This document shows positions 1-64,000 of a stretch of DNA of 64,000 bases, in pieces (the stretch's first letter is position 1; every line of letters begins with the position of its first letter). Position numbers and translations under genes: made by a program. The DNA is from Planctomycetaceae bacterium (GTDB taxonomy: Bacteria > Planctomycetota > Planctomycetia > Planctomycetales > Planctomycetaceae): NCBI GenBank assembly GCA_019636285.1, contig JAHBXV010000015.1, forward strand, positions 1-64,000, given 5' to 3'. Under the pieces are notes generated by a model. The model searched no databases. It was given only the letters and a program-made list of their open reading frames with translations, and was not told the origin of the DNA.

Positions 1-772
1 CGCCCGCCTCGGCACACGCCGGGAGCAGGGCGGGATTGCCGGTCAGAAAATTAATGACCGGCGTTCCAGGTCGAACGCCGTCGATCACCATCTTGGTGTA
101 CGGCAGGACGTAGTTGCGGTAGTCAGCCGGGCACAGACAACCCGCCCAACTGTCGAACAGTTGAACCGCCTGGCACCCGGCATCGATCTGTGCGTTCAGA
201 TATCGCACGAGGCTGCGGGCCAGACGTTCCATCAGTGTCCGCCACGCGCCCGAGTCGCCGAACATCAGGCGCTTCGTGTGGACGTAATTCTTGGAACCGC
301 TTCCCTCGATGACGTAACTGGCGAGCGTAAACGGCGCACCGGCGAACCCCAGCAGCGGAATGTCTCCGGGAAGATCGCGACGAATCAGTCGAACGGCGTC
401 GAACACAAATTGCAGACTTTCGACGGATTCCAATTCCCGAAGCCGGTCGACATCGCCGGGCGCGCGAAGCGGGTTGTGAATGACAGGGCCTTCTCCCTTG
501 GCATATTCCAGGTCGATCCCCATCGGTTCGAGCATCGGCAAGAGGTCCGCGAACAAAATCGCCGCGTCGACTCCCAAAATTCGCTGGGCATCGAGCGTGA
601 CCTGGGCTGCCAGATCGGGCCGCTTGCACAGTTCGATGAACGTGACGGTGTTGCGAATGGCCATGTACTCGGGCAGATACCGCCCGGCCTGGCGCATGAT
701 CCAGACGGGAGTCGTATCGACCGGTTCGCGTCGAACCGCCTTCAAGAATCGCGATTGCAGATAATCAGCCAC
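1..772 (-). CDS. hemE: Uroporphyrinogen decarboxylase (5' part, cut by window edge)
   Basis: Decarboxylates uroporphyrinogen III to coproporphyrinogen III in cytosolic heme synthesis. Reading the minus strand gives the diagnostic N-terminal block [15 protein letters not shown], which holds the substrate-binding Arg residues. It is followed by [10 protein letters not shown] and by [16 protein letters not shown], all in HemE order. About 257 residues are present and the C-terminal quarter lies beyond position 1. The start is a GTG at 772, the first plausible start after an in-frame TAA, with a weak AAGG upstream. Overlapping ORFs in the two other minus frames are shadows. The gene heads away from the nitrilase-like gene upstream, with about 180 bp between. 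The family call is secure; the exact start is less so. Confidence 0.95.
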
Positions 773-949
773 GGCACGCCTTGCGGTCTCGGACGGATGA
801 GTCGATTAAGCCCGTCCGTTGTAGCAGAGGGGGTGGTTGGTGGGTAGTGGTTGGCGGCTGCTGAATGAGAGGGGGACGCGGGGACACGGCGACGGGGGAG
901 CCAAGGCGGTGCTCCCCGTTGGGTCGCGTCTAAAATGGGCATCGGATCG

Positions 950-1798
950 TTAGCGGCCGCCAGGGCGGACCAATGTGTGGGGTTCAATGATAGGCCGGTA
1001 CATTTCCGGCCGACGGTCGGCGATGCGGTTGACTTCGTTGGTGCCGGGAGCGCGCACGAGGTGCTTTCGCCGTGAGAGAGCGACATCGATGTCGGCGTAC
1101 AGAATCGCCTCTTCGGTGTGCCTCGCCTCGGCCAATGTCCGGCCGAGTGGGTCGCAGATGCGGCTGTGACCGATGAACGCGGTTCCCCGCTCCACGCCAA
1201 CGCGGTTAACCGCCGCGAAATAGACCGTGTTTTCCATGGCGCGGGTGTTGATCGCGTAATCAGCCGCCGACTGCGCGCCAGGGGGCCAGTTGGTGGGAAG
1301 GACGATGAGATCGGCTCCCAACAGCGTCAGGCACCGTGCCGGTTCCGGAAAACCGGCGTCGTAACAGATGTTGAGGCCGACTTTCACATCGCCGCAAGTT
1401 GTCACGGAGAACGGTCGATCCCCATAAGCCGTGTAGCGGTCGACCCCCAGCCAGGGGAGGTGGACCTTGCGATACGACGCGAGAACGCCCGTCTCGTCGA
1501 CCAGCGTCGCCACATTGAAGACGCGGTCGCCCTCGCGTTCGAGTAGACCGACGACAATAGCCCCGCCCAGCGACGCGCAACCGGCCTGCAGTCGCTCGAT
1601 TGATGGTCCGGGAATTTCTTCCGCATACGGAAGGGCCTCGGCAAGACTGTCGAAGCAATACCCCGTGACCGCGCACTCGGGGAAGATCGTCAGATCCGCC
1701 CCGTTCGACCGAGTTTCCGAATGAAACTCGAGGATTCGTTCCAGGTTCGCGGCGGGTTCCGCGAACCGAACATCCATCTGCACTCCGGCGATCCGCAC
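950..1798 (-). CDS. Carbon-nitrogen hydrolase (nitrilase/amidase superfamily)
   Basis: A cytosolic amidase or nitrilase-fold enzyme that hydrolyses a C-N bond of a small amide, nitrile or carbamoyl compound. The Glu-Lys-Cys triad is visible: Glu in FPECAVTGY (about residue 41), Lys in RKVHLPWLG (about 111) and Cys in NICYDAGFPE (about 145). Length (about 282 residues) fits a stand-alone member. GTG at 1798 is preferred because GGAGG lies 5 nt upstream; GTG at 1804 is also open but would overlap that site. It is co-directional with the phosphatase and LarA-like genes, 118 bp downstream of the former. Substrate cannot be told from sequence. Confidence 0.88.
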   Translation of the reverse strand: MRIAGVQMDVRFAEPAANLERILEFHSETRSNGADLTIFPECAVTGYCFDSLAEALPYAEEIPGPSIERLQAGCASLGGAIVVGLLEREGDRVFNVATLVDETGVLASYRKVHLPWLGVDRYTAYGDRPFSVTTCGDVKVGLNICYDAGFPEPARCLTLLGADLIVLPTNWPPGAQSAADYAINTRAMENTVYFAAVNRVGVERGTAFIGHSRICDPLGRTLAEARHTEEAILYADIDVALSRRKHLVRAPGTNEVNRIADRRPEMYRPIIEPHTLVRPGGR

Positions 1799-1916
1799 AA
1801 GCACCTCCAGGCTGCGGTCCTATTCTGATCGCGAACGTCCCTCTCAGGAGCCCGCGACATCAACCGTCCCTGGGGTAGCGGTGTCCGAAATCCCTCGCCG
1901 CCGCGCAAAGTCTGCC

Positions 1917-2714
1917 CTACTCGCTCAAGATTCGCAAGACGGTTTCCCGCATGGCACCATTCACCGAGATCCCATTCCCGCCGTAGATGGTTGCCGAACC
2001 TGCCCAATCGACAAAGTGGCCGCCGGCCTCCTCCAGAATCGGGAGCAGGGCGGCCGCGTCCCATGGATTCAGGGCGGGGTCGACCATGATTTCCGCCCGA
2101 CCGGTCGCGACCAGAATATGCCCGAAGCAGTCGCCCCAGCCGCGCGCCAGGCCGACCGTGCGCAGCAGTTTGTCGAAGGCGGCACGGCGGCCGATCTTTT
2201 CCCAGCGGGCCATGTTCGTTGTGCAGAACGTCGAATCTTCCACCGTGCTGACCGTCGAAACGCGCGCCGCACGCGGTTCCGCGTCCCCGATCTGCCACCA
2301 CGCCCCCTGGCCACGCGCGGCGTAAACCACTTCGTTGAGCGCGGGAAAGCGGCAGACTCCGACGACGCAGGTCTTTTCGTATTCGACGCCGATCAGCGTG
2401 CCGAACAGCGGGACTCCGTGCACGAACGATTTCGTCCCATCGACGGGGTCGAGAATCCAGCGAAACCCACTGGTTCCAGGCGTCTCGCCGTATTCTTCGC
2501 CCAGCACGGCGTCATCGGGGAAGACATACTTGAGCCGCTCGCGAATCAGGCGTTCGGCGCCGCGGTCTGCTTCGGTCACTGGAGAGGTATCCGACTTGCG
2601 GATCACCTCCAGTTGCGGTTGCTGGTAGTAACTCAGAATCAAGTCTTGCGCCTCGAGCGCCACAGACTTGGCAAATTCCAAACGGGCAGACAGATCGGAG
2701 TCCGTCCAGGACAT
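1917..2714 (-). CDS. hisN: Inositol monophosphatase-family phosphatase, probably histidinol-phosphatase
   Basis: A Mg2+-dependent sugar or alcohol phosphatase of the IMPase fold. The metal-site motifs are present in order: GEEYG (about residue 74), DPVDGTKSF (about 89-97) and PWDAAAL (about 216). The WGDCFGH segment (about 193) is typical of the HisN branch that removes phosphate from L-histidinol phosphate in histidine synthesis, which is why I favour that role. Length (265 residues) is normal. ATG at 2714 has GGAG about 8 nt upstream. No other his gene is nearby, so the substrate rests on subfamily resemblance; a generic inositol or nucleotide phosphatase is the alternative. Confidence 0.85.
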   Translation of the reverse strand: MSWTDSDLSARLEFAKSVALEAQDLILSYYQQPQLEVIRKSDTSPVTEADRGAERLIRERLKYVFPDDAVLGEEYGETPGTSGFRWILDPVDGTKSFVHGVPLFGTLIGVEYEKTCVVGVCRFPALNEVVYAARGQGAWWQIGDAEPRAARVSTVSTVEDSTFCTTNMARWEKIGRRAAFDKLLRTVGLARGWGDCFGHILVATGRAEIMVDPALNPWDAAALLPILEEAGGHFVDWAGSATIYGGNGISVNGAMRETVLRILSE

Positions 2715-2775
2715 TCAGAAACTCCATGGGAGTGTCGATGGGACACAGTGGAACTGGATAACGTACGGATGACGA

Positions 2776-4032
2776 TCAACCGTCCGTCAGTCGATACAGA
2801 TACTCGCCGGCCTTGCGGACCAGCAGAATGCCTTCGTCTTCGCGGTTCGCGAACGATTCGACATCGATCGAATCGGGATCGCGATAGCCCAGGTTGATCG
2901 ATTCACAGACTTCGCGGGGAATCTGGGACGCTACCGTCACTTTGACACGAGGGCGCTCGACGCCGTCTTCAAAGGTTCCCGTCCCGCGCACATGCGTCGA
3001 GTGGGCCAGGACACCCCAGGGGTAATCCTTGAAGCGGTCCCATTGCTTCACGAAGTAATCCCGGACGTGGTAGCCGATTTTGTGGATCAACTTGCCATGC
3101 GTCACCGAGATTTCGCTCATGTGCGGGGCGTAAATGATGAGTTCGCCCCCATCGGCGACGATGGGCTCCATCTTGTACATGCACTTCCCGGCCACCCACA
3201 GGTCGTCGTACATCGGCGGCGCGCACGACAGGATGGTCTGGAATGGCTTGGCGTATCGCTTGATGTGAACCTGCGAGGAAAGATCGGCCGCCTCGTTCCA
3301 GGCCGATTCGGGCGTTCCGTAAAACAATCCGTGCAGGGCGGCATCTCCACGAACGACGAACGTGAGCGCCCGGCGCTCGACGGGAATCAGCGAAGCGGCC
3401 ATGTCTACAACCTGCCGCACCGGCGTTCCTTTCACGCCGATGATGCCGACGTTCGTAATCAGAGCCCCGAGCCAGTGGAAGAAATTGAGGATGTCTGGCC
3501 CCGCGATTCCGGGGAAAAAGTACTTATTTCCTCCAGAAAAACCGACGACTTCATGCGGAAACACCGGCCCCAGCACCAGCAGGACGTCGTAGTCGGCGAT
3601 CCGTTTGTGGATGTCAACCGGCACAGACATCGACAAGAGGCCGCCCGAAACAGCTTCGGTCTGCTGGGGAGTCAGCGTTCCCAGACGCATGAGCTGTTCG
3701 GGACGGTCCCATTCATGGTTGTACAGGTTCGTCGCCGCGAATAGCCGTCCCCGCTCCTGCTCGCTGATACCGAGCAGCTTGCAGATCTGTCCGTCCGACA
3801 TGGGAGGATGAGTCCCCAGCGCGACAATCACATCCAATGCCCGTGTGTGCGGCGACAACCGCTGGAAAAGGGCGTCCCAGAGCAGGGGCAGGGGAGCGGT
3901 CCGCGTGCTGTCCGGCACAAGCACCAGCACGCGCTTGCCGACGAAATCGTCGATCGGCAAGCTGGATTGGAACCATTCCCGGACGGCATCTTCCGTAAGA
4001 ACGGGAACCTGAGCCTCGAGCATGGAAGACAT
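2776..4032 (-). CDS. LarA-family nickel-pincer racemase/epimerase
   Basis: A member of the lactate racemase (LarA, DUF2088) family, which uses a nickel-pincer nucleotide covalently held by a lysine to racemise or epimerise 2-hydroxyacids. By motif alignment the known functional residues are kept: the catalytic His in GTHPPMSD (His75), His160 in FPHEVVGFSGG, cofactor Lys170 in GGNKYFFPGI and His186 sixteen residues later. This matches the His174-Lys184-His200 spacing of Lactobacillus LarA. PDSTRTAP (about 40) fits the substrate/cofactor site. Length (418) is typical. LarB and LarC are not in the window, but a LarE sulfur transferase lies at 46550-47458. The substrate is unknown; lactate is only one option in this diverse family. 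It starts 62 bp upstream of hisN and diverges from gluQ. Confidence 0.85.
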   Translation of the reverse strand: MSSMLEAQVPVLTEDAVREWFQSSLPIDDFVGKRVLVLVPDSTRTAPLPLLWDALFQRLSPHTRALDVIVALGTHPPMSDGQICKLLGISEQERGRLFAATNLYNHEWDRPEQLMRLGTLTPQQTEAVSGGLLSMSVPVDIHKRIADYDVLLVLGPVFPHEVVGFSGGNKYFFPGIAGPDILNFFHWLGALITNVGIIGVKGTPVRQVVDMAASLIPVERRALTFVVRGDAALHGLFYGTPESAWNEAADLSSQVHIKRYAKPFQTILSCAPPMYDDLWVAGKCMYKMEPIVADGGELIIYAPHMSEISVTHGKLIHKIGYHVRDYFVKQWDRFKDYPWGVLAHSTHVRGTGTFEDGVERPRVKVTVASQIPREVCESINLGYRDPDSIDVESFANREDEGILLVRKAGEYLYRLTDG

Positions 4033-4257
4033 GAAACCCGCTTCCGATAACGGTTTCTCGGTGTTTTTCGTGACCCCGTCCCGGCATCAACCGGCGGAGT
4101 GTTCCCGCAAATTCCGGGAAAGAACTCTGGGTACGGAACTCGATGCGGCGGTTATCTCGGCACGGCCAACTCACGGATTCCGAACCCTGAAGGCGCGGCG
4201 AATTGTATCGATAGCGGACGAAGGCTGCGAGTTTCGCGCGGGGCAACCACTGAAATC

Positions 4258-5292
4258 ATGAGACTCTCGTTTGCCCGCCCCGTCGTCGGACGACTGGCGC
4301 CGTCTCCAACGGGTGCTCAGCATCTGGGTAATGCGCGCACCTATCTGATCGCCTGGCTGGCCGCTCGCGCCGCGGGAGGGCGAGTGATTCTACGGATCGA
4401 GGACATCGACTCGCCTCGCGTCAAAGCGTGGGCCGTGCAGCAGGCAATCGATGATCTGCGATGGCTCGGCCTCGACTGGGACGAAGGGCCCGACATCGGC
4501 GGCCCAAACGGCCCGTACGTGCAGACTGAACGCCAAGAATATTATAGACGGTTTTTTCGCGAATTGTCAGACAGGAACCTCGTCTATCCCTGCACCTGCT
4601 CGCGGTCGGACATCGCCGCCGCCAGCGCCCCGCATGCGGACCAGGAAGGGCCGGTCTATCCGGGAACGTGCCGACATCGGTCTTCGCGGGACCAGGAGAA
4701 TCTCGCAGCCGGATCGTTCAGTTGGCGATTCCGACTGACGACCGAGTCCGACAGCTACTTCGACCATGGGGCCGGCCAGCAATCGCGATCGCCGGCCGCC
4801 GATCTGGGTGACTTTGTCATCTGCAAGGCCGACGGAACCCCCAGCTACCAGATGGCCGTGGTCCTGGATGATGCGGCAATGGGAGTCACGCAAGTTGTCC
4901 GGGGCAACGATCTCATTCCTTCAACATTTCGGCAGCGCGCCCTCATTCGGGCGTGGGGCCTGCCGATACCCGAATATCTTCATCTGCCGCTGGTGATTGG
5001 CCCGGATGGACGTCGGCTGGCCAAACGCCACGGCGATACCCGACTGTCAATTCTTCGTGAAAATTCGGTTCCCCCGGAGCGCCTGATCGGGTTTCTGGCC
5101 TGGTCGGCGGGGCTGCGGGAGTTCCCGGGACCCGCAACGGCTCAAAGCCTGCTCGACTCGTTCGAGCCGACAAAACTTCACTCTCGGCCCTTCGTTTTGC
5201 ATCCCGCCCATTGGGACTGGCTCCTCGCTCCGTCCGGGAAAGTCGCTCCCGGATGGTTTGAGACTCCAACGAACGGCGGAACGACGCCGTAG
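4258..5292 (+). CDS. gluQ: Glutamyl-Q tRNA(Asp) synthetase
   Basis: A truncated GluRS-like class I enzyme that attaches glutamate to the queuosine base of tRNA(Asp) rather than to a tRNA 3' end. Visible are the N-terminal GRLAPSPTGAQHLGNA (HIGH-like; here QHLG), LRIEDID, a zinc site in YPCTCSRSD plus YPGTC (Cys-x-Cys, Tyr and Cys as in GluQ-RS), and KRHGDTRLS replacing KMSKS. It lacks the anticodon-binding C-terminal domain of a true GluRS; 344 residues is slightly long for GluQ-RS. The start at 4258 is chosen because homology begins at MRLSFARPVVGRLAP; the frame stays open 53 codons further up. queA, which makes the queuosine precursor, lies at 17904-18962, so the window has two steps of queuosine biology. 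Confidence 0.92.
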   Translation: MRLSFARPVVGRLAPSPTGAQHLGNARTYLIAWLAARAAGGRVILRIEDIDSPRVKAWAVQQAIDDLRWLGLDWDEGPDIGGPNGPYVQTERQEYYRRFFRELSDRNLVYPCTCSRSDIAAASAPHADQEGPVYPGTCRHRSSRDQENLAAGSFSWRFRLTTESDSYFDHGAGQQSRSPAADLGDFVICKADGTPSYQMAVVLDDAAMGVTQVVRGNDLIPSTFRQRALIRAWGLPIPEYLHLPLVIGPDGRRLAKRHGDTRLSILRENSVPPERLIGFLAWSAGLREFPGPATAQSLLDSFEPTKLHSRPFVLHPAHWDWLLAPSGKVAPGWFETPTNGGTTP

Positions 5293-5432
5293 GCAGGGTC
5301 TGGAAAGTCCGGCGTCGCTCGGGCATCATTCATGGTATCAGCGCGGTACGATCTTTCTCTCAAGTCCGCGACGTGCCAGACCTTCAATTCGTCTTCTTTC
5401 TTCATGTTCGAGTCGTCCAGGAGTCCCCTCGC

Positions 5433-6680
5433 ATGTTCCCGACCATCCCGATTTCGCGCCGCGGTCAGGCATTGGCGGCAGCCGCCTGCCTCGCGCTGCT
5501 GACCGTCGGCTGTAACGGCAAGATCCCCACGTGGGGCGAGTTGACCGGCCAACAGCAACAACAGCAGCCGGTCCAACCACAACCCACCATTGTCCAGCCG
5601 CCGCCCATCACGTCGTCGCAACCGGCGCCTCCCGACGCCAGCGCGATCATCGCGACGTTCAAGACCACGGCGCCGCAGGAAATGTCCGACTCCCTGCTTG
5701 GCACCGTGGCCAACCTGCCCGAGCGACGGGAAGAAATCGAAGAGATTCTGGCGGGCGGGAGCCAGGTCACCGACAACGGGCTCAAACAGCTGTCGGCACT
5801 TCCGAATCTGCGAACGCTTGATGTGCTGGGAACCAAGGTCACGAACGAAGGTGTTGCTTCCATCGCGAAGATCACCTCGCTGGAATCGCTGCGTTTCACG
5901 GGTCAACAGCTCAAGGATGACGGGGCTGCCGAACTGGCCAAGATGCCCAATCTTCGCAAGCTGTACATCGACAATGTCGCCCTCTCGCCGACGGGTTGGG
6001 CCGCGATTGGACGGATCCCCTCGCTCGAAGTGCTGCATGTCAGCCACAGTTCGATTGGCGATGCCGCGATGCCGCTGCTGTGCGAAGCCCAGAACCTCAA
6101 GGAATTCGTGCTGCACTACTCGGGAGTCTCCGACGTCGGCGTCTCATACCTCGGCAAGCTGCCCCATCTTCAGAAGCTGGAAATCTCGGGCTGCTCCGTC
6201 ACTGGAGAAGGGCTGCTGAAAGCCCAGTCCGGCTCGGGCTTGTCACAACTGAAGAGCCTGGGAGTCTGGGGCTGCCCGCTGAACGAGCGGGGCGGCCAGG
6301 CCATTGCCCAGATGAAGAACCTGGAAGACCTGAATCTCGGCCACAATCCATCCATACAGGATGTGCATGCCATCGCTATCGTGAAGGGTAAAAAGGAACT
6401 ACGGTACCTGAAAATGCATGGGAACCCGCTTCTGACCGATCGGACACTCGTTGCGATGAAGGGTCTCCCCAAGCTGGAATTCCTGGACATGGGCGAAACT
6501 CGCGTCTCCGATCAGGGACTGATGCAGCTGACGAAAATGGAATCACTGAAAGAGCTGCGGGTCGGAGATACGAATGTTTCGCCTGCCGGTCTCACCAAGC
6601 TGTGCGAGGCGCTGCCGCTACTGGTCGTTCCTGGCTTCCGCGGACAAGGCGGGGCGGTCCCGACGTGGTCCCTTGAGTAG
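5433..6680 (+). CDS. Leucine-rich-repeat lipoprotein
   Basis: A secreted lipoprotein of about 415 residues. ATG at 5433 has CAGGAG at 5419-5424 and opens a signal peptide ending in a lipobox, LLTVGC (Cys about 31). Next comes a low-complexity Gln/Pro linker (residues about 40-70, including a Q6 run). The rest is about eleven 24-residue leucine-rich repeats such as LPNLRTLDVLGTKVTNEGVA and MKNLEDLNLGHNPSIQDV, of the type common in planctomycetes. Such repeats bind proteins; no enzyme domain is visible and the partner is unknown. It is expected on the periplasmic face of a membrane. It stands alone, 140 bp after gluQ. Confidence 0.85.
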   Translation: MFPTIPISRRGQALAAAACLALLTVGCNGKIPTWGELTGQQQQQQPVQPQPTIVQPPPITSSQPAPPDASAIIATFKTTAPQEMSDSLLGTVANLPERREEIEEILAGGSQVTDNGLKQLSALPNLRTLDVLGTKVTNEGVASIAKITSLESLRFTGQQLKDDGAAELAKMPNLRKLYIDNVALSPTGWAAIGRIPSLEVLHVSHSSIGDAAMPLLCEAQNLKEFVLHYSGVSDVGVSYLGKLPHLQKLEISGCSVTGEGLLKAQSGSGLSQLKSLGVWGCPLNERGGQAIAQMKNLEDLNLGHNPSIQDVHAIAIVKGKKELRYLKMHGNPLLTDRTLVAMKGLPKLEFLDMGETRVSDQGLMQLTKMESLKELRVGDTNVSPAGLTKLCEALPLLVVPGFRGQGGAVPTWSLE

Positions 6681-6812
6681 TTCTGCCATTCGCCATGGCT
6701 AGCAACTTGCGCGGGTTGAAATTCGCCCTCGCTTCTGTTGCGATGCCGCGCGACGCCCTGTGAGACATGTGTCGGTTCTGGTTATGAAAACCCTATTCCG
6801 AAAACGGACACG

Positions 6813-7412
6813 ATGGCCAAGAAAAAAGCAGTCAAGCGAACCGTCAAGAAAGAGGCCAGGAAGCTGGCGAACGAGCGGATTGTCCTGCGAACCGGGGAAT
6901 CGCTCGTCGAGGGAGGCGCCGATAACTTGTGCGCCGAGCCCGAAGTTCTGATTGGCGAACTGGACGGACCCGTCGGCCACTCGATCGCCAATCTGATGGG
7001 CAACCAGGTCGCCGGGCATTCCAAGGTGTTCGCGATTCTGAACAGCGATGTCCAAGTCCGCCCGGTGACCGTGATGGTCAGCAAGGTGACGGTCAAGAGT
7101 TCGAAATACACGAACATCCTGATGGGAACGGTTCAGGCCGCGATTGCCAACGGCGTGCTGGATGCGGTGCGGGCTGGCGACATCCCCAAGGAGAAAGCCA
7201 ACGACCTGGGCATTATTGTCGCGGTCTGGCTCGACCCGTCCGTCACCGAGGGTCCGATCGATCACGAACAATTGTTCGAGAACCACCGCAAGTCGATTTC
7301 CAAGGCTTTGAAGAAAGCCATGCGACACGAACCGTCCATCGATTGGCTGCTCGCCAACCAGGACAAGGTGACCCACGACTTCCACAAAATGGGCGTCGAC
7401 GGACAGTTGTAG
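6813..7412 (+). CDS. Formaldehyde-activating enzyme (Fae)-like protein lacking the canonical His
   Basis: A 199-residue protein with a Lys-rich N-terminal extension (residues 1-25) followed by a Fae-type domain (about 27-170). Fae condenses formaldehyde with tetrahydromethanopterin. Family marks are GESLVEGG, GELDGPVGHSIANLMGNQ, MVSKVTVKS (matching MFNKVTIND of Methylobacterium Fae) and AIANGVLDAVRAGDIP. The histidine proposed as the acid-base residue of Methylobacterium Fae (in EVAHIDLIIG) has no equivalent here: the segment reads NLCAEPEVLIG. It may therefore be a paralogue with another activity or a non-catalytic C1 carrier-binding protein. ATG at 6813 is used because the Lys-rich MAKKKAVKRT start looks natural. 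No other methanopterin gene is in the window. A strong terminator follows at 7466. Confidence 0.78.
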   Translation: MAKKKAVKRTVKKEARKLANERIVLRTGESLVEGGADNLCAEPEVLIGELDGPVGHSIANLMGNQVAGHSKVFAILNSDVQVRPVTVMVSKVTVKSSKYTNILMGTVQAAIANGVLDAVRAGDIPKEKANDLGIIVAVWLDPSVTEGPIDHEQLFENHRKSISKALKKAMRHEPSIDWLLANQDKVTHDFHKMGVDGQL

Positions 7413-7465
7413 CGCGGCGGCTGACTCCGCCTTCCGGTCGGACAGGTCATATCGTCGAGACGCGA

Positions 7466-7509
7466 TCGCGCGGCTGTGCGTGTTTCAATTCGCACGCCGC
7501 GCGACTTTT
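7466..7509 (+). terminator. Intrinsic terminator after the Fae-like gene
   Basis: A long hairpin with arms TCGCGCGGC-t-GTGCG (7466-7480) and CGCAC-GCCGCGCGA (7491-7504), 14 paired bases around a 10-nt loop, followed by CTTTTC. It lies 54 bp past the Fae-like stop and before marR, so it separates the two units. Confidence 0.75.
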
Positions 7510-7603
7510 CCGGCAACGTGGACTGGACAAGACTTAACGGTGGCTAAATGATTAGAGGCGCTAACGAATCACCCGGCCACGCCTCCTGCCCGGCTCTTGT
7601 GTC

Positions 7604-8086
7604 ATGCAATCGTACGACTTTCAGGAAAGCCTGGGCTATTGGCTGACGGTGACGTCTCAGGCCGTCCACAGACGCCTCGACGAGCTCCTTGCCCCACAAG
7701 ATATTACGTTCCGCCAATCGCATGTCATCGGCTGGCTCGCCCTCTTGGGCGAGGCCCCGCAGTGCGAACTGGCAAAACGCATGCTGATCGAACCGCCGAC
7801 GCTGGTGCGCCTCCTGGATCACATGGAACGGCGGGGCTGGATCGAGCGTGTCGAGGCCCCCTCCGACCGCCGGCAGAAGCTGGTGCGTCTCACGGCGGCG
7901 GCGGAACCAGTCTGGGACCGCATCGTCGCCAGTGCCCGGCAGGTGCGGCGCGAAGCGGCGGAAGGCTTAACCGGCGAGGAAGTTCAGGTTCTCAATCACC
8001 TGTGTGAACGAATCCTGGCCAATCTTCAGCGACGAGAAGAAACCGTGTCGTGTTCTGAATCGGGAAGCACCTCATGCCTACAATAA
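7604..8086 (+). CDS. MarR-family transcriptional regulator
   Basis: A 160-residue winged-helix regulator. The HTH spans roughly residues 45-95: CELAKRMLIEPPTLVRLLDHM is the recognition region and GWIERVEAPSDRRQKLVRLT is the wing with the DxR signature typical of MarR proteins. It overlaps the next gene (membrane-fusion protein) by 13 bp, so it should be co-transcribed with the RND efflux pair. By analogy with MarR/MexR it probably represses that operon and releases DNA on binding a toxic ligand. I could not pick out a clear palindromic operator in the 97 bp before the start. Confidence 0.9.
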   Translation: MQSYDFQESLGYWLTVTSQAVHRRLDELLAPQDITFRQSHVIGWLALLGEAPQCELAKRMLIEPPTLVRLLDHMERRGWIERVEAPSDRRQKLVRLTAAAEPVWDRIVASARQVRREAAEGLTGEEVQVLNHLCERILANLQRREETVSCSESGSTSCLQ

Positions 8087-9540
8087 CGGGAAGTCGCGCC
8101 AAAGGGCTTTGGACGCCCGGTTCGACTCGGAATCCGCGAGGGTTCATATCCGTGACTCCGCGCTGGAGCGCGGCCGCGAGAGTGACCGCCGTTCTGGCGA
8201 TGCTGCACGCCTCGGCCTCGCTGGCCACGGCCCAGGCGCCTGGCCCGGCCCGAGTCATCGCCGCTCCGGTCGTCGCGAAGACGATGGGGCGTGGCAGCAC
8301 GTTCGTGGGAACCATTGTGCCGGTTCGCCGCAGCGCGGTCGGCAGCGCGGTGGATGGGCGCGTCGTCGAATTCCCGATTGATACCGGCGACCGTGTCGCG
8401 GCAGGACAGGCCATCTGCATGCTGCTGACGGAAACGATTCGCCTGCAAATCGAAGCGGCCGAGGCCGACCTGCGGCTGCGTAACGCCGAGTTAGAAGAGC
8501 TGCGCAATGGATCGCGTCCGGAGGAAATCGCGCAGGCTCAAGCGCGACTGGAATCGGCTGATGCGCGACGGCGGTACACCGAATCGCGATATCGCCGTGC
8601 CAAGGCCCTGCATGAACAAGGTCGCACGCTGACTGTCGAGCAATTCGAAGAGACCCTGTCTGCGCATGAGGTTGCCCAACAGACCTATTTGGAGGCTCAG
8701 CACGAACTCGAGTTGCTGGAAAAAGGCCCGCGAGTCGAGCAGATCGCTCAGGCAGTCGCCCGGCAGGACGCCCAGCGAGCCCAGGTCCAGCAACTACGCG
8801 ATCAGCTTCGAAAGCACTCCATGATTGCTCCGTTCGATGGCTATGTCGTCCGCGAAGGAACAGAGCGGGGTGAATGGGTCACACGTGGGCAGGTCGTTGC
8901 TGAGATTGTGGCGCTGGATGAAGTCGACATTGACACATTCGTCGTCGAGGACCAGGTCACGCATGTCAAACTTGGCGAACGAGTTCGCGTGGAAGTTCCC
9001 GCGCTCGGAAAAGCCGAGGCCCTGCTGGGACACGTCGTCCAGATCCCGGCGGAAGGGGATTCTCGCTCGCGCACCTATCCTGTCAAAGTACGACTGACAA
9101 ACACCATCACACCGGACGGCCCGCTGCTCAAAGGCGGAATGCTGGCTCGTGTCACGCTGCCAACCGGCCCGGTTCAGGAAACGCTGCTGGTTCCAAAGGA
9201 TGCGCTGGTGATCAGCCCCGGGGCAACGCGTGTCTTCGTGGTCGGTCCGCCCCAGGCTCCCGCGGCGGTGGGCGGGCCAAAGAGCCCGGCCGCAAGTTCG
9301 GCCGCCGCTGGTCAGCCTCCGGCACTTGTCGCTCGGGCGATTCCGGTTGTCGTCTCGGACGCCGCCGCAAGTTGGATCGCCGTGTCTGGTGACCTGAAGG
9401 CGGGCGATCAGGTGGTGGTGGTCGGCAACGAGCGATTGCGCCCGATGGGCGAACAGCCCGTCGAAATCATACAAACCTGGCCAATCCCCGAAGACCTGCG
9501 CGACGCTGCACCGGAAAGCACCGGTAATCCTGCTCAATAA
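8074..9540 (+). CDS. RND efflux membrane-fusion protein (HlyD/AcrA type)
   Basis: The periplasmic adaptor that links an inner-membrane RND pump to an outer-membrane channel. After a signal peptide (about residues 27-53) come a lipoyl half-domain (VGTIVPVRRSAVGSAVDGRV), a long coiled-coil hairpin (about 130-245, ALHEQGRTLTVEQFEETLSA), the second lipoyl half (IAPFDGYVVREGTERGEWV) and beta-barrel and membrane-proximal domains. An Ala/Pro-rich insert sits near residue 395. ATG at 8074 overlaps marR; GTG at 8152 would give a shorter signal peptide and is a real alternative. The permease starts 64 bp downstream. No outer-membrane factor gene is present here. Confidence 0.9.
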   Translation: MPTITGSRAKGLWTPGSTRNPRGFISVTPRWSAAARVTAVLAMLHASASLATAQAPGPARVIAAPVVAKTMGRGSTFVGTIVPVRRSAVGSAVDGRVVEFPIDTGDRVAAGQAICMLLTETIRLQIEAAEADLRLRNAELEELRNGSRPEEIAQAQARLESADARRRYTESRYRRAKALHEQGRTLTVEQFEETLSAHEVAQQTYLEAQHELELLEKGPRVEQIAQAVARQDAQRAQVQQLRDQLRKHSMIAPFDGYVVREGTERGEWVTRGQVVAEIVALDEVDIDTFVVEDQVTHVKLGERVRVEVPALGKAEALLGHVVQIPAEGDSRSRTYPVKVRLTNTITPDGPLLKGGMLARVTLPTGPVQETLLVPKDALVISPGATRVFVVGPPQAPAAVGGPKSPAASSAAAGQPPALVARAIPVVVSDAAASWIAVSGDLKAGDQVVVVGNERLRPMGEQPVEIIQTWPIPEDLRDAAPESTGNPAQ

Positions 9541-9604
9541 ACTCGCTGCAAACGTCCGCCCTGTTCCTGCTCTCTGCCTATCCGCCCGCCCGGAGTGACT
9601 TCGA

Positions 9605-12600
9605 ATGATCGAGACCTTCATTCGGAATCCCGTGAAAGTCACGGTCGCCGTTCTGATGACCGCGTTGTTCGGCATCATCGGGGCGCTGCGCATGCCCATG
9701 CAGCTCACTCCCGAAGTGGAGACGCCCACGCTGACGGTCGAGACGCGCTGGCCTGGAGCGAGTCCTCAGGAAGTCGAGCAGGAAATCGTTCAGGAGCAAG
9801 AGGAGCAGCTCAAGAGCGTCGAAGGACTGACGAAGCTTTCGTCGGAAAGCCTCGATTCGATGGGGCGGGTGACTCTCGAGTTCGCGGTCGGCACGAACAT
9901 GGAAGAGGCGCTGCTGAAGGTCAACAGCCGGCTGCAACAGGTTCCCGAATACCCCGAGGACGCCGATCAGCCCGTCATCAGCACGTCGAATTCCAGCAAT
10001 CAGCCGATTGCCTGGTTCATTCTGATGATTCGCCCGCCGACGACTGAGGAAATCGATGCATTCGCCCAGAAATATCCGGATCTGAAGGATGCCATCGCCC
10101 CCGCCCGTCGCACCGAAAACATCGGCCTGCGGGTCTATCGACTGAGGCAGGCCGCGAAAGAACATCCACGAATCGAACGGCTCCTGGCGCCCACGGGTAC
10201 GACATCCGACGAACATATCCAGCTCTTTCTCGAAGAGAATGAAGAACTGCTCGCGACGCAGCCCGCGCTGCGCGAGCGGCTGGAAATTGCTCTCTCGCTT
10301 CCGCGCGATGAAAGCCGGACCAAGTACCTTGAGCTACTGGCTCGCGACTATCCAGCGACCCGGCGCCTGTTGCCGATCGACGTCATGAAGATGCGGCGGT
10401 TCGCGGAGGATTACTTGGAAGCCGCCTTCGAACGCGTCCCGGGCGTGTCGAACTCGAACGTCATTGGCGGTCTGGAAGATGAAATCCAGGTGATTGTCGA
10501 CCCCGAGCAGCTTGCTTCGCGCGACATCACCATCGAAGACGTGCGCAATGTTCTTCGCAGCCAGAATAAAGACACCTCGGGCGGCGACTTCTGGGAGTCG
10601 AAACGCCGCTGGGTCGTGCGAACTCTGGGTCAGTTCGACTCAACAGAAAAAATCGAACAGCAATTGATTGCCGTCCGCGATGGACGTCCTGTCTTCATCC
10701 GCGATGTCGCCGTCGTGAAACACGACTTCAAGAAGCCCGACGGTCTGGTCCGTCGCTACGGCGAGTCGAGCATTGCCGTCAACTGCATTCGCGAGACAGG
10801 CGCCAACGTGCTCGACGTGATGGCCGGGCTCAAGGAAACGAACGCCCAGCTCAACGAGAACATTCTGGCCGGCGAAGGGCTGATTCTCACGCAGGTCTAC
10901 GACGAAACCGAATACATCGATTCGGCCGTTAAGCTGGTTCGCGAGAACATCTACCTCGGCGGCGCGCTAACCATGGTCGTCCTGATGCTGTTTCTGCATC
11001 TGGGCTATCGCACCGTCCTGATTGCCCCGGCGATTCTCGCGACCGGACTTGCCGCGGTCTGGATCAACGACAGCTTCTTCCTCGCGTGCCTGGCGATCAT
11101 CCTGTTTTCGGGGATGTGGTTCGCGCGCGGCGCCCTGGCCATTGGCCTCGCCATTCCCACCAGTATCGTGGGGACGTTCCTGGTCCTCAGCCTTCTGGGG
11201 CGAACGCTCAACGTCATCAGTCTCGCGGGGCTGGCGTTCGCCGTGGGGATGCTGGTCGACAACGCAGTCGTTGTCCTCGAAAACATCTTCACAAAGTGGC
11301 AGGCCGGCGAATCGCCCTTCTCGGCGGCGGTGAAGGGGACTCGCGAAGTTTACGGCGCGGTCGCGTCATCGACCCTGACCACGGTCGCTGTCTTCCTTCC
11401 CGTCGTCTTCGTGCAGGAAGAGGCGGGGCAGCTCTTCCGGGATATCGCACTCGCCATTTCAGCGGCGGTTGCGCTATCGCTCGTTGTTTCCATCGTGGTA
11501 GTGCCCGTCGCCACGGCACGCATTCTCCCGAAACACAATGCGGTGGAAGCGACCGCTCCCCCTCGGCGAAAAACCGTGCTGGTTCGCATGATCGAGTCGA
11601 TTGGCGAACTCTTCTCCGGCTTTGTCGCCGGGACCAATGCGTGGCTGCAACGCTCCGTTATCTTGCGACTGCTGGCCGTCTTCACGCTGGTGTGGACGTG
11701 TGCTGCCGCGACCTACTTGTTCTGGCCGGCGGTGGAGTATCTCCCTGGTGGCAATCGAAATCTGGTCATTGGCCTATTGCTGCCGCCACCGGGCTACAAC
11801 ATCGATCAGTTGACCGTCATGGGCGAAGAAGTCGAAGAGGCGCTCAAGAAGTACTGGGACGTCGACCCCGATTCGCCCGAAGCCAAAGAGTTGGATGGCC
11901 CCGTAATCGGCGACTTCTTCTTTGTCGTCCGCGGACGCCAGGTCTTTCTGGGCGTGAAGGCCCACGAGATGACGCGTGCCGGTGAACTGGTAGGGATTGT
12001 CCAGCGGACCGGGATGCGATTTCCCGGAACCTTCGCGGTTGCCTTCCAGTCCAGCTTGTTCCAGCAGGCCTTGCAGGGAGGCCGGACAGTCGATGTCGAA
12101 ATCACCGGGCCGGAACTCACGCGGCTCGTCGAACTGGGCGGGCAGGTTCTTGGTCAGACCATGGGGCTGTATCCCCCCGACAAGTTCGGCCCCGCGATGG
12201 TGCGCCCCGTACCCAGCCTGGATCTCTCAAGCCCGGAAGTACACGTCGAACCCAAGTTGATTCAGGCGGCCGAAATGGGGCTGACGACCTCGCAGATCGG
12301 CTACATCGTCGATGCGCTGGTCGATGGGGCCTATGCGACCGACTATTTCATCGGCAGCGACAAGATCGACCTGATGATTCGCGGCAAGGACGACTTCGCC
12401 CGGCGGACCCAGGACGTGGAGTCTCTGCCGATCGCCACGCCAATCGGCCAACTGGTTCCCCTGGGAGCCGTCGCCGATGTCATCCTCGCGAGCGGCCCCG
12501 AGCAGGTGAACCACCGCGAACGCGAGCGGGCCATCACCATTCAATTCACTCCGCCGCCGATAGTTCCGCTGGAATCGGCAATGGCGGCCATCGACGAGCA

Positions 12601-13378
12601 GATCGTGCAGCCGATGCAGAAATCCGGCCAGCTTCGCGGCGGTTACCGGATCGTTCTGGCGGGAACTGCCGACAAACTGCGCGAGACCTGGAACGCAGTC
12701 CGTTTCAACGTGATTCTCGCCGGTCTCATCACGTATCTGCTGATGGCAGCGCTCTATGAATCGTGGGTCTACCCGTTCGTCATTATTCTGAGCGTGCCGC
12801 TGGGGGCCGTCGGCGGCCTCGTGGGACTGAAACTGTTGGGTCTGTACCTGATGGCGAACGGTCAGACTCCTCAGGCACTCGACGTGCTGACGATGCTGGG
12901 CTTCATCATCCTGATAGGAACGGTGGTGAATAACCCGATTCTGATTGTCGATCAGGCCCTCTATCTCATTCGAAACGAGGGGATGCAGCCGCGCATTGCG
13001 ATCGTGGAGTCGGTCCGCTCGCGGATTCGCCCGATGATGATGACGACCGTCACAACCGTCCTCGGTCTCTTGCCGCTGGTCCTGTTCCCCGGCGCGGGAA
13101 GCGAACTCTATCGCGGCCTGGGCAGCGTCGTGCTGGGAGGCTTGATCTTCTCGACGGTACTCGCGCTTTTCCTGATTCCGTCCGCCTTCACGCTGGTGCT
13201 CGACGCGCAAATGTTCCTGGCACGGCTGTTTGGCTGGGAATTCCAGATCGTTGGCGCGAAACAGCACGACGACTGGGCGGACGATACGCCGAGTGATGCC
13301 GGACTCAACGGGCACGGCACGAACGGACATCACGAGGCGGACAGGCCGAAGCGCAACGAACCAGCCCGCGCCAACTGA
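9605..13378 (+). CDS. RND efflux permease with two unusual insertions
   Basis: A proton-driven AcrB-like pump subunit of 1257 residues, about 200 longer than AcrB. The N-terminal helix IRNPVKVTVAVLMTALFGII, the porter domains and the TM4 motif AFAVGMLVDNAVVVLENIF identify the family. Asp552 matches AcrB Asp407, but the second Asp is Asn (DN) and the TM10 Lys is replaced (TVVNNPILIVD), so the proton relay resembles that of other DN-type RND proteins. Two insertions stand out: about 115 charged, helical residues in the first porter subdomain (about 144-262), and about 43 hydrophobic residues between TM2 and TM3 (about 469-512) that could form two extra membrane helices. The tail is His/Asn/Gly-rich. 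ATG at 9605 has a good GGAGTGA site. Operon: marR, adaptor, permease. Substrate unknown. Confidence 0.93.
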   Translation: MIETFIRNPVKVTVAVLMTALFGIIGALRMPMQLTPEVETPTLTVETRWPGASPQEVEQEIVQEQEEQLKSVEGLTKLSSESLDSMGRVTLEFAVGTNMEEALLKVNSRLQQVPEYPEDADQPVISTSNSSNQPIAWFILMIRPPTTEEIDAFAQKYPDLKDAIAPARRTENIGLRVYRLRQAAKEHPRIERLLAPTGTTSDEHIQLFLEENEELLATQPALRERLEIALSLPRDESRTKYLELLARDYPATRRLLPIDVMKMRRFAEDYLEAAFERVPGVSNSNVIGGLEDEIQVIVDPEQLASRDITIEDVRNVLRSQNKDTSGGDFWESKRRWVVRTLGQFDSTEKIEQQLIAVRDGRPVFIRDVAVVKHDFKKPDGLVRRYGESSIAVNCIRETGANVLDVMAGLKETNAQLNENILAGEGLILTQVYDETEYIDSAVKLVRENIYLGGALTMVVLMLFLHLGYRTVLIAPAILATGLAAVWINDSFFLACLAIILFSGMWFARGALAIGLAIPTSIVGTFLVLSLLGRTLNVISLAGLAFAVGMLVDNAVVVLENIFTKWQAGESPFSAAVKGTREVYGAVASSTLTTVAVFLPVVFVQEEAGQLFRDIALAISAAVALSLVVSIVVVPVATARILPKHNAVEATAPPRRKTVLVRMIESIGELFSGFVAGTNAWLQRSVILRLLAVFTLVWTCAAATYLFWPAVEYLPGGNRNLVIGLLLPPPGYNIDQLTVMGEEVEEALKKYWDVDPDSPEAKELDGPVIGDFFFVVRGRQVFLGVKAHEMTRAGELVGIVQRTGMRFPGTFAVAFQSSLFQQALQGGRTVDVEITGPELTRLVELGGQVLGQTMGLYPPDKFGPAMVRPVPSLDLSSPEVHVEPKLIQAAEMGLTTSQIGYIVDALVDGAYATDYFIGSDKIDLMIRGKDDFARRTQDVESLPIATPIGQLVPLGAVADVILASGPEQVNHRERERAITIQFTPPPIVPLESAMAAIDEQIVQPMQKSGQLRGGYRIVLAGTADKLRETWNAVRFNVILAGLITYLLMAALYESWVYPFVIILSVPLGAVGGLVGLKLLGLYLMANGQTPQALDVLTMLGFIILIGTVVNNPILIVDQALYLIRNEGMQPRIAIVESVRSRIRPMMMTTVTTVLGLLPLVLFPGAGSELYRGLGSVVLGGLIFSTVLALFLIPSAFTLVLDAQMFLARLFGWEFQIVGAKQHDDWADDTPSDAGLNGHGTNGHHEADRPKRNEPARAN

Positions 13379-13420
13379 TACCAAACCATGGAGCACGGAT
13401 ACGATGCCCCCCTCAGATGG

Positions 13421-14041
13421 TCATCGCGCCGCGCCGTCGGTCGGCAGCGAGAAGGGCCGGCCCCAAGCGCCGCGGAAGACCATTTCCGACAGCGGCTTTC
13501 GCATCCGGCCTCCCAGTTGCCGCTGCTTGAGATCAGCCGAAAACCTGTCGAGATCGGTGGAGAGGTAGCCCACGGCGACGGCCGTGCAAGCCTCGTAGTG
13601 CTCGGGCAGGTGATATTCCTGTTGAACGCGAGCGGCGTCAAAGCCACCCATCGGATGCGCGTGCAGTCCCATGGCCATCGCCTGCAGGATCAGGTTCTGC
13701 GTGGCGGCTCCCACGTCGTGCCAGGCGTGGCGGTTCGGCTTGTCGTTGCGGGCGTAGACTTTGGCGGCAACGGAAATCGCCAGAAGCCCGGCGTGTTTCG
13801 CCCAGGCTTGATTGGCCTCCATCAGGCAGCCTAAGAGTCGATCGAACTCGCGCCGATCGTCGCGACCGGCGGCGAGAAAGCTCCACGGCTGTTCGTTGTA
13901 CGATGAAGGAGCCCAGCGTGCCGCTTCAAACAGGCTGCCGATCTTTTCTGGTTCGATGGGACGCTCATCGAAACAGACCGGACTCCAGCGCTCGGCAATC
14001 AGCTCGTGGACGGGAAATCGCGTCTCGGCGGGTTTCTGCAT
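13421..14041 (-). CDS. Nitroreductase-family oxidoreductase
   Basis: An FMN-dependent NAD(P)H oxidoreductase of 206 residues. Family motifs are RWSPVCFDERPI near the N terminus (FMN phosphate contact), ARWAPSSYNEQPWSF (about residues 41-55), ATQNLILQAMAMGLHAHPMGGF (about 112-133) and a C-terminal Arg-rich tail. These proteins reduce nitro compounds or quinones, or act as dehydrogenases on small molecules; the substrate is not readable. It converges on the RND permease with 42 bp between stops, and the membrane protein gene at 14125 lies upstream on the same strand. Confidence 0.9.
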   Translation of the reverse strand: MQKPAETRFPVHELIAERWSPVCFDERPIEPEKIGSLFEAARWAPSSYNEQPWSFLAAGRDDRREFDRLLGCLMEANQAWAKHAGLLAISVAAKVYARNDKPNRHAWHDVGAATQNLILQAMAMGLHAHPMGGFDAARVQQEYHLPEHYEACTAVAVGYLSTDLDRFSADLKQRQLGGRMRKPLSEMVFRGAWGRPFSLPTDGAAR

Positions 14042-14124
14042 GGATTGATCTCTCTATGGATTCGTTGATCGATCTCACTCGTTCAACCAAGTGATGGTCT
14101 GTCGGCCGCGGAGCTCTCACGTTT

Positions 14125-14616
14125 CTATGTGTTCGACGTTTCCAGACGAGCGACCTCCGGCTGCGGAAAACGCCCCGCGCAGACAAAGCAGGCCAGAAGG
14201 ATCAGCGCCAAACCCGCTGTATTGATGGCTGTCGAAGCCTCGTGATAGGCGGCAAACGCGGGCGTTCGCGGCTTACCTGGCGGCGTCACCAGTTCGACCA
14301 GCGGAACAAAAATGGTGTAGTAGTCGGCAACCATCAAACCAAGCGAAACGGCCACGAGTACCAACAGCGGCCAACGCCTCCAGCCCCAGTTCGCTCCTCC
14401 CAGGAGTAGCGCCACTAGCGAGCAACCGAGCAGCGTGAATCCAGAGCGGTAATACCAGGGAAACCGCAGCGTCACGAGGACGTCGCGCATGGTCGAATCG
14501 ACCTGCGACGAAGTCACTTCCGTTACGCCGACAATCACGAAGAGAACGGCCGCCCCCACCCAGGCGTTGAGACAGAACCGCCCCGCGTCGACGGCGAATC
14601 TTTGCAGCACGGCCAT
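14125..14616 (-). CDS. Small four-helix membrane protein
   Basis: 163 residues with four clear hydrophobic segments: LNAWVGAAVLFVIVGVTEV (about 16-34), SGFTLLGCSLVALLLGGA (about 58-75), WPLLVLVAVSLGLMVADYY (about 82-100) and INTAGLALILLACFVCAG (about 131-148). The arrangement and the F-HEAST motif between helices 3 and 4 recall the DUF4149/TMEM205-like group, but I would not assign it firmly. ATG at 14616 has AAGGA upstream. It diverges from the PVC cytochrome gene, leaving about 105 bp for both promoters. Function unknown. Confidence 0.7.
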   Translation of the reverse strand: MAVLQRFAVDAGRFCLNAWVGAAVLFVIVGVTEVTSSQVDSTMRDVLVTLRFPWYYRSGFTLLGCSLVALLLGGANWGWRRWPLLVLVAVSLGLMVADYYTIFVPLVELVTPPGKPRTPAFAAYHEASTAINTAGLALILLACFVCAGRFPQPEVARLETSNT

Positions 14617-14721
14617 ACGAGGTCCTTGAGATGTTGGTCACGTGGGGCGGTTGGGACGAATCGGACTTCGATGATACAATCGGTTCGCACATTACCGAAG
14701 CTTTCCGGCACGAGAGTTCCC

Positions 14722-17700
14722 ATGATCAGAATGTCGAGTCGCGGATCAGTCTGCAGCAGTCTTCGAGGCATTGGTCTGGGCCTTGTCTTCGCCTGGATCT
14801 CCAACGGTTCACTTTCAGCGGCGGATCCCCTGACCGTCGAACAATCGCTCGCCGTATTTCAGACGGACAGCGATCTCGTCGTGGAACTGGTCGCCAGTGA
14901 ACCCGATGTCATCGACCCGGTTGCCGCCGTCTTCGACAGAGATGGCTCGCTGTGGGTGGTCCAGATGGGAGACTACCCGCACGGTCCCATGCCGGGGGAA
15001 GTGCCGAAGTCCCGCATTCGGCGATTGTTTGATCGTGATGGCGATGGCCGATTCGAAACGGCGACCACGTTCGCCGATCAGCTCCTGTTCGCCACGGGCC
15101 TGCTTCCGTGGAAGGACGGCGTGATTGTCACGCTCGCCGGTGAAGTCGCCTTTCTGGCGGATCGCGACGGCGATGGCGTCGCCGACCATCGCGAGACCTG
15201 GTTCACCGGATTTACCCAGGAAAACTCGCAACTAAGGGCCAACCATCCGACTTTGGGACTCGACGGGTCTGTCTACATCGCCAACGGCCTGCGCGGTGGC
15301 ACGATTCGCTCATCGTTTCCGGGCTCGACGGCGGGAGACGTCGAAGTCCCGATCACCGGTCGCGACTTTCGCTTCGATCCCCGGACCGGCGATTTTGAAG
15401 CGGTCACCGGCAACGGACAATTCGGCCTGACCTTCGATGACGCGGGACGACGTTTCGTCTGCACCAATCGCAATCCGTGCATCGAAATTGTCTTTGAAGA
15501 ACGAGACCTGAAGGGTCATGCCAGCATCGCCGTTCCCAGACTCGTCTATGACGTGGCTGCGTCTGGCGAGGCATCCCGTCTGTTTCCGGTCAGCAAAGCC
15601 TGGACAACGTCGACGCTGCATGCGGGCCAATTCACGGCCGCCTGCGGGGTCTTGATGTATCGCAGCGAAGGGCTCGGAACAGAGTTTGTTGGAAACGTCT
15701 TCACGTGCGACCCAACCGGCAATCTGGTTCATCGCGAGCGACTCTCGGCGCGCGGCGCACTCTTGCAGGGAACCCCCACCCCGGCGGATCGCGAGTTTCT
15801 CGCCTCGCCCGATACATGGTTCCGTCCGGTGAATCTCACGCAGGGCCCCGACGGCGCCCTGTACGTGGTCGACATGTACCGGGCTGTCATCGAGCATCCT
15901 CAATTCATGCCGGAAGAACTGAAAGCGCGACCCGACCTGTACGACGGCACCGACCGAGGGCGTATCTGGCGGGTGCGGCAGCGTTCCACGAATCGAGTTC
16001 CCGCAAGAACCTTCGATACGGTCTCGCAGCAAGTCGCTGCCCTACAATCTCCCTCGGCCTGGGCGCGCGACACAGCGTTTCGATTGCTGCTGGAAGCCGA
16101 CGACCCGGCGGCTGCATCCGAGTTGCAGCGATTGACCCTGGCGGCCGATCAACCAGAAGCGGCCCGCATCGCTGCGGCATGGCTTCTGAAAGCCCATCGC
16201 AGTCTCGATGCGACCACAGTGCGAAAACTGCTCGACGATGAGCACCCTCGGGTGCGCGCCACGGCAGTCGAACTGGCCGAGAGCGTGCGGGATGACATTC
16301 CCGAAACGGATCCGGTCTGGCTGAAACTTGCCGCCGATTCCGAACCACGAGTCAGGTTTCTGCTGGCCCGTCAATTGGCCCAAGTCCCGGCCTCCTCGGC
16401 ACGCCTGTCACTGGTGACCGCGCTGGCCGACCAGACCGCCTGGGAGAATGAATCGACAAAATCGATCGCGATCGATCAGGACTTTTCGCCGCTGGCGATT
16501 GCGTTGGCGGCCGATCCCTTAACGGCCGATCTGCTCAAATCGCTGCTCCATGAAACAGGAACCGGGAAGCCGCGTCGACTGTCGGCCGCCGGGGAGTCGC
16601 TCTTGGAGCAACTTGCTGAATCGGTCACGGCTGGCGACAACACCGATTCCTTCGAGCCAATCATGGTCGCCGTTGCGGACCGCTGCGCGTGCGAGCTGAA
16701 CGACTCGTGTCGGCTGAGCGAGGGACCATCCGTCATTCCCGCCGTGTTGCGGGGACTAGCCCGCGGCGCAGCCCGCCGGGGAAGAAGCTGGCAGGCACTC
16801 GTGAAATCGCTGCCGGAAGCACCGCGACAGAAACTGACGGAATGGCTCGGGAACATCTACCAGACGCAAGTGGCCGCGGCCGGAAGTCACCCCAAGGCGA
16901 CGGAAGCCATCTGGCTCCAGCGTCTGGCCGAACCCGATCGAGCGGCTCGGATTCTCGTGCCGCTCGCCGTCGGTACTGCGAAGACCGAACTGCGACTGGC
17001 TGCACTCGACAGCCTGGCCAATTGTGGCGCGCCGGACTTGGCCGTGACGCTGCTGAAGACGTTCCCGGCAGAGACTCCGGCCATTCGGCGGGCGATGCTC
17101 GACACGATTCTGGCCCGGGGCGAGGAACACGCCGCTCTGCTGAATGCCATCGAAGCCCGCAGCCTGCAACCGACTGAGATCGATACCACGCGTGCCCAAC
17201 GGCTGCTCAAACATCGCGACCCGCAACTTCGCGCCCGGGCCGAAAAACTGCTGCTCTCCGCGACCGCCGATCGACAGGCGGTCCTGGAACAATACCAGCC
17301 AGCCCTCGAAAAATCGGCGACCGCCGATCCGCTCAAGGGTAAGCAACTCTTCGAAAAGAATTGCGTCACGTGCCACAAGATCGGCACGCTGGGTATCAAT
17401 GTCGGTCCGGATATCGGCGACACGCGAGACAAGACGCCCGCCTATCTCCTGACGGCGATCCTCGATCCCAACCGGGCCGTCGACAACAACTACTTCGGCT
17501 ACACGGCCGTGACGGTGCAGGGGAAGGTCTATACCGGGCTGATCGTTGCCGAGACCACCGACAGCATCACGATTCGCCAGCCCGAGGGAAAACAGGAAAC
17601 CCTGCTGCGGGACGATCTCGACGAACTCAAGTCGTCCGGCCTCTCGCTGATGCCCGTCGGCTTGGAAAAGACGCTCAACGTCGACCAGTTGGCGGAGCTG

Positions 17701-17763
17701 ATTTCGTTCCTGAAGAATTGGCGCTACCTGGACGGCGAGGTTCCGGCGCGCGCCGGCCCATAG
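14722..17763 (+). CDS. PVC-type beta-propeller / HEAT-repeat / cytochrome c protein
   Basis: A 1013-residue secreted haem protein of the planctomycete/verrucomicrobial membrane-bound dehydrogenase type. The signal peptide ends at GSLSAADP (about residue 34). The N-terminal part (about 50-430) is a beta-propeller with repeated Asp-rich blades such as VFDRDGSLWVVQMGDYP and FLADRDGDGVADHRETW. Residues about 440-840 are HEAT-like helical repeats (DDEHPRVRATAVELAESV). The C terminus holds one cytochrome c domain with CVTCH (about 880-884) and a distal Met candidate in SGLSLMPVGLEKTL. Such proteins are thought to oxidise sugars or alcohols in the periplasm; no substrate is proven for this one. ATG at 14722 is chosen from the signal peptide. 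It stands alone. Confidence 0.92.
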   Translation: MIRMSSRGSVCSSLRGIGLGLVFAWISNGSLSAADPLTVEQSLAVFQTDSDLVVELVASEPDVIDPVAAVFDRDGSLWVVQMGDYPHGPMPGEVPKSRIRRLFDRDGDGRFETATTFADQLLFATGLLPWKDGVIVTLAGEVAFLADRDGDGVADHRETWFTGFTQENSQLRANHPTLGLDGSVYIANGLRGGTIRSSFPGSTAGDVEVPITGRDFRFDPRTGDFEAVTGNGQFGLTFDDAGRRFVCTNRNPCIEIVFEERDLKGHASIAVPRLVYDVAASGEASRLFPVSKAWTTSTLHAGQFTAACGVLMYRSEGLGTEFVGNVFTCDPTGNLVHRERLSARGALLQGTPTPADREFLASPDTWFRPVNLTQGPDGALYVVDMYRAVIEHPQFMPEELKARPDLYDGTDRGRIWRVRQRSTNRVPARTFDTVSQQVAALQSPSAWARDTAFRLLLEADDPAAASELQRLTLAADQPEAARIAAAWLLKAHRSLDATTVRKLLDDEHPRVRATAVELAESVRDDIPETDPVWLKLAADSEPRVRFLLARQLAQVPASSARLSLVTALADQTAWENESTKSIAIDQDFSPLAIALAADPLTADLLKSLLHETGTGKPRRLSAAGESLLEQLAESVTAGDNTDSFEPIMVAVADRCACELNDSCRLSEGPSVIPAVLRGLARGAARRGRSWQALVKSLPEAPRQKLTEWLGNIYQTQVAAAGSHPKATEAIWLQRLAEPDRAARILVPLAVGTAKTELRLAALDSLANCGAPDLAVTLLKTFPAETPAIRRAMLDTILARGEEHAALLNAIEARSLQPTEIDTTRAQRLLKHRDPQLRARAEKLLLSATADRQAVLEQYQPALEKSATADPLKGKQLFEKNCVTCHKIGTLGINVGPDIGDTRDKTPAYLLTAILDPNRAVDNNYFGYTAVTVQGKVYTGLIVAETTDSITIRQPEGKQETLLRDDLDELKSSGLSLMPVGLEKTLNVDQLAELISFLKNWRYLDGEVPARAGP

Positions 17764-17776
17764 CGGCTCTACGTCG

Positions 17777-17860
17777 GTGTGCCACTGGCTTTGCCAGTGC
17801 GATTTAGTAGGGTCACGCGGTTGTTTGTTGAAAACACTGGCGGAGCCAGTGGCACGCGAA
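17777..17860. repeat. REP-like palindrome pair (copy A)
   Basis: Two inverted copies of a short palindrome: GTGCCACTGGCTTTGCCAGTG (from 17780) and CACTGGCGGAGCCAGTGGCAC (from 17835). Each can form a CACTGGC/GCCAGTG hairpin. They sit between the convergent stops of the PVC cytochrome and queA. The same unit recurs at 33696 and 50043, so this is a dispersed REP/BIME-like element and may also act as a transcription barrier. Confidence 0.8.
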
Positions 17861-17903
17861 GCCTCGTTCGTGCGGGACCAAGGACTCGAACCTCTGCCAT
17901 CGC

Positions 17904-18962
17904 TCACAGAATCAGCATGGCATCGCCATAGCTGAAAAAGCGGTAGTGTTCAGCGACAGCGATGCGATAGGCCTCCATCGTCAGGTCATAACCAGCGAAC
18001 GCGGCAACCAGCATGATGAGCGTCGACTTTGGCAGATGGAAATTGGTCAATAAGACGTCGACGGCCTGAAAGGCAAATCCCGGCCGGATAAAAATATCGG
18101 TGGTGCCGACCCAGGGCTGACCAAATCCCGCCTGAATGGCAGCAGTTTCCAGAGTTCGCACGCTGGTTGTCCCCACCGCGAGAATGCGCCCCCCCCGTTC
18201 GCGACATTGTCGCACGGTGGACGCTGTTTCTTCAGAGACCTGTCCCCACTCCGCGTGCATCCGGTGCTCGGAAACCACTTCGCTGGAGACGGGACGAAAT
18301 GTTCCCAGTCCCACATGCAGAGTCAATTCCGCCCGAGTCACGCCGAGCTGCGCGACGCGACTAAGCACCTCGGGCGTAAAGTGCAACCCAGCCGTGGGAG
18401 CAGCGACCGAACCCGGGTGAACCGCATAAGTCGTCTGGTAGCGTTCGCGATCAACCACGTCGGCCGCATCGCGGTGCATGTAATGAGGCAAGGGAACATC
18501 GCCCACTGATTCTAGAAGCTCCAAAGTGGATGCGTCCGCTCGCGGTCGCATCAGCCACTCGCCCGCTTCTCGTTTCTCAATCAATTCGAGTTCGAGCGTG
18601 CGATCAGCATCGGGCGACCGGAGCGTAATGGACTCTCCCGGCTGCAAGGTTCCCCGCGTCTGCCCGATCACGCGCCACGTTCCGAGCGACTCTTCCGCCA
18701 GAAATAGTCCCTCCCAGCGACCACCAGTTGCCGTGCGAATTCCCTGCAGTTTCGCGGGGATGACGCGACTGTTGTTGAGAACGAGGCAGTCGCCAGCCGA
18801 AAGCAATTCCGGCAGATCGCGAAACTTCCGGTGCCTGAACGTGCCCCGCTGGCGATCGACGACCAGCAGCCGCGAGTCGTCGCGGCGGTCCGCGGGCTGC
18901 CGGGCAATCAGTTCCGGGGGAAGGTGATAGTTAAAAGTTTCGAGCCGGTCGAAATCAGGCAT
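17904..18962 (-). CDS. queA: S-adenosylmethionine:tRNA ribosyltransferase-isomerase
   Basis: Transfers and isomerises the ribose of SAM onto 7-aminomethyl-7-deazaguanine in tRNA, forming epoxyqueuosine. Family signatures: FNYHLPPELIARQPADRRDDSRLLVVDR at the N terminus, LNNSRVIPAKL, HYMHRDA and ERYQTTYA, PTAGLHFT (about residues 175-182), LHVGLGTFRPV, and TNFHLPKSTLIMLV near the C terminus. The length of about 352 residues is normal. ATG at 18962 is preferred; an in-frame TTG at 18980 is possible. It is convergent with the PVC cytochrome gene. gluQ at 4258 acts on the same wobble base of tRNA(Asp) downstream. Confidence 0.95.
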   Translation of the reverse strand: MPDFDRLETFNYHLPPELIARQPADRRDDSRLLVVDRQRGTFRHRKFRDLPELLSAGDCLVLNNSRVIPAKLQGIRTATGGRWEGLFLAEESLGTWRVIGQTRGTLQPGESITLRSPDADRTLELELIEKREAGEWLMRPRADASTLELLESVGDVPLPHYMHRDAADVVDRERYQTTYAVHPGSVAAPTAGLHFTPEVLSRVAQLGVTRAELTLHVGLGTFRPVSSEVVSEHRMHAEWGQVSEETASTVRQCRERGGRILAVGTTSVRTLETAAIQAGFGQPWVGTTDIFIRPGFAFQAVDVLLTNFHLPKSTLIMLVAAFAGYDLTMEAYRIAVAEHYRFFSYGDAMLIL

Positions 18963-19086
18963 TCGCGTTCGTGTCGTCAAAAAGTGTTGTCACATGGCGA
19001 GCATCACATCGTAACCCAAGAAAGCCTCGAATGGCTCGCTGACGGTGAATCGGTTTCACCGGTCGATCTTCAGTTCGGGATGTGAC

Positions 19087-20193
19087 ATGCACCCGCGACA
19101 CCGCATTGCATTCTGCATCACGGAACTCGACCGAGGCGGTGCCGAGGGCGCGCTGACTCGGCTGGTCACGGGACTGGACCGGAGTTTCTGGGAACCCCGA
19201 GTTATCTGCCTGGGCCCCGAAGGGCACTTCACAAGCGTGCTGTTGGAGGCAGGCATTCCCGTTGTCACGCTGGGTGGCCGGGGGCCGATGTCGTTGCCGC
19301 GGGTCTGGTACCGCCTGGTTCGTGAATTCAGAGCGTTCCGCCCGGCAATCGTGCAGTCTTTCCTCTTCCATGCCAACGTGTTGGGAACACTCGCCGCGGC
19401 GCGAGCCGGAGTTCCCGCGCGACTCACCGGGCACCGTGTTTCGGATCGCCGGTCGCGATGGTTCGGGCGCGTCGAACGCTGGGTCGATCGCTGGGTGACC
19501 CGACGCATCTGCGTCAGCCAGGGCGTCGCGGACTATCTGCATCGCGAGTTCGGGTTCGATCCGGCGCGAACCGATGTAATCCCCAACACGATTAGCCCGT
19601 CCGACTGGCAGGTTCCGGCCGCCGATCTGACCCAGTTTGGGTTCGGCCTCAACCACACGGTGCTGCTTACGGTGGGACGACTCGACCGCCAGAAAGGGAC
19701 CGACATATTAGTGAACACTGCCTCGCTGTTGCGATCGACTCATCCCGATTTGCGGTGGCTGGTTGTCGGACCGGGCGATCCCGTTCCCTGGCGGAATCTG
19801 GCGGCACGGAACGGAGTGGCCGAACTCATCCATTTTGCGGGCCCCCGAGACGACGTGGCGGCCCTGATGAACGCAGCTCAGGCACTGGTGCTGGCCTCGC
19901 GATGGGAAGGAATGCCCAACGTGGTCTTGGAAGCGATGGCGGCCGGTTGCCCTGTCATTTCGACCAAAGTTGAAGGGGTTGTGGAGTTGATTGAACCCAA
20001 CCGCAATGGATGGGTGGTCGCCCCCGAAAATCCGGCGGCACTGGCGTCTGCCGTCATTGGCTGTCTTGCCAACCCCGAAACCGCGCGGCGGTATGCCGCT
20101 GAGTCACAAACAATTGTCTCAGAAAAGTTTACGCACGAACGCTCGCTCGCCAAATACGACGCTCTCTATCGCCAGCTTCTCTCATCGCGATAA
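19087..20193 (+). CDS. GT4-family glycosyltransferase
   Basis: A GT-B fold glycosyltransferase of 368 residues, probably using a nucleotide-sugar to extend a cell-surface glycan or glycolipid. The N-terminal acceptor domain begins RIAFCITELDRGGAEGALTRL; the C-terminal donor domain has VLLTVGRLDRQKGTDILV and the E-x7-E signature in SRWEGMPNVVLEAMAAGCPV. ATG at 19087 is used because the family start (H-R-I-A-F-C-I-T) follows directly; the frame extends 14 codons upstream. Cytosolic or peripheral to the inner membrane. No polysaccharide cluster is adjacent, so the product is unknown. Confidence 0.9.
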   Translation: MHPRHRIAFCITELDRGGAEGALTRLVTGLDRSFWEPRVICLGPEGHFTSVLLEAGIPVVTLGGRGPMSLPRVWYRLVREFRAFRPAIVQSFLFHANVLGTLAAARAGVPARLTGHRVSDRRSRWFGRVERWVDRWVTRRICVSQGVADYLHREFGFDPARTDVIPNTISPSDWQVPAADLTQFGFGLNHTVLLTVGRLDRQKGTDILVNTASLLRSTHPDLRWLVVGPGDPVPWRNLAARNGVAELIHFAGPRDDVAALMNAAQALVLASRWEGMPNVVLEAMAAGCPVISTKVEGVVELIEPNRNGWVVAPENPAALASAVIGCLANPETARRYAAESQTIVSEKFTHERSLAKYDALYRQLLSSR

Positions 20194-20348
20194 CCGTCAA
20201 CGTCTCTCCAACCCCTTCAGAAATTTTTTCTGAAAATCTCAATTCACTGCCCCACAAGCAACTACAGCGACGCCAGGGGTAGTCAGACCGCGCTGCGTTC
20301 CGGCAACCGCTTGCATTGCGGACGGACGGATGGCATCTTGGGCCACCG

Positions 20349-20373
20349 TGGGGACGAGTGGGGAAGAGTGGTG
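20349..20373 (+). promoter_or_regulatory. Candidate MraZ operator (three TGGGN-type boxes)
   Basis: Three direct repeats at 10-bp period lie just before the mraZ start: TGGGG (20349), TGGGG (20359) and TGGTG (20369), each separated by 5 bp. Known MraZ proteins bind TGGGN direct repeats with 5-bp spacers in their own promoter. The third box is degenerate and the array ends 4 bp before the ATG, so bound MraZ might also cover the translation start. Confidence 0.7.
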
Positions 20374-20377
20374 GTGA

Positions 20378-20806
20378 ATGGCACTGACCGGGACGTATGA
20401 ACGCTCGATCGATGCCAAGAGCCGCGTCGCCATTCCCAAGCGTCTTTTACAGGATTTTGGTGAAGGCGATCTGGAGTCGCTGTTTATCGCACCAGGGACG
20501 GAGCGTTCACTTGTTCTGTACTCACCCGCCGGCTTCGACGCCCTCGCCCAGAAACTCGCCGAGCGGTCGGGGCACCAGAACTTTCTGCGGCTGTTTTACT
20601 CGAAGGCCGAGCGGGCCGATCTGGACGGGCAGGGGCGCATTCGCATCCCTGAGCGATTGTTCGAGTTCGCCGGTCTCTCGAAGGATGCCTACCTGCTGGG
20701 GATACAAGACCACATTGAAGTCTGGGATCGAGCGATCTGGGACGAATACGTGGCTCGAACAACTCCGCGGTTCGACGAACTCGCGGCGGAAGTCTTTGGG
20801 CAGTAG
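20378..20806 (+). CDS. mraZ: Transcriptional regulator MraZ
   Basis: First gene of bacterial division/cell-wall (dcw) clusters and autorepressor of that cluster. At 142 residues it has two SpoVT/AbrB-like swapped-hairpin domains: TGTYERSIDAKSRVAIPKRL (about 4-23) and SKAERADLDGQGRIRIPERL (about 80-99). Each carries the D-x-K/Q-x-R-x-x-I-P signature. Direct TGGGN-like repeats lie immediately upstream. The next gene is rsmH, as in other bacteria, but after an unusually long 665-bp gap. Confidence 0.95.
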   Translation: MALTGTYERSIDAKSRVAIPKRLLQDFGEGDLESLFIAPGTERSLVLYSPAGFDALAQKLAERSGHQNFLRLFYSKAERADLDGQGRIRIPERLFEFAGLSKDAYLLGIQDHIEVWDRAIWDEYVARTTPRFDELAAEVFGQ

Positions 20807-20913
20807 TCGCGGCACTTCATGACGGCCGCATTCCGGCGAGGGTTCTCTTCGCCCCACACGATGCCCATTAGCTTGAAATCAGATTTTTGAAGTCAAGGGG
20901 TCGTCCGAGAAAC

Positions 20914-20991
20914 CCTGACACAACCGGTTGTGCCTGTCAGAAACCTGCGGAACACCGAGCAAACGCTTCGTTGCACAGAGGTTGTGTCAGG
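20914..20991. repeat. MITE-like dispersed element, copy 1 (78 bp)
   Basis: Bounded by a perfect 12-bp inverted repeat, CCTGACACAACC (20914-20925) and GGTTGTGTCAGG (20980-20991). A related 77-bp copy lies at 52880-52956, with shared internal words such as GTTGCACAGAG/GCTGCACAGAG and GAGCAAAC/CAGGCAAAC. No coding capacity. No clear target-site duplication could be fixed by eye. Confidence 0.7.
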
Positions 20992-21150
20992 AACCTTAAG
21001 AAGGAGTTTCAGGCCGGTCGTTGACGACGCCAGTCAGCGGATACCGCCGGCTTACCGGGCTGCGCGGTTGCAGGGTCGACCATGGAAGGCTCGACAAGAG
21101 TGCCAGGCTGTGGCAGCAGCTTTGGCACAGGTCATTCGCCTCGGCGAGAG

Positions 21151-21188
21151 CCACGGTAGCACGGATGCTACCGTGGCGAGTGGCTTTT
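21151..21188 (+). terminator. Hairpin with T-tract between mraZ and rsmH
   Basis: A perfect 11-bp stem, CCACGGTAGCA / TGCTACCGTGG with a CGGA loop (21151-21176), then CGAGTGGCTTTTT. GAGCCAC just before the stem can also pair with GTGGC before the T-tract. It looks like an intrinsic terminator for the mraZ transcript or an attenuator ahead of rsmH. Confidence 0.55.
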
Positions 21189-21471
21189 TCCGGGAGGCAA
21201 TAGTCCTCCAGCAATTGTCGCGCATCTGCTTACAGCGCCAAGGGCCAATTTCTCCGCAAGGGTGTGATTCTTCCACTCTCGCGGGCTTTTCGTCGTCGCC
21301 TCGCGGCGACCGCCAGCCTCCTGACCTCAAATGGTCTTCGCGCGCGCGGCCCCTTGGCGATATACCCCCGTTGAAATAGCGGCAATTCCTGCGCGTTCGC
21401 GACGTTCGGCGACTATTCTCCGGGCGTCGAAAGCCATCGCGTCGGAAAGGGCAGGACGACGGATACCGGGG

Positions 21472-22383
21472 ATGACCAACCAACCACGCGCGGCGCGACA
21501 TGTCCCGGTCCTGGCGCGCGAAGTGCTTCAGTGGATGGCGCTTGCGCCAGGAATGGCCGTTCTGGATGGAACCGTCGGGGCAGGGGGGCATTCCCGGTTG
21601 ATGTGGGAAGCCATTCAGCCTGAAGGACGACTCCTGGGAATCGATCGCGATACGATGATGCTGCAATTCGCCCGCCAGCAACTTCCGGATGAACGCGTCG
21701 TTCTCTGCCAGGGGAGCTACGCGGATATGGAAGAATTGCGATCGCGATGCAACTTTCCCCAGCCCGATCGGATTCTCCTCGACCTCGGCCTCTCCTCTGA
21801 TCAATTGGCCGACAAGGAACGCGGGTTCGGTTTCGATGCCGGCGGCCCGCTCGACTTGCGGTTTGATACTTCACAAGGCATCCCGGCTTCGGAATTTTTG
21901 CAGACAGCCTCGGAAAACGACCTCACGGCCATGCTCCAAGATCTGGCCGATGAACCCCGAGCGGCGTCGATCGCCCGGGAAGTCGTCCTGACACGCCAGA
22001 CGAATCCTCTCCGGACGGCCGGAGACCTGGCACAGCTTTGCGAGCGCGTTCTGGGAGCACGCGGAACCGGCCCGAAAGACCGTCACCCCGCGACCAGAAC
22101 CTTTCAGGCCCTGCGAATCACCGTGAATCGGGAATTGGAACACGTCAGCCGCGGCCTGGCTGCCGCGCGGACCACGCTGGTTCCCGGCGGACTGATTGGC
22201 GTGATTACGTTTCACTCGCTGGAAGACCGTCTGGTGAAGGCAGAATTCCGCGACGAATCGTACTGGAAAGTGGTCACTCCCAAGCCAATCGCCGCCTCAC
22301 CGGCAGAGCAGAGATTTAACCCCCGCAGTCGATCGGCGAAACTCCGGGTGGCCCAGCGACTTCCGGGAAATTCGGCCGGCTGA
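21472..22383 (+). CDS. rsmH: 16S rRNA (cytosine-1402 N4)-methyltransferase
   Basis: A SAM-dependent methyltransferase (formerly MraW) acting on C1402 in the decoding centre. 303 residues. The family start HVPVLAREVLQWM is followed by the SAM loop LDGTVGAGGHSRLMWE (about residues 31-46). Then come LLDLGLSSDQLADKERGFGF, LRFDTSQG, RTFQALRITVNREL, GGLIGVITFHSLEDRLVK and a C-terminal FNPRSRSAKLRV. ATG at 21472 is chosen by homology; upstream codons in this frame look non-coding. It lies 62 bp before the LysM gene, probably one transcript with ftsL and ftsI. Confidence 0.96.
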   Translation: MTNQPRAARHVPVLAREVLQWMALAPGMAVLDGTVGAGGHSRLMWEAIQPEGRLLGIDRDTMMLQFARQQLPDERVVLCQGSYADMEELRSRCNFPQPDRILLDLGLSSDQLADKERGFGFDAGGPLDLRFDTSQGIPASEFLQTASENDLTAMLQDLADEPRAASIAREVVLTRQTNPLRTAGDLAQLCERVLGARGTGPKDRHPATRTFQALRITVNRELEHVSRGLAAARTTLVPGGLIGVITFHSLEDRLVKAEFRDESYWKVVTPKPIAASPAEQRFNPRSRSAKLRVAQRLPGNSAG

Positions 22384-22445
22384 CTCGTTGAAACGATTAC
22401 GTCTCGGATCAACACGATCCGCCAATTTTCGCAAGGATGCGAACC

Positions 22446-24344
22446 ATGGCCCGCGAAACCAAACTTGGATTGGGACTTGTCCTGATTCTGCTGACCGTCT
22501 TTGGATTCCTGGTCTACAAGCGCGCCGTCAACCCGCTTGTGACCGAAGGCGATCCGTCCGAAATCGCCCAGGTCGAGCAGAATGACTCGGAATCGCAAAC
22601 GGCTGCGAAAGAAGAAGTTCCGACTACGGAAACGATCGTCCGGACGTCCGGAGAAACGACCTCTGGCGTCTTGGCGCGGCCGGAATCGTCGAGCGACCCG
22701 TTCGCCAATGCCGCGCAATTCGAGCCTTCTAACGAGGCGGGCGAACGTACCGCCGTGAAAACGGCCACGTCTGGCTCCCGCCCGGCTTTGCCGACTGCAA
22801 TTGATGGCGACCCTTTTTCCAGTCAGGGCAATGGAGCCAATCCGGGAAAGGCCACTGTCGCCATGGATCAGTTCACCTCCCAGGATGATGGGGGCGATCC
22901 GTTTTCCGATTCGCCGTCGACGGGGAAGTCCGCTACGGTCGCGGCCAGTGAACAAACATCGGTAGACGGTGATCCGTTCGGGGCCACTTCGACGGCTGCC
23001 GCCAGACCTACCGCCACGGCCGGAAAGTCACTTCCCGCCCTGCCGACCAACGCGGATGACCCGTTCGGTGACGACGCGGAACCGGTTGAGATGGCTACCG
23101 CCGCGACCAACGATTCCAAGCCGGGGGACAGCAACGATCCGTTCACCGTCGAGCCGACGGCGACGAAAAAGTCGGAACCGGCCGCAGTCGCGCTTCCGGT
23201 ACTCGGCAACCTCGAGCCAAACGATGTCCGACCAGTAACCAGGACTCCGGAACTGACAGAAATCGAGTCGAACGATCGTGATTTCGGGGCCGACGCGGCG
23301 GCCATGGTGGAACGAGCCGTTGAGGAGAAGCCAGGCACTGATCCATTTTCGGGCGGTCCGGCGATGAGTTTCGAGCCGATTGAAGAACGTCCTGGACCGC
23401 GAACATTCCCCGCCGCGAAGTCGGCGCGACCGGTGGAACTTCTGCCGGAACCGGAAGACCCACCGGCATCGATCGCGAATCGGGCATCCGATGGCGATCC
23501 GTTCGGCACCGGTGCCAAGCCTGCGCCGGGCCTCGAGCCCGTTCCGGAAACCCGATCGGTCCCGGTCGATCCCTTTCCAGCGGCGGAAGTTCCGACAAGC
23601 CGTCCGGTGATCGGACAACAGCCGAAGATTGCGGCCCCCGCCGCCATCGAAAGCGATCCGTTTGGTAGCCCGGCCAAAACTGAATTCGAGCCTCCTGCTC
23701 GGACTCCGACCATGGTTGACTCATCCCCGGATGGTTTTGAATCGCCCGTTGAAGTCTCAAGCCCGACGTTTGGGCCCTCGAATCGTACCGCCCCATCGAG
23801 CACGCTACTTCCTGGGATTGGCGTGGGCATCGCGAATGCCGATGTTCGGCAGCCGCAAGCCGCCGATCGCCAAATCCAGGAGGGGGACAATTTCTGGTCG
23901 TTGAGCCGGGAGATCTACGGCACCGGGCGGTATTGGAAAGCGTTGCAGGCATTCAATGCCGATCGGGTTCCCGATCCGAATCGCATGAAACTCGGTACCC
24001 GCATCGCGACTCCCTCGACGGATGTGCTGGAACAGAGGCATGCGAATCTGATCCCCCGCGCGGCTATTCCGGAACTGGCGATTCAGCCGTCGTCCGGGGT
24101 CGCCAACCTGGGCGGCGAGCAGCCGGGATTCTTCATTGGAGACCAGGGAGTTCCAATGTATCGCGTGGGTTCGGAAGACACCCTCTCGACCATCGCCGAA
24201 CGCCACCTCGGCCGGTCCTCGCGATGGATCCAGGTCTTTGAGATGAATCGAGACACCCTCAAGAACGGCAATGACCTCAAGATCGGATCGGTTCTGCGAC
24301 TGCCAGCCGATGCGAGCCAGGTTCAACTGGTGAGCGACCGCTAA
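22446..24344 (+). CDS. Membrane-anchored LysM protein with ten DPF motifs
   Basis: A 632-residue bitopic protein. Residues about 7-24 form one transmembrane helix (LGLGLVLILLTVFGFLVY) after a short cytosolic N terminus, placing the rest in the periplasm. A long Pro/Ala/Thr-rich disordered region (about 30-460) carries ten DPF tripeptides, mostly as GDPF or SDPF, at irregular spacing of about 20-75 residues. Two LysM-type peptidoglycan-binding domains follow: EGDNFWSLSREIYGTGRYWK (about 480) and GSEDTLSTIAERHLGRSSRW (about 573). ATG at 22446 has AAGG 9 nt upstream; an in-frame ATG at 22437 is less well placed. It sits between rsmH and ftsL/ftsI. A role in septal wall handling is inference. Confidence 0.85.
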   Translation: MARETKLGLGLVLILLTVFGFLVYKRAVNPLVTEGDPSEIAQVEQNDSESQTAAKEEVPTTETIVRTSGETTSGVLARPESSSDPFANAAQFEPSNEAGERTAVKTATSGSRPALPTAIDGDPFSSQGNGANPGKATVAMDQFTSQDDGGDPFSDSPSTGKSATVAASEQTSVDGDPFGATSTAAARPTATAGKSLPALPTNADDPFGDDAEPVEMATAATNDSKPGDSNDPFTVEPTATKKSEPAAVALPVLGNLEPNDVRPVTRTPELTEIESNDRDFGADAAAMVERAVEEKPGTDPFSGGPAMSFEPIEERPGPRTFPAAKSARPVELLPEPEDPPASIANRASDGDPFGTGAKPAPGLEPVPETRSVPVDPFPAAEVPTSRPVIGQQPKIAAPAAIESDPFGSPAKTEFEPPARTPTMVDSSPDGFESPVEVSSPTFGPSNRTAPSSTLLPGIGVGIANADVRQPQAADRQIQEGDNFWSLSREIYGTGRYWKALQAFNADRVPDPNRMKLGTRIATPSTDVLEQRHANLIPRAAIPELAIQPSSGVANLGGEQPGFFIGDQGVPMYRVGSEDTLSTIAERHLGRSSRWIQVFEMNRDTLKNGNDLKIGSVLRLPADASQVQLVSDR

Positions 24345-24412
24345 GCCAGCCGATTCCAACGAAGATCGGCGTCGACTCGTGTCCGAGTCTGACAAGACCG
24401 GAAGGGAACAAA

Positions 24413-24637
24413 GTGTTTTTTCGGTTCGCGGCCGCGATCGCCATGATTGTCGCGATGGGGCTGACCGCAACGGCCTTGGAGAAACACAACCTGGAGTTGA
24501 ATCGGACAATTGCCCATCGCCAGTACCGACTGGAACTCTTGCGGGAGCGTGAAGCCCGTTTGCGAGCGGAAGTTCAGGGGTTGGCCACGCCTGCGGCCCT
24601 GTATCGGCAAGACGCTGCTTCCAGCTCCTCCCCATGA
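24413..24637 (+). CDS. Small FtsL-like bitopic protein
   Basis: A 74-residue protein starting at GTG 24413 with GAAGGGA upstream. It has one N-terminal membrane helix (FRFAAAIAMIVAMGLTATAL, residues 3-22) and then a charged heptad-rich segment (about 24-60, NLELNRTIAHRQYRLELLRE) predicted as a coiled coil. Size, topology and position directly before ftsI are those of FtsL, a partner of FtsB/FtsQ that regulates septal synthesis. Its stop overlaps the ftsI start in ATGA, so the two are translationally coupled. FtsL diverges too fast for a firm call from sequence alone. Confidence 0.7.
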   Translation: MFFRFAAAIAMIVAMGLTATALEKHNLELNRTIAHRQYRLELLREREARLRAEVQGLATPAALYRQDAASSSSP

Positions 24638-26469
24638 CCAGCCCGCCTCCGGAGAACGTCGTGACGAGGTGGCTCGATCCGCGGCGCTGGTTTCATCGCG
24701 TCGTGCCGCCGATGGCCGGAAACGAACCAGCCTCGATCGATTCGCCTGCCGCGCCGCCGCCTGAAACATTCTGGTGGCGCAATGTCGCGGCGGCGGGAAC
24801 TCTGGTCGTTGCCGGGCTGGTTCTGGCCGGTCGTTTGACGTGGCTGCAAGTCGTCGAACGGGAAGAATTTGGCAAACGCGCTGTACGGCAAAGCGTGGTC
24901 GAGGAGGAAACCGTTCCTCGTCCGGGAGACATCCACGATCGGGCCGGACGCCTGCTTGCCACCAGCGTCCAGACTTCGAGCCTGTACATCGTTCCCAGTC
25001 GAATTCGCGAGCGCTGGACGGTCGCGGGACAACTGGCGGATGCGTTGGAACTGAATCGTGACTCGCTCTACGAGCGAATCGCGTCGCACCGGCACTTTTT
25101 GTGGGTGAAACGCCGCCTGTCGGACGAGGAACTCAAACGGGTCCAGGCACTCGAGCTGCCCGCCGAGATCTGGGGGCTTCGAGCGGAGTATCAGCGGGTT
25201 TATCCCCTGGGCTCGCTCGCCGCGCATGTGCTCGGGCTGCGCGATGTCGATGGAATCGGGCATGGCGGCGTCGAACAGCAGTTTCAGGAACACCTGCGGG
25301 GAACCCCGGGGAAACGACGGCTGGTCCGCGATTCACGGGGCCGCGTCATCGAGTTGGATTCGACTCTGGAAGCCCGGGCCCGCGACGGTCGGCCCATTCA
25401 ACTGACTCTCGACGCGGTCGTTCAGCAGATTGTCGAAATTCAACTCGATGCCGTGATGTCGGCGTGGCAGCCGGAAGGGTGCTCGGCCATCGCGCTCGAT
25501 CCCGCGACGGGTCAGGTTCTGGCCATGGCATCGCGGCCGGCTTATGACCCAAACAATCCCGCGGCGGCTCCGCTCGGCGGGTGGAAGAATCGTGCGATCA
25601 GTGCGATCCACGAGCCCGGTTCCACCATCAAGCCGCTGATTGTTGCCCACGCCCTGCATCAAGACGCCATTCGCCGCGATGAGTCCTTCAACTGCGAATA
25701 CGGCCAGTATCGCATGGGTCGCAGAGTCCTCCACGACCATCACGCCTATGGACGGCTGAGCCTGGTCGATGTGCTGGTGAAGTCCAGCAACATCGGCATG
25801 GCCAAAATTGGCGAGCGGATGACGAACGCTGGACTTTACGAAGCGACCGTCGCCTTTGGATTTGGCCGACCGACGGGCATTGAATTGCCGGGGGAATTGC
25901 CGGGAATCCTCAGGCCATTGGACAAGTGGAATGGTTACTCAACGGGATCAATTCCCATGGGGCACGAACTGGCCATGACGCCATTGCAACTGATCGTCGG
26001 CCACGCGGCGCTCGCGAACCACGGCGTCTGGCAGCAACCACGACTGGTCCTCCCCACAGGTTCCTCCGCCGAAGATCGCTCGGTCCAGCAGCGAGTGGTT
26101 TCCTCGGAAATTGCCGACTGGATCGTTCAGGAACCCATGACCGAAGTCGTGCGGCGGGGGACCGGAACGCGTGCCAAACTGTCCGATCGCGTCGTATTCG
26201 GAAAAACTGGCACGGCTCAAGCGCTCACTCCGGAAGGAAGCTACCGTTCCGATCGCTATGTCAGTTCGTTCCTGGGGGGCAGCCCACCGGAGAATCCCCG
26301 ACTGCTTGTCCTGGTGGTCGTGGATCAAGCCGCCGAGGGAAGTGAGCAATTTGGGGGCAAAGTTGCTGCTCCCGCAGTGGCAGCCATTTTGAAGCAGTCG
26401 CTCGATTATCTCGATGGCGGCTCGGCAGGCGTGCTGACAGACCGCCCCGAAAAGTCGTCCCGCCGATGA
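24634..26469 (+). CDS. ftsI: Class B penicillin-binding protein (septal transpeptidase, FtsI type)
   Basis: A D,D-transpeptidase that cross-links septal peptidoglycan, anchored by one helix (VAAAGTLVVAGLVLAGRLTW, residues 51-70) with the catalytic domain in the periplasm. 611 residues. The dimerisation motif RPGDIHDRAGRLLATS (about 96-111) is present. All active-site motifs are kept: S330-T-I-K333, S384-S-N386 and K524-T-G. The N-terminal 45 cytosolic residues are Pro-rich. It overlaps the FtsL-like gene by 4 bp. No murE, mraY, ftsW, murC-G, ftsQ, ftsA or ftsZ follows; the next genes are for glycolate oxidation. Planctomycetes lack FtsZ, so its partner machinery must differ. Confidence 0.93.
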   Translation: MTSPPPENVVTRWLDPRRWFHRVVPPMAGNEPASIDSPAAPPPETFWWRNVAAAGTLVVAGLVLAGRLTWLQVVEREEFGKRAVRQSVVEEETVPRPGDIHDRAGRLLATSVQTSSLYIVPSRIRERWTVAGQLADALELNRDSLYERIASHRHFLWVKRRLSDEELKRVQALELPAEIWGLRAEYQRVYPLGSLAAHVLGLRDVDGIGHGGVEQQFQEHLRGTPGKRRLVRDSRGRVIELDSTLEARARDGRPIQLTLDAVVQQIVEIQLDAVMSAWQPEGCSAIALDPATGQVLAMASRPAYDPNNPAAAPLGGWKNRAISAIHEPGSTIKPLIVAHALHQDAIRRDESFNCEYGQYRMGRRVLHDHHAYGRLSLVDVLVKSSNIGMAKIGERMTNAGLYEATVAFGFGRPTGIELPGELPGILRPLDKWNGYSTGSIPMGHELAMTPLQLIVGHAALANHGVWQQPRLVLPTGSSAEDRSVQQRVVSSEIADWIVQEPMTEVVRRGTGTRAKLSDRVVFGKTGTAQALTPEGSYRSDRYVSSFLGGSPPENPRLLVLVVVDQAAEGSEQFGGKVAAPAVAAILKQSLDYLDGGSAGVLTDRPEKSSRR

Positions 26470-26602
26470 GACCTGACGAATTTCCTCCGGTAGCGTCTGA
26501 TCGACGGAGCGCCTACCATCAATGGGTCCGAGTGATGGGCGGCCAGTGACCGCCCACGTTCGCGGACCGTCCCTTCGAGACGAAACCGAGACAGCCTCTG
26601 TA

Positions 26603-28078
26603 ATGATGACCGCACACGAGATTACCCGCGCATCCGCTTCCGTTCCGGTCGGATTGCTTCAGGAATTGCGCGGCATCCTGTCGGCTGCGGCCGTTGTTGA
26701 TGAACCGCAGCGGCTGGTGGTGTACGAGTGCGACGGGTTCGTCGTCGAGAAGAACATGCCCGACGTGGTCGTTTTCCCGGAATCGACCGAGGAAGTCGCG
26801 GCCGTGGTGCGGGCCTGTAATCGCCACAATGTCCCGTTTTTGCCGCGGGGCGCGGGGACCAGTCTTGCCGGAGGGTGCCTGCCGGTCGGCGGCGGCATCA
26901 TGATCGCCCTGACCCGCATGAAGGCGATCCACGAAATCAACCTGCGCGATCGCTATGCCGTGGTCGACCCTGGGCTGGTGAACGTGCATCTCACCCAGAA
27001 ACTGAAGGGGAGCGGCTATCACTACGCTCCCGATCCATCGAGCCAGGGAGCCTGTACGCTCGGCGGCAACTTCGCCACGAATTCCGGCGGACCGCACACC
27101 CTGAAATACGGCGTCACCGTCAACCACGTGCTGGGAGCGGAAGTCGTCCTCGCGAATGGAGACGTCGTGATGCTCGGCGGTCCGACGGAAGACATTCCCG
27201 GCTACGATCTGACGGGGTTGTTCGTCGGCAGCGAAGGAACTTTGGGAATCTGCACCCGTCTGTGGGTGCGGCTGACACGTGACCCGGCCGCGTACCGAAC
27301 GATGCTGGCCGTCTTCGAGACCGTCGATGACGCGACCGTCGCAATCAGCGAAATCATCGGCGCGGGGATTGTCCCGGCTGCCCTCGAAATGATGGACCAG
27401 GGAATCATCGAAGCCGTCGAGGCCGCGTTCCACTTTGGATTTCCCTTGGACGCCGGGGCCGTCCTGCTCATGGAAGTCGATGGGCTGGAACTGGAAGTCG
27501 ACGCCGAGGCGACGCGCATGGAGTCGATCTGCACGGCATGCGGCGCCCGTGAAGTTCGGCGGGCGAACTCCCCCGAAGAACGCCTCAAGCTTTGGAAATG
27601 CCGGAAGCAGGCTTTTGGCGCGATAGGCCGACTTAGCCCCAGCTACTGCACGCAAGATGGTGTCGTGCCGCGCACGAAGTTGCCACAGATCCTGCAGCAC
27701 ATTCAGGACGTCTCGCGGCGGTACGATGTGCGGATCGTGAATGTCTTCCACGCGGGGGACGGAAACATTCACCCCATCCTGCTGTTCGACGAGCGCGACC
27801 CCGATCAGGTCGAGCGCGTGCTGGCGGCGAGCGACGAAATCCTGTCTCGCTGCATCGACCTGGGGGGCAGCGTGACGGGAGAGCACGGGATCGGCGTCGA
27901 AAAGATCAACTTCATGTCCCGCCTGTTTTCGCCGGACGATCTCGCGGTCATGGGATTGATTCACGACTGTTATAATCCAGAGGGACGACTGAGCCCGGGA
28001 AAGATGCTGCCAGTCCTGGCGGGATGCGGAAACGAACACATGCCGCGTCGGGTGCCGGGCCGCAAAGCGGCACTGTAG
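26603..28078 (+). CDS. glcD: Glycolate oxidase FAD-binding subunit GlcD
   Basis: An FAD-linked 2-hydroxyacid dehydrogenase subunit that oxidises glycolate to glyoxylate. The PCMH-type FAD domain has PRGAGTSLAGGCLPV (about residues 79-93), APDPSSQGACTLGGN and GGPHTLKYGVTVNHVLG. The C-terminal domain carries GVVPRTKLPQILQHI, NVFHAGDGNIHPILL (about 390) and GSVTGEHGIGVEK. About 490 residues, as usual. Two adjacent ATG codons (26603, 26606) are candidates; there is no strong ribosome site. First gene of a glcD-glcE-glcF-HAD run. It may act on D-lactate instead or as well, but the three-subunit context favours glycolate. Confidence 0.93.
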   Translation: MMTAHEITRASASVPVGLLQELRGILSAAAVVDEPQRLVVYECDGFVVEKNMPDVVVFPESTEEVAAVVRACNRHNVPFLPRGAGTSLAGGCLPVGGGIMIALTRMKAIHEINLRDRYAVVDPGLVNVHLTQKLKGSGYHYAPDPSSQGACTLGGNFATNSGGPHTLKYGVTVNHVLGAEVVLANGDVVMLGGPTEDIPGYDLTGLFVGSEGTLGICTRLWVRLTRDPAAYRTMLAVFETVDDATVAISEIIGAGIVPAALEMMDQGIIEAVEAAFHFGFPLDAGAVLLMEVDGLELEVDAEATRMESICTACGAREVRRANSPEERLKLWKCRKQAFGAIGRLSPSYCTQDGVVPRTKLPQILQHIQDVSRRYDVRIVNVFHAGDGNIHPILLFDERDPDQVERVLAASDEILSRCIDLGGSVTGEHGIGVEKINFMSRLFSPDDLAVMGLIHDCYNPEGRLSPGKMLPVLAGCGNEHMPRRVPGRKAAL

Positions 28079-28140
28079 CTCGTCGATATCCCCCCTTTGT
28101 AAGACGATTGACCGACTCGCAAACCGTTGGCTAAGCATTG

Positions 28141-29367
28141 ATGCCCTCCGTCTTCACACCGTCGACGCAAACTGAACTCGCGAGATTCGTTGCCGGGAAC
28201 GCGGCAGGTTCTCGCCAACGATTGCGACCAATCGGCGGACGGACCACGCTCTCGGCGAACGTCGCCAACTCGGAAGAGATCTGCGAGATTCGCCTGGGAG
28301 ACCTGAAGAGCCTGGTCGACTACCCGGCACGGGACATGACGGTCACCGTGGAAGCCGGGATGACCGTCGCGGAATTGCAGTCCATACTCCAAAAGGAGAA
28401 ACAGCGACTGCCGGTCGACTTCGCACAGGCCACGCGGGCAACGATCGGCGGGGCTGTCGCGATGAATGCCAGCGGCCCCCGGCGTGCCGGACACGGATCG
28501 CTGCGGGATTACCTGATTGGTGTCAGTGCGGTCGATGCGCAGGGTCGGTTATTCCACGGCGGTGGTCGCGTCGTCAAAAATGTCGCCGGATACGACCTGT
28601 GCAAACTCGCCATCGGCAGTCGCGGCACGTTGGCGATCCTCACGCAGTTCACGTTCAAGCTGCGTCCGCTGCCGGAAGCGGAAGGGCTGATCTGGACAAC
28701 ATTCGACACGTTCGCCGAGATTGAGAATGTTCTCGAACGACTGCTGGTTTCAGCCGCTCGACCAGTCGCGGTTGAGGTCTTGACCCCACCGGCAGCCGCG
28801 GTCATCGCGAATGCCGCCCATGCCAGCCTGCCGATCGATCGCCCCGTTCTTGTGATTGGCGTGGAAGGGACGGAATCGACCGTCATGTGGCAGATCGAGC
28901 AACTGCGGCGGGAGATGGTTCCATTTGGCGTGCAGGATCTCCAGACCTGCACCAGCGAAGCTGCTTCGCCGGTCTGGTCGGCTTTGACCGAATTTCAGAC
29001 GCCAGCCGATGACCCCATCACGTTTCAGGCGAATCTGCGTCCCTCCCGCGCGATGGAATTCCTGACGTTAGCCCACGCTGCAGGAGTTCTGGCCCAATGC
29101 CACGCAGCGAACGGACTCATCGTGGGGCATATTCCTGCCGAACCCGGCGGGGGAACTCCACCGCTTGGCACGCTGACCAAACTCCGGGAATTCGCTCGCA
29201 CCGCCGGAGGCAACCTGACAGTGCGGCATGCCGATGAAAACCTCTCCTCGCGAATCGACTGGCTGGGTGATCCCGAGCCCAGCGCGACGTTGATGAGACA
29301 ATTGAAGAAGAAACTGGACCCGCATGAGTTGCTCAATCCCACGTGGTTCGACGGTGCTGGCAAATAG
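28141..29367 (+). CDS. glcE: Glycolate oxidase FAD-binding subunit GlcE
   Basis: The second FAD-fold subunit of the glycolate oxidase complex, about 408 residues. It shows the short FAD-binding domain: RPIGGRTTL, LVDYPARDMTVTVEAGMTVAEL, ATIGGAVAMNASGPRRAGHG and GRVVKNVAGYDLCKLAIGSRGTLAILTQ, all in GlcE order. It lacks the HAGDGNIHP metal-site motif of GlcD, as the family does. ATG at 28141 is used; the preceding TTG at 28138 is also open. It lies 62 bp after glcD and 61 bp before glcF. Confidence 0.92.
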   Translation: MPSVFTPSTQTELARFVAGNAAGSRQRLRPIGGRTTLSANVANSEEICEIRLGDLKSLVDYPARDMTVTVEAGMTVAELQSILQKEKQRLPVDFAQATRATIGGAVAMNASGPRRAGHGSLRDYLIGVSAVDAQGRLFHGGGRVVKNVAGYDLCKLAIGSRGTLAILTQFTFKLRPLPEAEGLIWTTFDTFAEIENVLERLLVSAARPVAVEVLTPPAAAVIANAAHASLPIDRPVLVIGVEGTESTVMWQIEQLRREMVPFGVQDLQTCTSEAASPVWSALTEFQTPADDPITFQANLRPSRAMEFLTLAHAAGVLAQCHAANGLIVGHIPAEPGGGTPPLGTLTKLREFARTAGGNLTVRHADENLSSRIDWLGDPEPSATLMRQLKKKLDPHELLNPTWFDGAGK

Positions 29368-29428
29368 CGAGTCGAAGCACGCCGATTGAGCCGTTGTTGA
29401 TGTTCTCTTCCCGGAAGTACGTAGAATC

Positions 29429-30775
29429 ATGTCGGCAAATTCGCCCACTCAAGCTGCCTCACCGTCAACGGCGACGCCGCTGGGGGCCACGATCCCTTAC
29501 GAACGCTTTCTGGACTGCGTTCATTGCGGTCTTTGCACGGCGTCGTGTCCGACTTACCTCGAAACCGGCGACGAAAACAACAGCCCTCGCGGCCGCATTT
29601 ACCTGATGCGGGCGGTCACCGATGGACGGCTTGAACTGACCGACACAGTTCGTGGTCATCTCGACTTGTGTCTCGACTGCCGCAGTTGCGAATCGGCCTG
29701 TCCCTCCGGCGTGCAGTACGGTCGCCTGATCGAACCATTCCGCGTCGAGACGCAGATTCGCGATCGCCGCGAAGGGCGAACTGAACCCGATTCCTGGTTT
29801 CAGCAATGGATTCTGTACGGCATGTTTCCGTACGCCGGTCGGCTGCGGATGTCGCTGGCTCCCGCTCGCTGGGCTCAACAGCTTGGTCTCGACCGACTCG
29901 CGGAAAAGATGGGGCTGGTTCGCCTGTTGCCGGCGAAGCTCCAGCGCATGCATCGTCTGCTGCCGCCGCTGAAACCGCGTGGAGCCGCCATTCCTCACTT
30001 GTTGCCAGCCAAAGGCGAGCGGCGCGCCCGCGTGGGGCTGTTTACTGGCTGCGTCGCTGACGCAATGTTCCATCACCTTCACTGGGCGACGGCCCGCGTG
30101 CTGCAAGCGAACGGCTGCGATGTCATCACGCCGCGCGACCAGGTCTGTTGCGGTGCGATTCACTATCACAGCGGGGCAGGGGATCCCGCGCTCGCCTTGG
30201 CAACGGCCAACAGCCGCATCTTTGGCGCGGAAGACCTTGACGCCGTGATCGTCAACGTCGCCGGTTGCGGTTCGATGCTGAAAGACTACGGCCACGTCGC
30301 GGAGGAAGTAGCACCGGGATCGCAGGAAACGGCCGAATTGCTGGGTCACTTCGCCGGTCGTGTTCGCGATGTCTCCGAATTCCTCGCGGAATTGGGGCCA
30401 CTCGCACCGCCAACGCCGGTTCCGCTGAAGGCCACTTACCACGATGCGTGCCATCTGTGCCACGCGCAACAGATTCGCCAGCAACCGCGCCAATTGCTGT
30501 CGCTCGTGAAGGGCCTCGAACTTGTTCCGCTGCACGAATCGGAAATCTGCTGCGGAGCCGCGGGAAGCTACAATCTCACTCAGGGCGAGATGGCGGATCG
30601 CCTGGGTCGCCGGAAGGTGGAGAACATCATCGCGACCGGCGCGGAGGTGGTCATCATGGGGAATGTCGGCTGCTCGCTGCAGATTCAGGCCGAACTCAAA
30701 GCGGCTGGAAGTTCGATCCGCGTGCTGCATCCCATGGAAATTCTTGACGAGGCTTACAAGCCAGCCGAGGAATGA
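29429..30775 (+). CDS. glcF: Glycolate oxidase iron-sulfur subunit GlcF
   Basis: The electron-transfer subunit passing electrons from GlcD/GlcE flavins to the respiratory chain. 448 residues. Two 4Fe-4S ligand sets are clear: CVHCGLCTASCPTYLE (about residues 31-46) and CLDCRSCESACPSG (about 80-93). Two CCG domains follow, VCCGAIHYHSGAG (about 239) and ICCGAAGSYNLTQ (about 371), typical of the heterodisulfide-reductase-like part of GlcF. It starts 61 bp after glcE and is followed 15 bp later by a HAD phosphatase. Confidence 0.94.
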   Translation: MSANSPTQAASPSTATPLGATIPYERFLDCVHCGLCTASCPTYLETGDENNSPRGRIYLMRAVTDGRLELTDTVRGHLDLCLDCRSCESACPSGVQYGRLIEPFRVETQIRDRREGRTEPDSWFQQWILYGMFPYAGRLRMSLAPARWAQQLGLDRLAEKMGLVRLLPAKLQRMHRLLPPLKPRGAAIPHLLPAKGERRARVGLFTGCVADAMFHHLHWATARVLQANGCDVITPRDQVCCGAIHYHSGAGDPALALATANSRIFGAEDLDAVIVNVAGCGSMLKDYGHVAEEVAPGSQETAELLGHFAGRVRDVSEFLAELGPLAPPTPVPLKATYHDACHLCHAQQIRQQPRQLLSLVKGLELVPLHESEICCGAAGSYNLTQGEMADRLGRRKVENIIATGAEVVIMGNVGCSLQIQAELKAAGSSIRVLHPMEILDEAYKPAEE

Positions 30776-30790
30776 GCGAGTTTGTGAGTC

Positions 30791-31459
30791 ATGGTGAGCG
30801 CGAAGACAATTGATGCCGTCTGTTTCGACCTCGACGGGCTGATGTTCAATACCGAGCATGTCTTTCATGAGGCGGGGGACATTCTGCTGCGCCGCCGGGG
30901 CCATGCGATGACGCGCGGCGCGATGAACGCCATGCTGGGCCTGCGTCCGCTTGAGTCGTTTCGGTCGCTGTGCACCCATCTCGATCTGTGCGAAGAGCCG
31001 GCCGACCTGCTCGCCGAGTCGCGAATCATTTTCGAGAGTCTGCTCGATACGCGACTGAAGCCCATGCCGGGGCTGATCGAACTCCTCGACCGCCTCGACG
31101 CGGCCGGCCTACCCATGGGAGTCGCCACGTCGTCGCCGCGCGACTATCTCTCCGCGATCCTCGGACGGTTCAGCCTGATGGATCGTTTCGTCGTCACGCT
31201 GACGGCCGAAGATGTCACGCACGGCAAGCCCCATCCCGAAATCTACCTCAAGGCCGCCAGCGTCCTGGGGGTCTCTCCAGAAAAGATGCTGGTGCTGGAA
31301 GACACCCAGACGGGGACACGCGCCGGCAGCGCGGCGGGTGCGTACGTGATTTCCGTTCCCCATGAACACACGGCCGACCACGACTTTAGCGGCGCACGGC
31401 AGATCGCCCTCGGGGGGCTTGGTGACCGGTTGATTTATGACCTGCTGGGGTTCGCATAA
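30791..31459 (+). CDS. HAD-superfamily phosphatase (phosphoglucomutase/phosphoglycolate-phosphatase-like)
   Basis: A 222-residue HAD subfamily IA hydrolase. Motif I is CFDLDGLMFNTE (nucleophile Asp13 and Asp15), motif II is VATSSPRD, motif III Lys lies in GKPHPEIYLKA (about 149) and motif IV in LVLEDTQTGTRAG. It lies 15 bp after glcF. A phosphoglycolate phosphatase would feed glycolate into GlcDEF, which makes that the most economical role, but the DGLMFNTE signature also fits the beta-phosphoglucomutase-like branch acting on sugar phosphates. Substrate left open. Confidence 0.85.
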   Translation: MVSAKTIDAVCFDLDGLMFNTEHVFHEAGDILLRRRGHAMTRGAMNAMLGLRPLESFRSLCTHLDLCEEPADLLAESRIIFESLLDTRLKPMPGLIELLDRLDAAGLPMGVATSSPRDYLSAILGRFSLMDRFVVTLTAEDVTHGKPHPEIYLKAASVLGVSPEKMLVLEDTQTGTRAGSAAGAYVISVPHEHTADHDFSGARQIALGGLGDRLIYDLLGFA

Positions 31460-31608
31460 CGCGGCTGGGACTGAAATGGCTGGTCCGACCGGCCAATTCT
31501 GCCTGTGACCGGACCATAAAATCACGCCTATTGATCTTCGTCGCCACCATCTGCCGATTCTGAAAGAACGGTCTCTTCGTTCGGGAATCCTTCGAGGCAG
31601 GCGGGGAC

Positions 31609-32628
31609 ATGCGCATTCTGTACGGCGCGAACTCGCAGGGGCAGGGGCACCTTTCCAAGGCGGCGGTCCTGGTCCCGCGTCTGGAAGCGCGCGGACACGA
31701 GGTTCGCGTTGTCACGTCCGGTCCGCCAGTTCCCGAAAGCTACAAATTCCGCTGGCATCGCCATCTGGACGGCCTGGCGTATGCGATCCGCGGCGGTCAG
31801 ACCGACTTTCGGAAGACCGCGATGGAGTGGCTCAGGAACTCACCGCGAATTCTCAAGAGCCTGTCTCGGCTGCGTGGGCTGGTCCAGGAATTTCAGCCCG
31901 ACCTGATTCTCAGCGACTTCGAGCCATTGACCGCCAGCCCGCTGGTGGGAAGCCGCTGCGAGGTCATCTGCGTCAGCCGGCAGGTCGCCTTGTTCGACCG
32001 CGCGATTTCCATGCCCGATGAAGCATCGCTTGAGCGAAAGCTGGCTCGGACGGTCATCCGGTTGTTCACGGCCGGCGCGGACCGGCTGTTTGGCTATCAC
32101 TACGAGCCGGCTTCTTATCGTTGCCTGCCGCTGGTTGTTAGACCGGAACTGGCCACCGTTCAACCCGACGAAGGTGAGCACCTGCTGGTTTACTGCCACA
32201 GCGAGAGCTCCGAGGAGCTAGTGGAATGGGCCAATCGCCGCCGCCAGCGCGTCATTGCGTACGGCTTTCCCGAAGTGCCACGAGGTCGTCGCGGCCACGT
32301 GGAATTCAAGCCAGCCGGACGCGAGTCGATGCTGGAAGACCTGCGAACCGCTCGCGGCGTTCTCACGAATGCCGGATTAACGACCCCGATCGAAGCTTTT
32401 CTGCTTGGAAAGCCCACGGTCGTCATCCCGATTCGGCGGCAGTGGGAACAACTGGTGAATGCCCGCCACCTTGAGTCTGCTGGACTCGCGGCTTCGTCCG
32501 AGTCGTTCGATCCTGAACTGGTCCTGAAGACGCCTCCGCCGCCGCGAGACCATCCCCTCAAGGGTTGGTTGGGAGCTTCGCCCGAAGTGATTCTGGATGT
32601 TCTGCTCGGCGAACGTCGGGCGGCATAG
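31609..32628 (+). CDS. MJ1255/MurG-like glycosyltransferase
   Basis: A GT-B fold protein of 339 residues resembling the MJ1255 group. The N terminus MRILYGANSQGQGHLSKAAV has the Gly-rich GxGH loop seen in MurG and UDP-glycosyltransferases. The central QPDLILSDFEP is a typical inter-strand segment, and the C-terminal donor region reads VLTNAGLTTPIEAFLLGKPTVVIP, where MurG-like proteins bind the nucleotide-sugar. A Gly-rich ribosome site precedes ATG 31609. Product unknown; convergent with thiL. Confidence 0.8.
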   Translation: MRILYGANSQGQGHLSKAAVLVPRLEARGHEVRVVTSGPPVPESYKFRWHRHLDGLAYAIRGGQTDFRKTAMEWLRNSPRILKSLSRLRGLVQEFQPDLILSDFEPLTASPLVGSRCEVICVSRQVALFDRAISMPDEASLERKLARTVIRLFTAGADRLFGYHYEPASYRCLPLVVRPELATVQPDEGEHLLVYCHSESSEELVEWANRRRQRVIAYGFPEVPRGRRGHVEFKPAGRESMLEDLRTARGVLTNAGLTTPIEAFLLGKPTVVIPIRRQWEQLVNARHLESAGLAASSESFDPELVLKTPPPPRDHPLKGWLGASPEVILDVLLGERRAA

Positions 32629-32648
32629 TCGGCCTCTTTTCGCCGCCG

Positions 32649-33566
32649 TCAGCTCAATTCATGCGTCCAGCCGGTTTCTGGCAATGGCTCGACGTTACCG
32701 TTTCGTACGAGTCGGCAACCCGCTTCGGCGGTGACCGTCCCCACGCGACATAACGGGGTCTCCGACGTCCACTCCCGCAACAAACGGCTGCCATCGTCTG
32801 GAGCAACCGCGAAGAGGAGTTCAAAGTCTTCGCCGTCGCTCAACGCGCGACGGAGACGTTCTTCGGGAGGGAGGTCGCTCGGCACATCGGCTGAGATGGG
32901 AATCGCGTCGCCATCGATCGTCACGCCGACGTTGCTCTCGCGGGCCAGGTGATGCACGTCGGCGGCCAGGCCATCGCTGATGTCGATCATGGCGTGGACC
33001 TCCACGAGTTCCATCAGCAGGGCGGCTTCGCGAACGCGAGGTTCAAATCGTAAATGACGTCCTGTCAGGCTGCCGCCAAGCGAACCGGTCACCATCAGCC
33101 AGTCGCCCGGTTTCGCGCCGGACCGCTGGACCGATCGCCCATTCGGCTGGCCGACGACGGTCACGCAGGTGACAAGCGGCCCGCTCCAGACGTTGGTATC
33201 GCCCCCCGCGAGAATAACGTCGTAGTCCCGCGCCAGGTCGAGCACTCCCTGCGTCAGCCGTTCGGCCAAAGATCGTCCATGGCTGGCGGGAAGGGCGATC
33301 GCCAGGAACGCGGCGACCGGACGGCCTCCCATCGCGGCGATGTCTGAGAGATTAACGGCCAGAGACTTCCGGCCGACGAGTTCCGGAGCAGCCTCGTCGA
33401 GCCGAAAATGCGTCCCGTCCATCAGCATGTCGACGGCGACAAGCGACTCACCGGCGGGACCATTCGCCAGAACAGCGGCGTCGTCCCCGATTCCCAGCGG
33501 AACCAGGGGCGAGCTACCGGTCCGGCGGCGGATCGACTCGATGAAATCAAACTCGGAACGCGACAT
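32649..33566 (-). CDS. thiL: Thiamine-monophosphate kinase
   Basis: Phosphorylates thiamine monophosphate to the active cofactor thiamine pyrophosphate. 305 residues from ATG 33566 (MSRSEFDFIESI); the longer frame to 33617 lacks family similarity. Motifs: VPLGIGDDAAVL (about residues 23-34), AVDMLMDGTHF, KSLAVNLSDIAAMGG, ILAGGDTN, MIDISDGLAADVHHL (about 193) and SDGEDFELLF near the C terminus, all ATP/Mg sites of ThiL. Alone on this strand; thiO, acting earlier in thiamine synthesis, is at 43103-44206. Confidence 0.94.
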   Translation of the reverse strand: MSRSEFDFIESIRRRTGSSPLVPLGIGDDAAVLANGPAGESLVAVDMLMDGTHFRLDEAAPELVGRKSLAVNLSDIAAMGGRPVAAFLAIALPASHGRSLAERLTQGVLDLARDYDVILAGGDTNVWSGPLVTCVTVVGQPNGRSVQRSGAKPGDWLMVTGSLGGSLTGRHLRFEPRVREAALLMELVEVHAMIDISDGLAADVHHLARESNVGVTIDGDAIPISADVPSDLPPEERLRRALSDGEDFELLFAVAPDDGSRLLREWTSETPLCRVGTVTAEAGCRLVRNGNVEPLPETGWTHELS

Positions 33567-33695
33567 ACCCGTGATTCTGCCGCACGGGGTGTCGCCTGTC
33601 GAATCGAGAGGCATCATTACCGAGCGGTCGGCACCGGTTCCGGGCGGGATGCATTGGGCTCTGCCCGTGCATCCTGTTGTGGCCGATCAGCGGAA

Positions 33696-33725
33696 GGCAC
33701 ACTGGCGGAGCCAGTGGCACACGAA
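33696..33725. repeat. REP-like palindrome (copy B)
   Basis: Single unit GGCACACTGGCGGAGCCAGT followed by GGCACACGAA, the complement of the unit at 50043-50073 apart from one loop base. It lies in the 179-bp gap between thiL and the HtrA gene, both on the minus strand. Confidence 0.75.
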
Positions 33726-33745
33726 GATTCAGCCATGACAAAGCG

Positions 33746-35107
33746 CTAGTTCGAGGTCGGCTGAAGATGACCGAACAGGGTCTCGCGACCGCGGACCACG
33801 TAGAACTTGATCGGCTGACGGGGAGTCAGGCGGTCGAGCACCCACGAGATGTTGTCGGACGTCAGCGTCTCGAAGTCATTCAGGCCAACCAGCACGTCGC
33901 CTGACAGAATCCCGTTCGAGGCGGCCGGGCTGCCCGGACGAACTTCCAGAACCTGCATGCCCCCCTGGTAGCTCGAAGGCAGCATGTGCTTCTGCGTCTC
34001 GGGCATCGGAGCCATCCGCAGACCCAAGAGACCCCAGTGGCGATCGGCGATGGGGTCGGGCGAGTTGGCACGGGCCGTGAAGTCGGTCCGGTTGACGGTC
34101 ACGCGTCCCGTCGCCGCGGGCGAAACGGACAACGCCAGCTTCTCGGTCTTTTCATCGCGACGCACGAGGACATCAATCGCTTCTCCCGGCTTCTTCCCGA
34201 GCAGGGCCCGCTCAAGATCGACCGAGTCGATAACATCCAGCGTGCCCACCTTCAGAACGATGTCGCCAGGCTTAAGTCCCGCATTCAGGGCAGGGCTGCC
34301 GGGAGCCACGTTATCGACGACGAGCAGCCGATTCGTTCCTTCTTTGACATCCCGACCAGTAATCCCGTGGGTCGTGCTTTCGAGACGTTCGATGCTCATC
34401 AAGTTCGAGATCAACTTCCGGGCGTCGTCGATCGGAATCGCGAAGCCAATTCGCTGGGCACCAGCCCGAATGGCGACATTGATGCCGATCACTTCGCCAT
34501 CCAGGTTGATGAGCGGGCCGCCGCTGTTGCCGGGGTTGATGCTCGCGTCGGTCTGAATGAGATTGCGATACGCCTGCGACTCGTTGGCTTCGACGTAACG
34601 TCCCAGGGCGCTGATGATCCCCTGCGTGACGGTATCGTGATAGCCGAACGCATTGCCGATCGCCAGAACCGTTTCGCCCAGCATCAGATCGGACGACGTG
34701 CCGATGGGAATGGTGCGCAGCGGCTTGAGCGGTTCGATCTTGATGACCGACAGATCGTTGGGAGGATCGGAAGCGACCACGCGAGCCGCATAGTCGGCCC
34801 CTTCGGGAAGCTGAACGCGAATCGTGTCGCAGTCGACGATCACGTGATGATTGGTGACGATGTACCCGCGCTCGTCGATGACGATGCCGGTCCCCATCCC
34901 GTTGACTTTCCGCGACTTCCCGGCGGCAATCACCAGATCGCGTTCGGCGGCGGGTTTCTCGGTGTGGATGTTGACGACCGACGGACGCGCCCGCTTGATG
35001 GCACGAACGACGGGCGTTTCACGCTCCTCCGAGGCGGAGCAAGTCCAGGCCATGGCGAGTACGGCGAATACGCCGCACATGCTTAAGGAGAGGTACCGCT
35101 TGATCAT
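33746..35107 (-). CDS. HtrA/DegP-type periplasmic serine protease with two PDZ domains
   Basis: A secreted quality-control protease of 453 residues. The signal peptide (about 1-25) is followed by a trypsin-like domain with the full triad: His88 in IVTNHHVI, Asp118 in NDLSVIKI and Ser195 in NPGNSGGPL. PDZ1 (about 255-340) begins at LLVVDNVAPGSPALNAGLKP and PDZ2 (about 375-445) at MQVLEVRPGSPAASNGILSG. It degrades or refolds damaged envelope proteins. It is transcribed away from the TPR gene, with about 265 bp between. No sigma-E-type promoter could be recognised. Confidence 0.93.
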   Translation of the reverse strand: MIKRYLSLSMCGVFAVLAMAWTCSASEERETPVVRAIKRARPSVVNIHTEKPAAERDLVIAAGKSRKVNGMGTGIVIDERGYIVTNHHVIVDCDTIRVQLPEGADYAARVVASDPPNDLSVIKIEPLKPLRTIPIGTSSDLMLGETVLAIGNAFGYHDTVTQGIISALGRYVEANESQAYRNLIQTDASINPGNSGGPLINLDGEVIGINVAIRAGAQRIGFAIPIDDARKLISNLMSIERLESTTHGITGRDVKEGTNRLLVVDNVAPGSPALNAGLKPGDIVLKVGTLDVIDSVDLERALLGKKPGEAIDVLVRRDEKTEKLALSVSPAATGRVTVNRTDFTARANSPDPIADRHWGLLGLRMAPMPETQKHMLPSSYQGGMQVLEVRPGSPAASNGILSGDVLVGLNDFETLTSDNISWVLDRLTPRQPIKFYVVRGRETLFGHLQPTSN

Positions 35108-35372
35108 GGGGTGCTTCTGCTGGGGACCACTCAGGATGTACTGGCCAACGATAAGCTTTGGTCACGATCCTTCGTGATTCGCGGCATGCGATCCGTCTCA
35201 ATTCTCCGCAGGGGGTGGATCGGCGCGGCTCGCCGAACGGCTTGAAATCACCACGGCCAACTCGCATAACTTGCCTAAGCCGACATCCGGTCGGGTAAAC
35301 TTGCACTCTCCGGACACCCTGGTCCGCGAATTCAGTGCCAGCGCACCACGTTTCTCTCAAGTTGAGTGGCCC

Positions 35373-35681
35373 ATGTCTCGCCGCGTGCAAATTCAAGAGA
35401 TGCTCAATGAGGAACCGAACGACCCATTCCTCAACTACGCTCTCGCCCAAGAACTGCTGAAGGAAGGACTTATCGAGGAAGGGGAGGCGCAGCTCCGCGC
35501 CATCTGCACCCAGCAACCCGACTACGTCCCCGCTTGGTTCCGCCTCGGCCAGTTCCTGGCCGACGAGCAGCGGACGGATGAAGCCGTTTCGATCTTGCAG
35601 GAAGGAATTGCCACGGCGAAGAGAACGGGCGACCTGCACGCGGCGAGTGAAATGACCCAGTTGCTGGATTTGTTGACGTGA
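35373..35681 (+). CDS. Small tetratricopeptide-repeat protein
   Basis: A 102-residue helical protein starting MSRRVQIQEMLNEEPNDPF. It holds about two and a half TPR units (NYALAQELLKEGLIEEGEAQ, PAWFRLGQFLADEQRTDEAV), so it should bind a partner protein. No signal peptide. Its TGA overlaps the GTG start of the next gene (GTGA), implying translational coupling with the acyl-CoA-dehydrogenase-like protein. Specific function unknown. Confidence 0.82.
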   Translation: MSRRVQIQEMLNEEPNDPFLNYALAQELLKEGLIEEGEAQLRAICTQQPDYVPAWFRLGQFLADEQRTDEAVSILQEGIATAKRTGDLHAASEMTQLLDLLT

Positions 35682-36781
35682 CGGACTTTCCAAACGCGTT
35701 TCTGGCCCCGCGCCTGCCGGGAACGTCCGTATTCTCCGCCTCGATTCTCGACAACCTGTGGCGCCGTCGCCGCTTGATTGATGCCAGCGCCGCGTGGCCG
35801 GTTGACCAGCTCGCCGACTTGCGGGAAACGCCCGTCTGGAATTGGGGCATTCCCATATCCAACAGAGGGGCAGGGGAGGCAGCGGCTCAACTTCGCGGCT
35901 GGATGGAATTGAGCGCCGCCTGTCTGAACACGGCGTTCATTCTCAGTCAGCACATCGCGGCCGTTTCACGAATTGCCGCCAGCCCGAACGATGCCGTGAA
36001 ACGCCACGTGCCCGAGTATCAGTCCGGGCAACGCATGGCGTCGGTCGGAATCTCGCATCTGTCGACATCGCGCCAGCACCTCGCCAGCCCCGCTGTCTCG
36101 CTGCAACACACTTCCGCTGGCTGGGAACTTTCGGGCGAAATCCCCTGGGTCACGGGCGCGACTGCGGTCGACGACCTCGTCGTGGGAGCCGTTGATCCGA
36201 ACGGTGGCCAATGGCTATTCCTGGTCGAGCGAACGCGGCCAGGCGTGAACGTCCGCCAACCCGAAACGCTTCTGGCTCTGAATGCAACGCAGACAGCCTC
36301 GCTCGATCTCAACAGTCTTCAAGTCTCGGAAGACGATCGATTGATCGGCCCGGTTGCCAACGCGCTGCAGGTCGGCTCATCGAGCGGTACGGGCTCGCTG
36401 ACGACAACCGCCATCGCGCTCGGCGCGGCGATTCCCAGTCTCGCCGCATTGGAAGAGCAGGGAAGCCGACGCCCCGAACTGGCTTCGGTGGCGTCGGCTC
36501 TCATTGAGGACTGGCAAGCCATCGTCAACGACATGTTCCGCCTCGCTGAATCCACATCCGCGACGCCGGAGCAATCGAACTCGCTCCGCCTGCGGGCCAA
36601 CTCGCTGATCGTCCGCGCCGCCCTCGCCGGCCTCTCGGCCAGCAAGGGCGCGGGATTCGTGCACAGCCACCCGGCCAGCCAGGCGACCCGGGAAGCCCTG
36701 TTCTTCCAGGTCTGGTCCTGCCCGCAAGCCGTCGTCACAGCAACGCTGGGGGAACTGGTGAGGGCGTGCGAGGCGCTTTAG
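35678..36781 (+). CDS. Acyl-CoA dehydrogenase-like protein
   Basis: 367 residues with the acyl-CoA dehydrogenase layout: a helical N-terminal region with SQHIAAVSRIAASPN (about 87), a beta domain with VGISHLSTS and WELSGEIPWVTGATAVDDLVV (about 148-168), and a C-terminal helical bundle ending GAGFVHSHPASQATREALFF, the FAD-contact region. I cannot see a convincing catalytic Glu of the classical enzymes, so activity on acyl-CoA is doubtful. GTG start 35678 overlaps the TPR gene. Convergent with the peroxiredoxin gene, 24 bp away. Confidence 0.75.
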   Translation: MTDFPNAFLAPRLPGTSVFSASILDNLWRRRRLIDASAAWPVDQLADLRETPVWNWGIPISNRGAGEAAAQLRGWMELSAACLNTAFILSQHIAAVSRIAASPNDAVKRHVPEYQSGQRMASVGISHLSTSRQHLASPAVSLQHTSAGWELSGEIPWVTGATAVDDLVVGAVDPNGGQWLFLVERTRPGVNVRQPETLLALNATQTASLDLNSLQVSEDDRLIGPVANALQVGSSSGTGSLTTTAIALGAAIPSLAALEEQGSRRPELASVASALIEDWQAIVNDMFRLAESTSATPEQSNSLRLRANSLIVRAALAGLSASKGAGFVHSHPASQATREALFFQVWSCPQAVVTATLGELVRACEAL

Positions 36782-36805
36782 GCTATCGACCCATAGCGAA
36801 CAAAC

Positions 36806-37399
36806 TTACTTCTCCAGAGACTCCACCAGCTTCAGAATCGCCTGGCTGTCTTCGGCGGCGGCGACTTTGGTGTTCTTGGCGGCGATCTTGCCGTCAGCGT
36901 CGATCACGAACGTCCAGCGCTGGGTGGTAATGTTGCGGACGAAGTCGACCTCTTTGCCGTCGACTTCTTTCTTGACCGTCTTCTCGCCGACGGTGAAGGG
37001 GACGCCGAACGCGGTCGCGACTTTGCCTTCGGTATCGGCCAGGAGCGGGAAGTTGAGGTCGTACTCTTTCTTGAAAAGCTCGTGATTGCGGACCGAGTCG
37101 CCGCTCACGCCGATAACGGTGATGCCGCGATCCTTCAGCGTCTTCATGTCGTCGCGGAATCCGCACGCTTGCTTGGTGCAGCCGCCCGTCATGTCGGCGG
37201 GATAAAAGTAGACGACGACAATTCCTTTGCCGACGGCATCGCCCGACTTCCACAGCTTGCCGGTGTCATCCATCGCCTCGAACTTCGGCGCGGGATCGCC
37301 CACCTTCAGGTCCACTCCCTCCGCCGCGCTGCCAACCGAACAGGCGAAGCCAACGATCGCCATTGCCACGGCCAATTTCCAACCCGTCTGATTTCGCAT
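36806..37399 (-). CDS. Secreted peroxiredoxin (BCP/AhpC-TSA type)
   Basis: A thiol peroxidase of 197 residues that reduces peroxides. From ATG 37399 it has a signal peptide (LAVAMAIVGFACSVGSAAEG), so it works outside the cytosol. The active-site segment is YFYPADMTGGCTKQACGF, with peroxidatic Cys74 and candidate resolving Cys79 in the BCP-type CxxxxC layout. VSGDSVRNHELFKKEYDLNF and a C-terminal RWTFVIDADGKI complete the family pattern. The open frame runs to 37561, but that stretch has no family similarity. Divergent from the HlyD-like gene (267 bp apart). Confidence 0.9.
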   Translation of the reverse strand: MRNQTGWKLAVAMAIVGFACSVGSAAEGVDLKVGDPAPKFEAMDDTGKLWKSGDAVGKGIVVVYFYPADMTGGCTKQACGFRDDMKTLKDRGITVIGVSGDSVRNHELFKKEYDLNFPLLADTEGKVATAFGVPFTVGEKTVKKEVDGKEVDFVRNITTQRWTFVIDADGKIAAKNTKVAAAEDSQAILKLVESLEK

Positions 37400-37666
37400 G
37401 AATCGACTCCCGGAAAAACCCCGCGACGGGGCGACTTCGAATTGGGGAACCACGACGCATATTCCTCGTTGACAATCAGCCCCCATCCTTCTTGTCCATC
37501 GTGCCGTGACGAATTTCAACCGTCGCTCAACAAGTTTTGATGAACTCCCCATGTGTTCCACGTTTTTGGAATGATTGACACACCCGGCGGAATCGGCTTA
37601 GCCTGCAAGGCTGATCGCGGTTGTCGAGTCGAATTCGGCAGGGATTGAACATCCGGGGAGACGGTC

Positions 37667-38836
37667 ATGCAGCGCGGCGGAATTTGGACCGACATCGTGA
37701 GACGGTGGAGCAGGGGAGCGTGCGTGGCCATCTTGGCCGTGGGCTCACTGCCGGCTATGGCCCAACAACCGGCGGCTCCCGGTGGAAACGCCCCCGAATT
37801 GCAGCCGGCGGCTCCCGGCGACCAGATCGTCGTGAAGCGCGAGCCCGTCCAGATCATTGACGCTGGCAAGTATCGGACATCGCTCGTTCTGCAACCCGAA
37901 CAGGTTGTTGCCGTGGCCGCTCCAGCAGCCGGCATCGTGCGCGAGATTCCCGTCAAACTGGGGGATCGGGTTCCCAGCCAGGGCGAGGTTGTTCGACTCG
38001 ACAATGCCGAGGCCAAGTTGCTGCTGGCCCGGGCCACGGCGCTGTACAAGGTCGCCACGCTGGAGCAGAAACAGGCTGGCAGCGATCAAGCCGCCGCCGA
38101 CATCGCGGCCGCACGAACCGAAGCGGCAAAAGCTGAACTCGATCTCGCGCAGCTTCGGTTCGACCAGTCCACCGTTCGGACCGCCATCGCGGGCGAAGTG
38201 CTGGAACTGCTGGTTCGCGCGGGCGAGACCGTGTCGCCGGGTCAGCCGCTGGCAAAAGTCGGTTCGCGGGACCGCCTCGTGGTCGAGATTCCCGTCGATC
38301 GGACCCAGGTCGAGGCAGGGCAGTCGCTTTCCCTGCTCGTGGACGCAACGGAGGTAGCGGGCAAGGTTGAGGTCGTGCTCCCGCTGGCGTCCCGGTTCGA
38401 TCCGCTCCGCGACCTGTTCGATTCCATCGCATCAGCCCGCGTGGTGATTGAAAACACGGGCGGCAAGCTGAATCCGGGTCAGACCGTCTATTCGCCGATG
38501 ATCCCGCGGTTGCCCATTATCGAGGTTCCATCGGGAGCCGTGGGGAATGGAGCGGAGGGAGGACGCAAGGTCCAGGTCGTTCGCGGGCAGACGGTTCGCG
38601 ACGTTCCGGTCCAGGTTCTGGCGGGTGTCGGTCCTGGCCGGACGTTTGTCAGCGGGTCGTTTCTGTCGGGGGACGAAGTGATTTATGAATCGTCGCATTT
38701 GCTCGCCGACGGATTTCAGCTTCAGCCGGTCCTGATGTCGACGACGGATCGCCCCGCGGGCACGCCAGCGTCCCCGAACACTCGTCCCGGAGCGCCCGCC
38801 GTACCGGGGGCGACATCGAAAACCCCCACCTTCTGA
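37667..38836 (+). CDS. HlyD-family periplasmic adaptor without a neighbouring transporter
   Basis: 389 residues: signal peptide ending GSLPAMAQQ, a Pro/Ala linker, lipoyl half VVAVAAPAAGIVREIPVKLG (about 85-104), a short coiled coil (about 120-165), second lipoyl half GEVLELLVRAGETVSPGQPL, then a beta-barrel region. The tail (about 355-389) is Pro/Thr-rich. It resembles the adaptor of RND or ABC exporters, yet no permease is adjacent. The upstream gap holds a perfect TTGACA (37575-37580) but only a poor -10 (TTAGCC, 37598). Partner unknown. Confidence 0.82.
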   Translation: MQRGGIWTDIVRRWSRGACVAILAVGSLPAMAQQPAAPGGNAPELQPAAPGDQIVVKREPVQIIDAGKYRTSLVLQPEQVVAVAAPAAGIVREIPVKLGDRVPSQGEVVRLDNAEAKLLLARATALYKVATLEQKQAGSDQAAADIAAARTEAAKAELDLAQLRFDQSTVRTAIAGEVLELLVRAGETVSPGQPLAKVGSRDRLVVEIPVDRTQVEAGQSLSLLVDATEVAGKVEVVLPLASRFDPLRDLFDSIASARVVIENTGGKLNPGQTVYSPMIPRLPIIEVPSGAVGNGAEGGRKVQVVRGQTVRDVPVQVLAGVGPGRTFVSGSFLSGDEVIYESSHLLADGFQLQPVLMSTTDRPAGTPASPNTRPGAPAVPGATSKTPTF

Positions 38837-39138
38837 GGCGTGTCGAGCCGCAATCCCGAGACTCTCCCCGCTGCTTGTCGGTACCGGGGTGAGAAAACAC
38901 AACCCGGACCTGGAGCAATTTGGGGCGTCCGCGCCAATTGCCGTTCGCCGAAGGTCTGGGCGGCCTTATACTGAATGTGGTTACAAGACCGGTTGCCGAT
39001 GTGATTTTCCCCGTGTCGCCAGAGACTTGCGAGCCGCCGAGCAGGGCTTCAAGAGTGCTCGAAAGTCTTTGGGCGCCAGTCGACTATTGAGACCCCAAGT
39101 CCGCTCGCGACCGGGGTCCGCGTGCTGGAGTTCCTGTC
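38837..39138 (+). other. Intergenic region before the kinase gene
   Basis: About 300 bp with no credible gene. It contains a possible sigma70-type promoter: TTCGCC (38944-38949), 17-bp spacer, TATACT (38967-38972), about 165 bp before the kinase start. Nothing else stands out. Confidence 0.4.
38944..38972 (+). promoter_or_regulatory. Candidate sigma70-type promoter for the kinase gene
   Basis: TATACT matches the -10 consensus in five of six positions and is 17 bp from TTCGCC, a weak -35. Seen by eye only; planctomycete promoter preferences are not well known to me. Confidence 0.3.
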
Positions 39139-40563
39139 GTGTCGGAAGAGAACGCCAATCTGATCGATGACTACGAGCGGATCACGCCCATTGCCGGCGG
39201 CAGTTCCAGCACGGTCTGGGATGTCGCCGAGCAGCGGACCGGTCGTCGACTCGCGATGAAGCTGCTGAATCCCAAAGCGCAGAACGTGGCGGAGGCCAAG
39301 GCCAGTCTGAAGCACGAAGCGAGTGTCGCGAAGACGCTTCAGCACCCGAATATCATTCACTTCGAACGCTTCGTCACCCATCGCGACGCCACCTATCTGC
39401 TGATGGAGTATTTCCGGGCACCGAACATCAAGCAGCAGCTCAAGATCAATCGTTCTGCTGTTCACGCGAGAATTCGCCCACTCCTGGAAGGCATCTGCGG
39501 CGCGCTGGTCCACGTCCACGAGAAGGGCTGGATTCACCGCGACTTGAAGCCGGACAACGTGCTCATGAACCGGGCCGGAGAAGTTCGGCTGCTCGACTTC
39601 TCCCTGGCCGTCAAACGCAAGGAGGGGATTGCGAAGATGCTGGGCGGCAAAATGTCCCAGATCCAGGGGACGCGCACCTACATCGCCCCCGAAACCATTC
39701 GCAAGCACTTCCCGACCGTTCAGACCGACATCTACAGTCTGGGAGTGACGTTCTTTGAAATCCTCGGCGGACGAACCCCCTTCCAGGCACCGACCCCGCA
39801 GGAAGTTCTTCAGAAACACCTGACGCAGGCACCCATTCCGCCCTCGGAGCTCAACCCGAACGTCACGCCGGAGATGGATCGCCTCGTTTTGAAGATGCTT
39901 TCCAAGAAGCCGGCCGATCGCCCCGCGGACGCGCAGGAAGTTTTGACGGAATTGCGACGGATCAAGATCTTCAAGGAAGATGTGGAAGAGAGAGACCTTT
40001 CCAAGAAGCAGTCTGAAACGGCGGAAGGCGTCGAGGAACTACTGACCGCGCGGCTCGACAGCCGGGCCGACGCGCAGCTCGCCGAACTGATGCGAGCCAA
40101 TCCCGAAGTCGAAAATCGTTATCAGGCCCAGCGACAGGCTCGACAGGAACGAATTGACAAGGAAGAACGCCGACGCTCCAAGGCGGCCAAAGATCGCTCC
40201 GAGCAATCTGCCCCGGCTCAACCCCCTGTTCCACAACCCATGGCCGCCCCGATGCCCCCCATGGGCTATCCCATGGGGCAGCCATTCCCGGGATGGGGCC
40301 CGATGCCCGGTTATCCGGGAGCGGGCGGTCCCGTTCCGCCGATGCCGTATCCGCAGCAGCCGGGAATGCCCGGTTATCCGCCCATGCCGGCAGCTTCCCC
40401 CCCACCGCAAATGTTTCCGCCAGGCCCGCCACCCGGATATCCCGCCCCTCCCCCGGCGGCATCACAACCTCCGGCACCACCGCCACAACCCGCACGTCCC
40501 GCACCGCCAGCCGAGCAAGACGGCGAACTTCCTTTCATGACAGAATTGCCCGACGTCATGTGA
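39139..40563 (+). CDS. Soluble Hanks-type Ser/Thr kinase with DFS motif and Pro/Met-rich tail
   Basis: 474 residues. Kinase domain about 10-275: Gly-rich loop IAGGSSSTVW, ATP-binding Lys in RRLAMKLL, catalytic loop WIHRDLKPDNVLMN and APE as YIAPETI. The Mg-binding DFG is changed to DFS (VRLLDFSLAV); Asp is kept, so activity is still likely. A charged helical linker (about 290-355) leads to a Pro/Met/Gly/Tyr-rich low-complexity tail (about 360-455) with repeats such as MPGYPGAGGPVPPMPYP. No membrane helix is seen, unlike most planctomycete kinases. GTG start at 39139. Substrates unknown. Confidence 0.9.
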   Translation: MSEENANLIDDYERITPIAGGSSSTVWDVAEQRTGRRLAMKLLNPKAQNVAEAKASLKHEASVAKTLQHPNIIHFERFVTHRDATYLLMEYFRAPNIKQQLKINRSAVHARIRPLLEGICGALVHVHEKGWIHRDLKPDNVLMNRAGEVRLLDFSLAVKRKEGIAKMLGGKMSQIQGTRTYIAPETIRKHFPTVQTDIYSLGVTFFEILGGRTPFQAPTPQEVLQKHLTQAPIPPSELNPNVTPEMDRLVLKMLSKKPADRPADAQEVLTELRRIKIFKEDVEERDLSKKQSETAEGVEELLTARLDSRADAQLAELMRANPEVENRYQAQRQARQERIDKEERRRSKAAKDRSEQSAPAQPPVPQPMAAPMPPMGYPMGQPFPGWGPMPGYPGAGGPVPPMPYPQQPGMPGYPPMPAASPPPQMFPPGPPPGYPAPPPAASQPPAPPPQPARPAPPAEQDGELPFMTELPDVM

Positions 40564-40675
40564 TGTGATAAATACGCGGATCGCGCCATATTCAGCGGTT
40601 GCGGCGAGATCGCCGACAACGGCTTGAGAATACGCTGGCGTGCCGCTGACAACGCCCCGCCAATGAAGTGCATCC

Positions 40676-41653
40676 ATGCGCCCGCAAAATGTCCTGCCGT
40701 TTGAGCGTACGATCTTCGAACTCGAGGAACAGCTCTCGAAGCTGGAGTCCGAACCGTCGACTCCCGGCACGCTGGAAACCATCCGCAACATGCGGGCGGA
40801 CATCGCCAAGCTGAAGCGGGAAGTCTTCGACAATCTCGACGCGTGGCAGACGGTCCAGGTCGCCCGTCATCAGGAGCGGCCCCAGACCCGCGATTACATC
40901 GACCTCTGCTGCGACGAATTTCTCGAACTGCACGGCGACCGCGCCTACGGCGATGATCCCGCGATCGTCACCGGCCTCGCCAAGATCGACGATTTCCGAG
41001 TCATGTTCATCGGCCAGCAGAAGGGCCGCACGCTCAAAGAGCGGACTCAGTGCTACTACGGCTGCGCGCATCCGGAGGGCTACCGCAAGGCGCTCCTCAA
41101 AATGGAGATGGCCGCGAAGTACAAGCTCCCGATCGTTTGCCTCATCGACACGCCTGGCGCCTATCCGGGCATCGGCGCGGAAGAGCGCGGCCAGGCCTAC
41201 ACGATCGCCTACAACCTCCGCGAGATGTCGCGCCTCGGCGTCCCGATCATCTGCACGGTGATCGGGGAGGGGGGGTCCGGCGGTGCGCTCGGGATCGGCA
41301 TTGGCGATCACGTCGCCATGCTTCAGTTCTCGTACTACTCGGTCATCAGCCCCGAAGGCTGCGCGAGCATTCTCTGGAAGAGCGGCAAGTTCGCCGACAA
41401 GGCCGCCCGCGCGCTGCGGTTCACGGGGAAGGATCTGTTGCAGTTCGGCGTCGTCGACGAGGTGCTCCCGGAACCGCTCGGCGCCGCCCATCGCGACCAT
41501 CGACTCATGGCCGCAACGATGAAGGCGATGTTCGTCCGCCAGCTACGCACGCTCTCGGCGCTCTCACCGTCGGAGATCCTCAACCGCCGCTACGAAAAGT
41601 TCCGCCGCCTCGGCGTCTTCGAAGAGCAGACCGCGACCACGGCCAGCGTCTAG
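40676..41653 (+). CDS. accA: Acetyl-CoA carboxylase carboxyltransferase subunit alpha
   Basis: Transfers the carboxyl group from biotin carrier to acetyl-CoA, giving malonyl-CoA, as an alpha2beta2 complex with AccD in the cytosol. 325 residues. Signatures: N-terminal coiled FERTIFELEEQLSKLE, ARHQERPQTRDYIDL, FIGQQKGRTLKER, the oxyanion region PIVCLIDTPGAYPGIGAEERGQA (about 155-177), IGEGGSGGALGIGIGD and SPEGCASILWK. Length and order are normal. accD is not in the window. It follows the kinase gene by 112 bp. Confidence 0.96.
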   Translation: MRPQNVLPFERTIFELEEQLSKLESEPSTPGTLETIRNMRADIAKLKREVFDNLDAWQTVQVARHQERPQTRDYIDLCCDEFLELHGDRAYGDDPAIVTGLAKIDDFRVMFIGQQKGRTLKERTQCYYGCAHPEGYRKALLKMEMAAKYKLPIVCLIDTPGAYPGIGAEERGQAYTIAYNLREMSRLGVPIICTVIGEGGSGGALGIGIGDHVAMLQFSYYSVISPEGCASILWKSGKFADKAARALRFTGKDLLQFGVVDEVLPEPLGAAHRDHRLMAATMKAMFVRQLRTLSALSPSEILNRRYEKFRRLGVFEEQTATTASV

Positions 41654-41954
41654 CCATTGATCGGCGCGAGGTATCGACTCCTCACGAGCCGACCGAACGG
41701 GATCAGCCGCCAACGGCAACTGATCGCTGCTGATCTCAAGCGAGGCACGTCGTCGTAGCGGCCTGAATCCGGTCGCCAGTCATCGCGAGACTCGGCCCAC
41801 CCGAGGCTGGCATTACGCCCCGAGGAGACAGCCCGCCAACACCACCAACCCACGGTTTTCACCCCGCTGCGCAACGTCCGATAATGTCCGTTATGTTTCC
41901 TTTCTGACCTGCGTTTACAGGGAGAAACTGAAAATGCGGGCTCGTTGCGGACAT
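41654..41954. other. Intergenic region between accA and a convergent membrane-protein gene
   Basis: About 300 bp. An Arg/Trp-rich minus-strand frame runs through it (part of 41650-42621) but reads as an out-of-frame continuation of the gene at 41955. A short palindrome ATAATGTCCGTTAT is the only structure seen; no clear terminator. Confidence 0.4.
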
Positions 41955-42572
41955 TCACCGCGGGCCTTCTCCGTTGACGATTCCCGGCATGGTTTGGCTG
42001 TGGTTCCCCCGCCAGCGGCGGCCGCGACGGATGAGAACAACGCAGCCAACAATCGTTCCGATCGCTCCGCCCCGATAACTGCCATCGTGCATGATGCCCG
42101 CTCGTGTGAACGCGACCGGATCGCGGCAGCCCGACGGAATCCAAAGCTGCGACAGATCGGTCGCGGGCGTGACCAATAGATACGCGGCTGACAACGAGAC
42201 GAGTCCGACGGCAGCGGTCACGAAGACCGTCGTCGCAATCGCCGGCCCCATTACCGCGCGAGGCCAACGGTGATCGCAGACTCGCCCGCAGACGATCGTC
42301 AGAACGGGGCCAATGACGATGCCGGTCCACCAGGCGGCGAGAAAGCCGACAAGCGCGGCCCCTGCTCGATTGTGGAGCGGCGGGGCGATCTGAAATTGAA
42401 TGAATTTGAAGGCATGGAAGTAGTCGGGCGAGACGGTGTAAGAAACCTGGTTGTGGACGGCTCCAAAGAGTCCCGCGACAAAACACGCGATGGCCGTCCA
42501 CATCGCGAGTGCCAAATAACGCCCCGCGAAAGATCGATGACGGACAAGACCGACTGGTTCGGAAGGCACCAT
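41955..42572 (-). CDS. Conserved four-helix membrane protein of unknown function
   Basis: 205 residues with four hydrophobic segments: ALAMWTAIACFVAGLFGAVH (about 21-40), AGAALVGFLAAWWTGIVIGP (about 70-89), GPAIATTVFVTAAVGLVSLS (about 109-128) and GGAIGTIVGCVVLIRRG (about 168-184). A loop HNQVSYTVSPDYFHAFKFIQ (about 40-59) looks strongly constrained and I have the impression it recurs in planctomycetes. GGAGA precedes ATG 42572. A longer overlapping frame on this strand is Arg-rich and taken as a shadow. No function assigned. Confidence 0.7.
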   Translation of the reverse strand: MVPSEPVGLVRHRSFAGRYLALAMWTAIACFVAGLFGAVHNQVSYTVSPDYFHAFKFIQFQIAPPLHNRAGAALVGFLAAWWTGIVIGPVLTIVCGRVCDHRWPRAVMGPAIATTVFVTAAVGLVSLSAAYLLVTPATDLSQLWIPSGCRDPVAFTRAGIMHDGSYRGGAIGTIVGCVVLIRRGRRWRGNHSQTMPGIVNGEGPR

Positions 42573-42625
42573 CCAACATCTCCGTCGGTCCGCTGTGAAC
42601 GGCTCCCGGATGGCGAGGCATTCGC

Positions 42626-43075
42626 TCAGAACTGTTTGCGAGTATCGAGCAGCAGCGTTACGGGCCCATCATTCACCAGTGCCACGTCCATGTGTTCCTG
42701 AAAGCGACCGGTCTCTACGACAAGATTGCGACCGCGAAGCTCAGCGGCGACGGCTTCGTAAAGCGTGCGCGCGGTTTCGGGACGCGCGGCCGTGATAAAA
42801 CTCGGTCTTCGGCCGGTTCGGCAATCCCCCAGCAGCGTGAACTGGCTCACCAGGAGAACCCCGCCATTGATGTCGATGACAGAACGGTTCATCTTCCCGT
42901 CGTCATCCGGGAAGATCCGCAGTCCGGCGATTTTGTCCGCGATCAAGTTGGCATCGGCCTGGGTGTCGTCCGTGGCCACCCCCAACAGCACCATCAAGCC
43001 GTGATCGATCCGGCCGACGATCTCGCCGTTCACCGTTACGCTCGCCTGGGAAACTCGCTGGACGACAGCACGCAT
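42626..43075 (-). CDS. dtd: D-aminoacyl-tRNA deacylase
   Basis: Removes D-amino acids wrongly attached to tRNA. 149 residues from [13 protein letters not shown], the usual DTD start; the frame extends nine codons upstream to 43102. The two active-site signatures are present: [20 protein letters not shown] (SQFTL, about residues 77-81) and [17 protein letters not shown] (GPVT, about 137-140). Cytosolic dimer. 27 bp downstream of thiO on the same strand, probably one transcript. Confidence 0.95.
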
Positions 43076-43102
43076 CGAGTGACTCTTGAGAAGAAAGTCC
43101 AA

Positions 43103-44206
43103 CTATCGGGACGTTTCGAAGCGGCATTCTTCAGGGATGTCGGCAGCCGTCCCCGCCAGCAACTGCGAAATGAGCTGCGCCGTCGCCGGAGACAGGTGCA
43201 GGCCCTCGCGGAAATGACCGCCCGCGATCGCGGCGTTCCGAAAGCCGGGTATCCACGACAGCAAGGGCAGGCCATTGGGCCGCCACGGTCGCAATCCGCT
43301 CCAACTCGTTTCGAAACGCGCACTTTTCAGGCTGGGAACAATCGACTCCGCGAAGGCGAGCAGACCACTCACACCTTCAGCCGTATTCTCTTTCACAAAC
43401 CCGACGCGCTCTTCCGTCGCTCCGATCAGCACGCGGCCGTCCCTGCGAGGAACCAGGTACCGCTTGCCGACCTCAATGATGCATCGAAACGGCTGCTCGG
43501 GAAGCTGCAATAAAACAATCTGACCTCGCATCGGCTCGATGCGTGCGTCGTGCCCCAGCCGGTCGGACAGAATTCCCGTCCAGGAGCCGCCCGCCAAGAC
43601 GAACTGCCCGGCCTCCCACGAGTGCAAGGGCGTCCGCACCGACAGCATTCGGCCGCCGGCATGATGGAAATCGACAACCGGCTCACCGGCCTCGACTCGC
43701 ACCCCGCGCCGTAGGCACGCAGCCAGTAGAGCCTTCAGATGCCGCGGATTGCGGACCTGGCAGAAGTCTGGCAACCAAAGGGCCTGCGCGACACGGTCCG
43801 ACAGACCGGTCACTTTGTCACGCGCCTCCGCGGCAGTCAGGCGATCGACCTGAATTCCCCGCTCCACGAGATCGCGGGCGGTGAGTTCGAGGTCATCGTC
43901 GGACTGCGAACCCAGTTCCAACGCCCCGCAGCGATGAAACTCATTGGAGATGCCGGACTCTTCCTGCAGCAGAGCGCTCCAGTCGGGCCAAAGCTCGTGG
44001 CTCAGGCCGCGCAGGCAATCGGCTGCACAACGTGCCCGCCTCCGATTTCCCGGCGGCAACATCCCCGCGCCGGCCCAGGAGGCCTCGCGTCCCGGTTGAG
44101 CTTGATCGAGAACTCGTACCGTACGGCCGGACCGCGCCAATTCCCAAGCCAAAGACAGGCCGATCACGCCCCCGCCGACAACCACCACGTCCGTTGTGTC
44201 CACCAT
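43103..44206 (-). CDS. thiO: Glycine oxidase ThiO
   Basis: An FAD-dependent amine oxidase that turns glycine into the imine used for the thiazole ring of thiamine. 367 residues. The N-terminal Rossmann motif is VVVVGGGVIGLSLAWELA (about 7-24), followed by REASWAGAGMLPPGN (flavin contact, about 40-54). The C-terminal GLRPWRPNGLPLLSWIPG and AGGHFREGLHLSPATAQLI (about 335) are the ThiO/DAO-family ends. GAGGAG precedes ATG 44206. thiL is also in the window, but thiS, thiG and thiC are not. A D-amino-acid oxidase is the alternative. Confidence 0.9.
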   Translation of the reverse strand: MVDTTDVVVVGGGVIGLSLAWELARSGRTVRVLDQAQPGREASWAGAGMLPPGNRRRARCAADCLRGLSHELWPDWSALLQEESGISNEFHRCGALELGSQSDDDLELTARDLVERGIQVDRLTAAEARDKVTGLSDRVAQALWLPDFCQVRNPRHLKALLAACLRRGVRVEAGEPVVDFHHAGGRMLSVRTPLHSWEAGQFVLAGGSWTGILSDRLGHDARIEPMRGQIVLLQLPEQPFRCIIEVGKRYLVPRRDGRVLIGATEERVGFVKENTAEGVSGLLAFAESIVPSLKSARFETSWSGLRPWRPNGLPLLSWIPGFRNAAIAGGHFREGLHLSPATAQLISQLLAGTAADIPEECRFETSR

Positions 44207-44301
44207 CGTCTCCTCGCTCGATTGATTCTAAAGGAATTCAATCGAGCGAGCATCCATGGACGGAGACATGCGGAGTTGGGCGGCAAGCGGATTCATGCCA
44301 A

Positions 44302-46248
44302 TCACTTCTTGCCGCCGACATTCGCCAATGAGGCGGCGAAGGCTGTTCCGATCGACGCGCTATCGGCGCGATAGACAGCCCGGAGCGCCGCGTCGAGGGA
44401 ATCGCCCCCCTGCAATCGGGCGACAAACTGCCCGAAGCTCGCCGGCCCCCCCTGCCTCAGCATGAATTGCACCAGCGTATAGCCGATGGCTGGAACGTCT
44501 CCCGGCGGGAACGAGCCGTCCGCCAGCACTTGGGCCGGCTGCGTGAGGGTCGTGCCGCGAAGGCTGTCAGCCGCGCGAATGTTCAACTGCGAGAGATAGG
44601 GGTTCGCCGTGGAAGCGCCGCTGGCTCCGGCCAGCGCGAGCCCCGTCCCGGCGACCAGCCAATCGGGCATATCGCGTCCCGATCGCTGAAGCACGGCACT
44701 GGTGACGTGCTCCAGGACAACGAGCTGAGTTCCAGGACTCGTCGTTGTCGGTTCGTCGCCCAGGTCATACAGGGCGACCAGCGCTCGCTCTTGCCCAGCC
44801 GTGATCGTTGAGTGGCCATGAATCTCGCGAGGAATTGTTCGTCGTTCGACCGTGCTGTTGAATTCGTCGTAGCCAAAACGGTCTTTGAAGACGAAGACCG
44901 CGAGCTTCCCTTTGAAAACGGGCTTGTCCTGGATATTGAACGCCGTCTTCAGACGCTGAAGTTGGTCCGCGGCCCAGTTATGCACCTGTTGCAGGCGTTC
45001 CTGCGGCAGATCGCCCATCACCAACAGATCGTCCCCCTCAACCATCCGCATGGGGGCATCGCGGAAGGTGCGCTTCCACATGTCGGCCGAATCGGCCTGC
45101 CGTTTCTTGAGCCAGTCTTCGGGGGTCAGCTTCGCGAGTTCGGCCGCCTGCATTTCTTCGGCAGTCGGAACCAGGTCGCGGAGCGGCCGCTTGGGATCGC
45201 CCCCGTCGTACTTCACGCCCTCGGTAATCCACGTCCGCAAGTTGTTGTAGAACTCGCGTGTGATTCCCGTCATGTTGCCGGCCGGCATGACCGGCGTCTC
45301 GTCGCCGTTCACCAATCGCCACAATCGGCTTCCCTCCAGATTGCCCGCGACCAGCACGCGACCGCTTTCGCCGCCCCGCAGGAGCTTCTCGAAGCTCATG
45401 ACCGAGAGCCCCCCTGCCCGACGCTGGTCGCTGTGGCAGCCGCCGCACGTGTTGAGCAGTGTCGGGGCAATATCTTTGGTGAACGAAACCGACTCCTTCC
45501 CGGTCGCCATCGCGACCTCGGGTTCCGGTTCGTCGGGAGTCTTCTTCCGCAGCGAACGCAAGATGGCCGTTTCGTCGTCACCGTCGAAGGTTGCTCCGCC
45601 GGCAATCCAGGCGGCAATGGTTTGAATTTCCTGCGCCGTCAGCGGTTCGGGGCCTCGCGGCATGCGGGCCTGGGGATTGGGTGAAGTGAGTCGCTGGCAA
45701 AGCAAGCTGGCCGCGGGATTCCCCGGCACCAGTAACGGCCCGCTCTGCCCGCCGCGCTTCATGCCCGCGAACGTATCAAGCCGCAAGCCGCCCCGAGCGT
45801 TGTCGCCATGGCAGTTGCCGCACTTCCCCGACAGAATCGGCACCACATCGTCGACAAAGCTGACTCCGAGCTTTTCCTTGGGCATTCCCCCGCCGCCATC
45901 GGCCTTGTCGAGCAGTGTCTTTTGAGCATCAATGACCCGCTGAACCCCGGCGATGGCCGGATCTTCCGCAGTGACCTGAACCTCTTGGGCCAGCTTACCG
46001 AGGCGATCTTCCAACGCGGTGATTTCCGCGCGGGCCTCGTCAAACTTCTTCCGCGTAATCAGTGTCCGGACTTTGCCGGCATCGGCACGAATGTCCGCCA
46101 GTTCCTTGCGCTGCGCGGGCGTCGGCGGAGCCGCGTCCAGCGTGTGGCACAGCGAAACCACCACCATCCCTAACACGGCTGCCCGCGTGAAGTGGGCCAA
46201 AACACTGTGGTGACTTCGAATCATCGGCGCGGCTCGCTTTCCGACCAT
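44302..46248 (-). CDS. Planctomycete cytochrome-domain protein with degenerate peptidase-like tail
   Basis: About 648 residues, secreted (hydrophobic AAVLGMVVVSLCHTL after the start). An N-terminal coiled coil (about 40-90) is followed by two planctomycete-type cytochrome c domains with KCGNCHG and TCGGCHS. Each is followed by the RGG-x-SG and P-x-MP pattern of these domains. The C-terminal part (about 410-640) resembles zinc-peptidase-like planctomycete domains, but where HExxH is expected it reads VLEHVTSAVL, followed by PDWLVAGTGLALAG, so zinc binding seems lost. ATG 46248 or 46224 could be the start; neither has a clear ribosome site. Function unknown. Confidence 0.78.
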   Translation of the reverse strand: MVGKRAAPMIRSHHSVLAHFTRAAVLGMVVVSLCHTLDAAPPTPAQRKELADIRADAGKVRTLITRKKFDEARAEITALEDRLGKLAQEVQVTAEDPAIAGVQRVIDAQKTLLDKADGGGGMPKEKLGVSFVDDVVPILSGKCGNCHGDNARGGLRLDTFAGMKRGGQSGPLLVPGNPAASLLCQRLTSPNPQARMPRGPEPLTAQEIQTIAAWIAGGATFDGDDETAILRSLRKKTPDEPEPEVAMATGKESVSFTKDIAPTLLNTCGGCHSDQRRAGGLSVMSFEKLLRGGESGRVLVAGNLEGSRLWRLVNGDETPVMPAGNMTGITREFYNNLRTWITEGVKYDGGDPKRPLRDLVPTAEEMQAAELAKLTPEDWLKKRQADSADMWKRTFRDAPMRMVEGDDLLVMGDLPQERLQQVHNWAADQLQRLKTAFNIQDKPVFKGKLAVFVFKDRFGYDEFNSTVERRTIPREIHGHSTITAGQERALVALYDLGDEPTTTSPGTQLVVLEHVTSAVLQRSGRDMPDWLVAGTGLALAGASGASTANPYLSQLNIRAADSLRGTTLTQPAQVLADGSFPPGDVPAIGYTLVQFMLRQGGPASFGQFVARLQGGDSLDAALRAVYRADSASIGTAFAASLANVGGKK

Positions 46249-46549
46249 TTTCGATCTGGCTTGCGGAAACATGGGTTCTCGGAAATTACCAGCATTCAGG
46301 CCGTTGCATCGGCAAGCCGCAGTCCACGGGCAAACCAATTCTGAATCGGCCGATTTTGCAGCAACATCCGTTCAGATGACGAGATTGCCCAAACGGCATC
46401 CCCGTCACAAGACAAACCCCTGTCTAGTGTGCATAATTCGTGGAGAAATGCCAGATCCGTTGAGTTTTCGGCTCGTGCCGACGTCATCCGCTCGTTTTGC
46501 CCCGAAAGCTTCCGTCAACAGACGACTTCCGGGCGGCTGAGGGTGTCTC
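46249..46549. other. Divergent promoter region between the cytochrome gene and larE
   Basis: About 300 bp without a gene. For larE it contains AAGACA (46409-46414), a 17-bp spacer and CATAAT (46432-46437), a fair sigma70-like promoter with a leader of about 105 nt. I found no equally good one for the minus-strand gene. Confidence 0.45.
46409..46437 (+). promoter_or_regulatory. Candidate sigma70-type promoter of larE
   Basis: -35 AAGACA (four of six), spacer exactly 17, -10 CATAAT (five of six). Best promoter-like pair found upstream of larE; not tested. Confidence 0.35.
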
Positions 46550-47458
46550 GTGTCCGTCGACAATCTGCCTGCCATCCCGACTCCCCCCCCTGCCCTGTCG
46601 TCGGCCGAGGTGAGAGAACTCGCCGAACGTCTGGTGACTCGCCTGCGAGAGCTGGCCCCGGTGGCAGTGGCCTTTTCGGGGGGCGTCGACAGCGCCCTGG
46701 TCGCGAAGGCCGCGTTCCTCGCCAATCCCGATTCATCCCTCGCCGTGACGGCCGTCAGTCCCAGCCTCGCCCGCGAGGAACGGCGAATGGCGGCGGAGGT
46801 CGCCCGCGAGATCGGGATTCGCCACGTCGAACTGAACACCCGCGAATTCGAAAGCGACCAGTATCGCGCGAACCCGGCCAATCGCTGTTTTCACTGCAAG
46901 ACCGAGCTTTACACCACCCTGAAGCAGTTCCTGGAACCGCTGGGGCCGGTGACAATTGTGAACGGTGCTAACCTCGACGATTGCGGCGACTATCGTCCGG
47001 GGATGCAGGCCGCCCGCGACTTTCACGTGGTCAGCCCGCTCATCGACCTACACATCACAAAGCAGCAGGTCCGCGAACTGGCCAATCACTGGAAGCTGAC
47101 GATTTGGCAAAAGCCGGCATCTCCCTGCCTCGCCAGCCGCATCGCCTACGGCATCCCGGTCACCGAGGAGCGGGTCGCCCGGATCGAAGCCGCGGAAGCC
47201 CTGCTGCGGGAACTGCTCCCATCGGTCGATCTGCGCGTCCGCTGCGAAGCCGGTGAACTGGCCCGTATCGAAGTTCCAACCGCTGCCCTGCCCAAACTCG
47301 TCGACGAAGCAGTTCGCATGAAATTGGTCAGTCGCATGCGCGAACTCGGCTTTCGCGCGGTCACGCTCGACCTGGCCGGTTTCCAGTCGGGGAACCTGAA
47401 CGCGCTCGTGCAACTGACACCCTCACCCGCTGCGGATGGCGGGAAGACGTCGCAGTAG
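46550..47458 (+). CDS. larE: ATP-dependent sulfur transferase LarE (nickel-pincer cofactor synthesis)
   Basis: Adenylates and thiolates the pyridinium biscarboxylate mononucleotide that becomes the nickel-pincer cofactor of LarA. 302 residues from GTG 46550. A PP-loop, AFSGGVDSALVAKAA (SGGVDS at 43-48), binds ATP. Three cysteines stand in conserved places: Cys113 and Cys116 in NRCFHCKTELY and Cys193 in KPASPCLASRIAY. Cys193 aligns with the sacrificial Cys of Lactobacillus LarE; the additional pair suggests the three-cysteine type thought to hold an iron-sulfur cluster. The matching LarA-like enzyme is at 2776-4032; larB and larC are not seen. Convergent with the kinase gene, 14 bp away. Confidence 0.92.
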   Translation: MSVDNLPAIPTPPPALSSAEVRELAERLVTRLRELAPVAVAFSGGVDSALVAKAAFLANPDSSLAVTAVSPSLAREERRMAAEVAREIGIRHVELNTREFESDQYRANPANRCFHCKTELYTTLKQFLEPLGPVTIVNGANLDDCGDYRPGMQAARDFHVVSPLIDLHITKQQVRELANHWKLTIWQKPASPCLASRIAYGIPVTEERVARIEAAEALLRELLPSVDLRVRCEAGELARIEVPTAALPKLVDEAVRMKLVSRMRELGFRAVTLDLAGFQSGNLNALVQLTPSPAADGGKTSQ

Positions 47459-47472
47459 TCGCCTGCGGTCGT

Positions 47473-49218
47473 TCAGACTTTCATCGCCCCCGGCATCGCG
47501 AGCGGCGTCAGATCGTCTTCTTCCAGTTCAACGGGCTGCGACATCAGGGCGCGAGTCGGCAGATCAATCTCAGGGGCATTCTCGGCCCACCAGCCGCGCG
47601 CCTGGTCTTCGGACCAGCCATTCGCGTGCTGGCACGACGCCAGTTCCTCGGCCACCATCGCGGCGGAGGCATACCGCTCGGATGGATTTTTCGAGAGACA
47701 CCTGAGCAGGATTGCTTCTAGATCGTCCGGAACCTGGTTCATCCAGAACGACGGCGGAATCACCGGGTCGCGGGCATGGGCAATCATCACCCGCCAGGCA
47801 CTCTCCCCTTCGAACGGGGGTTTTCCGACCAGCAGGTAGTAACCGAGCGCCCCCAGCGAATAGAGGTCGGACCGAGGATCCAGCCGGCTTTCGCCGCTCG
47901 CCTGCTCCGGCGACATGAATAAAGGCGACCCCGAGAACGGACCGCAATGCGACGGCGACGAATACCGGGGATCGGCACCACCGCTATGCTCCACCGCCAG
48001 ACCAAAGTCGAGCAGCTTCGCGACGTCATACAGTCCGCCGCGCCGCGAGGCATGGACGTTGGCCGGCTTCAGGTCGCGGTGGACCATTCCCACCGAATGC
48101 GCTTCTTGCAGGGCTCCGCAAATTTGGCGCAGGAAATGAATCACCCGCTCGGGAGGTAACGGACCAAACCGCTTCACGAGTTCCCACAGATTCATGCCCG
48201 GCAGAAACTCCATGACGTAGTAAAACGTGCCATCGTCAGTATGGCCGTAGTCGTAAATCTCAACCGTGTTCCAGTGCGACAACTTCGCGGTGCTGCGAAC
48301 CTCGTGCTCGAAGCGGGCAAGCGCGACCGGGTCGGCCCCCTGCCCCGGCTTCACGAGCTTGATGGCACAGGGTCGCTTCAGCAGTTGATGCTCGGCCAGA
48401 AAGACTTCCCCCATCCCGCCGCTGCCAATCCGGCGTTTCAGGCGGTATTGCCCCAACTGTTCGGCTCGGCGCGCCTGTTGACGCAGGCTGGCGATCGTCG
48501 CCGTCCCGAACGTTGCCGCTCCGTAGGCAATCCCCATCAGCAGGCTTAGTTCCACGACCGAAAAGAGGCTGAAGACTTCCGCCGCGAACGGCGAGGCGTA
48601 TCGAATGCAAATCAGGCTCCCGACCGGCGCGATCGCCGGGGGAAGCAGCATGACGGCCGTGCGCTGCCAGCTATTGGGCATAAAGATCGCGTACGTCATG
48701 AGAAGCAGCACGAAGCCCGTCGCTCCCAACAGGCAATGGCTCGCCAGTTGTGCCGCATTCCCCGCCTCGGCTGCCGCGAGCATGCCCCCGGTCTGCGTCG
48801 TCAAGAGTTGCACGCCCACCGGCACGAACAGCAGCAATTCGACAGCCCGCAATTGGGAAAATGTCAAAACCCGCGGCCCTGCCAGGACAATGAGCGCCCC
48901 GATCGTGGCCACGAAGACAGCCCCGCGCAGCCAGGGGTTAATGTCCGATTCCAGCAGCACGGCCCGCAGAAACAGCCCGGCCAGCCCCGTGGTCACCAGT
49001 ATCGCAGCGGCGAACAGTCGGCTGCGCAGCACTTGCGTCTTTGAGGCCATCCCCCCTTCTTCGGGGGCGACAATCTCCATGCGCGGTCGACTGCGCCACG
49101 AACTCCCCGTTCGCACCATCGTCGTCGATTCTCGCGGGAAGTCGCCAGACCCCGGAGCCGCCAGGATGGTGGCTTCCAGATTCGCGACAACTTGATGGAG
49201 GAATCCGGGTTGAGCCAT
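47473..49218 (-). CDS. Membrane Ser/Thr kinase with N-terminal multi-helix domain
   Basis: 581 residues. The N-terminal half (about 65-240) has about six hydrophobic helices, including LFAAAILVTTGLAGLFLRAV, AVFVATIGALIVLAGPRVL and VVELSLLMGIAYGAATFGTA. The C-terminal half (about 255-530) is a complete Hanks-type kinase: Gly-rich loop IGSGGMGEVFLAEH, Lys in RPCAIKLV, MVHRDLKPANVHAS, LLDFGLAVEH and APE as FMSPEQA. Polarity is reversed from the common kinase-then-helix layout, so the kinase is cytosolic behind a membrane sensor. The start is uncertain because several in-frame ATGs precede the first helix. No substrate is evident. Confidence 0.9.
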   Translation of the reverse strand: MAQPGFLHQVVANLEATILAAPGSGDFPRESTTMVRTGSSWRSRPRMEIVAPEEGGMASKTQVLRSRLFAAAILVTTGLAGLFLRAVLLESDINPWLRGAVFVATIGALIVLAGPRVLTFSQLRAVELLLFVPVGVQLLTTQTGGMLAAAEAGNAAQLASHCLLGATGFVLLLMTYAIFMPNSWQRTAVMLLPPAIAPVGSLICIRYASPFAAEVFSLFSVVELSLLMGIAYGAATFGTATIASLRQQARRAEQLGQYRLKRRIGSGGMGEVFLAEHQLLKRPCAIKLVKPGQGADPVALARFEHEVRSTAKLSHWNTVEIYDYGHTDDGTFYYVMEFLPGMNLWELVKRFGPLPPERVIHFLRQICGALQEAHSVGMVHRDLKPANVHASRRGGLYDVAKLLDFGLAVEHSGGADPRYSSPSHCGPFSGSPLFMSPEQASGESRLDPRSDLYSLGALGYYLLVGKPPFEGESAWRVMIAHARDPVIPPSFWMNQVPDDLEAILLRCLSKNPSERYASAAMVAEELASCQHANGWSEDQARGWWAENAPEIDLPTRALMSQPVELEEDDLTPLAMPGAMKV

Positions 49219-49524
49219 GATGAGCGAGGGTCGCCAATCGAAAGTTCACGCGGGCCTGCCAGTGAACGGCTCACCACTTCCGGTGGCATCACATCGGCCC
49301 TTATGCGGAAACATGGCTCACGTTTCCGCCGCGCAACGGCACTGTTCCCATTCCGGATCAGAGGAAGTTTTGCCTTGAACCTGCGACCTTGCTGCTCCCG
49401 CCTGTCGTGACGGTTGAAGCGGTTGAAGCAAAGCGAGCGATGGGACGGGTGGAGTTCAGGCGACTAATTTCTCACTCTACCCGCACGTGACCTGGGTGAT
49501 GGCGAATAGTCGGCGATCACGGCT
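49219..49524. other. Intergenic region between kinase and VOC genes
   Basis: About 300 bp between two minus-strand genes. Short open frames here have no recognisable features; no repeat, hairpin or promoter stands out. Confidence 0.4.
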
Positions 49525-49959
49525 TCACCGCAACTGCTCCGCAAGCGCCACGATAATCCCCTCCGGCCCACGGACATACGCCAGCTTGTAGGCGTCCCCA
49601 TACTGCATCTCGCCAATGATTTCGACGCCGAAGTCGCGGAGGCGTGCCACCATCGCGTCGATGTTCTCGACGGCGAACATAATGCGACGGAGGCCCAGCG
49701 CGTTGACGGGCGCGTCCACCGGCCCGAACCGGACGGCGTTGGGCGTGTGGAACTTGTCGAGTTCGATCCCCTGCCCGTCCGGGGTCCGCAACATCGCGAG
49801 CGTGGCCCGGACGTTCTCCAGGCCGATCAGCTTCCCAACCAGCGGTCCTTCGACGGTCTGCTCACCCTCAAGCGTCAGGCCCAGTTCGAGGAAGAAGGCC
49901 TTCGTCGCTTCCAGGTCGTCGACTACGATGAGGACGTTATCCATTCGCTTGAGCGTCAT
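49525..49959 (-). CDS. VOC-family (glyoxalase/bleomycin-resistance fold) protein
   Basis: 144 residues with two beta-alpha-beta-beta-beta modules: MDNVLIVVDDLEATKAFFLE (about 6-25) and LRRIMFAVENIDAMVARLRD (about 87-106), ending YVRGPEGIIVALAEQL. Members bind a divalent metal and act as lyases, dioxygenases or drug binders. The middle segment DGQGIELDKFHTP and the terminal PEGI-IVALAE supply possible metal ligands. ATG 49959 starts the domain; the frame reaches 50055 through a REP-like repeat, which is unlikely to be coding. Substrate unknown. Confidence 0.85.
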   Translation of the reverse strand: MTLKRMDNVLIVVDDLEATKAFFLELGLTLEGEQTVEGPLVGKLIGLENVRATLAMLRTPDGQGIELDKFHTPNAVRFGPVDAPVNALGLRRIMFAVENIDAMVARLRDFGVEIIGEMQYGDAYKLAYVRGPEGIIVALAEQLR

Positions 49960-50042
49960 CTTCGCCGCTCCGTCGATCCCGCTCAGCTTCGAACAGAAGG
50001 CAGCCGGGCGAAGAGCCCCCCACAACCCGAAAACGGCTCGTC

Positions 50043-50120
50043 TTTCGTGTGCCACTGGCTCTGCCAGTGTGCCTTAAGTGAATCGCTTATAAGAACCTGC
50101 ACTGGCGGCAAAGCCAGCGT
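50043..50120. repeat. REP-like palindrome pair (copy C)
   Basis: TTTCGTGTGCCACTGGCTCT plus GCCAGTGTGCC (50043-50073) and an inverted, diverged unit CACTGGCGGCAAAGCCAGCG (from 50100), separated by AAGTGAATCGCTTATAAGAA. Same family as 17777 and 33696. It lies between VOC and glyA, both on the minus strand. Confidence 0.75.
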
Positions 50121-50151
50121 CCCCTTCCGTCTCCTCGACATCGGGTGTGCG

Positions 50152-51390
50152 TCAGCCGAGCCCCGGCACCGGAAACGCCTTACAGAATTCGGCGATTTCA
50201 CCACGGACGGTCTTGATCACGGCAGCATCTTCGTGGCCGCGCAGGACTCGCAGAATCCAGCCCCCCACCGTCTTCATTTCGTCAGTTCCCATCCCGCGCG
50301 TCGTCAGCGCGGCGGTTCCGATGCGGATGCCGCTGGGATCGAGCGGCTTACGCGGATCGTACGGAATCATGTTCTTGTTGACCGTAATCCCGGCTTCATC
50401 AAGCGCGTGCTCGGCGATCTTCCCCGACAGGCCGAGCGTGGTCACGTCGGCGAGCATCAGGTGGTTGTCGGTTCCGCCGCTCGTCAGCCGCAGCCCTCCC
50501 GAAACCAGCGTTTCGGCCAGCGTCTTTGCATTGGCAACGATCTGCCGGGCGTAGTCCTTGAATTCCGGCTTCAGGGCCTCGTCGAAACAGACCGCCTTGC
50601 CGGCGATCACGTGCATCAGCGGCCCACCCTGCATTCCCGGAAAGACGGCCTTATCGACCGCCTTCGCATGCGCTTCGCGGCAGAGGACCATCCCCGAACG
50701 GGGGCCACGCAGCGTCTTATGAGTCGTCGTGGTCACAAAGTCGGCGTACGGAACCGGGCTGTTGTGCACGCCACCCGCAACCAGTCCCGCGTAGTGGGCC
50801 ATGTCGACCATGAAATACGCACCGACCTCACGGGCAATTTCGGCAAACTTGGAGTGATCGATCTCACGCGGGTAAGCACTCGCCCCGGCGAGGATCAACT
50901 TCGGCCGGTGCTCCTTCGCCAACCGTGCGACCTGGTCGAAATCGATGCGATGATCGTCCTGGCGCACGCCGTAGTGAATCGGCCGGTAAAGCTGGCCCGA
51001 GAAGTTGAGATTCATGCCGTGCGTGAGATGGCCCCCATGTGCCAAGTCCATCGCCAGGATGGTGTCGCCCGGTTGCAGCACCGAAAAATAGACCGCCATG
51101 TTCGCCTGCGAGCCGGCGTGCGGCTGCACGTTGGCATGCTCGGCCCCGAACAACTTCTTCGCCCGGTCACGAGCCAGATCCTCAATCGTGTCCACGAACT
51201 CGCAGCCACCGTAGTAACGGCGACCGGGATACCCCTCGGCGTACTTGTTCGTCAGCACGGTGCCGACCGCTTCCATGACGGCGGCGCTCGTGTAGTTTTC
51301 CGACGCAATCATTTCCAGGCCGCTGCGCTGCCGATCGCATTCGTGCTGCAGCGCGTCCCAAATCTGCGGATCCTGACTGGCAAGGCTCAT
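50152..51390 (-). CDS. glyA: Serine hydroxymethyltransferase
   Basis: A PLP enzyme converting serine and tetrahydrofolate to glycine and methylene-tetrahydrofolate. 412 residues. Signatures: [20 protein letters not shown] (about 24-43), [17 protein letters not shown] (about 48-64), [31 protein letters not shown] (about 192-207) and the PLP Lys225 in [17 protein letters not shown] 51390 gives the usual start [14 protein letters not shown]; the frame runs 13 codons further. Divergent from the BRCT-MerR-TPR gene, 242 bp apart. Confidence 0.97.
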
Positions 51391-51632
51391 GATGTCATCC
51401 AAAATGCAGTTCGTACGGTCTCGGGCCAAAACTCATTCCACCGGCAGTCGCCGGGAAAGAACTTCGTGGAGGCAATGACGCTTGTCGTTCCAGACAGTGG
51501 CCCCGTGCCATGTTATAGTGCTCTCGCCCAGGCGATACCACGCAACCCCTACCCCGCCAGGCATGTGCGTTCCTCGATATGATGGGCGCATCTGGCGAAC
51601 CGGTTTTCTTCCCCTTCTTGCTGCCGCATCGC

Positions 51633-52877
51633 ATGACGGATACCGACGACTCGACCGCCCCTCCCGCCGCGTCAAACGGCTCGCGTGACGGGGTCTTTTC
51701 CGGCCAGCGGGTCGCCCTGACCGGCGTTCTTGCCTCAATGACCCACCGGCAGGCGGCTGACCTCATTGAAGATCTGGGCGGACAATTCACTCAGCACGTC
51801 ACGCAGACGACAACCCTGCTGGTGGTTGGCGAGGAAGGCTGGCCGCTGGAAGAAGACGGACAACCTTCCGTCAAACTCGAGCAGGCTCGGTTGCTGATGG
51901 ACCAGGGGCTTCCCATCCGCCTCCTCAGCGAGTCGGAATGGCTCGCGGCCGCCGGTCTCGAACCTCGGGAACTGCGCCGCGGCCTGTACACGCCCGCCAT
52001 GCTCTCCCGGTCGCTGGGAATTTCCGTTCACGAAATTCGTCGCTGGGAACGAACGGGGCTCATTCAATCCCGCCGCCGGGTTCATCGACTGACGTATTTC
52101 GATCCCGCGGAAGTGGCAACAGTCCGGCATCTCGCCGAACTCATCCGCTCGGGTGTTTCGCTCGATCGGATCGCCAGCACGCTCAGCGACCTGCAATCGA
52201 GATTTCCCGAGCTGGCACGCCCGCTCGACAGCCTGCAAGTCCTGCTCAGCCGGGGCACTCCGGCCCTGGTGCTGCGATCCAACGAAGGGGGCTGGATCGA
52301 CCCCAAAACCCGGCAGCGGTTGTTTTCATTCACGGAGGACTCCCCGCCCGTTACCGACGATGAAGAACCAGCCACCCTCCCCTTCCCCTCGCTCGACCCC
52401 GACCAGAGTGCGAGCACCCGTCCGTTGGCCGACTGGGAACGAATGTGCGAGCAGGCACTCGCCGACGACGATCTTCCCGCCGCCGAATTCGCGGTCCGTC
52501 GGCTCACCCATCTCGAACCGCACAACCCTCGCTGGCACTTCGAGCTGGCGGACATCCTCTATCGCCGCGACAAACCCCAGGCAGCCGCCGAGCGCTATGC
52601 CATCGCCACCGAGTTGGACCCCGAACACCTCGAAGCCTGGGTCCAGGCAGGATGTGTTTACGTGGAACTTGGGGAGCCCACCGAAGCCAAGGCTGCTTTC
52701 GCCGCGGCCCTCGCGCTCTACCCGGAACTGGCCGACGTTCATTTTCATCTGGGCGAACTCGCCCACCGCGCCGGCGAAACCGACGCCGCCCGCCTGCATT
52801 GGCGGAAGTACCTGGAACTCGACAACCTCGGCCCGTGGGCCGACGTCATCCGTCAAAGGCTGGACGCGGCCGATTGA
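51633..52877 (+). CDS. BRCT-MerR-TPR fusion protein
   Basis: 414 residues from ATG 51633 (another ATG 18 codons up at 51579 is possible). Three parts are visible. Residues about 19-105 form a BRCT domain of the LigA type: GQRVALTGVLASMTHRQAAD, then IEDLGGQFTQHVTQTTTLLV and IRLLSESEWLAAAGL. Residues about 118-185 are a MerR-type winged HTH: YTPAMLSRSLGISVHEIRRW, TGLIQSRRRVHRLTYFDPAE. After an acidic linker, about 290-410 holds three TPR units (AERYAIATELDPEHLEAWVQ). This suggests a DNA-binding regulator that reads a phosphoprotein or DNA structure through BRCT and recruits a partner through TPR. Target genes are unknown. Confidence 0.85.
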   Translation: MTDTDDSTAPPAASNGSRDGVFSGQRVALTGVLASMTHRQAADLIEDLGGQFTQHVTQTTTLLVVGEEGWPLEEDGQPSVKLEQARLLMDQGLPIRLLSESEWLAAAGLEPRELRRGLYTPAMLSRSLGISVHEIRRWERTGLIQSRRRVHRLTYFDPAEVATVRHLAELIRSGVSLDRIASTLSDLQSRFPELARPLDSLQVLLSRGTPALVLRSNEGGWIDPKTRQRLFSFTEDSPPVTDDEEPATLPFPSLDPDQSASTRPLADWERMCEQALADDDLPAAEFAVRRLTHLEPHNPRWHFELADILYRRDKPQAAAERYAIATELDPEHLEAWVQAGCVYVELGEPTEAKAAFAAALALYPELADVHFHLGELAHRAGETDAARLHWRKYLELDNLGPWADVIRQRLDAAD

Positions 52878-52879
52878 CC

Positions 52880-52956
52880 CCTGACACAACCGGCTGTGCC
52901 TGCCAAATACTGTGAAAGGCCAGGCAAACATCTCGCTGCACAGAGGATGTGTGAGA
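52880..52956. repeat. MITE-like dispersed element, copy 2 (77 bp)
   Basis: Begins CCTGACACAACC exactly as copy 1 (20914) and ends GGATGTGTGAGA, a decayed version of GGTTGTGTCAGG. It starts 3 bp after the stop of the BRCT-MerR-TPR gene and sits between that gene and a convergent small membrane protein gene. Confidence 0.65.
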
Positions 52957-52961
52957 ATCTG

Positions 52962-53210
52962 TTAACCGAGAGGATTTCCCACCGGCGCCTGGTTCGCCTG
53001 AGTCCAGACCGCGACGCCGATGGTCATCACCAGCAGCACTAAAAAGAGAGATGCGAGCAGAATCCCCAGGATCCTGCCGGTCTGCCGATCGTCTTGAAGC
53101 CACGGAGCGAAGTCGCTCTCCGTGAGTTCTGCGATCGCGGCTTTGTGTTCGGTCGTCACTCGGATTCTCCGGCGAAATCGGACATCAACGGTCTGGGACT
53201 TTAGTCGCAT
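52962..53210 (-). CDS. Small single-helix membrane protein
   Basis: 82 residues: a basic N-terminal part (RFRRRIRVTTEHKAAIAEL), then one membrane helix ILGILLASLFLVLLVMTIGV (about 47-66) and a short tail ending PVGNPLG. ATG 53210 is chosen so as not to overlap the PIG-L gene; TTG 53240 is the other option. Hypothetical; probably co-transcribed with the deacetylase upstream. Confidence 0.55.
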   Translation of the reverse strand: MRLKSQTVDVRFRRRIRVTTEHKAAIAELTESDFAPWLQDDRQTGRILGILLASLFLVLLVMTIGVAVWTQANQAPVGNPLG

Positions 53211-53229
53211 ATAAATCGCCCCAAGACGA

Positions 53230-53997
53230 TCATGTTTCAAGAATCGCCGCGTTCAGCAGTTCCTGCAGCAGCCCGGAATGGGGATACGGGTGGCCGGAAT
53301 GCTGGGTGAAACCTTCCCCGTAGGCAACGCCGATACTTGCTCCCCGCTCCGCCGACCACCGCCGACAGCCATCCAGATATTCATCCAGCCCATGCTGTCG
53401 CCGCAGCCAAGCCCGCTGGCTTTCGTGGCAGGCCAGCATCGCGAGTTTCTGCTCGATCTGATCAGAAACATCGACAATGAACGTCGCCGGAATCGGCCGA
53501 CCGTACCAGTCAATCCCCGAAATGGGGTCGACATAATACAGGTGTGGAATTCTGTCCAGAGCGGAAGCGGGATCCCATTGTTCAGTCTTGTACAGAGGAG
53601 CCGACGCCGAAAAACACGCGTCCCGGACCAAACGGCTCGTGAACTCATGGTCGCTCATGTAGTCGACCGGTGGTGCGGTGATGACAATGTCAGGTCGAGA
53701 CTTGCGAATTGCCTCGGTGACCCGTCGACGGCCGTCGTTGTCGACGACGATCGAAAGATCGCGAAACTCCAGACACATGTAATCGGCGCCGAGCAGATCA
53801 GCCCCCTTCCGGGCTTCCTGGCGGCGCACGGCCGCGATTTCTTCGCTGGAAAGCTCGGCTGACCCCAGATCGCCCGGCGTCATCGTGACGATCGTGATCG
53901 GGCAGCCCAACTGCTTGAGGCGGAACAGCGTTCCCGCGCACTGCAATTCCACATCATCGGGATGAGCATGAATCGCGAGAATTCGAGGCAGCGCCAT
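53230..53997 (-). CDS. PIG-L/LmbE-family deacetylase
   Basis: A zinc-dependent N-deacetylase of 255 residues. The signature [15 protein letters not shown] (His-x-x-Asp-Asp, about residues 9-23) sits right after the start. The second metal motif [17 protein letters not shown] (HxxxS/T-type, about 133) is also present. The layout is close to BshB1 deacetylases that cleave N-acetylglucosaminyl-malate in bacillithiol synthesis, but other sugar N-deacetylases look alike. ATG 53997 is chosen by homology ([15 protein letters not shown]); the longer frame to 54171 is not conserved-looking. Confidence 0.88.
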
Positions 53998-54186
53998 CAA
54001 TCGGGTACTCCGAGAACCTTCACCAAAAATCCCTGGAAGGCCAAGTATCGCGAGGAATTTCCGATCCCACAACATTCGACTTGCGGAACTTGCCGGTTTC
54101 CACCTACAACCCCGGCGTGAAACGGCATCCACGCGGACGGGCCGCTGCCGGTCGATTCGACGGTCTCTCACAGGGATGGAGAGGTC

Positions 54187-55566
54187 ATGCTGAGCTTGCG
54201 ACGCTGGTACTTCGAGAGTTGGTTTCTTCTGGGCGGTTGCCTGTCGATCGTCGGCTGTGGCGGCGGATCGGCTCCGACCCAGGCAGACGCGACGAAATCC
54301 GACCAGCCGTCGGCGACAGCAACAACAGAGGCTAATCCGCCACGGGGTCAGTCCGAACCGGGCGCGGGCGCTCTCGCCGCGGTGGATCCCGACACTCCCG
54401 AAGAGATGGACGAGGAAATTGCCGAGGTCGAGTTCCAGGAACCCGATGCCGGCACTCCCGAGTGGCTGATCCAGGAAATCCTCAAAATCCGCGTCGAGCC
54501 CTTCCCGGAAATCGCGGAAGACAAGGCCGATTCAACCGAAGCGGCAGACGCCGCCGCGAAAGCCCTCGAAGCCCAGAAAGAGCTCCGCCGCGAGCGAAAT
54601 CTGAAGATCGTCGAGTTGTCGACGGAAGCCATTTCAAAGACACACGGCACCAAGGAAAAAGAGCGGGTCTTCCAGGCGGCGGTTCATCACCTGCTCGATG
54701 CCCGGTCGCAGTTAGCCTTGCAGGGCGATCGCGACAGCATCGACTCGCTCTACGATGCCGCCGATGCCTTTTACCGCAAAATGCCGGAATCGGAAGTGGC
54801 CCAGCAGGCGCAACTGACGCTGGTCAATCTCACGCACAGCCATGCCAATCTCTACGGCGCCACGGAACCAAGCTGGATCGAGGAATTCGCCAAGCAGACC
54901 CAGATCTATGCCAAGCGGTTCCCCAAGGACGTGGGCCGCTGTGTCGGTCTTCTGGCGACCGCTGCCCAGTCTTGTGAATCAAGCGGCATGAAGAGCCAGG
55001 CGATCAACTGCTTGACGATTCTGCAGACACAGTTCGCCGATCATCCCGTCACGCAGCAGCGAGCGGGCACCTTGCGCCGTTTGCAGATCGTCGGACAGAA
55101 GCTCGAGCTGGCCGGACCAACGATCGACGGCAACTTCGTCTCCATCGACGACTATGCCGGAAAGGGCGTGATCGTCCTGTTCTGGGGCACCGGCGTCCCG
55201 GCCTGCCATGCCACCATCGACGCGCTCGTCCCCATTGCGAAGAAGTACGAGAAGTATGCAGTCGTTGTCGGAGTCAACCTGGATACTGACGAACTGGCGG
55301 TGGACAATTTTCTGGGTGAGCGTTCACTAACCTGGCCACAGATTTTCCATCCGGAAGTCGCCAAGCGAGGCTGGGCAGCCCCGTTGGCCGCTCATTACGG
55401 GATCCAGAAAGTTCCGTCGGTCTGGCTCGTTGACCCCAATGGCATCGTTGTCGACACCGACCTGGCCGACAATGCGATTCAGCCAAAACTTCACGAAATG
55501 ATTGGCCACTACCTCGCCAACCAGAAGAAAATCCAGCCCGTCTCGGGGCAGGCTCCTGCCGAGTAA
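54187..55566 (+). CDS. Lipoprotein with TlpA/thioredoxin-like C-terminal domain
   Basis: 459 residues. The signal peptide ends in a lipobox (LSIVGC, Cys about 24), followed by a Gly/Ser/Thr linker, an acidic stretch (about 70-115) and a helical, TPR-like middle region (about 130-300). The C terminus (about 305-445) is a redoxin fold: [40 protein letters not shown] and [15 protein letters not shown] with the cis-Pro. The usual WCxxC is WGTGVPAC, so only the second Cys remains and thiol-disulfide exchange is doubtful. Ends at a strong terminator. Confidence 0.82.
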
Positions 55567-55627
55567 AGATCATCACGGCAGAGGGTCGTTCCGCGAAGCA
55601 AGTTAATTCAGAAAAAAGACTTACCAG

Positions 55628-55664
55628 AAAATGGACCTCGCCCGACGGGCGAGGTCCATTTTTC
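55628..55664 (+). terminator. Strong intrinsic terminator after the lipoprotein gene
   Basis: A near-perfect palindrome: AAATGGACCTCGCCCG, a central A, then CGGGCGAGGTCCATTT, ending in T5. It can work in both directions but only the plus-strand gene ends here. Confidence 0.85.
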
Positions 55665-55717
55665 ATTGACGGACCGAGATTGGCAAAAGGGCTCCCATTG
55701 TCTCAGTCAATAAATGT

Positions 55718-55734
55718 GAACAAAAATGCCGTTC
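55718..55734. promoter_or_regulatory. Possible LexA-binding inverted repeat
   Basis: GAAC, nine bases, GTTC, about 145 bp before the lexA start. The half-sites resemble those of Bacillus-type and alphaproteobacterial LexA boxes, but the N9 spacing matches neither. A guess from position. Confidence 0.2.
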
Positions 55735-55879
55735 CGGGTTGTCACCAGAATGTCCGTATATTAGCATTTCTTCCAAGAAGACAGGGAAAACCCCCACGTG
55801 CAGATTTGTGAACTACCCACCCACTCGCCGATATTGCGCCAGGAAAACACCTTGGCAGAAACCTATTAAAGAGGCACGC

Positions 55880-56479
55880 ATGTCCACGAAGTCGCAATTG
55901 ACGTCGCGCCAGAAGGAAATTTACGAGTTCCTCCGGGACAAAATCGTGACCCGCGGTTACGGGCCGACCGTCCGGGAAATTGGCACGCACTTCGGAATCC
56001 GCTCACCGAACGGCGTCATGTGCCACCTGAAGGCGCTCGAGAAAAAGGGCCTTATCAGCCGCGAGTCCCATATGTCGCGGGCGATTCAGCTCTCCAATCC
56101 TCCGCAGCCAAAAACCAGCATGCCCCTGATGGGCCTCATCGCGGCTGGTCATCCCCTGCTCGCCTTGCAGCAGGAAGAACGCGTCGACTTCAGCGGTCTG
56201 TTCAACTCCGATGACCACTTCTGCCTGCGGGTCAAAGGGGATTCGATGATTGAAGATCAGATCGCCGAGGGCGACTACGTCGTCGTCCGCCGCCAGAGCG
56301 AAGCCCGCGATGGCGACATTGTCGTCGCCCTGGTCGAAGGGGACGACGCGACGCTCAAGCGGTACTACCGCGAAACGCATCGCGTCCGACTGGAACCCGC
56401 CAACAAGGGCATGAAGCCGATTTTCAGCGCCCAGGTCGAAGTCATGGGTGTGGTCGTCGGCGTGATTCGCCAGTACTGA
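55880..56479 (+). CDS. lexA: LexA repressor
   Basis: The SOS repressor/autoprotease. 199 residues from ATG 55880, which has AAAGAGG upstream. The winged HTH (about 1-65) includes TSRQKEIYEFLRDKIVTRGY and TVREIGTHFGIRSPNGVMCH. The cleavage site is Ala89-Gly90 in LIAAGHPLLA, the catalytic Ser122 lies in KGDSMIEDQIAEGDYVVV and Lys160 in DATLKRYY, so RecA-stimulated self-cleavage should be intact. Binding site unknown in this lineage; one weak inverted repeat lies upstream. Convergent with the response-regulator gene. Confidence 0.96.
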   Translation: MSTKSQLTSRQKEIYEFLRDKIVTRGYGPTVREIGTHFGIRSPNGVMCHLKALEKKGLISRESHMSRAIQLSNPPQPKTSMPLMGLIAAGHPLLALQQEERVDFSGLFNSDDHFCLRVKGDSMIEDQIAEGDYVVVRRQSEARDGDIVVALVEGDDATLKRYYRETHRVRLEPANKGMKPIFSAQVEVMGVVVGVIRQY

Positions 56480-56523
56480 GCCCGTTCGGCCTGTTGATTG
56501 AGTACCACTCGCAAAAGCAAAGG

Positions 56524-56548
56524 GCCCCGGTCGACCTTCGACCGGGGC
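56524..56548. terminator. Bidirectional terminator between lexA and the NtrC-type regulator
   Basis: 11-bp stem GCCCCGGTCGA / TCGACCGGGGC with a CCT loop, between convergent genes. The minus side is followed by the T-rich CCCTTTGCTTTTG; the plus side by CTCTCGCTGTTTC. Confidence 0.65.
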
Positions 56549-56572
56549 TCTCGCTGTTTCTGGCTTCCCCGC

Positions 56573-57982
56573 TTACCCGGCCACGCGGGCTTGGTCGGCG
56601 TTCAGCTTGTTATAGAGCGTCTTGAGAGCAATCCCCAGTTCGGCAGCCGCCTTCGGCTTGTCGCCCCGGTGTTTCTCCAGCACCTGGTAGATCACGTCCA
56701 TTTCGATCTCCCGAAGCGTCTTCGCACCGGCGGCAAAATGCGGTGCGGGAGTCGCCGATTCGGCGGGCGACACCGAATGTGTCTGCCCACGCGGACGCAG
56801 AACGCCCGACGGCAGGTGCTCCGGCAGAATCGGTTCGCCGTCGGCCAGAATGACCGCGTGTTCGAGAGCGTTCGTCAATTCGCGAACATTACCGGGCCAG
56901 TCGTACGCCTTCAGGACTTCGATCGCGGCAGGAGAAATCATGGCGGCCGGGATCTCGCGGCGTTTCAGATGCCGGGCCACCAGCGTGCGGGCCAGTTCCG
57001 GAATGTCATCGCGACGTTCACGCAGCGACGGCAGATGAATTTCGAACGTATTGATGCGGAAAAACAGATCCTCGCGGAAGTGCCCCTCGCGCACCATGTC
57101 TTCCAGATTTCGATTCGTCGCGCAGACGATCCGCACATCGACGTGAAACGCCTCATTCTCGCCGACGCGCCGCACTTCGCCCGATTCCAGGAACCGCAGC
57201 AGCTTGACCTGCATCGCCTTGTCGAGTTCCCCCATTTCATCGAGGAACAAAGTCCCACCGTTGGCGACTTCGATCAGCCCCTTCCGGGGTGTATCGGCTC
57301 CCGTGAATGCTCCCTTCTTGTGTCCGAAGAGCTCGCTTTCGACGAGGTTTTCGGGGAGCGCGCCACAGTTGACCGCGACGAACGGCATATTCGCCCGGCG
57401 GCTCAGGTCATGCACCCGACGCGCGACCAGTTCCTTGCCCGTTCCCGTTTCGCCGAGGACGAGCACGCTGGATTCCGTCGGGGCGATTTTTTCGATCAGC
57501 CGCTTCACCTGCAGCATCTCGGTCGTGCGACCGATGATGTCGGGCGATCCCTCGACCTGCTTCAATCGCGATTCGAGGGCGATCGTTTTGTTCGTGAGTG
57601 TTCGCTTGTCGGCGATCCGCTTGAGAACGGCCGCGATTTCGTACAGTCGGCAGGGTTTCGGCAGAAAGTCGTACGCACCGCGACGAACGGCCTGAATGGC
57701 CGCGTCCATGTCGCCATGTCCGGTGCTGATGATGACTTCGGTCTCGGGCGAAACCTTCTTGATGTGGTCGATCACGTCCCAACCGCTCATGACGGGCATG
57801 CGCAGGTCGACGATCGCGGCGTCGAAGACGTGGTCTTCCATCGCCTTGAGGGCCGCCGGGCCGTCCTCACAGATGACGACATCGTGTCCCATCCGGGGCA
57901 GTTCCAGCTTCATCACATCGCGAATGGCGGGTTCGTCGTCAACGAACAGAATTCGCAGCTTCTGATTGGTTGCGGAGGTCAA
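56573..57982 (-). CDS. NtrC-family sigma54-dependent response regulator
   Basis: 469 residues. REC domain about 8-122, phospho-acceptor Asp59 in DAAIVDLRMPV with acidic pair Asp15-Asp16. AAA+ domain about 145-375: Walker A GETGTGKELVAR, the sigma54-contact loop GAFTGAD, Walker B GTLFLDEMGEL and the arginine-finger region FREDLFFRINTF. A Fis-type HTH (KPKAAAELGIALKTLYNKLN) ends the protein. It activates sigma54 promoters when phosphorylated, presumably by the kinase encoded just upstream. TTG 57982 is chosen as start because AAGGAG stands 9 nt upstream and the REC homology begins at once; a longer frame to 58120 looks non-coding. Confidence 0.94.
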   Translation of the reverse strand: MTSATNQKLRILFVDDEPAIRDVMKLELPRMGHDVVICEDGPAALKAMEDHVFDAAIVDLRMPVMSGWDVIDHIKKVSPETEVIISTGHGDMDAAIQAVRRGAYDFLPKPCRLYEIAAVLKRIADKRTLTNKTIALESRLKQVEGSPDIIGRTTEMLQVKRLIEKIAPTESSVLVLGETGTGKELVARRVHDLSRRANMPFVAVNCGALPENLVESELFGHKKGAFTGADTPRKGLIEVANGGTLFLDEMGELDKAMQVKLLRFLESGEVRRVGENEAFHVDVRIVCATNRNLEDMVREGHFREDLFFRINTFEIHLPSLRERRDDIPELARTLVARHLKRREIPAAMISPAAIEVLKAYDWPGNVRELTNALEHAVILADGEPILPEHLPSGVLRPRGQTHSVSPAESATPAPHFAAGAKTLREIEMDVIYQVLEKHRGDKPKAAAELGIALKTLYNKLNADQARVAG

Positions 57983-58221
57983 CTGGCCTGCTCCTTGGCC
58001 GTGCGATCGACATCCTTGCCGACCGTCCGGAAGATCGTTGCTCGATTTGAAACCGATTTCGGCTGACCCGTGGGAAAGACTGTGGAAGCCCTTTCCGGGA
58101 CGGGAGTTAGCGATGGGCAATGTCCATGGGAGGTCTCGAAAAAGGGTCGGGGGGATGTAGCAGAATCAGCCGATCCCCGCAATGTCCGTTTTGGTCGTTC
58201 TCGCGGGAAAGTTGTGGCGAG

Positions 58222-59787
58222 TCAGGCCGCCCGCTGCGCTTCGGCGGGTGTCCGGGGCAGATGGACATAAAACACGCTTCCCTTTCCGGGGCCGTCGCTG
58301 GCCGCTTCGATGCGGCCGCCATGCTCGGTCACAATCCGATGGCTGATCGACAGCCCCAGACCGGTCCCCTTCGCGGCAGCCTTCGTTGTAAAGAACGGTT
58401 CAAACAGGTTCTCGCGCACCTCCGCGGTCATGCCGCAGCCGTTATCGCGGAACGTCAGCATGGTTTCGTCGGCGCGCTCTTCCGCGATGATTTCCAGTTC
58501 CCCCTTCAGCGGGGTCGATTCGAGGGCATTCGCCACCAGGTTCAGGACCACTTGCTTCAATTCGGCCGAGTTGACCGTGGCATAGCACGCGTGCGTCCGA
58601 TCGAACCGAATCGTGTGGCCTCGGAACTTCCCCAGATGGGCCACGAGATCGAGGACTTCCCCGATCACTTCCGTCAGGTTCACGCGCAAACGAGGGGCGT
58701 CCTGACCGCGCGAGAAATTCAGCAGCCGCTGGGTAATCTCCCGGCAGCGCGAGGCTTCCCGCTGAATCATCCCCAGGTACTGTCTGGCGACGGCTGCGTC
58801 ATCTGGCGACCAGACGATTGGCGACTGCGGATCCTCGGTATGGACCCGCATTTCCAGCGACTCGGCCGCCATGCTGATCGCGGACAGCGGATTATTGATC
58901 TCGTGGGCCACCCCCGACGCCAGAAATCCAACCCCAGCCAGACGTTCCGAGCGAACCAACTGACGGCTGCGTTCGCGAACTTCCCGGTCCAGATCGTCGC
59001 GAATCTCCTGAAATCGCTGCGTCATGCGGTTCATGACCGAGGCCAGCGAGACCATTTCATCCTGCCCGGACAATTGCAGGCGGTACCGGAAATCGCCCTG
59101 AGCGATCCGCGAAGCCCCTTCATGCAGCTTGCGAATCGGCACGAAAATCCAGAGGTAGCCACATCGGATCAGGCCAAAAAACAGCACCGTCGCGATGCCC
59201 CCGCAAACGAGCACGGTCCACAAATGCGACTGGTAAATCAGCTTGGCCTGGCTGACGCGGCTGTGAAGCCCCTCGAGCGGACTGGGAATGTCCAGCATGC
59301 GAATCTCCAGATCGGCGGCGATCCGCAGCATGTCATCGGCGGCCTGATATTGCCGCTGTTCGTCCACCAGGTCCGGAAGCCGCAGTTCGAGCTGGTCGAG
59401 CCCCCCTTCAATGGTGGGAAGCATCTGCTCAATGACGACCTTCCGGGCCGCGATGCCTTCCGTTCGCGGGAGTTCCTGCAGCCGCTGCCGAAATCGAGTC
59501 AGTTCGTCGCGCGTCTGGGCAATTCTCTGCTGACACGCTAAGCGGCGAATCTCCCGCAACTCCCGCGTAGCCGTCGGCGAATGCAATAGAGGCTTGAGAA
59601 GTTCGCCGATCGACGAGACCAGATCCGAACGGCGGGGAGCCTCGTTAATCGAGAAATTCAGGTCATCGATGACGGCCCGATAGGCCAACAGACCCGACAC
59701 GCCGCTGCCGGCCACCACCAGCAGCATCAACATCACTAACCCCAAGCTGAGCACAAGCTTGCGGCGAATGGAGCGAGTGAGCCACAT
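58222..59787 (-). CDS. Membrane sensor histidine kinase
   Basis: 521 residues from ATG 59787 (CAGGGA upstream). Two membrane helices (about 10-36 and 188-216) enclose a helical periplasmic sensor of about 150 residues. A HAMP domain (VPIRKLHEGASRIAQGDFRY) and a short coiled coil lead to the HisKA box, ASGVAHEINNPLSAI with phospho-acceptor His295. The ATPase domain has the N box LKQVVLNLVANALES, G1 FRDNGCGM, F box LFEPFFTTK and G2 GTGLGLSIS. It is the likely partner of the NtrC-type regulator 240 bp downstream. The signal is unknown. Confidence 0.93.
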   Translation of the reverse strand: MWLTRSIRRKLVLSLGLVMLMLLVVAGSGVSGLLAYRAVIDDLNFSINEAPRRSDLVSSIGELLKPLLHSPTATRELREIRRLACQQRIAQTRDELTRFRQRLQELPRTEGIAARKVVIEQMLPTIEGGLDQLELRLPDLVDEQRQYQAADDMLRIAADLEIRMLDIPSPLEGLHSRVSQAKLIYQSHLWTVLVCGGIATVLFFGLIRCGYLWIFVPIRKLHEGASRIAQGDFRYRLQLSGQDEMVSLASVMNRMTQRFQEIRDDLDREVRERSRQLVRSERLAGVGFLASGVAHEINNPLSAISMAAESLEMRVHTEDPQSPIVWSPDDAAVARQYLGMIQREASRCREITQRLLNFSRGQDAPRLRVNLTEVIGEVLDLVAHLGKFRGHTIRFDRTHACYATVNSAELKQVVLNLVANALESTPLKGELEIIAEERADETMLTFRDNGCGMTAEVRENLFEPFFTTKAAAKGTGLGLSISHRIVTEHGGRIEAASDGPGKGSVFYVHLPRTPAEAQRAA

Positions 59788-59940
59788 TGACGTCCCTGTC
59801 CTATTGGGCGACCGCGACCGAGCGAGAAACCGCCATTCCATTGGCGAGGAAAACGCTCGAAGGTTTGTAAGGTTTACACGCCGCCCCGAATTGGCACAAG
59901 ACCGTTTTCGCCGCCTGGAAACCTTCGCGGGGACGACGAA

Positions 59941-60471
59941 CTATTCGCGGAGTGCCGCAGCCACCGCCGCTTCAAGCTCGGCATGGCTGAACGTCTGATC
60001 CGGATCGCTGCTGGTGAAGACTTTGAGCAGCTTGCCGTCACGGCCATACAAGAAGAAATGTGGAAGAGCACCGTCGGGGATGCCAAATGCCTCGGCACCA
60101 TCGCCGCCGATATCCAGCGCGCTCACCAGGTTCGGGAATGCTGCCTCGTGTTTTTTAAGAAAAGACAACACCTTGGGTGACGGCTTGCCCGCTTCGAGGT
60201 CGTCGAAGTTCAGCGACATAACCACGAGCCCGTCCTTCTGAAACTGTCGATGGAGTTCGACCGTCTTCGGAAACGCCTTCAGGCAAGGGACGCACCAGGT
60301 CGCCCAGCAGTCGACCAGAACCACCTTCCCTTTGTGTTCAGCGACCGCACGATCGAACCCGGCCCGGTCAACAACCTTGGCGGTGATCTCGCCCGGTTCG
60401 GCAGCGACGGCATTTCCCCCGACCAGAACTCCGGTCACGAGCAACACAAGCAAACAACGAAAACTGGCCAT
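59941..60471 (-). CDS. Secreted TlpA-family thioredoxin
   Basis: 176 residues: signal peptide LLVLLVTGVLVGGNAVAAEP, then a thioredoxin fold with the intact CxxC motif DCWATWCVPCLKAFP (Cys60 and Cys63) and the cis-Pro in GALPHFFLYGRDGKL. A periplasmic thiol-disulfide reductase, for example serving cytochrome c maturation. AAGGAA precedes ATG 60471 (GTG directly before it is also possible). Same strand as, and 137 bp after, another thioredoxin-fold gene. Confidence 0.92.
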   Translation of the reverse strand: MASFRCLLVLLVTGVLVGGNAVAAEPGEITAKVVDRAGFDRAVAEHKGKVVLVDCWATWCVPCLKAFPKTVELHRQFQKDGLVVMSLNFDDLEAGKPSPKVLSFLKKHEAAFPNLVSALDIGGDGAEAFGIPDGALPHFFLYGRDGKLLKVFTSSDPDQTFSHAELEAAVAAALRE

Positions 60472-60607
60472 CACGGTTCCTTCCCCTGCGACGAATTCTC
60501 TACCGGGTTCACGCCTCACAAGATTGTCCGACAATCTTCATCCGATTGATTTCACCATGTGGGAATTGGGTTGGCAACCGGCATCGCGAAACCCCGTTGA
60601 CGGCTCA

Positions 60608-61246
60608 TCACGGAGACTTGCCGGTCTCGCGGTACTCAATCTCGCAGCCAACGGGGCGGGATTCCCGAATCTCCGGCCGCTTCCCTGCCAGAACCGCATC
60701 GATCGCGGCGGGAAGATAGTCTTCCTCCACTTTCTCGGGCGCTTGCCACGAATCGTCGATCGCCCCCAGGTAAACGACTTTCCGATCGCCACCAAGCACG
60801 AACACAGTGGGAGTCGCGACCACCCCATAAGCCTTTCCCGCGGACTGCGTCGCGTCGTGCAGATACGGGAAATTGAAGCCCTGCTCGGCCGCCCGAACCT
60901 GCATCCCCTCGCGCGTGCTGCCAGCCTTGAGACTCACCGAGATCGCGACAAACTCCACGCCCCGCTCGCGATACAGATCCTGCAGCCGAATCAGCTTTCG
61001 TTCATACGCCGTCGCGACCGGGCAATGATTGGCTAGAAAAAGAACGACCACGCACTTGGCATCCTTGAGGCCCGACAATTCGACAGGATTGCCTTCCAGG
61101 TCATCCAATCGCCCCCAGGCAGGGGCCGCATCGCCAGCGCTTAAGACTCGGTTGAATTTTCCCGCTTCAGCCGTCGCGGAGATACCGAGCGCGGCAAATA
61201 CCAGAAGCGTCGCAAGCCAGCAGCCGATGGGAAGCCGAGTTTTCAC
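60608..61246 (-). CDS. Secreted redoxin-domain protein
   Basis: 212 residues with signal peptide (WLATLLVFAALGISATAEAG). The thioredoxin fold has LFLANHCPVATAYERKLIRL, where the usual CxxC is Cys75-Pro-Val-Ala, leaving a single active Cys. VEFVAISVSLKAG and ATPTVFVLGGDRKVVYLGAI (cis-Pro) complete the fold. This single-Cys form is frequent in planctomycete redoxins and may act as a peroxidase or thiol carrier rather than a disulfide reductase. Divergent from arsR with 140 bp between. Confidence 0.85.
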   Translation of the reverse strand: MKTRLPIGCWLATLLVFAALGISATAEAGKFNRVLSAGDAAPAWGRLDDLEGNPVELSGLKDAKCVVVLFLANHCPVATAYERKLIRLQDLYRERGVEFVAISVSLKAGSTREGMQVRAAEQGFNFPYLHDATQSAGKAYGVVATPTVFVLGGDRKVVYLGAIDDSWQAPEKVEEDYLPAAIDAVLAGKRPEIRESRPVGCEIEYRETGKSP

Positions 61247-61356
61247 GACAGGATCGTCCTACCAAACACCAAACAGTCGGTTCCAGTTACCCTTGAGTCT
61301 GGCACCTCGGAAATCGATTTACGACCGGAAACTGACCTCGGCCATCGACAGTCGCA

Positions 61357-61386
61357 AAATATTCGTAAATTGGTATATTCAAATCT
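61357..61386 (+). promoter_or_regulatory. arsR promoter/operator candidate
   Basis: An AT-rich island in GC-rich DNA: AAATATTCGTAAATTGG then TATATTCAAATCT, ending at the ATG. TATATT (61374-61379) is a good -10. The ATTCGTAAAT / TATATTCAAAT half-sites resemble ArsR/SmtB operators. With the -10 only 7 bp from the ATG and no ribosome site, the transcript may be leaderless. Confidence 0.45.
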
Positions 61387-61767
61387 ATGAACGCACTCGC
61401 GGCCTCGACCTCCCCCGCTGCCTTGGATCGCGTCTTTGCCGCGTTGGCGGACGCGAGTCGCCTGCGGCTGGCCGTTTTGCTGCTGGATGGCGAATTGTGC
61501 GTGTGCGACCTCGTGAACCTGATGAAACTGCCGCAACCCACCATTTCACGACAGCTCCGGCTGCTGCGGGATGCCGGACTCCTCACCGTGCGACAGGCCG
61601 GAACCTGGCATTACTACCGCTGGGCCAATCCCGCTGATTCACCGCGAGTCGAACTGGTTCGCAAGCTGGTCGAGAGTCTCGCCGAACAGGACGAGGGCTT
61701 GCGACTCGATCGGGCGAAACGCGCTGGTTATTCGCTGGCCTGTCCACCAAATGGGGAGAAGTGCTGA
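61387..61767 (+). CDS. arsR: ArsR-family metalloregulator
   Basis: 126-residue winged-helix repressor that leaves DNA when arsenite or a similar metal(loid) binds. The HTH is in LVNLMKLPQPTISRQLRLLRD with wing TVRQAGTWHYYRW. The ELCVCDL metal site (Cys38, Cys40) matches the ELCVCDL box of E. coli-type ArsR; a further Cys pair near the C terminus (SLACPPNGEKC) could add a ligand. The stop overlaps the next ATG (TGATG), so it is translationally coupled to aqpS and arsC. Confidence 0.93.
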   Translation: MNALAASTSPAALDRVFAALADASRLRLAVLLLDGELCVCDLVNLMKLPQPTISRQLRLLRDAGLLTVRQAGTWHYYRWANPADSPRVELVRKLVESLAEQDEGLRLDRAKRAGYSLACPPNGEKC

Positions 61768-62453
61768 TGGACCAGCGACTGCGTGCAAAACTGCTCGGCG
61801 AGTTTCTGGGAACATTCTTTCTGGTCTTCGCCGGGACTGGGGCCATCGTCATCAATGACGTCAGCGGCGGAGCCATCACGCATCCGGGCATCGCCCTGAC
61901 TTTCGGCCTGGTCGTCATGGCAATGATCCATGCCTTCGGCGATGTCTCCGGCGCCCACCTGAACCCGGCGGTCACGATCGGGTTTTGCCGGGCTGGAGTC
62001 TTCGATCGCAGTCTTCTAGTCCCCTACATCCTCACTCAATGCTCCGGAGCACTCGCGGCCAGTTTTCTCCTGCGAGTGATGTTCCCAGACCACCCAACGC
62101 TCGGCGGCGCGAACCCCGCAGGAAGTTGGAATCAGTCGTTCCTGCTGGAATTCATCCTGACGGCGGCCCTCATGCTGGTGATCCTCGCCGTCGCCACCGG
62201 GCCGCGCGAGAAGGGCTTGCTCGCGAGCGTGGCCATCGGAGGAACGGTCGCCCTCGAAGCGATGTTCGCCGGCCCGATTTGCGGAGCCTCGATGAACCCG
62301 GCTCGTTCGCTCGGGCCAGCCGTGGCCAGCGGCCGACTCGGTTCCCTGTGGATTTACCTCGTTGCCACGACGCTCGGCGCGATCGCCGCCGTCGTGCTTC
62401 ACGAACTACTTCACCCGGCCAGTCCCCCAGCCCCGGAGACGGAACCGCGATGA
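61767..62453 (+). CDS. aqpS: Aquaglyceroporin-type channel, likely arsenite efflux (AqpS)
   Basis: A MIP-family channel of 228 residues with six membrane helices and both pore loops: HLNPAVT (Asn66-Pro-Ala) and SMNPARS (Asn177-Pro-Ala). Between arsR and arsC it should let As(III), made from arsenate by ArsC, leave down its gradient, as shown for AqpS of Sinorhizobium. Start ATG 61767 (TGATG with arsR); the stop overlaps the arsC start in ATGA. No ArsB or Acr3 pump is nearby. A general glycerol/water channel is the alternative. Confidence 0.9.
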   Translation: MDQRLRAKLLGEFLGTFFLVFAGTGAIVINDVSGGAITHPGIALTFGLVVMAMIHAFGDVSGAHLNPAVTIGFCRAGVFDRSLLVPYILTQCSGALAASFLLRVMFPDHPTLGGANPAGSWNQSFLLEFILTAALMLVILAVATGPREKGLLASVAIGGTVALEAMFAGPICGASMNPARSLGPAVASGRLGSLWIYLVATTLGAIAAVVLHELLHPASPPAPETEPR

Positions 62454-62857
62454 CACCAAAGCCGCGAAACGTGGTCTTCGTTTGCGTCGAAAACAGCAAT
62501 CGTAGCCAGATGGCCGAAGCGTTCGCCCGCCTGTACGGAGGCGACTCCATCGTTGCGTACAGCGCGGGGTCGCGACCCTCGGGAAAGGTAAATCCCAAGG
62601 CAATTGCGGCGATGCAGGAACTCGGCTACGACCTCGCCACTCATCGGTCCAAGTCGACCAGCGAACTGGAAGGAGTCGAGTTCGCCGCAGCCATCACGAT
62701 GGGCTGTGGCGACGAATGCCCGAACCTGCGGGCTAGTCATCGCGAAGACTGGCAGATCCCCGACCCGAAGGAAATGCCGCCAGAAGAGTTCGCCAAAGTC
62801 CGCGACCTCATCGGCGAAAAAGTGGCCGCGTTGCTGGAGAAGCTGAAAGCGGAATGA
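62450..62857 (+). CDS. arsC: Arsenate reductase, low-molecular-weight phosphatase type
   Basis: Reduces arsenate to arsenite using thioredoxin. 135 residues. The phosphatase loop is FVCVENSNRSQMAEAF, with Cys12-x5-Arg18. A downstream pair Cys86 and Cys90 in MGCGDECPNLR provides the disulfide relay typical of the thioredoxin-coupled class, and IPDPKEMP holds the general acid Asp105. ATG 62450 overlaps the aqpS stop by 4 bp. Last gene of the ars operon, convergent with the FmdB-like gene. Confidence 0.94.
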   Translation: MTPKPRNVVFVCVENSNRSQMAEAFARLYGGDSIVAYSAGSRPSGKVNPKAIAAMQELGYDLATHRSKSTSELEGVEFAAAITMGCGDECPNLRASHREDWQIPDPKEMPPEEFAKVRDLIGEKVAALLEKLKAE

Positions 62858-62900
62858 TGTCTTCCGCTGGCGGCTGGAAGCTGGCCGCTCGCGGCTTCTC

Positions 62901-63242
62901 TCAATCATTCCTCCCCTTCCCCTTCAAGTCTTTCGCCGTAATCGGAGCATCTTTCGAGATCGTCCGCGGGCCCTTCCCGGCTCGTTTCTCGTAGATGCCG
63001 TCGCCCGCCTTCACGTACTTGGTGAAGCCCAACTGCTCGAGCTTCTTGTCGTCGCGGGAGCTTTTGTGCATGTGGCTCTCGGACCACGTGCCGCCAATGA
63101 ACGGCGGCTGAATCACCCGCTGGACCTTTTGCCCGGTTTCAGGGTGCGTGGTGAGCGGGGCTTCGGAGAACGCCTGGATGATTTCGAACATCCCCACGGC
63201 TTCGCCATCGTCGTCCAGGATTTCATAAACGTATGTCGGCAT
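62901..63242 (-). CDS. FmdB-like small protein without zinc-ribbon cysteines
   Basis: 113 residues. The first 45 residues follow the FmdB/CxxC_CxxC_SSSS pattern (MPTYVYEILDDDGEAVGMFE, PLTTHPETGQKVQRVIQPP), a short zinc ribbon found in many bacteria. Here all four zinc-binding Cys positions are replaced, leaving Asp, Glu and Thr. The rest (GFTKYVKAGDGIYEKRAGKG) is Lys/Gly-rich. It may keep the fold without metal, or bind metal through acidic residues. Function unknown. Confidence 0.7.
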   Translation of the reverse strand: MPTYVYEILDDDGEAVGMFEIIQAFSEAPLTTHPETGQKVQRVIQPPFIGGTWSESHMHKSSRDDKKLEQLGFTKYVKAGDGIYEKRAGKGPRTISKDAPITAKDLKGKGRND

Positions 63243-63549
63243 GGCAGTTCACTCGCTTTCCGGCCGTTGCTTCCGAATGACCGGGTTCTCTGGAACCCTT
63301 CACCCTGCGGCCACACTTCATGAAACCACGCCCCCCCATCATCTGGCAAGCCTTCCCCTGAATAGCCGACGACGCTGTCGGCGGTCCGGCGCTGCGGCCC
63401 AAGATTCACTTCAAGTTGGTGATTGGCGAGCAGTTGCGTATCATGCTCGATCCTGACCGGATTCTCCGTCGTCGGAAGGCCGGGCAACGGGTTGGACAGC
63501 AAAACAGGCATGGGGGAGCCGCCTCCGTGCGTCGGCAAGGTATGTGCAG
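63243..63549. other. Divergent region between the FmdB-like gene and ileS
   Basis: About 307 bp. A possible ileS promoter, TTGGTG (63416-63421), 17-bp spacer, TATCAT (63439-63444), is the only signal. I see no T-box or other riboswitch. Confidence 0.4.
63416..63444 (+). promoter_or_regulatory. Candidate sigma70-type promoter for ileS
   Basis: -35 TTGGTG (three of six) and -10 TATCAT (five of six) at the ideal 17-bp spacing, about 100 bp before the start codon. Visual match only. Confidence 0.28.
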
Positions 63550-64000
63550 ATGTTTGAGAAGGTGGGCGAGTCGGATTTCGTCGCGGGCGAGCATGACGTG
63601 CTGCGGTTCTGGAACGAACGCGGCATTTTCACGAAGTTGCGGCAGCAGAACGCGGGAAAGCCGACTTGGAGTTTTCTCGACGGGCCGATCACCGCGAATA
63701 ACCCGATGGGCGTCCACCACGCGTGGGGTCGCACCTACAAAGACGCCTACCAGCGGTTCTGGGCGATGAACGGCCGCGAACTGCGCTACCAGAACGGCTT
63801 CGACTGCCAGGGCCTGTGGGTCGAAGTCGAAGTCGAAAAACAGTTGGGCCTGGGGGCCAAGTCAGCCATCGAAGCCTACGGCATCGACAAGTTCGTCTGG
63901 GAGTGCAAGAAGCGCGTCCTCAAGTATGCCAGCGTTCAGACCGAACAATCGCAGCGGCTCGGTTACTGGATGGACTGGGACGACCCCGCCCAGTTACGCC
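63550..64000 (+). CDS. ileS: Isoleucyl-tRNA synthetase-type class I tRNA ligase (5' part)
   Basis: About 150 N-terminal residues before the window ends. The start [20 protein letters not shown] leads to the ATP site [20 protein letters not shown]. Then come [15 protein letters not shown] and [20 protein letters not shown], the class Ia IleS/LeuS/ValS pattern. The HIGH signature is the unusual GVHHAWG, known to me from one branch of these ligases. ATG 63550 has AAGG about 10 nt upstream; GTG 63544 is in frame just before. Isoleucine specificity is inferred from overall resemblance and the decisive C-terminal part is missing. Confidence 0.8.

Follow-up and report, generated by a model that had tools for sequence, protein, structure and literature searches.

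The canonical dcw cluster is arranged in the order mraZ-rsmH-ftsL-ftsI-murE-murF-mraY-murD-ftsW-murG-murC-ddl-ftsQ-ftsA-ftsZ. SPOR proteins of the FtsN/DamX/DedD type possess a single N-terminal transmembrane (TM) helix, a long disordered periplasmic linker and a C-terminal wall-binding domain. A TM segment is combined with LysM in bitopic division modulators of the YneA/ChiZ type, reported to act on divisome proteins; these are SOS-linked or mycobacterial, short, and equipped with one LysM.

How planctomycetes divide without FtsZ is an unsolved question. Their dcw cluster is degraded and FtsZ-less (PMC4432640, PMC5147048, PMC12283558). Deletion of the ftsI orthologue of P. limnophila, where FtsI is listed as Plim_1789 (PMC12283558), left growth and budding unchanged (PMC6952346), and further dcw genes are likewise dispensable in this species (PMC10632474); it still divides when the classical genes ftsI, ftsW or mreB are deleted. 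The literature that we searched mentions neither a planctomycete LysM division protein nor the persistence of a LysM gene by rsmH, an earlier mention being possible.

The window, a stretch of 64,000 nucleotides from a bacterium of the family Planctomycetaceae, is part of contig C21 in a genome of 6.37 Mb (99.8% complete). Six-frame open reading frames and profile scans reveal mraZ, rsmH, ftsL and ftsI as a contiguous and co-oriented group with a single insertion, a gene for a LysM protein, between rsmH and ftsL. All five genes lie at the place and on the strand claimed by a sequence-only reading, and together they make up the 5' end of a dcw cluster. The locus shares with the canonical cluster the order of the first block, MraZ-type repeats and the overlap of ftsL with ftsI, and differs from it in the inserted LysM gene.

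The first gene, mraZ (20378..20806, plus strand), codes for a dcw-cluster transcriptional regulator of 142 amino acids (Pfam MraZ, 87.7 bits, E 5e-25); against TIGR00242 it reaches 90.3 bits, slightly below the cut-off of 98.35. Its ATG is abutted by three 10-bp direct repeats, GTGGGGACGA, GTGGGGAAGA and GTGGTGGTGA (20348..20377, plus strand), which display the pattern of the MraZ regulon: GTGG-type direct repeats with a 10-bp period 5' of mraZ. Almost all examined relatives with mraZ have repeats of GTGGGG/GTGGT type in front of the gene or close to it. The operator-like repeats noticed earlier are borne out, and we regard those at 20348-20377 as a candidate MraZ operator. The next gene, rsmH (mraW; 21472..22383, plus strand), encodes the 16S rRNA m4C1402 methyltransferase (TIGR00006, 256 bits, cut-off 154); its reading frame is open from 21331, and homology favours the later start at 21472. 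A conserved RNA in the mraZ-rsmH gap was considered and rejected: no Rfam match occurs in the window, and the gap carries a dispersed repeat of about 83 bp instead (20908-20990). Copies of this repeat are located on contigs C54 (L038 3613-3694, 92% identity) and C39 (L039 5079-5189, 77%) and once more in the window (52879-52955, 78%).

The gene 5' of ftsI (24413..24637, plus strand) encodes a bitopic protein of 74 residues with a GTG start at 24413, supported by relatives whose proteins begin M-F-F-R-F, and overlaps ftsI via ATGA, as had been described. The protein has the shape of FtsL, being small and bitopic, with a TM helix followed by a coil-like C-terminal part (coiled coil judged by eye). 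Its matches to FtsL/DivIC profiles are all sub-threshold (E 0.009-0.03); when the aligned family proteins were compared with the NCBIfam FtsL models, several matched, the best at E 0.0007, and none reached the curated cut-off. Therefore, the name FtsL rests mainly on position and shape.

The product of ftsI (24634..26469, plus strand) is a class B penicillin-binding protein (PBP) of the FtsI/PBP3 type, with a transpeptidase domain (E 5e-60) and a PBP_dimer domain (E 8e-17). The catalytic motifs announced for it are present (S330-x-x-K333, S384-x-N386 and K524-T-G526) and invariant across the family alignment. Among solved structures in the PDB, FtsI/PBP3 is its nearest relative (E 2e-74 vs 2e-30 for MrdA/PBP2). 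SpoVD ranked first in NCBIfam, with no match above any cut-off. Assignment as PBP2 or SpoVD is less likely in view of the PDB ranking and of a separate PBP2 gene next to mreB-mreC on contig C32.

No FtsZ or tubulin was found in the whole genome, while 13 of 14 control genomes gave a match, which agrees with the earlier assumption of an FtsZ-less planctomycete. The genome contains three matches to the FtsA family (PF14450), and all were rejected as FtsA candidates because they are MreB, PilM and DnaK; FtsA thus appears to be absent too. One of these matches is explained by a long PilM-like protein, a relative of the Amuc_1101 family, encoded on the contig of the window and outside it (G000 C21:75834-76199, L225). 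For FtsQ, no convincing POTRA match was recognised in the genome.

The sequence-only reading had spoken of a cut-down dcw locus from which the mur genes, mraY, ftsW, ftsQ, ftsA and ftsZ were absent. This is correct for the locus itself, where none of the mur genes, mraY or ftsW directly follows ftsI, and for ftsZ and ftsA it extends to the genome as a whole. The mur genes, mraY and ftsW, however, reside on other contigs: murE-murF-mraY-ftsW-murG on C54, murC-murB-ddl on C37 and murD on C65, in addition to a gene for the RodA-type SEDS protein (rodA) on C39. The blocks on C54 and C37 largely keep the classical order, with murD moved away from its place between mraY and ftsW. Since the remaining genes are found elsewhere in blocks that retain much of their order, the cluster has been broken up rather than cut down, and a reduced genome can be dismissed, the lipid II genes being present. 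A search for an intact dcw cluster elsewhere yielded only these dispersed pieces, a result that tells in part against the earlier idea. The loss of dcw genes is here partly fragmentation. In its scattered, FtsZ-less state the genome resembles the dcw genes known from other members of the phylum, including P. limnophila with its dispensable ftsI.

Named relatives with an orthologous ftsI include members of Schlesneria, Planctomyces, Gimesia, Fuerstiella, Planctomicrobium and Thalassoglobus, that is, to the Planctomycetaceae. The LysM gene is present in the fetched stretch of 36 of 40 family neighbourhoods; rsmH lies directly 5' of it in 34 of these 36 loci, and ftsL and ftsI accompany it in all 36. 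Two of the four remaining genomes (G018, G024) have the LysM gene adjoining rsmH elsewhere, apart from ftsL-ftsI. Among 80 named loci, RsmH-LysM-FtsL before FtsI, with or without MraZ, is by far the commonest arrangement, and most of the remaining loci lack enough sequence on the 5' side. Of 20 LysM loci from the phylum's other classes, 10 have the gene after rsmH, nine of them with FtsI farther downstream; an FtsL-like reading frame of about 90-110 amino acids lies between LysM and FtsI in L129, L130, L134, L136, L137, L140 and L141. The LysM gene must have been inserted long ago, given that family members share the order rsmH-LysM-ftsL-ftsI and that it turns up again in other classes. Comparison of gene order thus upholds the proposal that the LysM and small bitopic genes stay next to ftsI. 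The LysM protein may also be called lineage-specific, as had been suggested, provided that the lineage is taken as a large one, spread over the class and recurring in other classes.

The LysM protein is encoded at 22446..24344 on the plus strand; its start at 22446 (MARETK...) is favoured, and relatives keep the same start. Its layout consists of a short, presumably cytoplasmic MARETKLGL stub, one TM helix, a long low-complexity, DPF-rich linker, probably periplasmic, and two C-terminal LysM domains at about 23856-24014 and about 24150-24308. The Pfam LysM model by itself (E 4e-8) detects the second domain only. AlphaFold2 predicts two beta-alpha-alpha-beta units, the fold expected of LysM, in the C-terminal 171 residues (pLDDT about 90), and the best Foldseek matches of the model are LysM domains of bacterial endopeptidases, of a fungal chitin-binding effector and of plant chitin receptors. 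The arrangement of TM helix, linker and wall-binding domain is analogous to that of FtsN, DamX and DedD, an analogy of architecture and not homology, in which disorder of the linker and binding to the wall are suppositions. Two LysM domains occupy the place of SPOR and the gene is located in the dcw cluster; a link to FtsA or denuded glycans would be hypothetical. A Pfam scan found no SPOR domain in the LysM protein, which is therefore not a member of the FtsN family. With YneA and ChiZ it has TM and LysM in common, again a likeness of architecture, and it differs from them in its long linker, its second LysM domain and its location in the dcw cluster.

Within the linker (window 22600-23700 and its counterparts in the family), DPF was seen 100 times against 6.5 expected and NPF 24 times against 2.9; in linkers from other orders DPF was seen 5 times against 1.7. 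Since DPF is hardly enriched in other orders, it is not ancestral to the LysM protein and was discarded as its defining feature; the enrichment of DPF and NPF in this family only suggests a family-specific short binding motif. A juxtamembrane motif like MxRETKxGL/RETKxGL precedes the TM helix in many rsmH-linked copies from the family, the class and the phylum (a lower bound, the pattern being strict) and in none of 10 unlinked LysM copies. The shared motif points to common descent of the linked copies. In three relatives, L054 (5472-6908), L065 (10487-11692) and L068 (10744-11949), the hydrophobic segment of the LysM protein resembles a cleavable signal peptide, so anchoring in the membrane is probably not universal.

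Distribution of these genes over the class separates the LysM gene from its division neighbours. A survey of 199 class genomes found matches to the FtsI profile (E up to 1e-60) in 50, nearly all from this family, to SEDS in 58, to PBP_dimer in 58 and to LysM in 163, a count that may include generic LysM proteins; linkage was checked in fetched loci picked by LysM score. Outside the family, all 7 genomes with SEDS have the LysM gene directly after rsmH, as do 25 of the 28 that lack SEDS; one of the exceptions lies at a contig edge. With the exception of G112, which has one weaker match, the SEDS-less genomes have no dimer domain of a class B PBP either, and the orders that have lost both and retain LysM after rsmH include presumably Isosphaera pallida (G066). 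In other orders of the class no FtsL-like reading frame (by the TM criterion) follows the LysM gene, and no gene recurs downstream of it in the FtsI-less orders, so a replacement gene at this place was rejected. Within the family, two genomes of one genus (G013, G032) have lost FtsI, of which no remnant was found there, and keep LysM and FtsL, with a single SEDS protein and a single class B PBP in place of two each. In the loci L084 (8049-8336) and L085 (7829-8107), FtsL is kept without FtsI and glcD comes soon downstream, as in the window.

Judged by these gene neighbourhoods, the LysM gene has a closer bond with rsmH than with ftsI and is deeply conserved, and the fates of ftsL-ftsI and rsmH-LysM are separable. 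Peptidoglycan components have been measured in Gemmata obscuriglobus, Rhodopirellula baltica and P. limnophila (PMC4432640), hence a ligand for LysM can exist in such orders.

The same distribution bears on the view that ftsL-ftsI is a decaying relic of little function, in a cluster heading to the FtsI-less state of the sister orders. It could appeal to the dispensability of ftsI in P. limnophila (PMC6952346, PMC10632474), to the fact that FtsI was not found in the majority of the class's other orders and to its loss in one genus of the family. Here, however, FtsI is intact, its catalytic motifs are invariant across the family, and it has been retained by at least 48 genomes in a sample of 51 from the family. 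Such a relic is therefore very unlikely. A septal role of FtsI is plausible by family; it is not required in one tested species, as the P. limnophila deletion had no effect. The genome that we infer to be Planctopirus limnophila (G020) has the order LysM-FtsL-FtsI.

Our preferred explanation, to which we assign a probability of roughly 0.55 as a whole, is that a split 5' segment of the dcw cluster carries the gene of an FtsI-independent tether from the inner membrane to the wall. The locus would represent the segment mraZ-rsmH-[LysM]-ftsL-ftsI of a cluster fragmented without loss of the lipid II pathway. It is probable that FtsI with FtsL continues to work with FtsW, whose gene lies elsewhere, as a transpeptidase/polymerase pair of septal type alongside RodA-PBP2. 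As the long periplasmic linker of the LysM protein ends in two LysM domains, the most likely role of the protein is to tether the inner membrane to peptidoglycan: anchored in the membrane with its N-terminus inside, it would span the periplasm with its linker and grip the wall with both domains. Its job would be independent of FtsL, FtsI and FtsW, because its place after rsmH is kept when those are gone. It is probably a general tether of the wall or of envelope growth and may additionally serve bud or septum. Three points count against a tether: Kbp-type LysM proteins bind potassium, membrane anchoring seems not to be universal, and persistence by rsmH could be operon inertia.

In its full form, the last of these points makes the LysM protein an envelope protein with no division role, whose gene entered the dcw cluster once and has been held by rsmH through a shared promoter or operon inertia. 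The lack of a conserved gene 3' of LysM in FtsI-less orders fits with this, and the product of rsmH itself methylates rRNA and is no division protein. Yet the rsmH-LysM linkage has held over phylum-scale divergence while flanking ftsL-ftsI were lost, and the conserved juxtamembrane motif suggests a specific membrane role; inertia has, in our judgement, a low probability.

The other reading, close to that proposed from the sequence, casts the LysM protein as a partner dedicated to FtsL-FtsI when peptidoglycan is made at the septum or bud, acting as an FtsN-like activator in a residual septal machine. It gains from the constant place of the gene, after rsmH and before ftsL, in the family and in several other classes, from the FtsN-like architecture and from the presence, in almost all family genomes, of a second SEDS protein together with FtsI. 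To speak of the remains of a septal machine is thus partly fitting, as the locus is a 5' dcw end with LysM and FtsL by ftsI; the rest of the dcw genes, however, lie elsewhere. Membership of the LysM protein in such a machine is weakened by its persistence in the 25 of 28 SEDS-less loci, where FtsL, FtsI and SEDS genes are gone, by the two family genomes in which LysM-rsmH is apart from ftsL-ftsI, and by the lack of a growth or budding phenotype of the P. limnophila deletion (PMC6952346). We regard this reading as doubtful and a mere accessory of FtsI as unlikely.

Returning to the tether, its presence beside rsmH even where septal wall synthases are lost makes the LysM protein a good candidate for a part of envelope building or division. 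Encoded in the division cluster over much of the phylum and kept where classical genes are lost, it offers a testable candidate in a tractable organism. A bolder idea, which we consider quite unlikely, makes it a core component of envelope constriction without FtsZ throughout Planctomycetota: a tether that grips the wall, outlasts FtsW-FtsI and organises bud neck or septum in their absence.

The glc genes 3' of ftsI, reported earlier, are real; GlcD is near ftsI in 2 of 40 family neighbourhoods, and glycolate oxidase genes were ruled out as members of the unit since the neighbourhood is not conserved. On the 5' side of mraZ-rsmH, queA (minus strand) and a gene for a family-4 glycosyltransferase occupy positions 17904-20193, and the two recur upstream in about 15 of the 40 loci from the family, as well as in some other orders.
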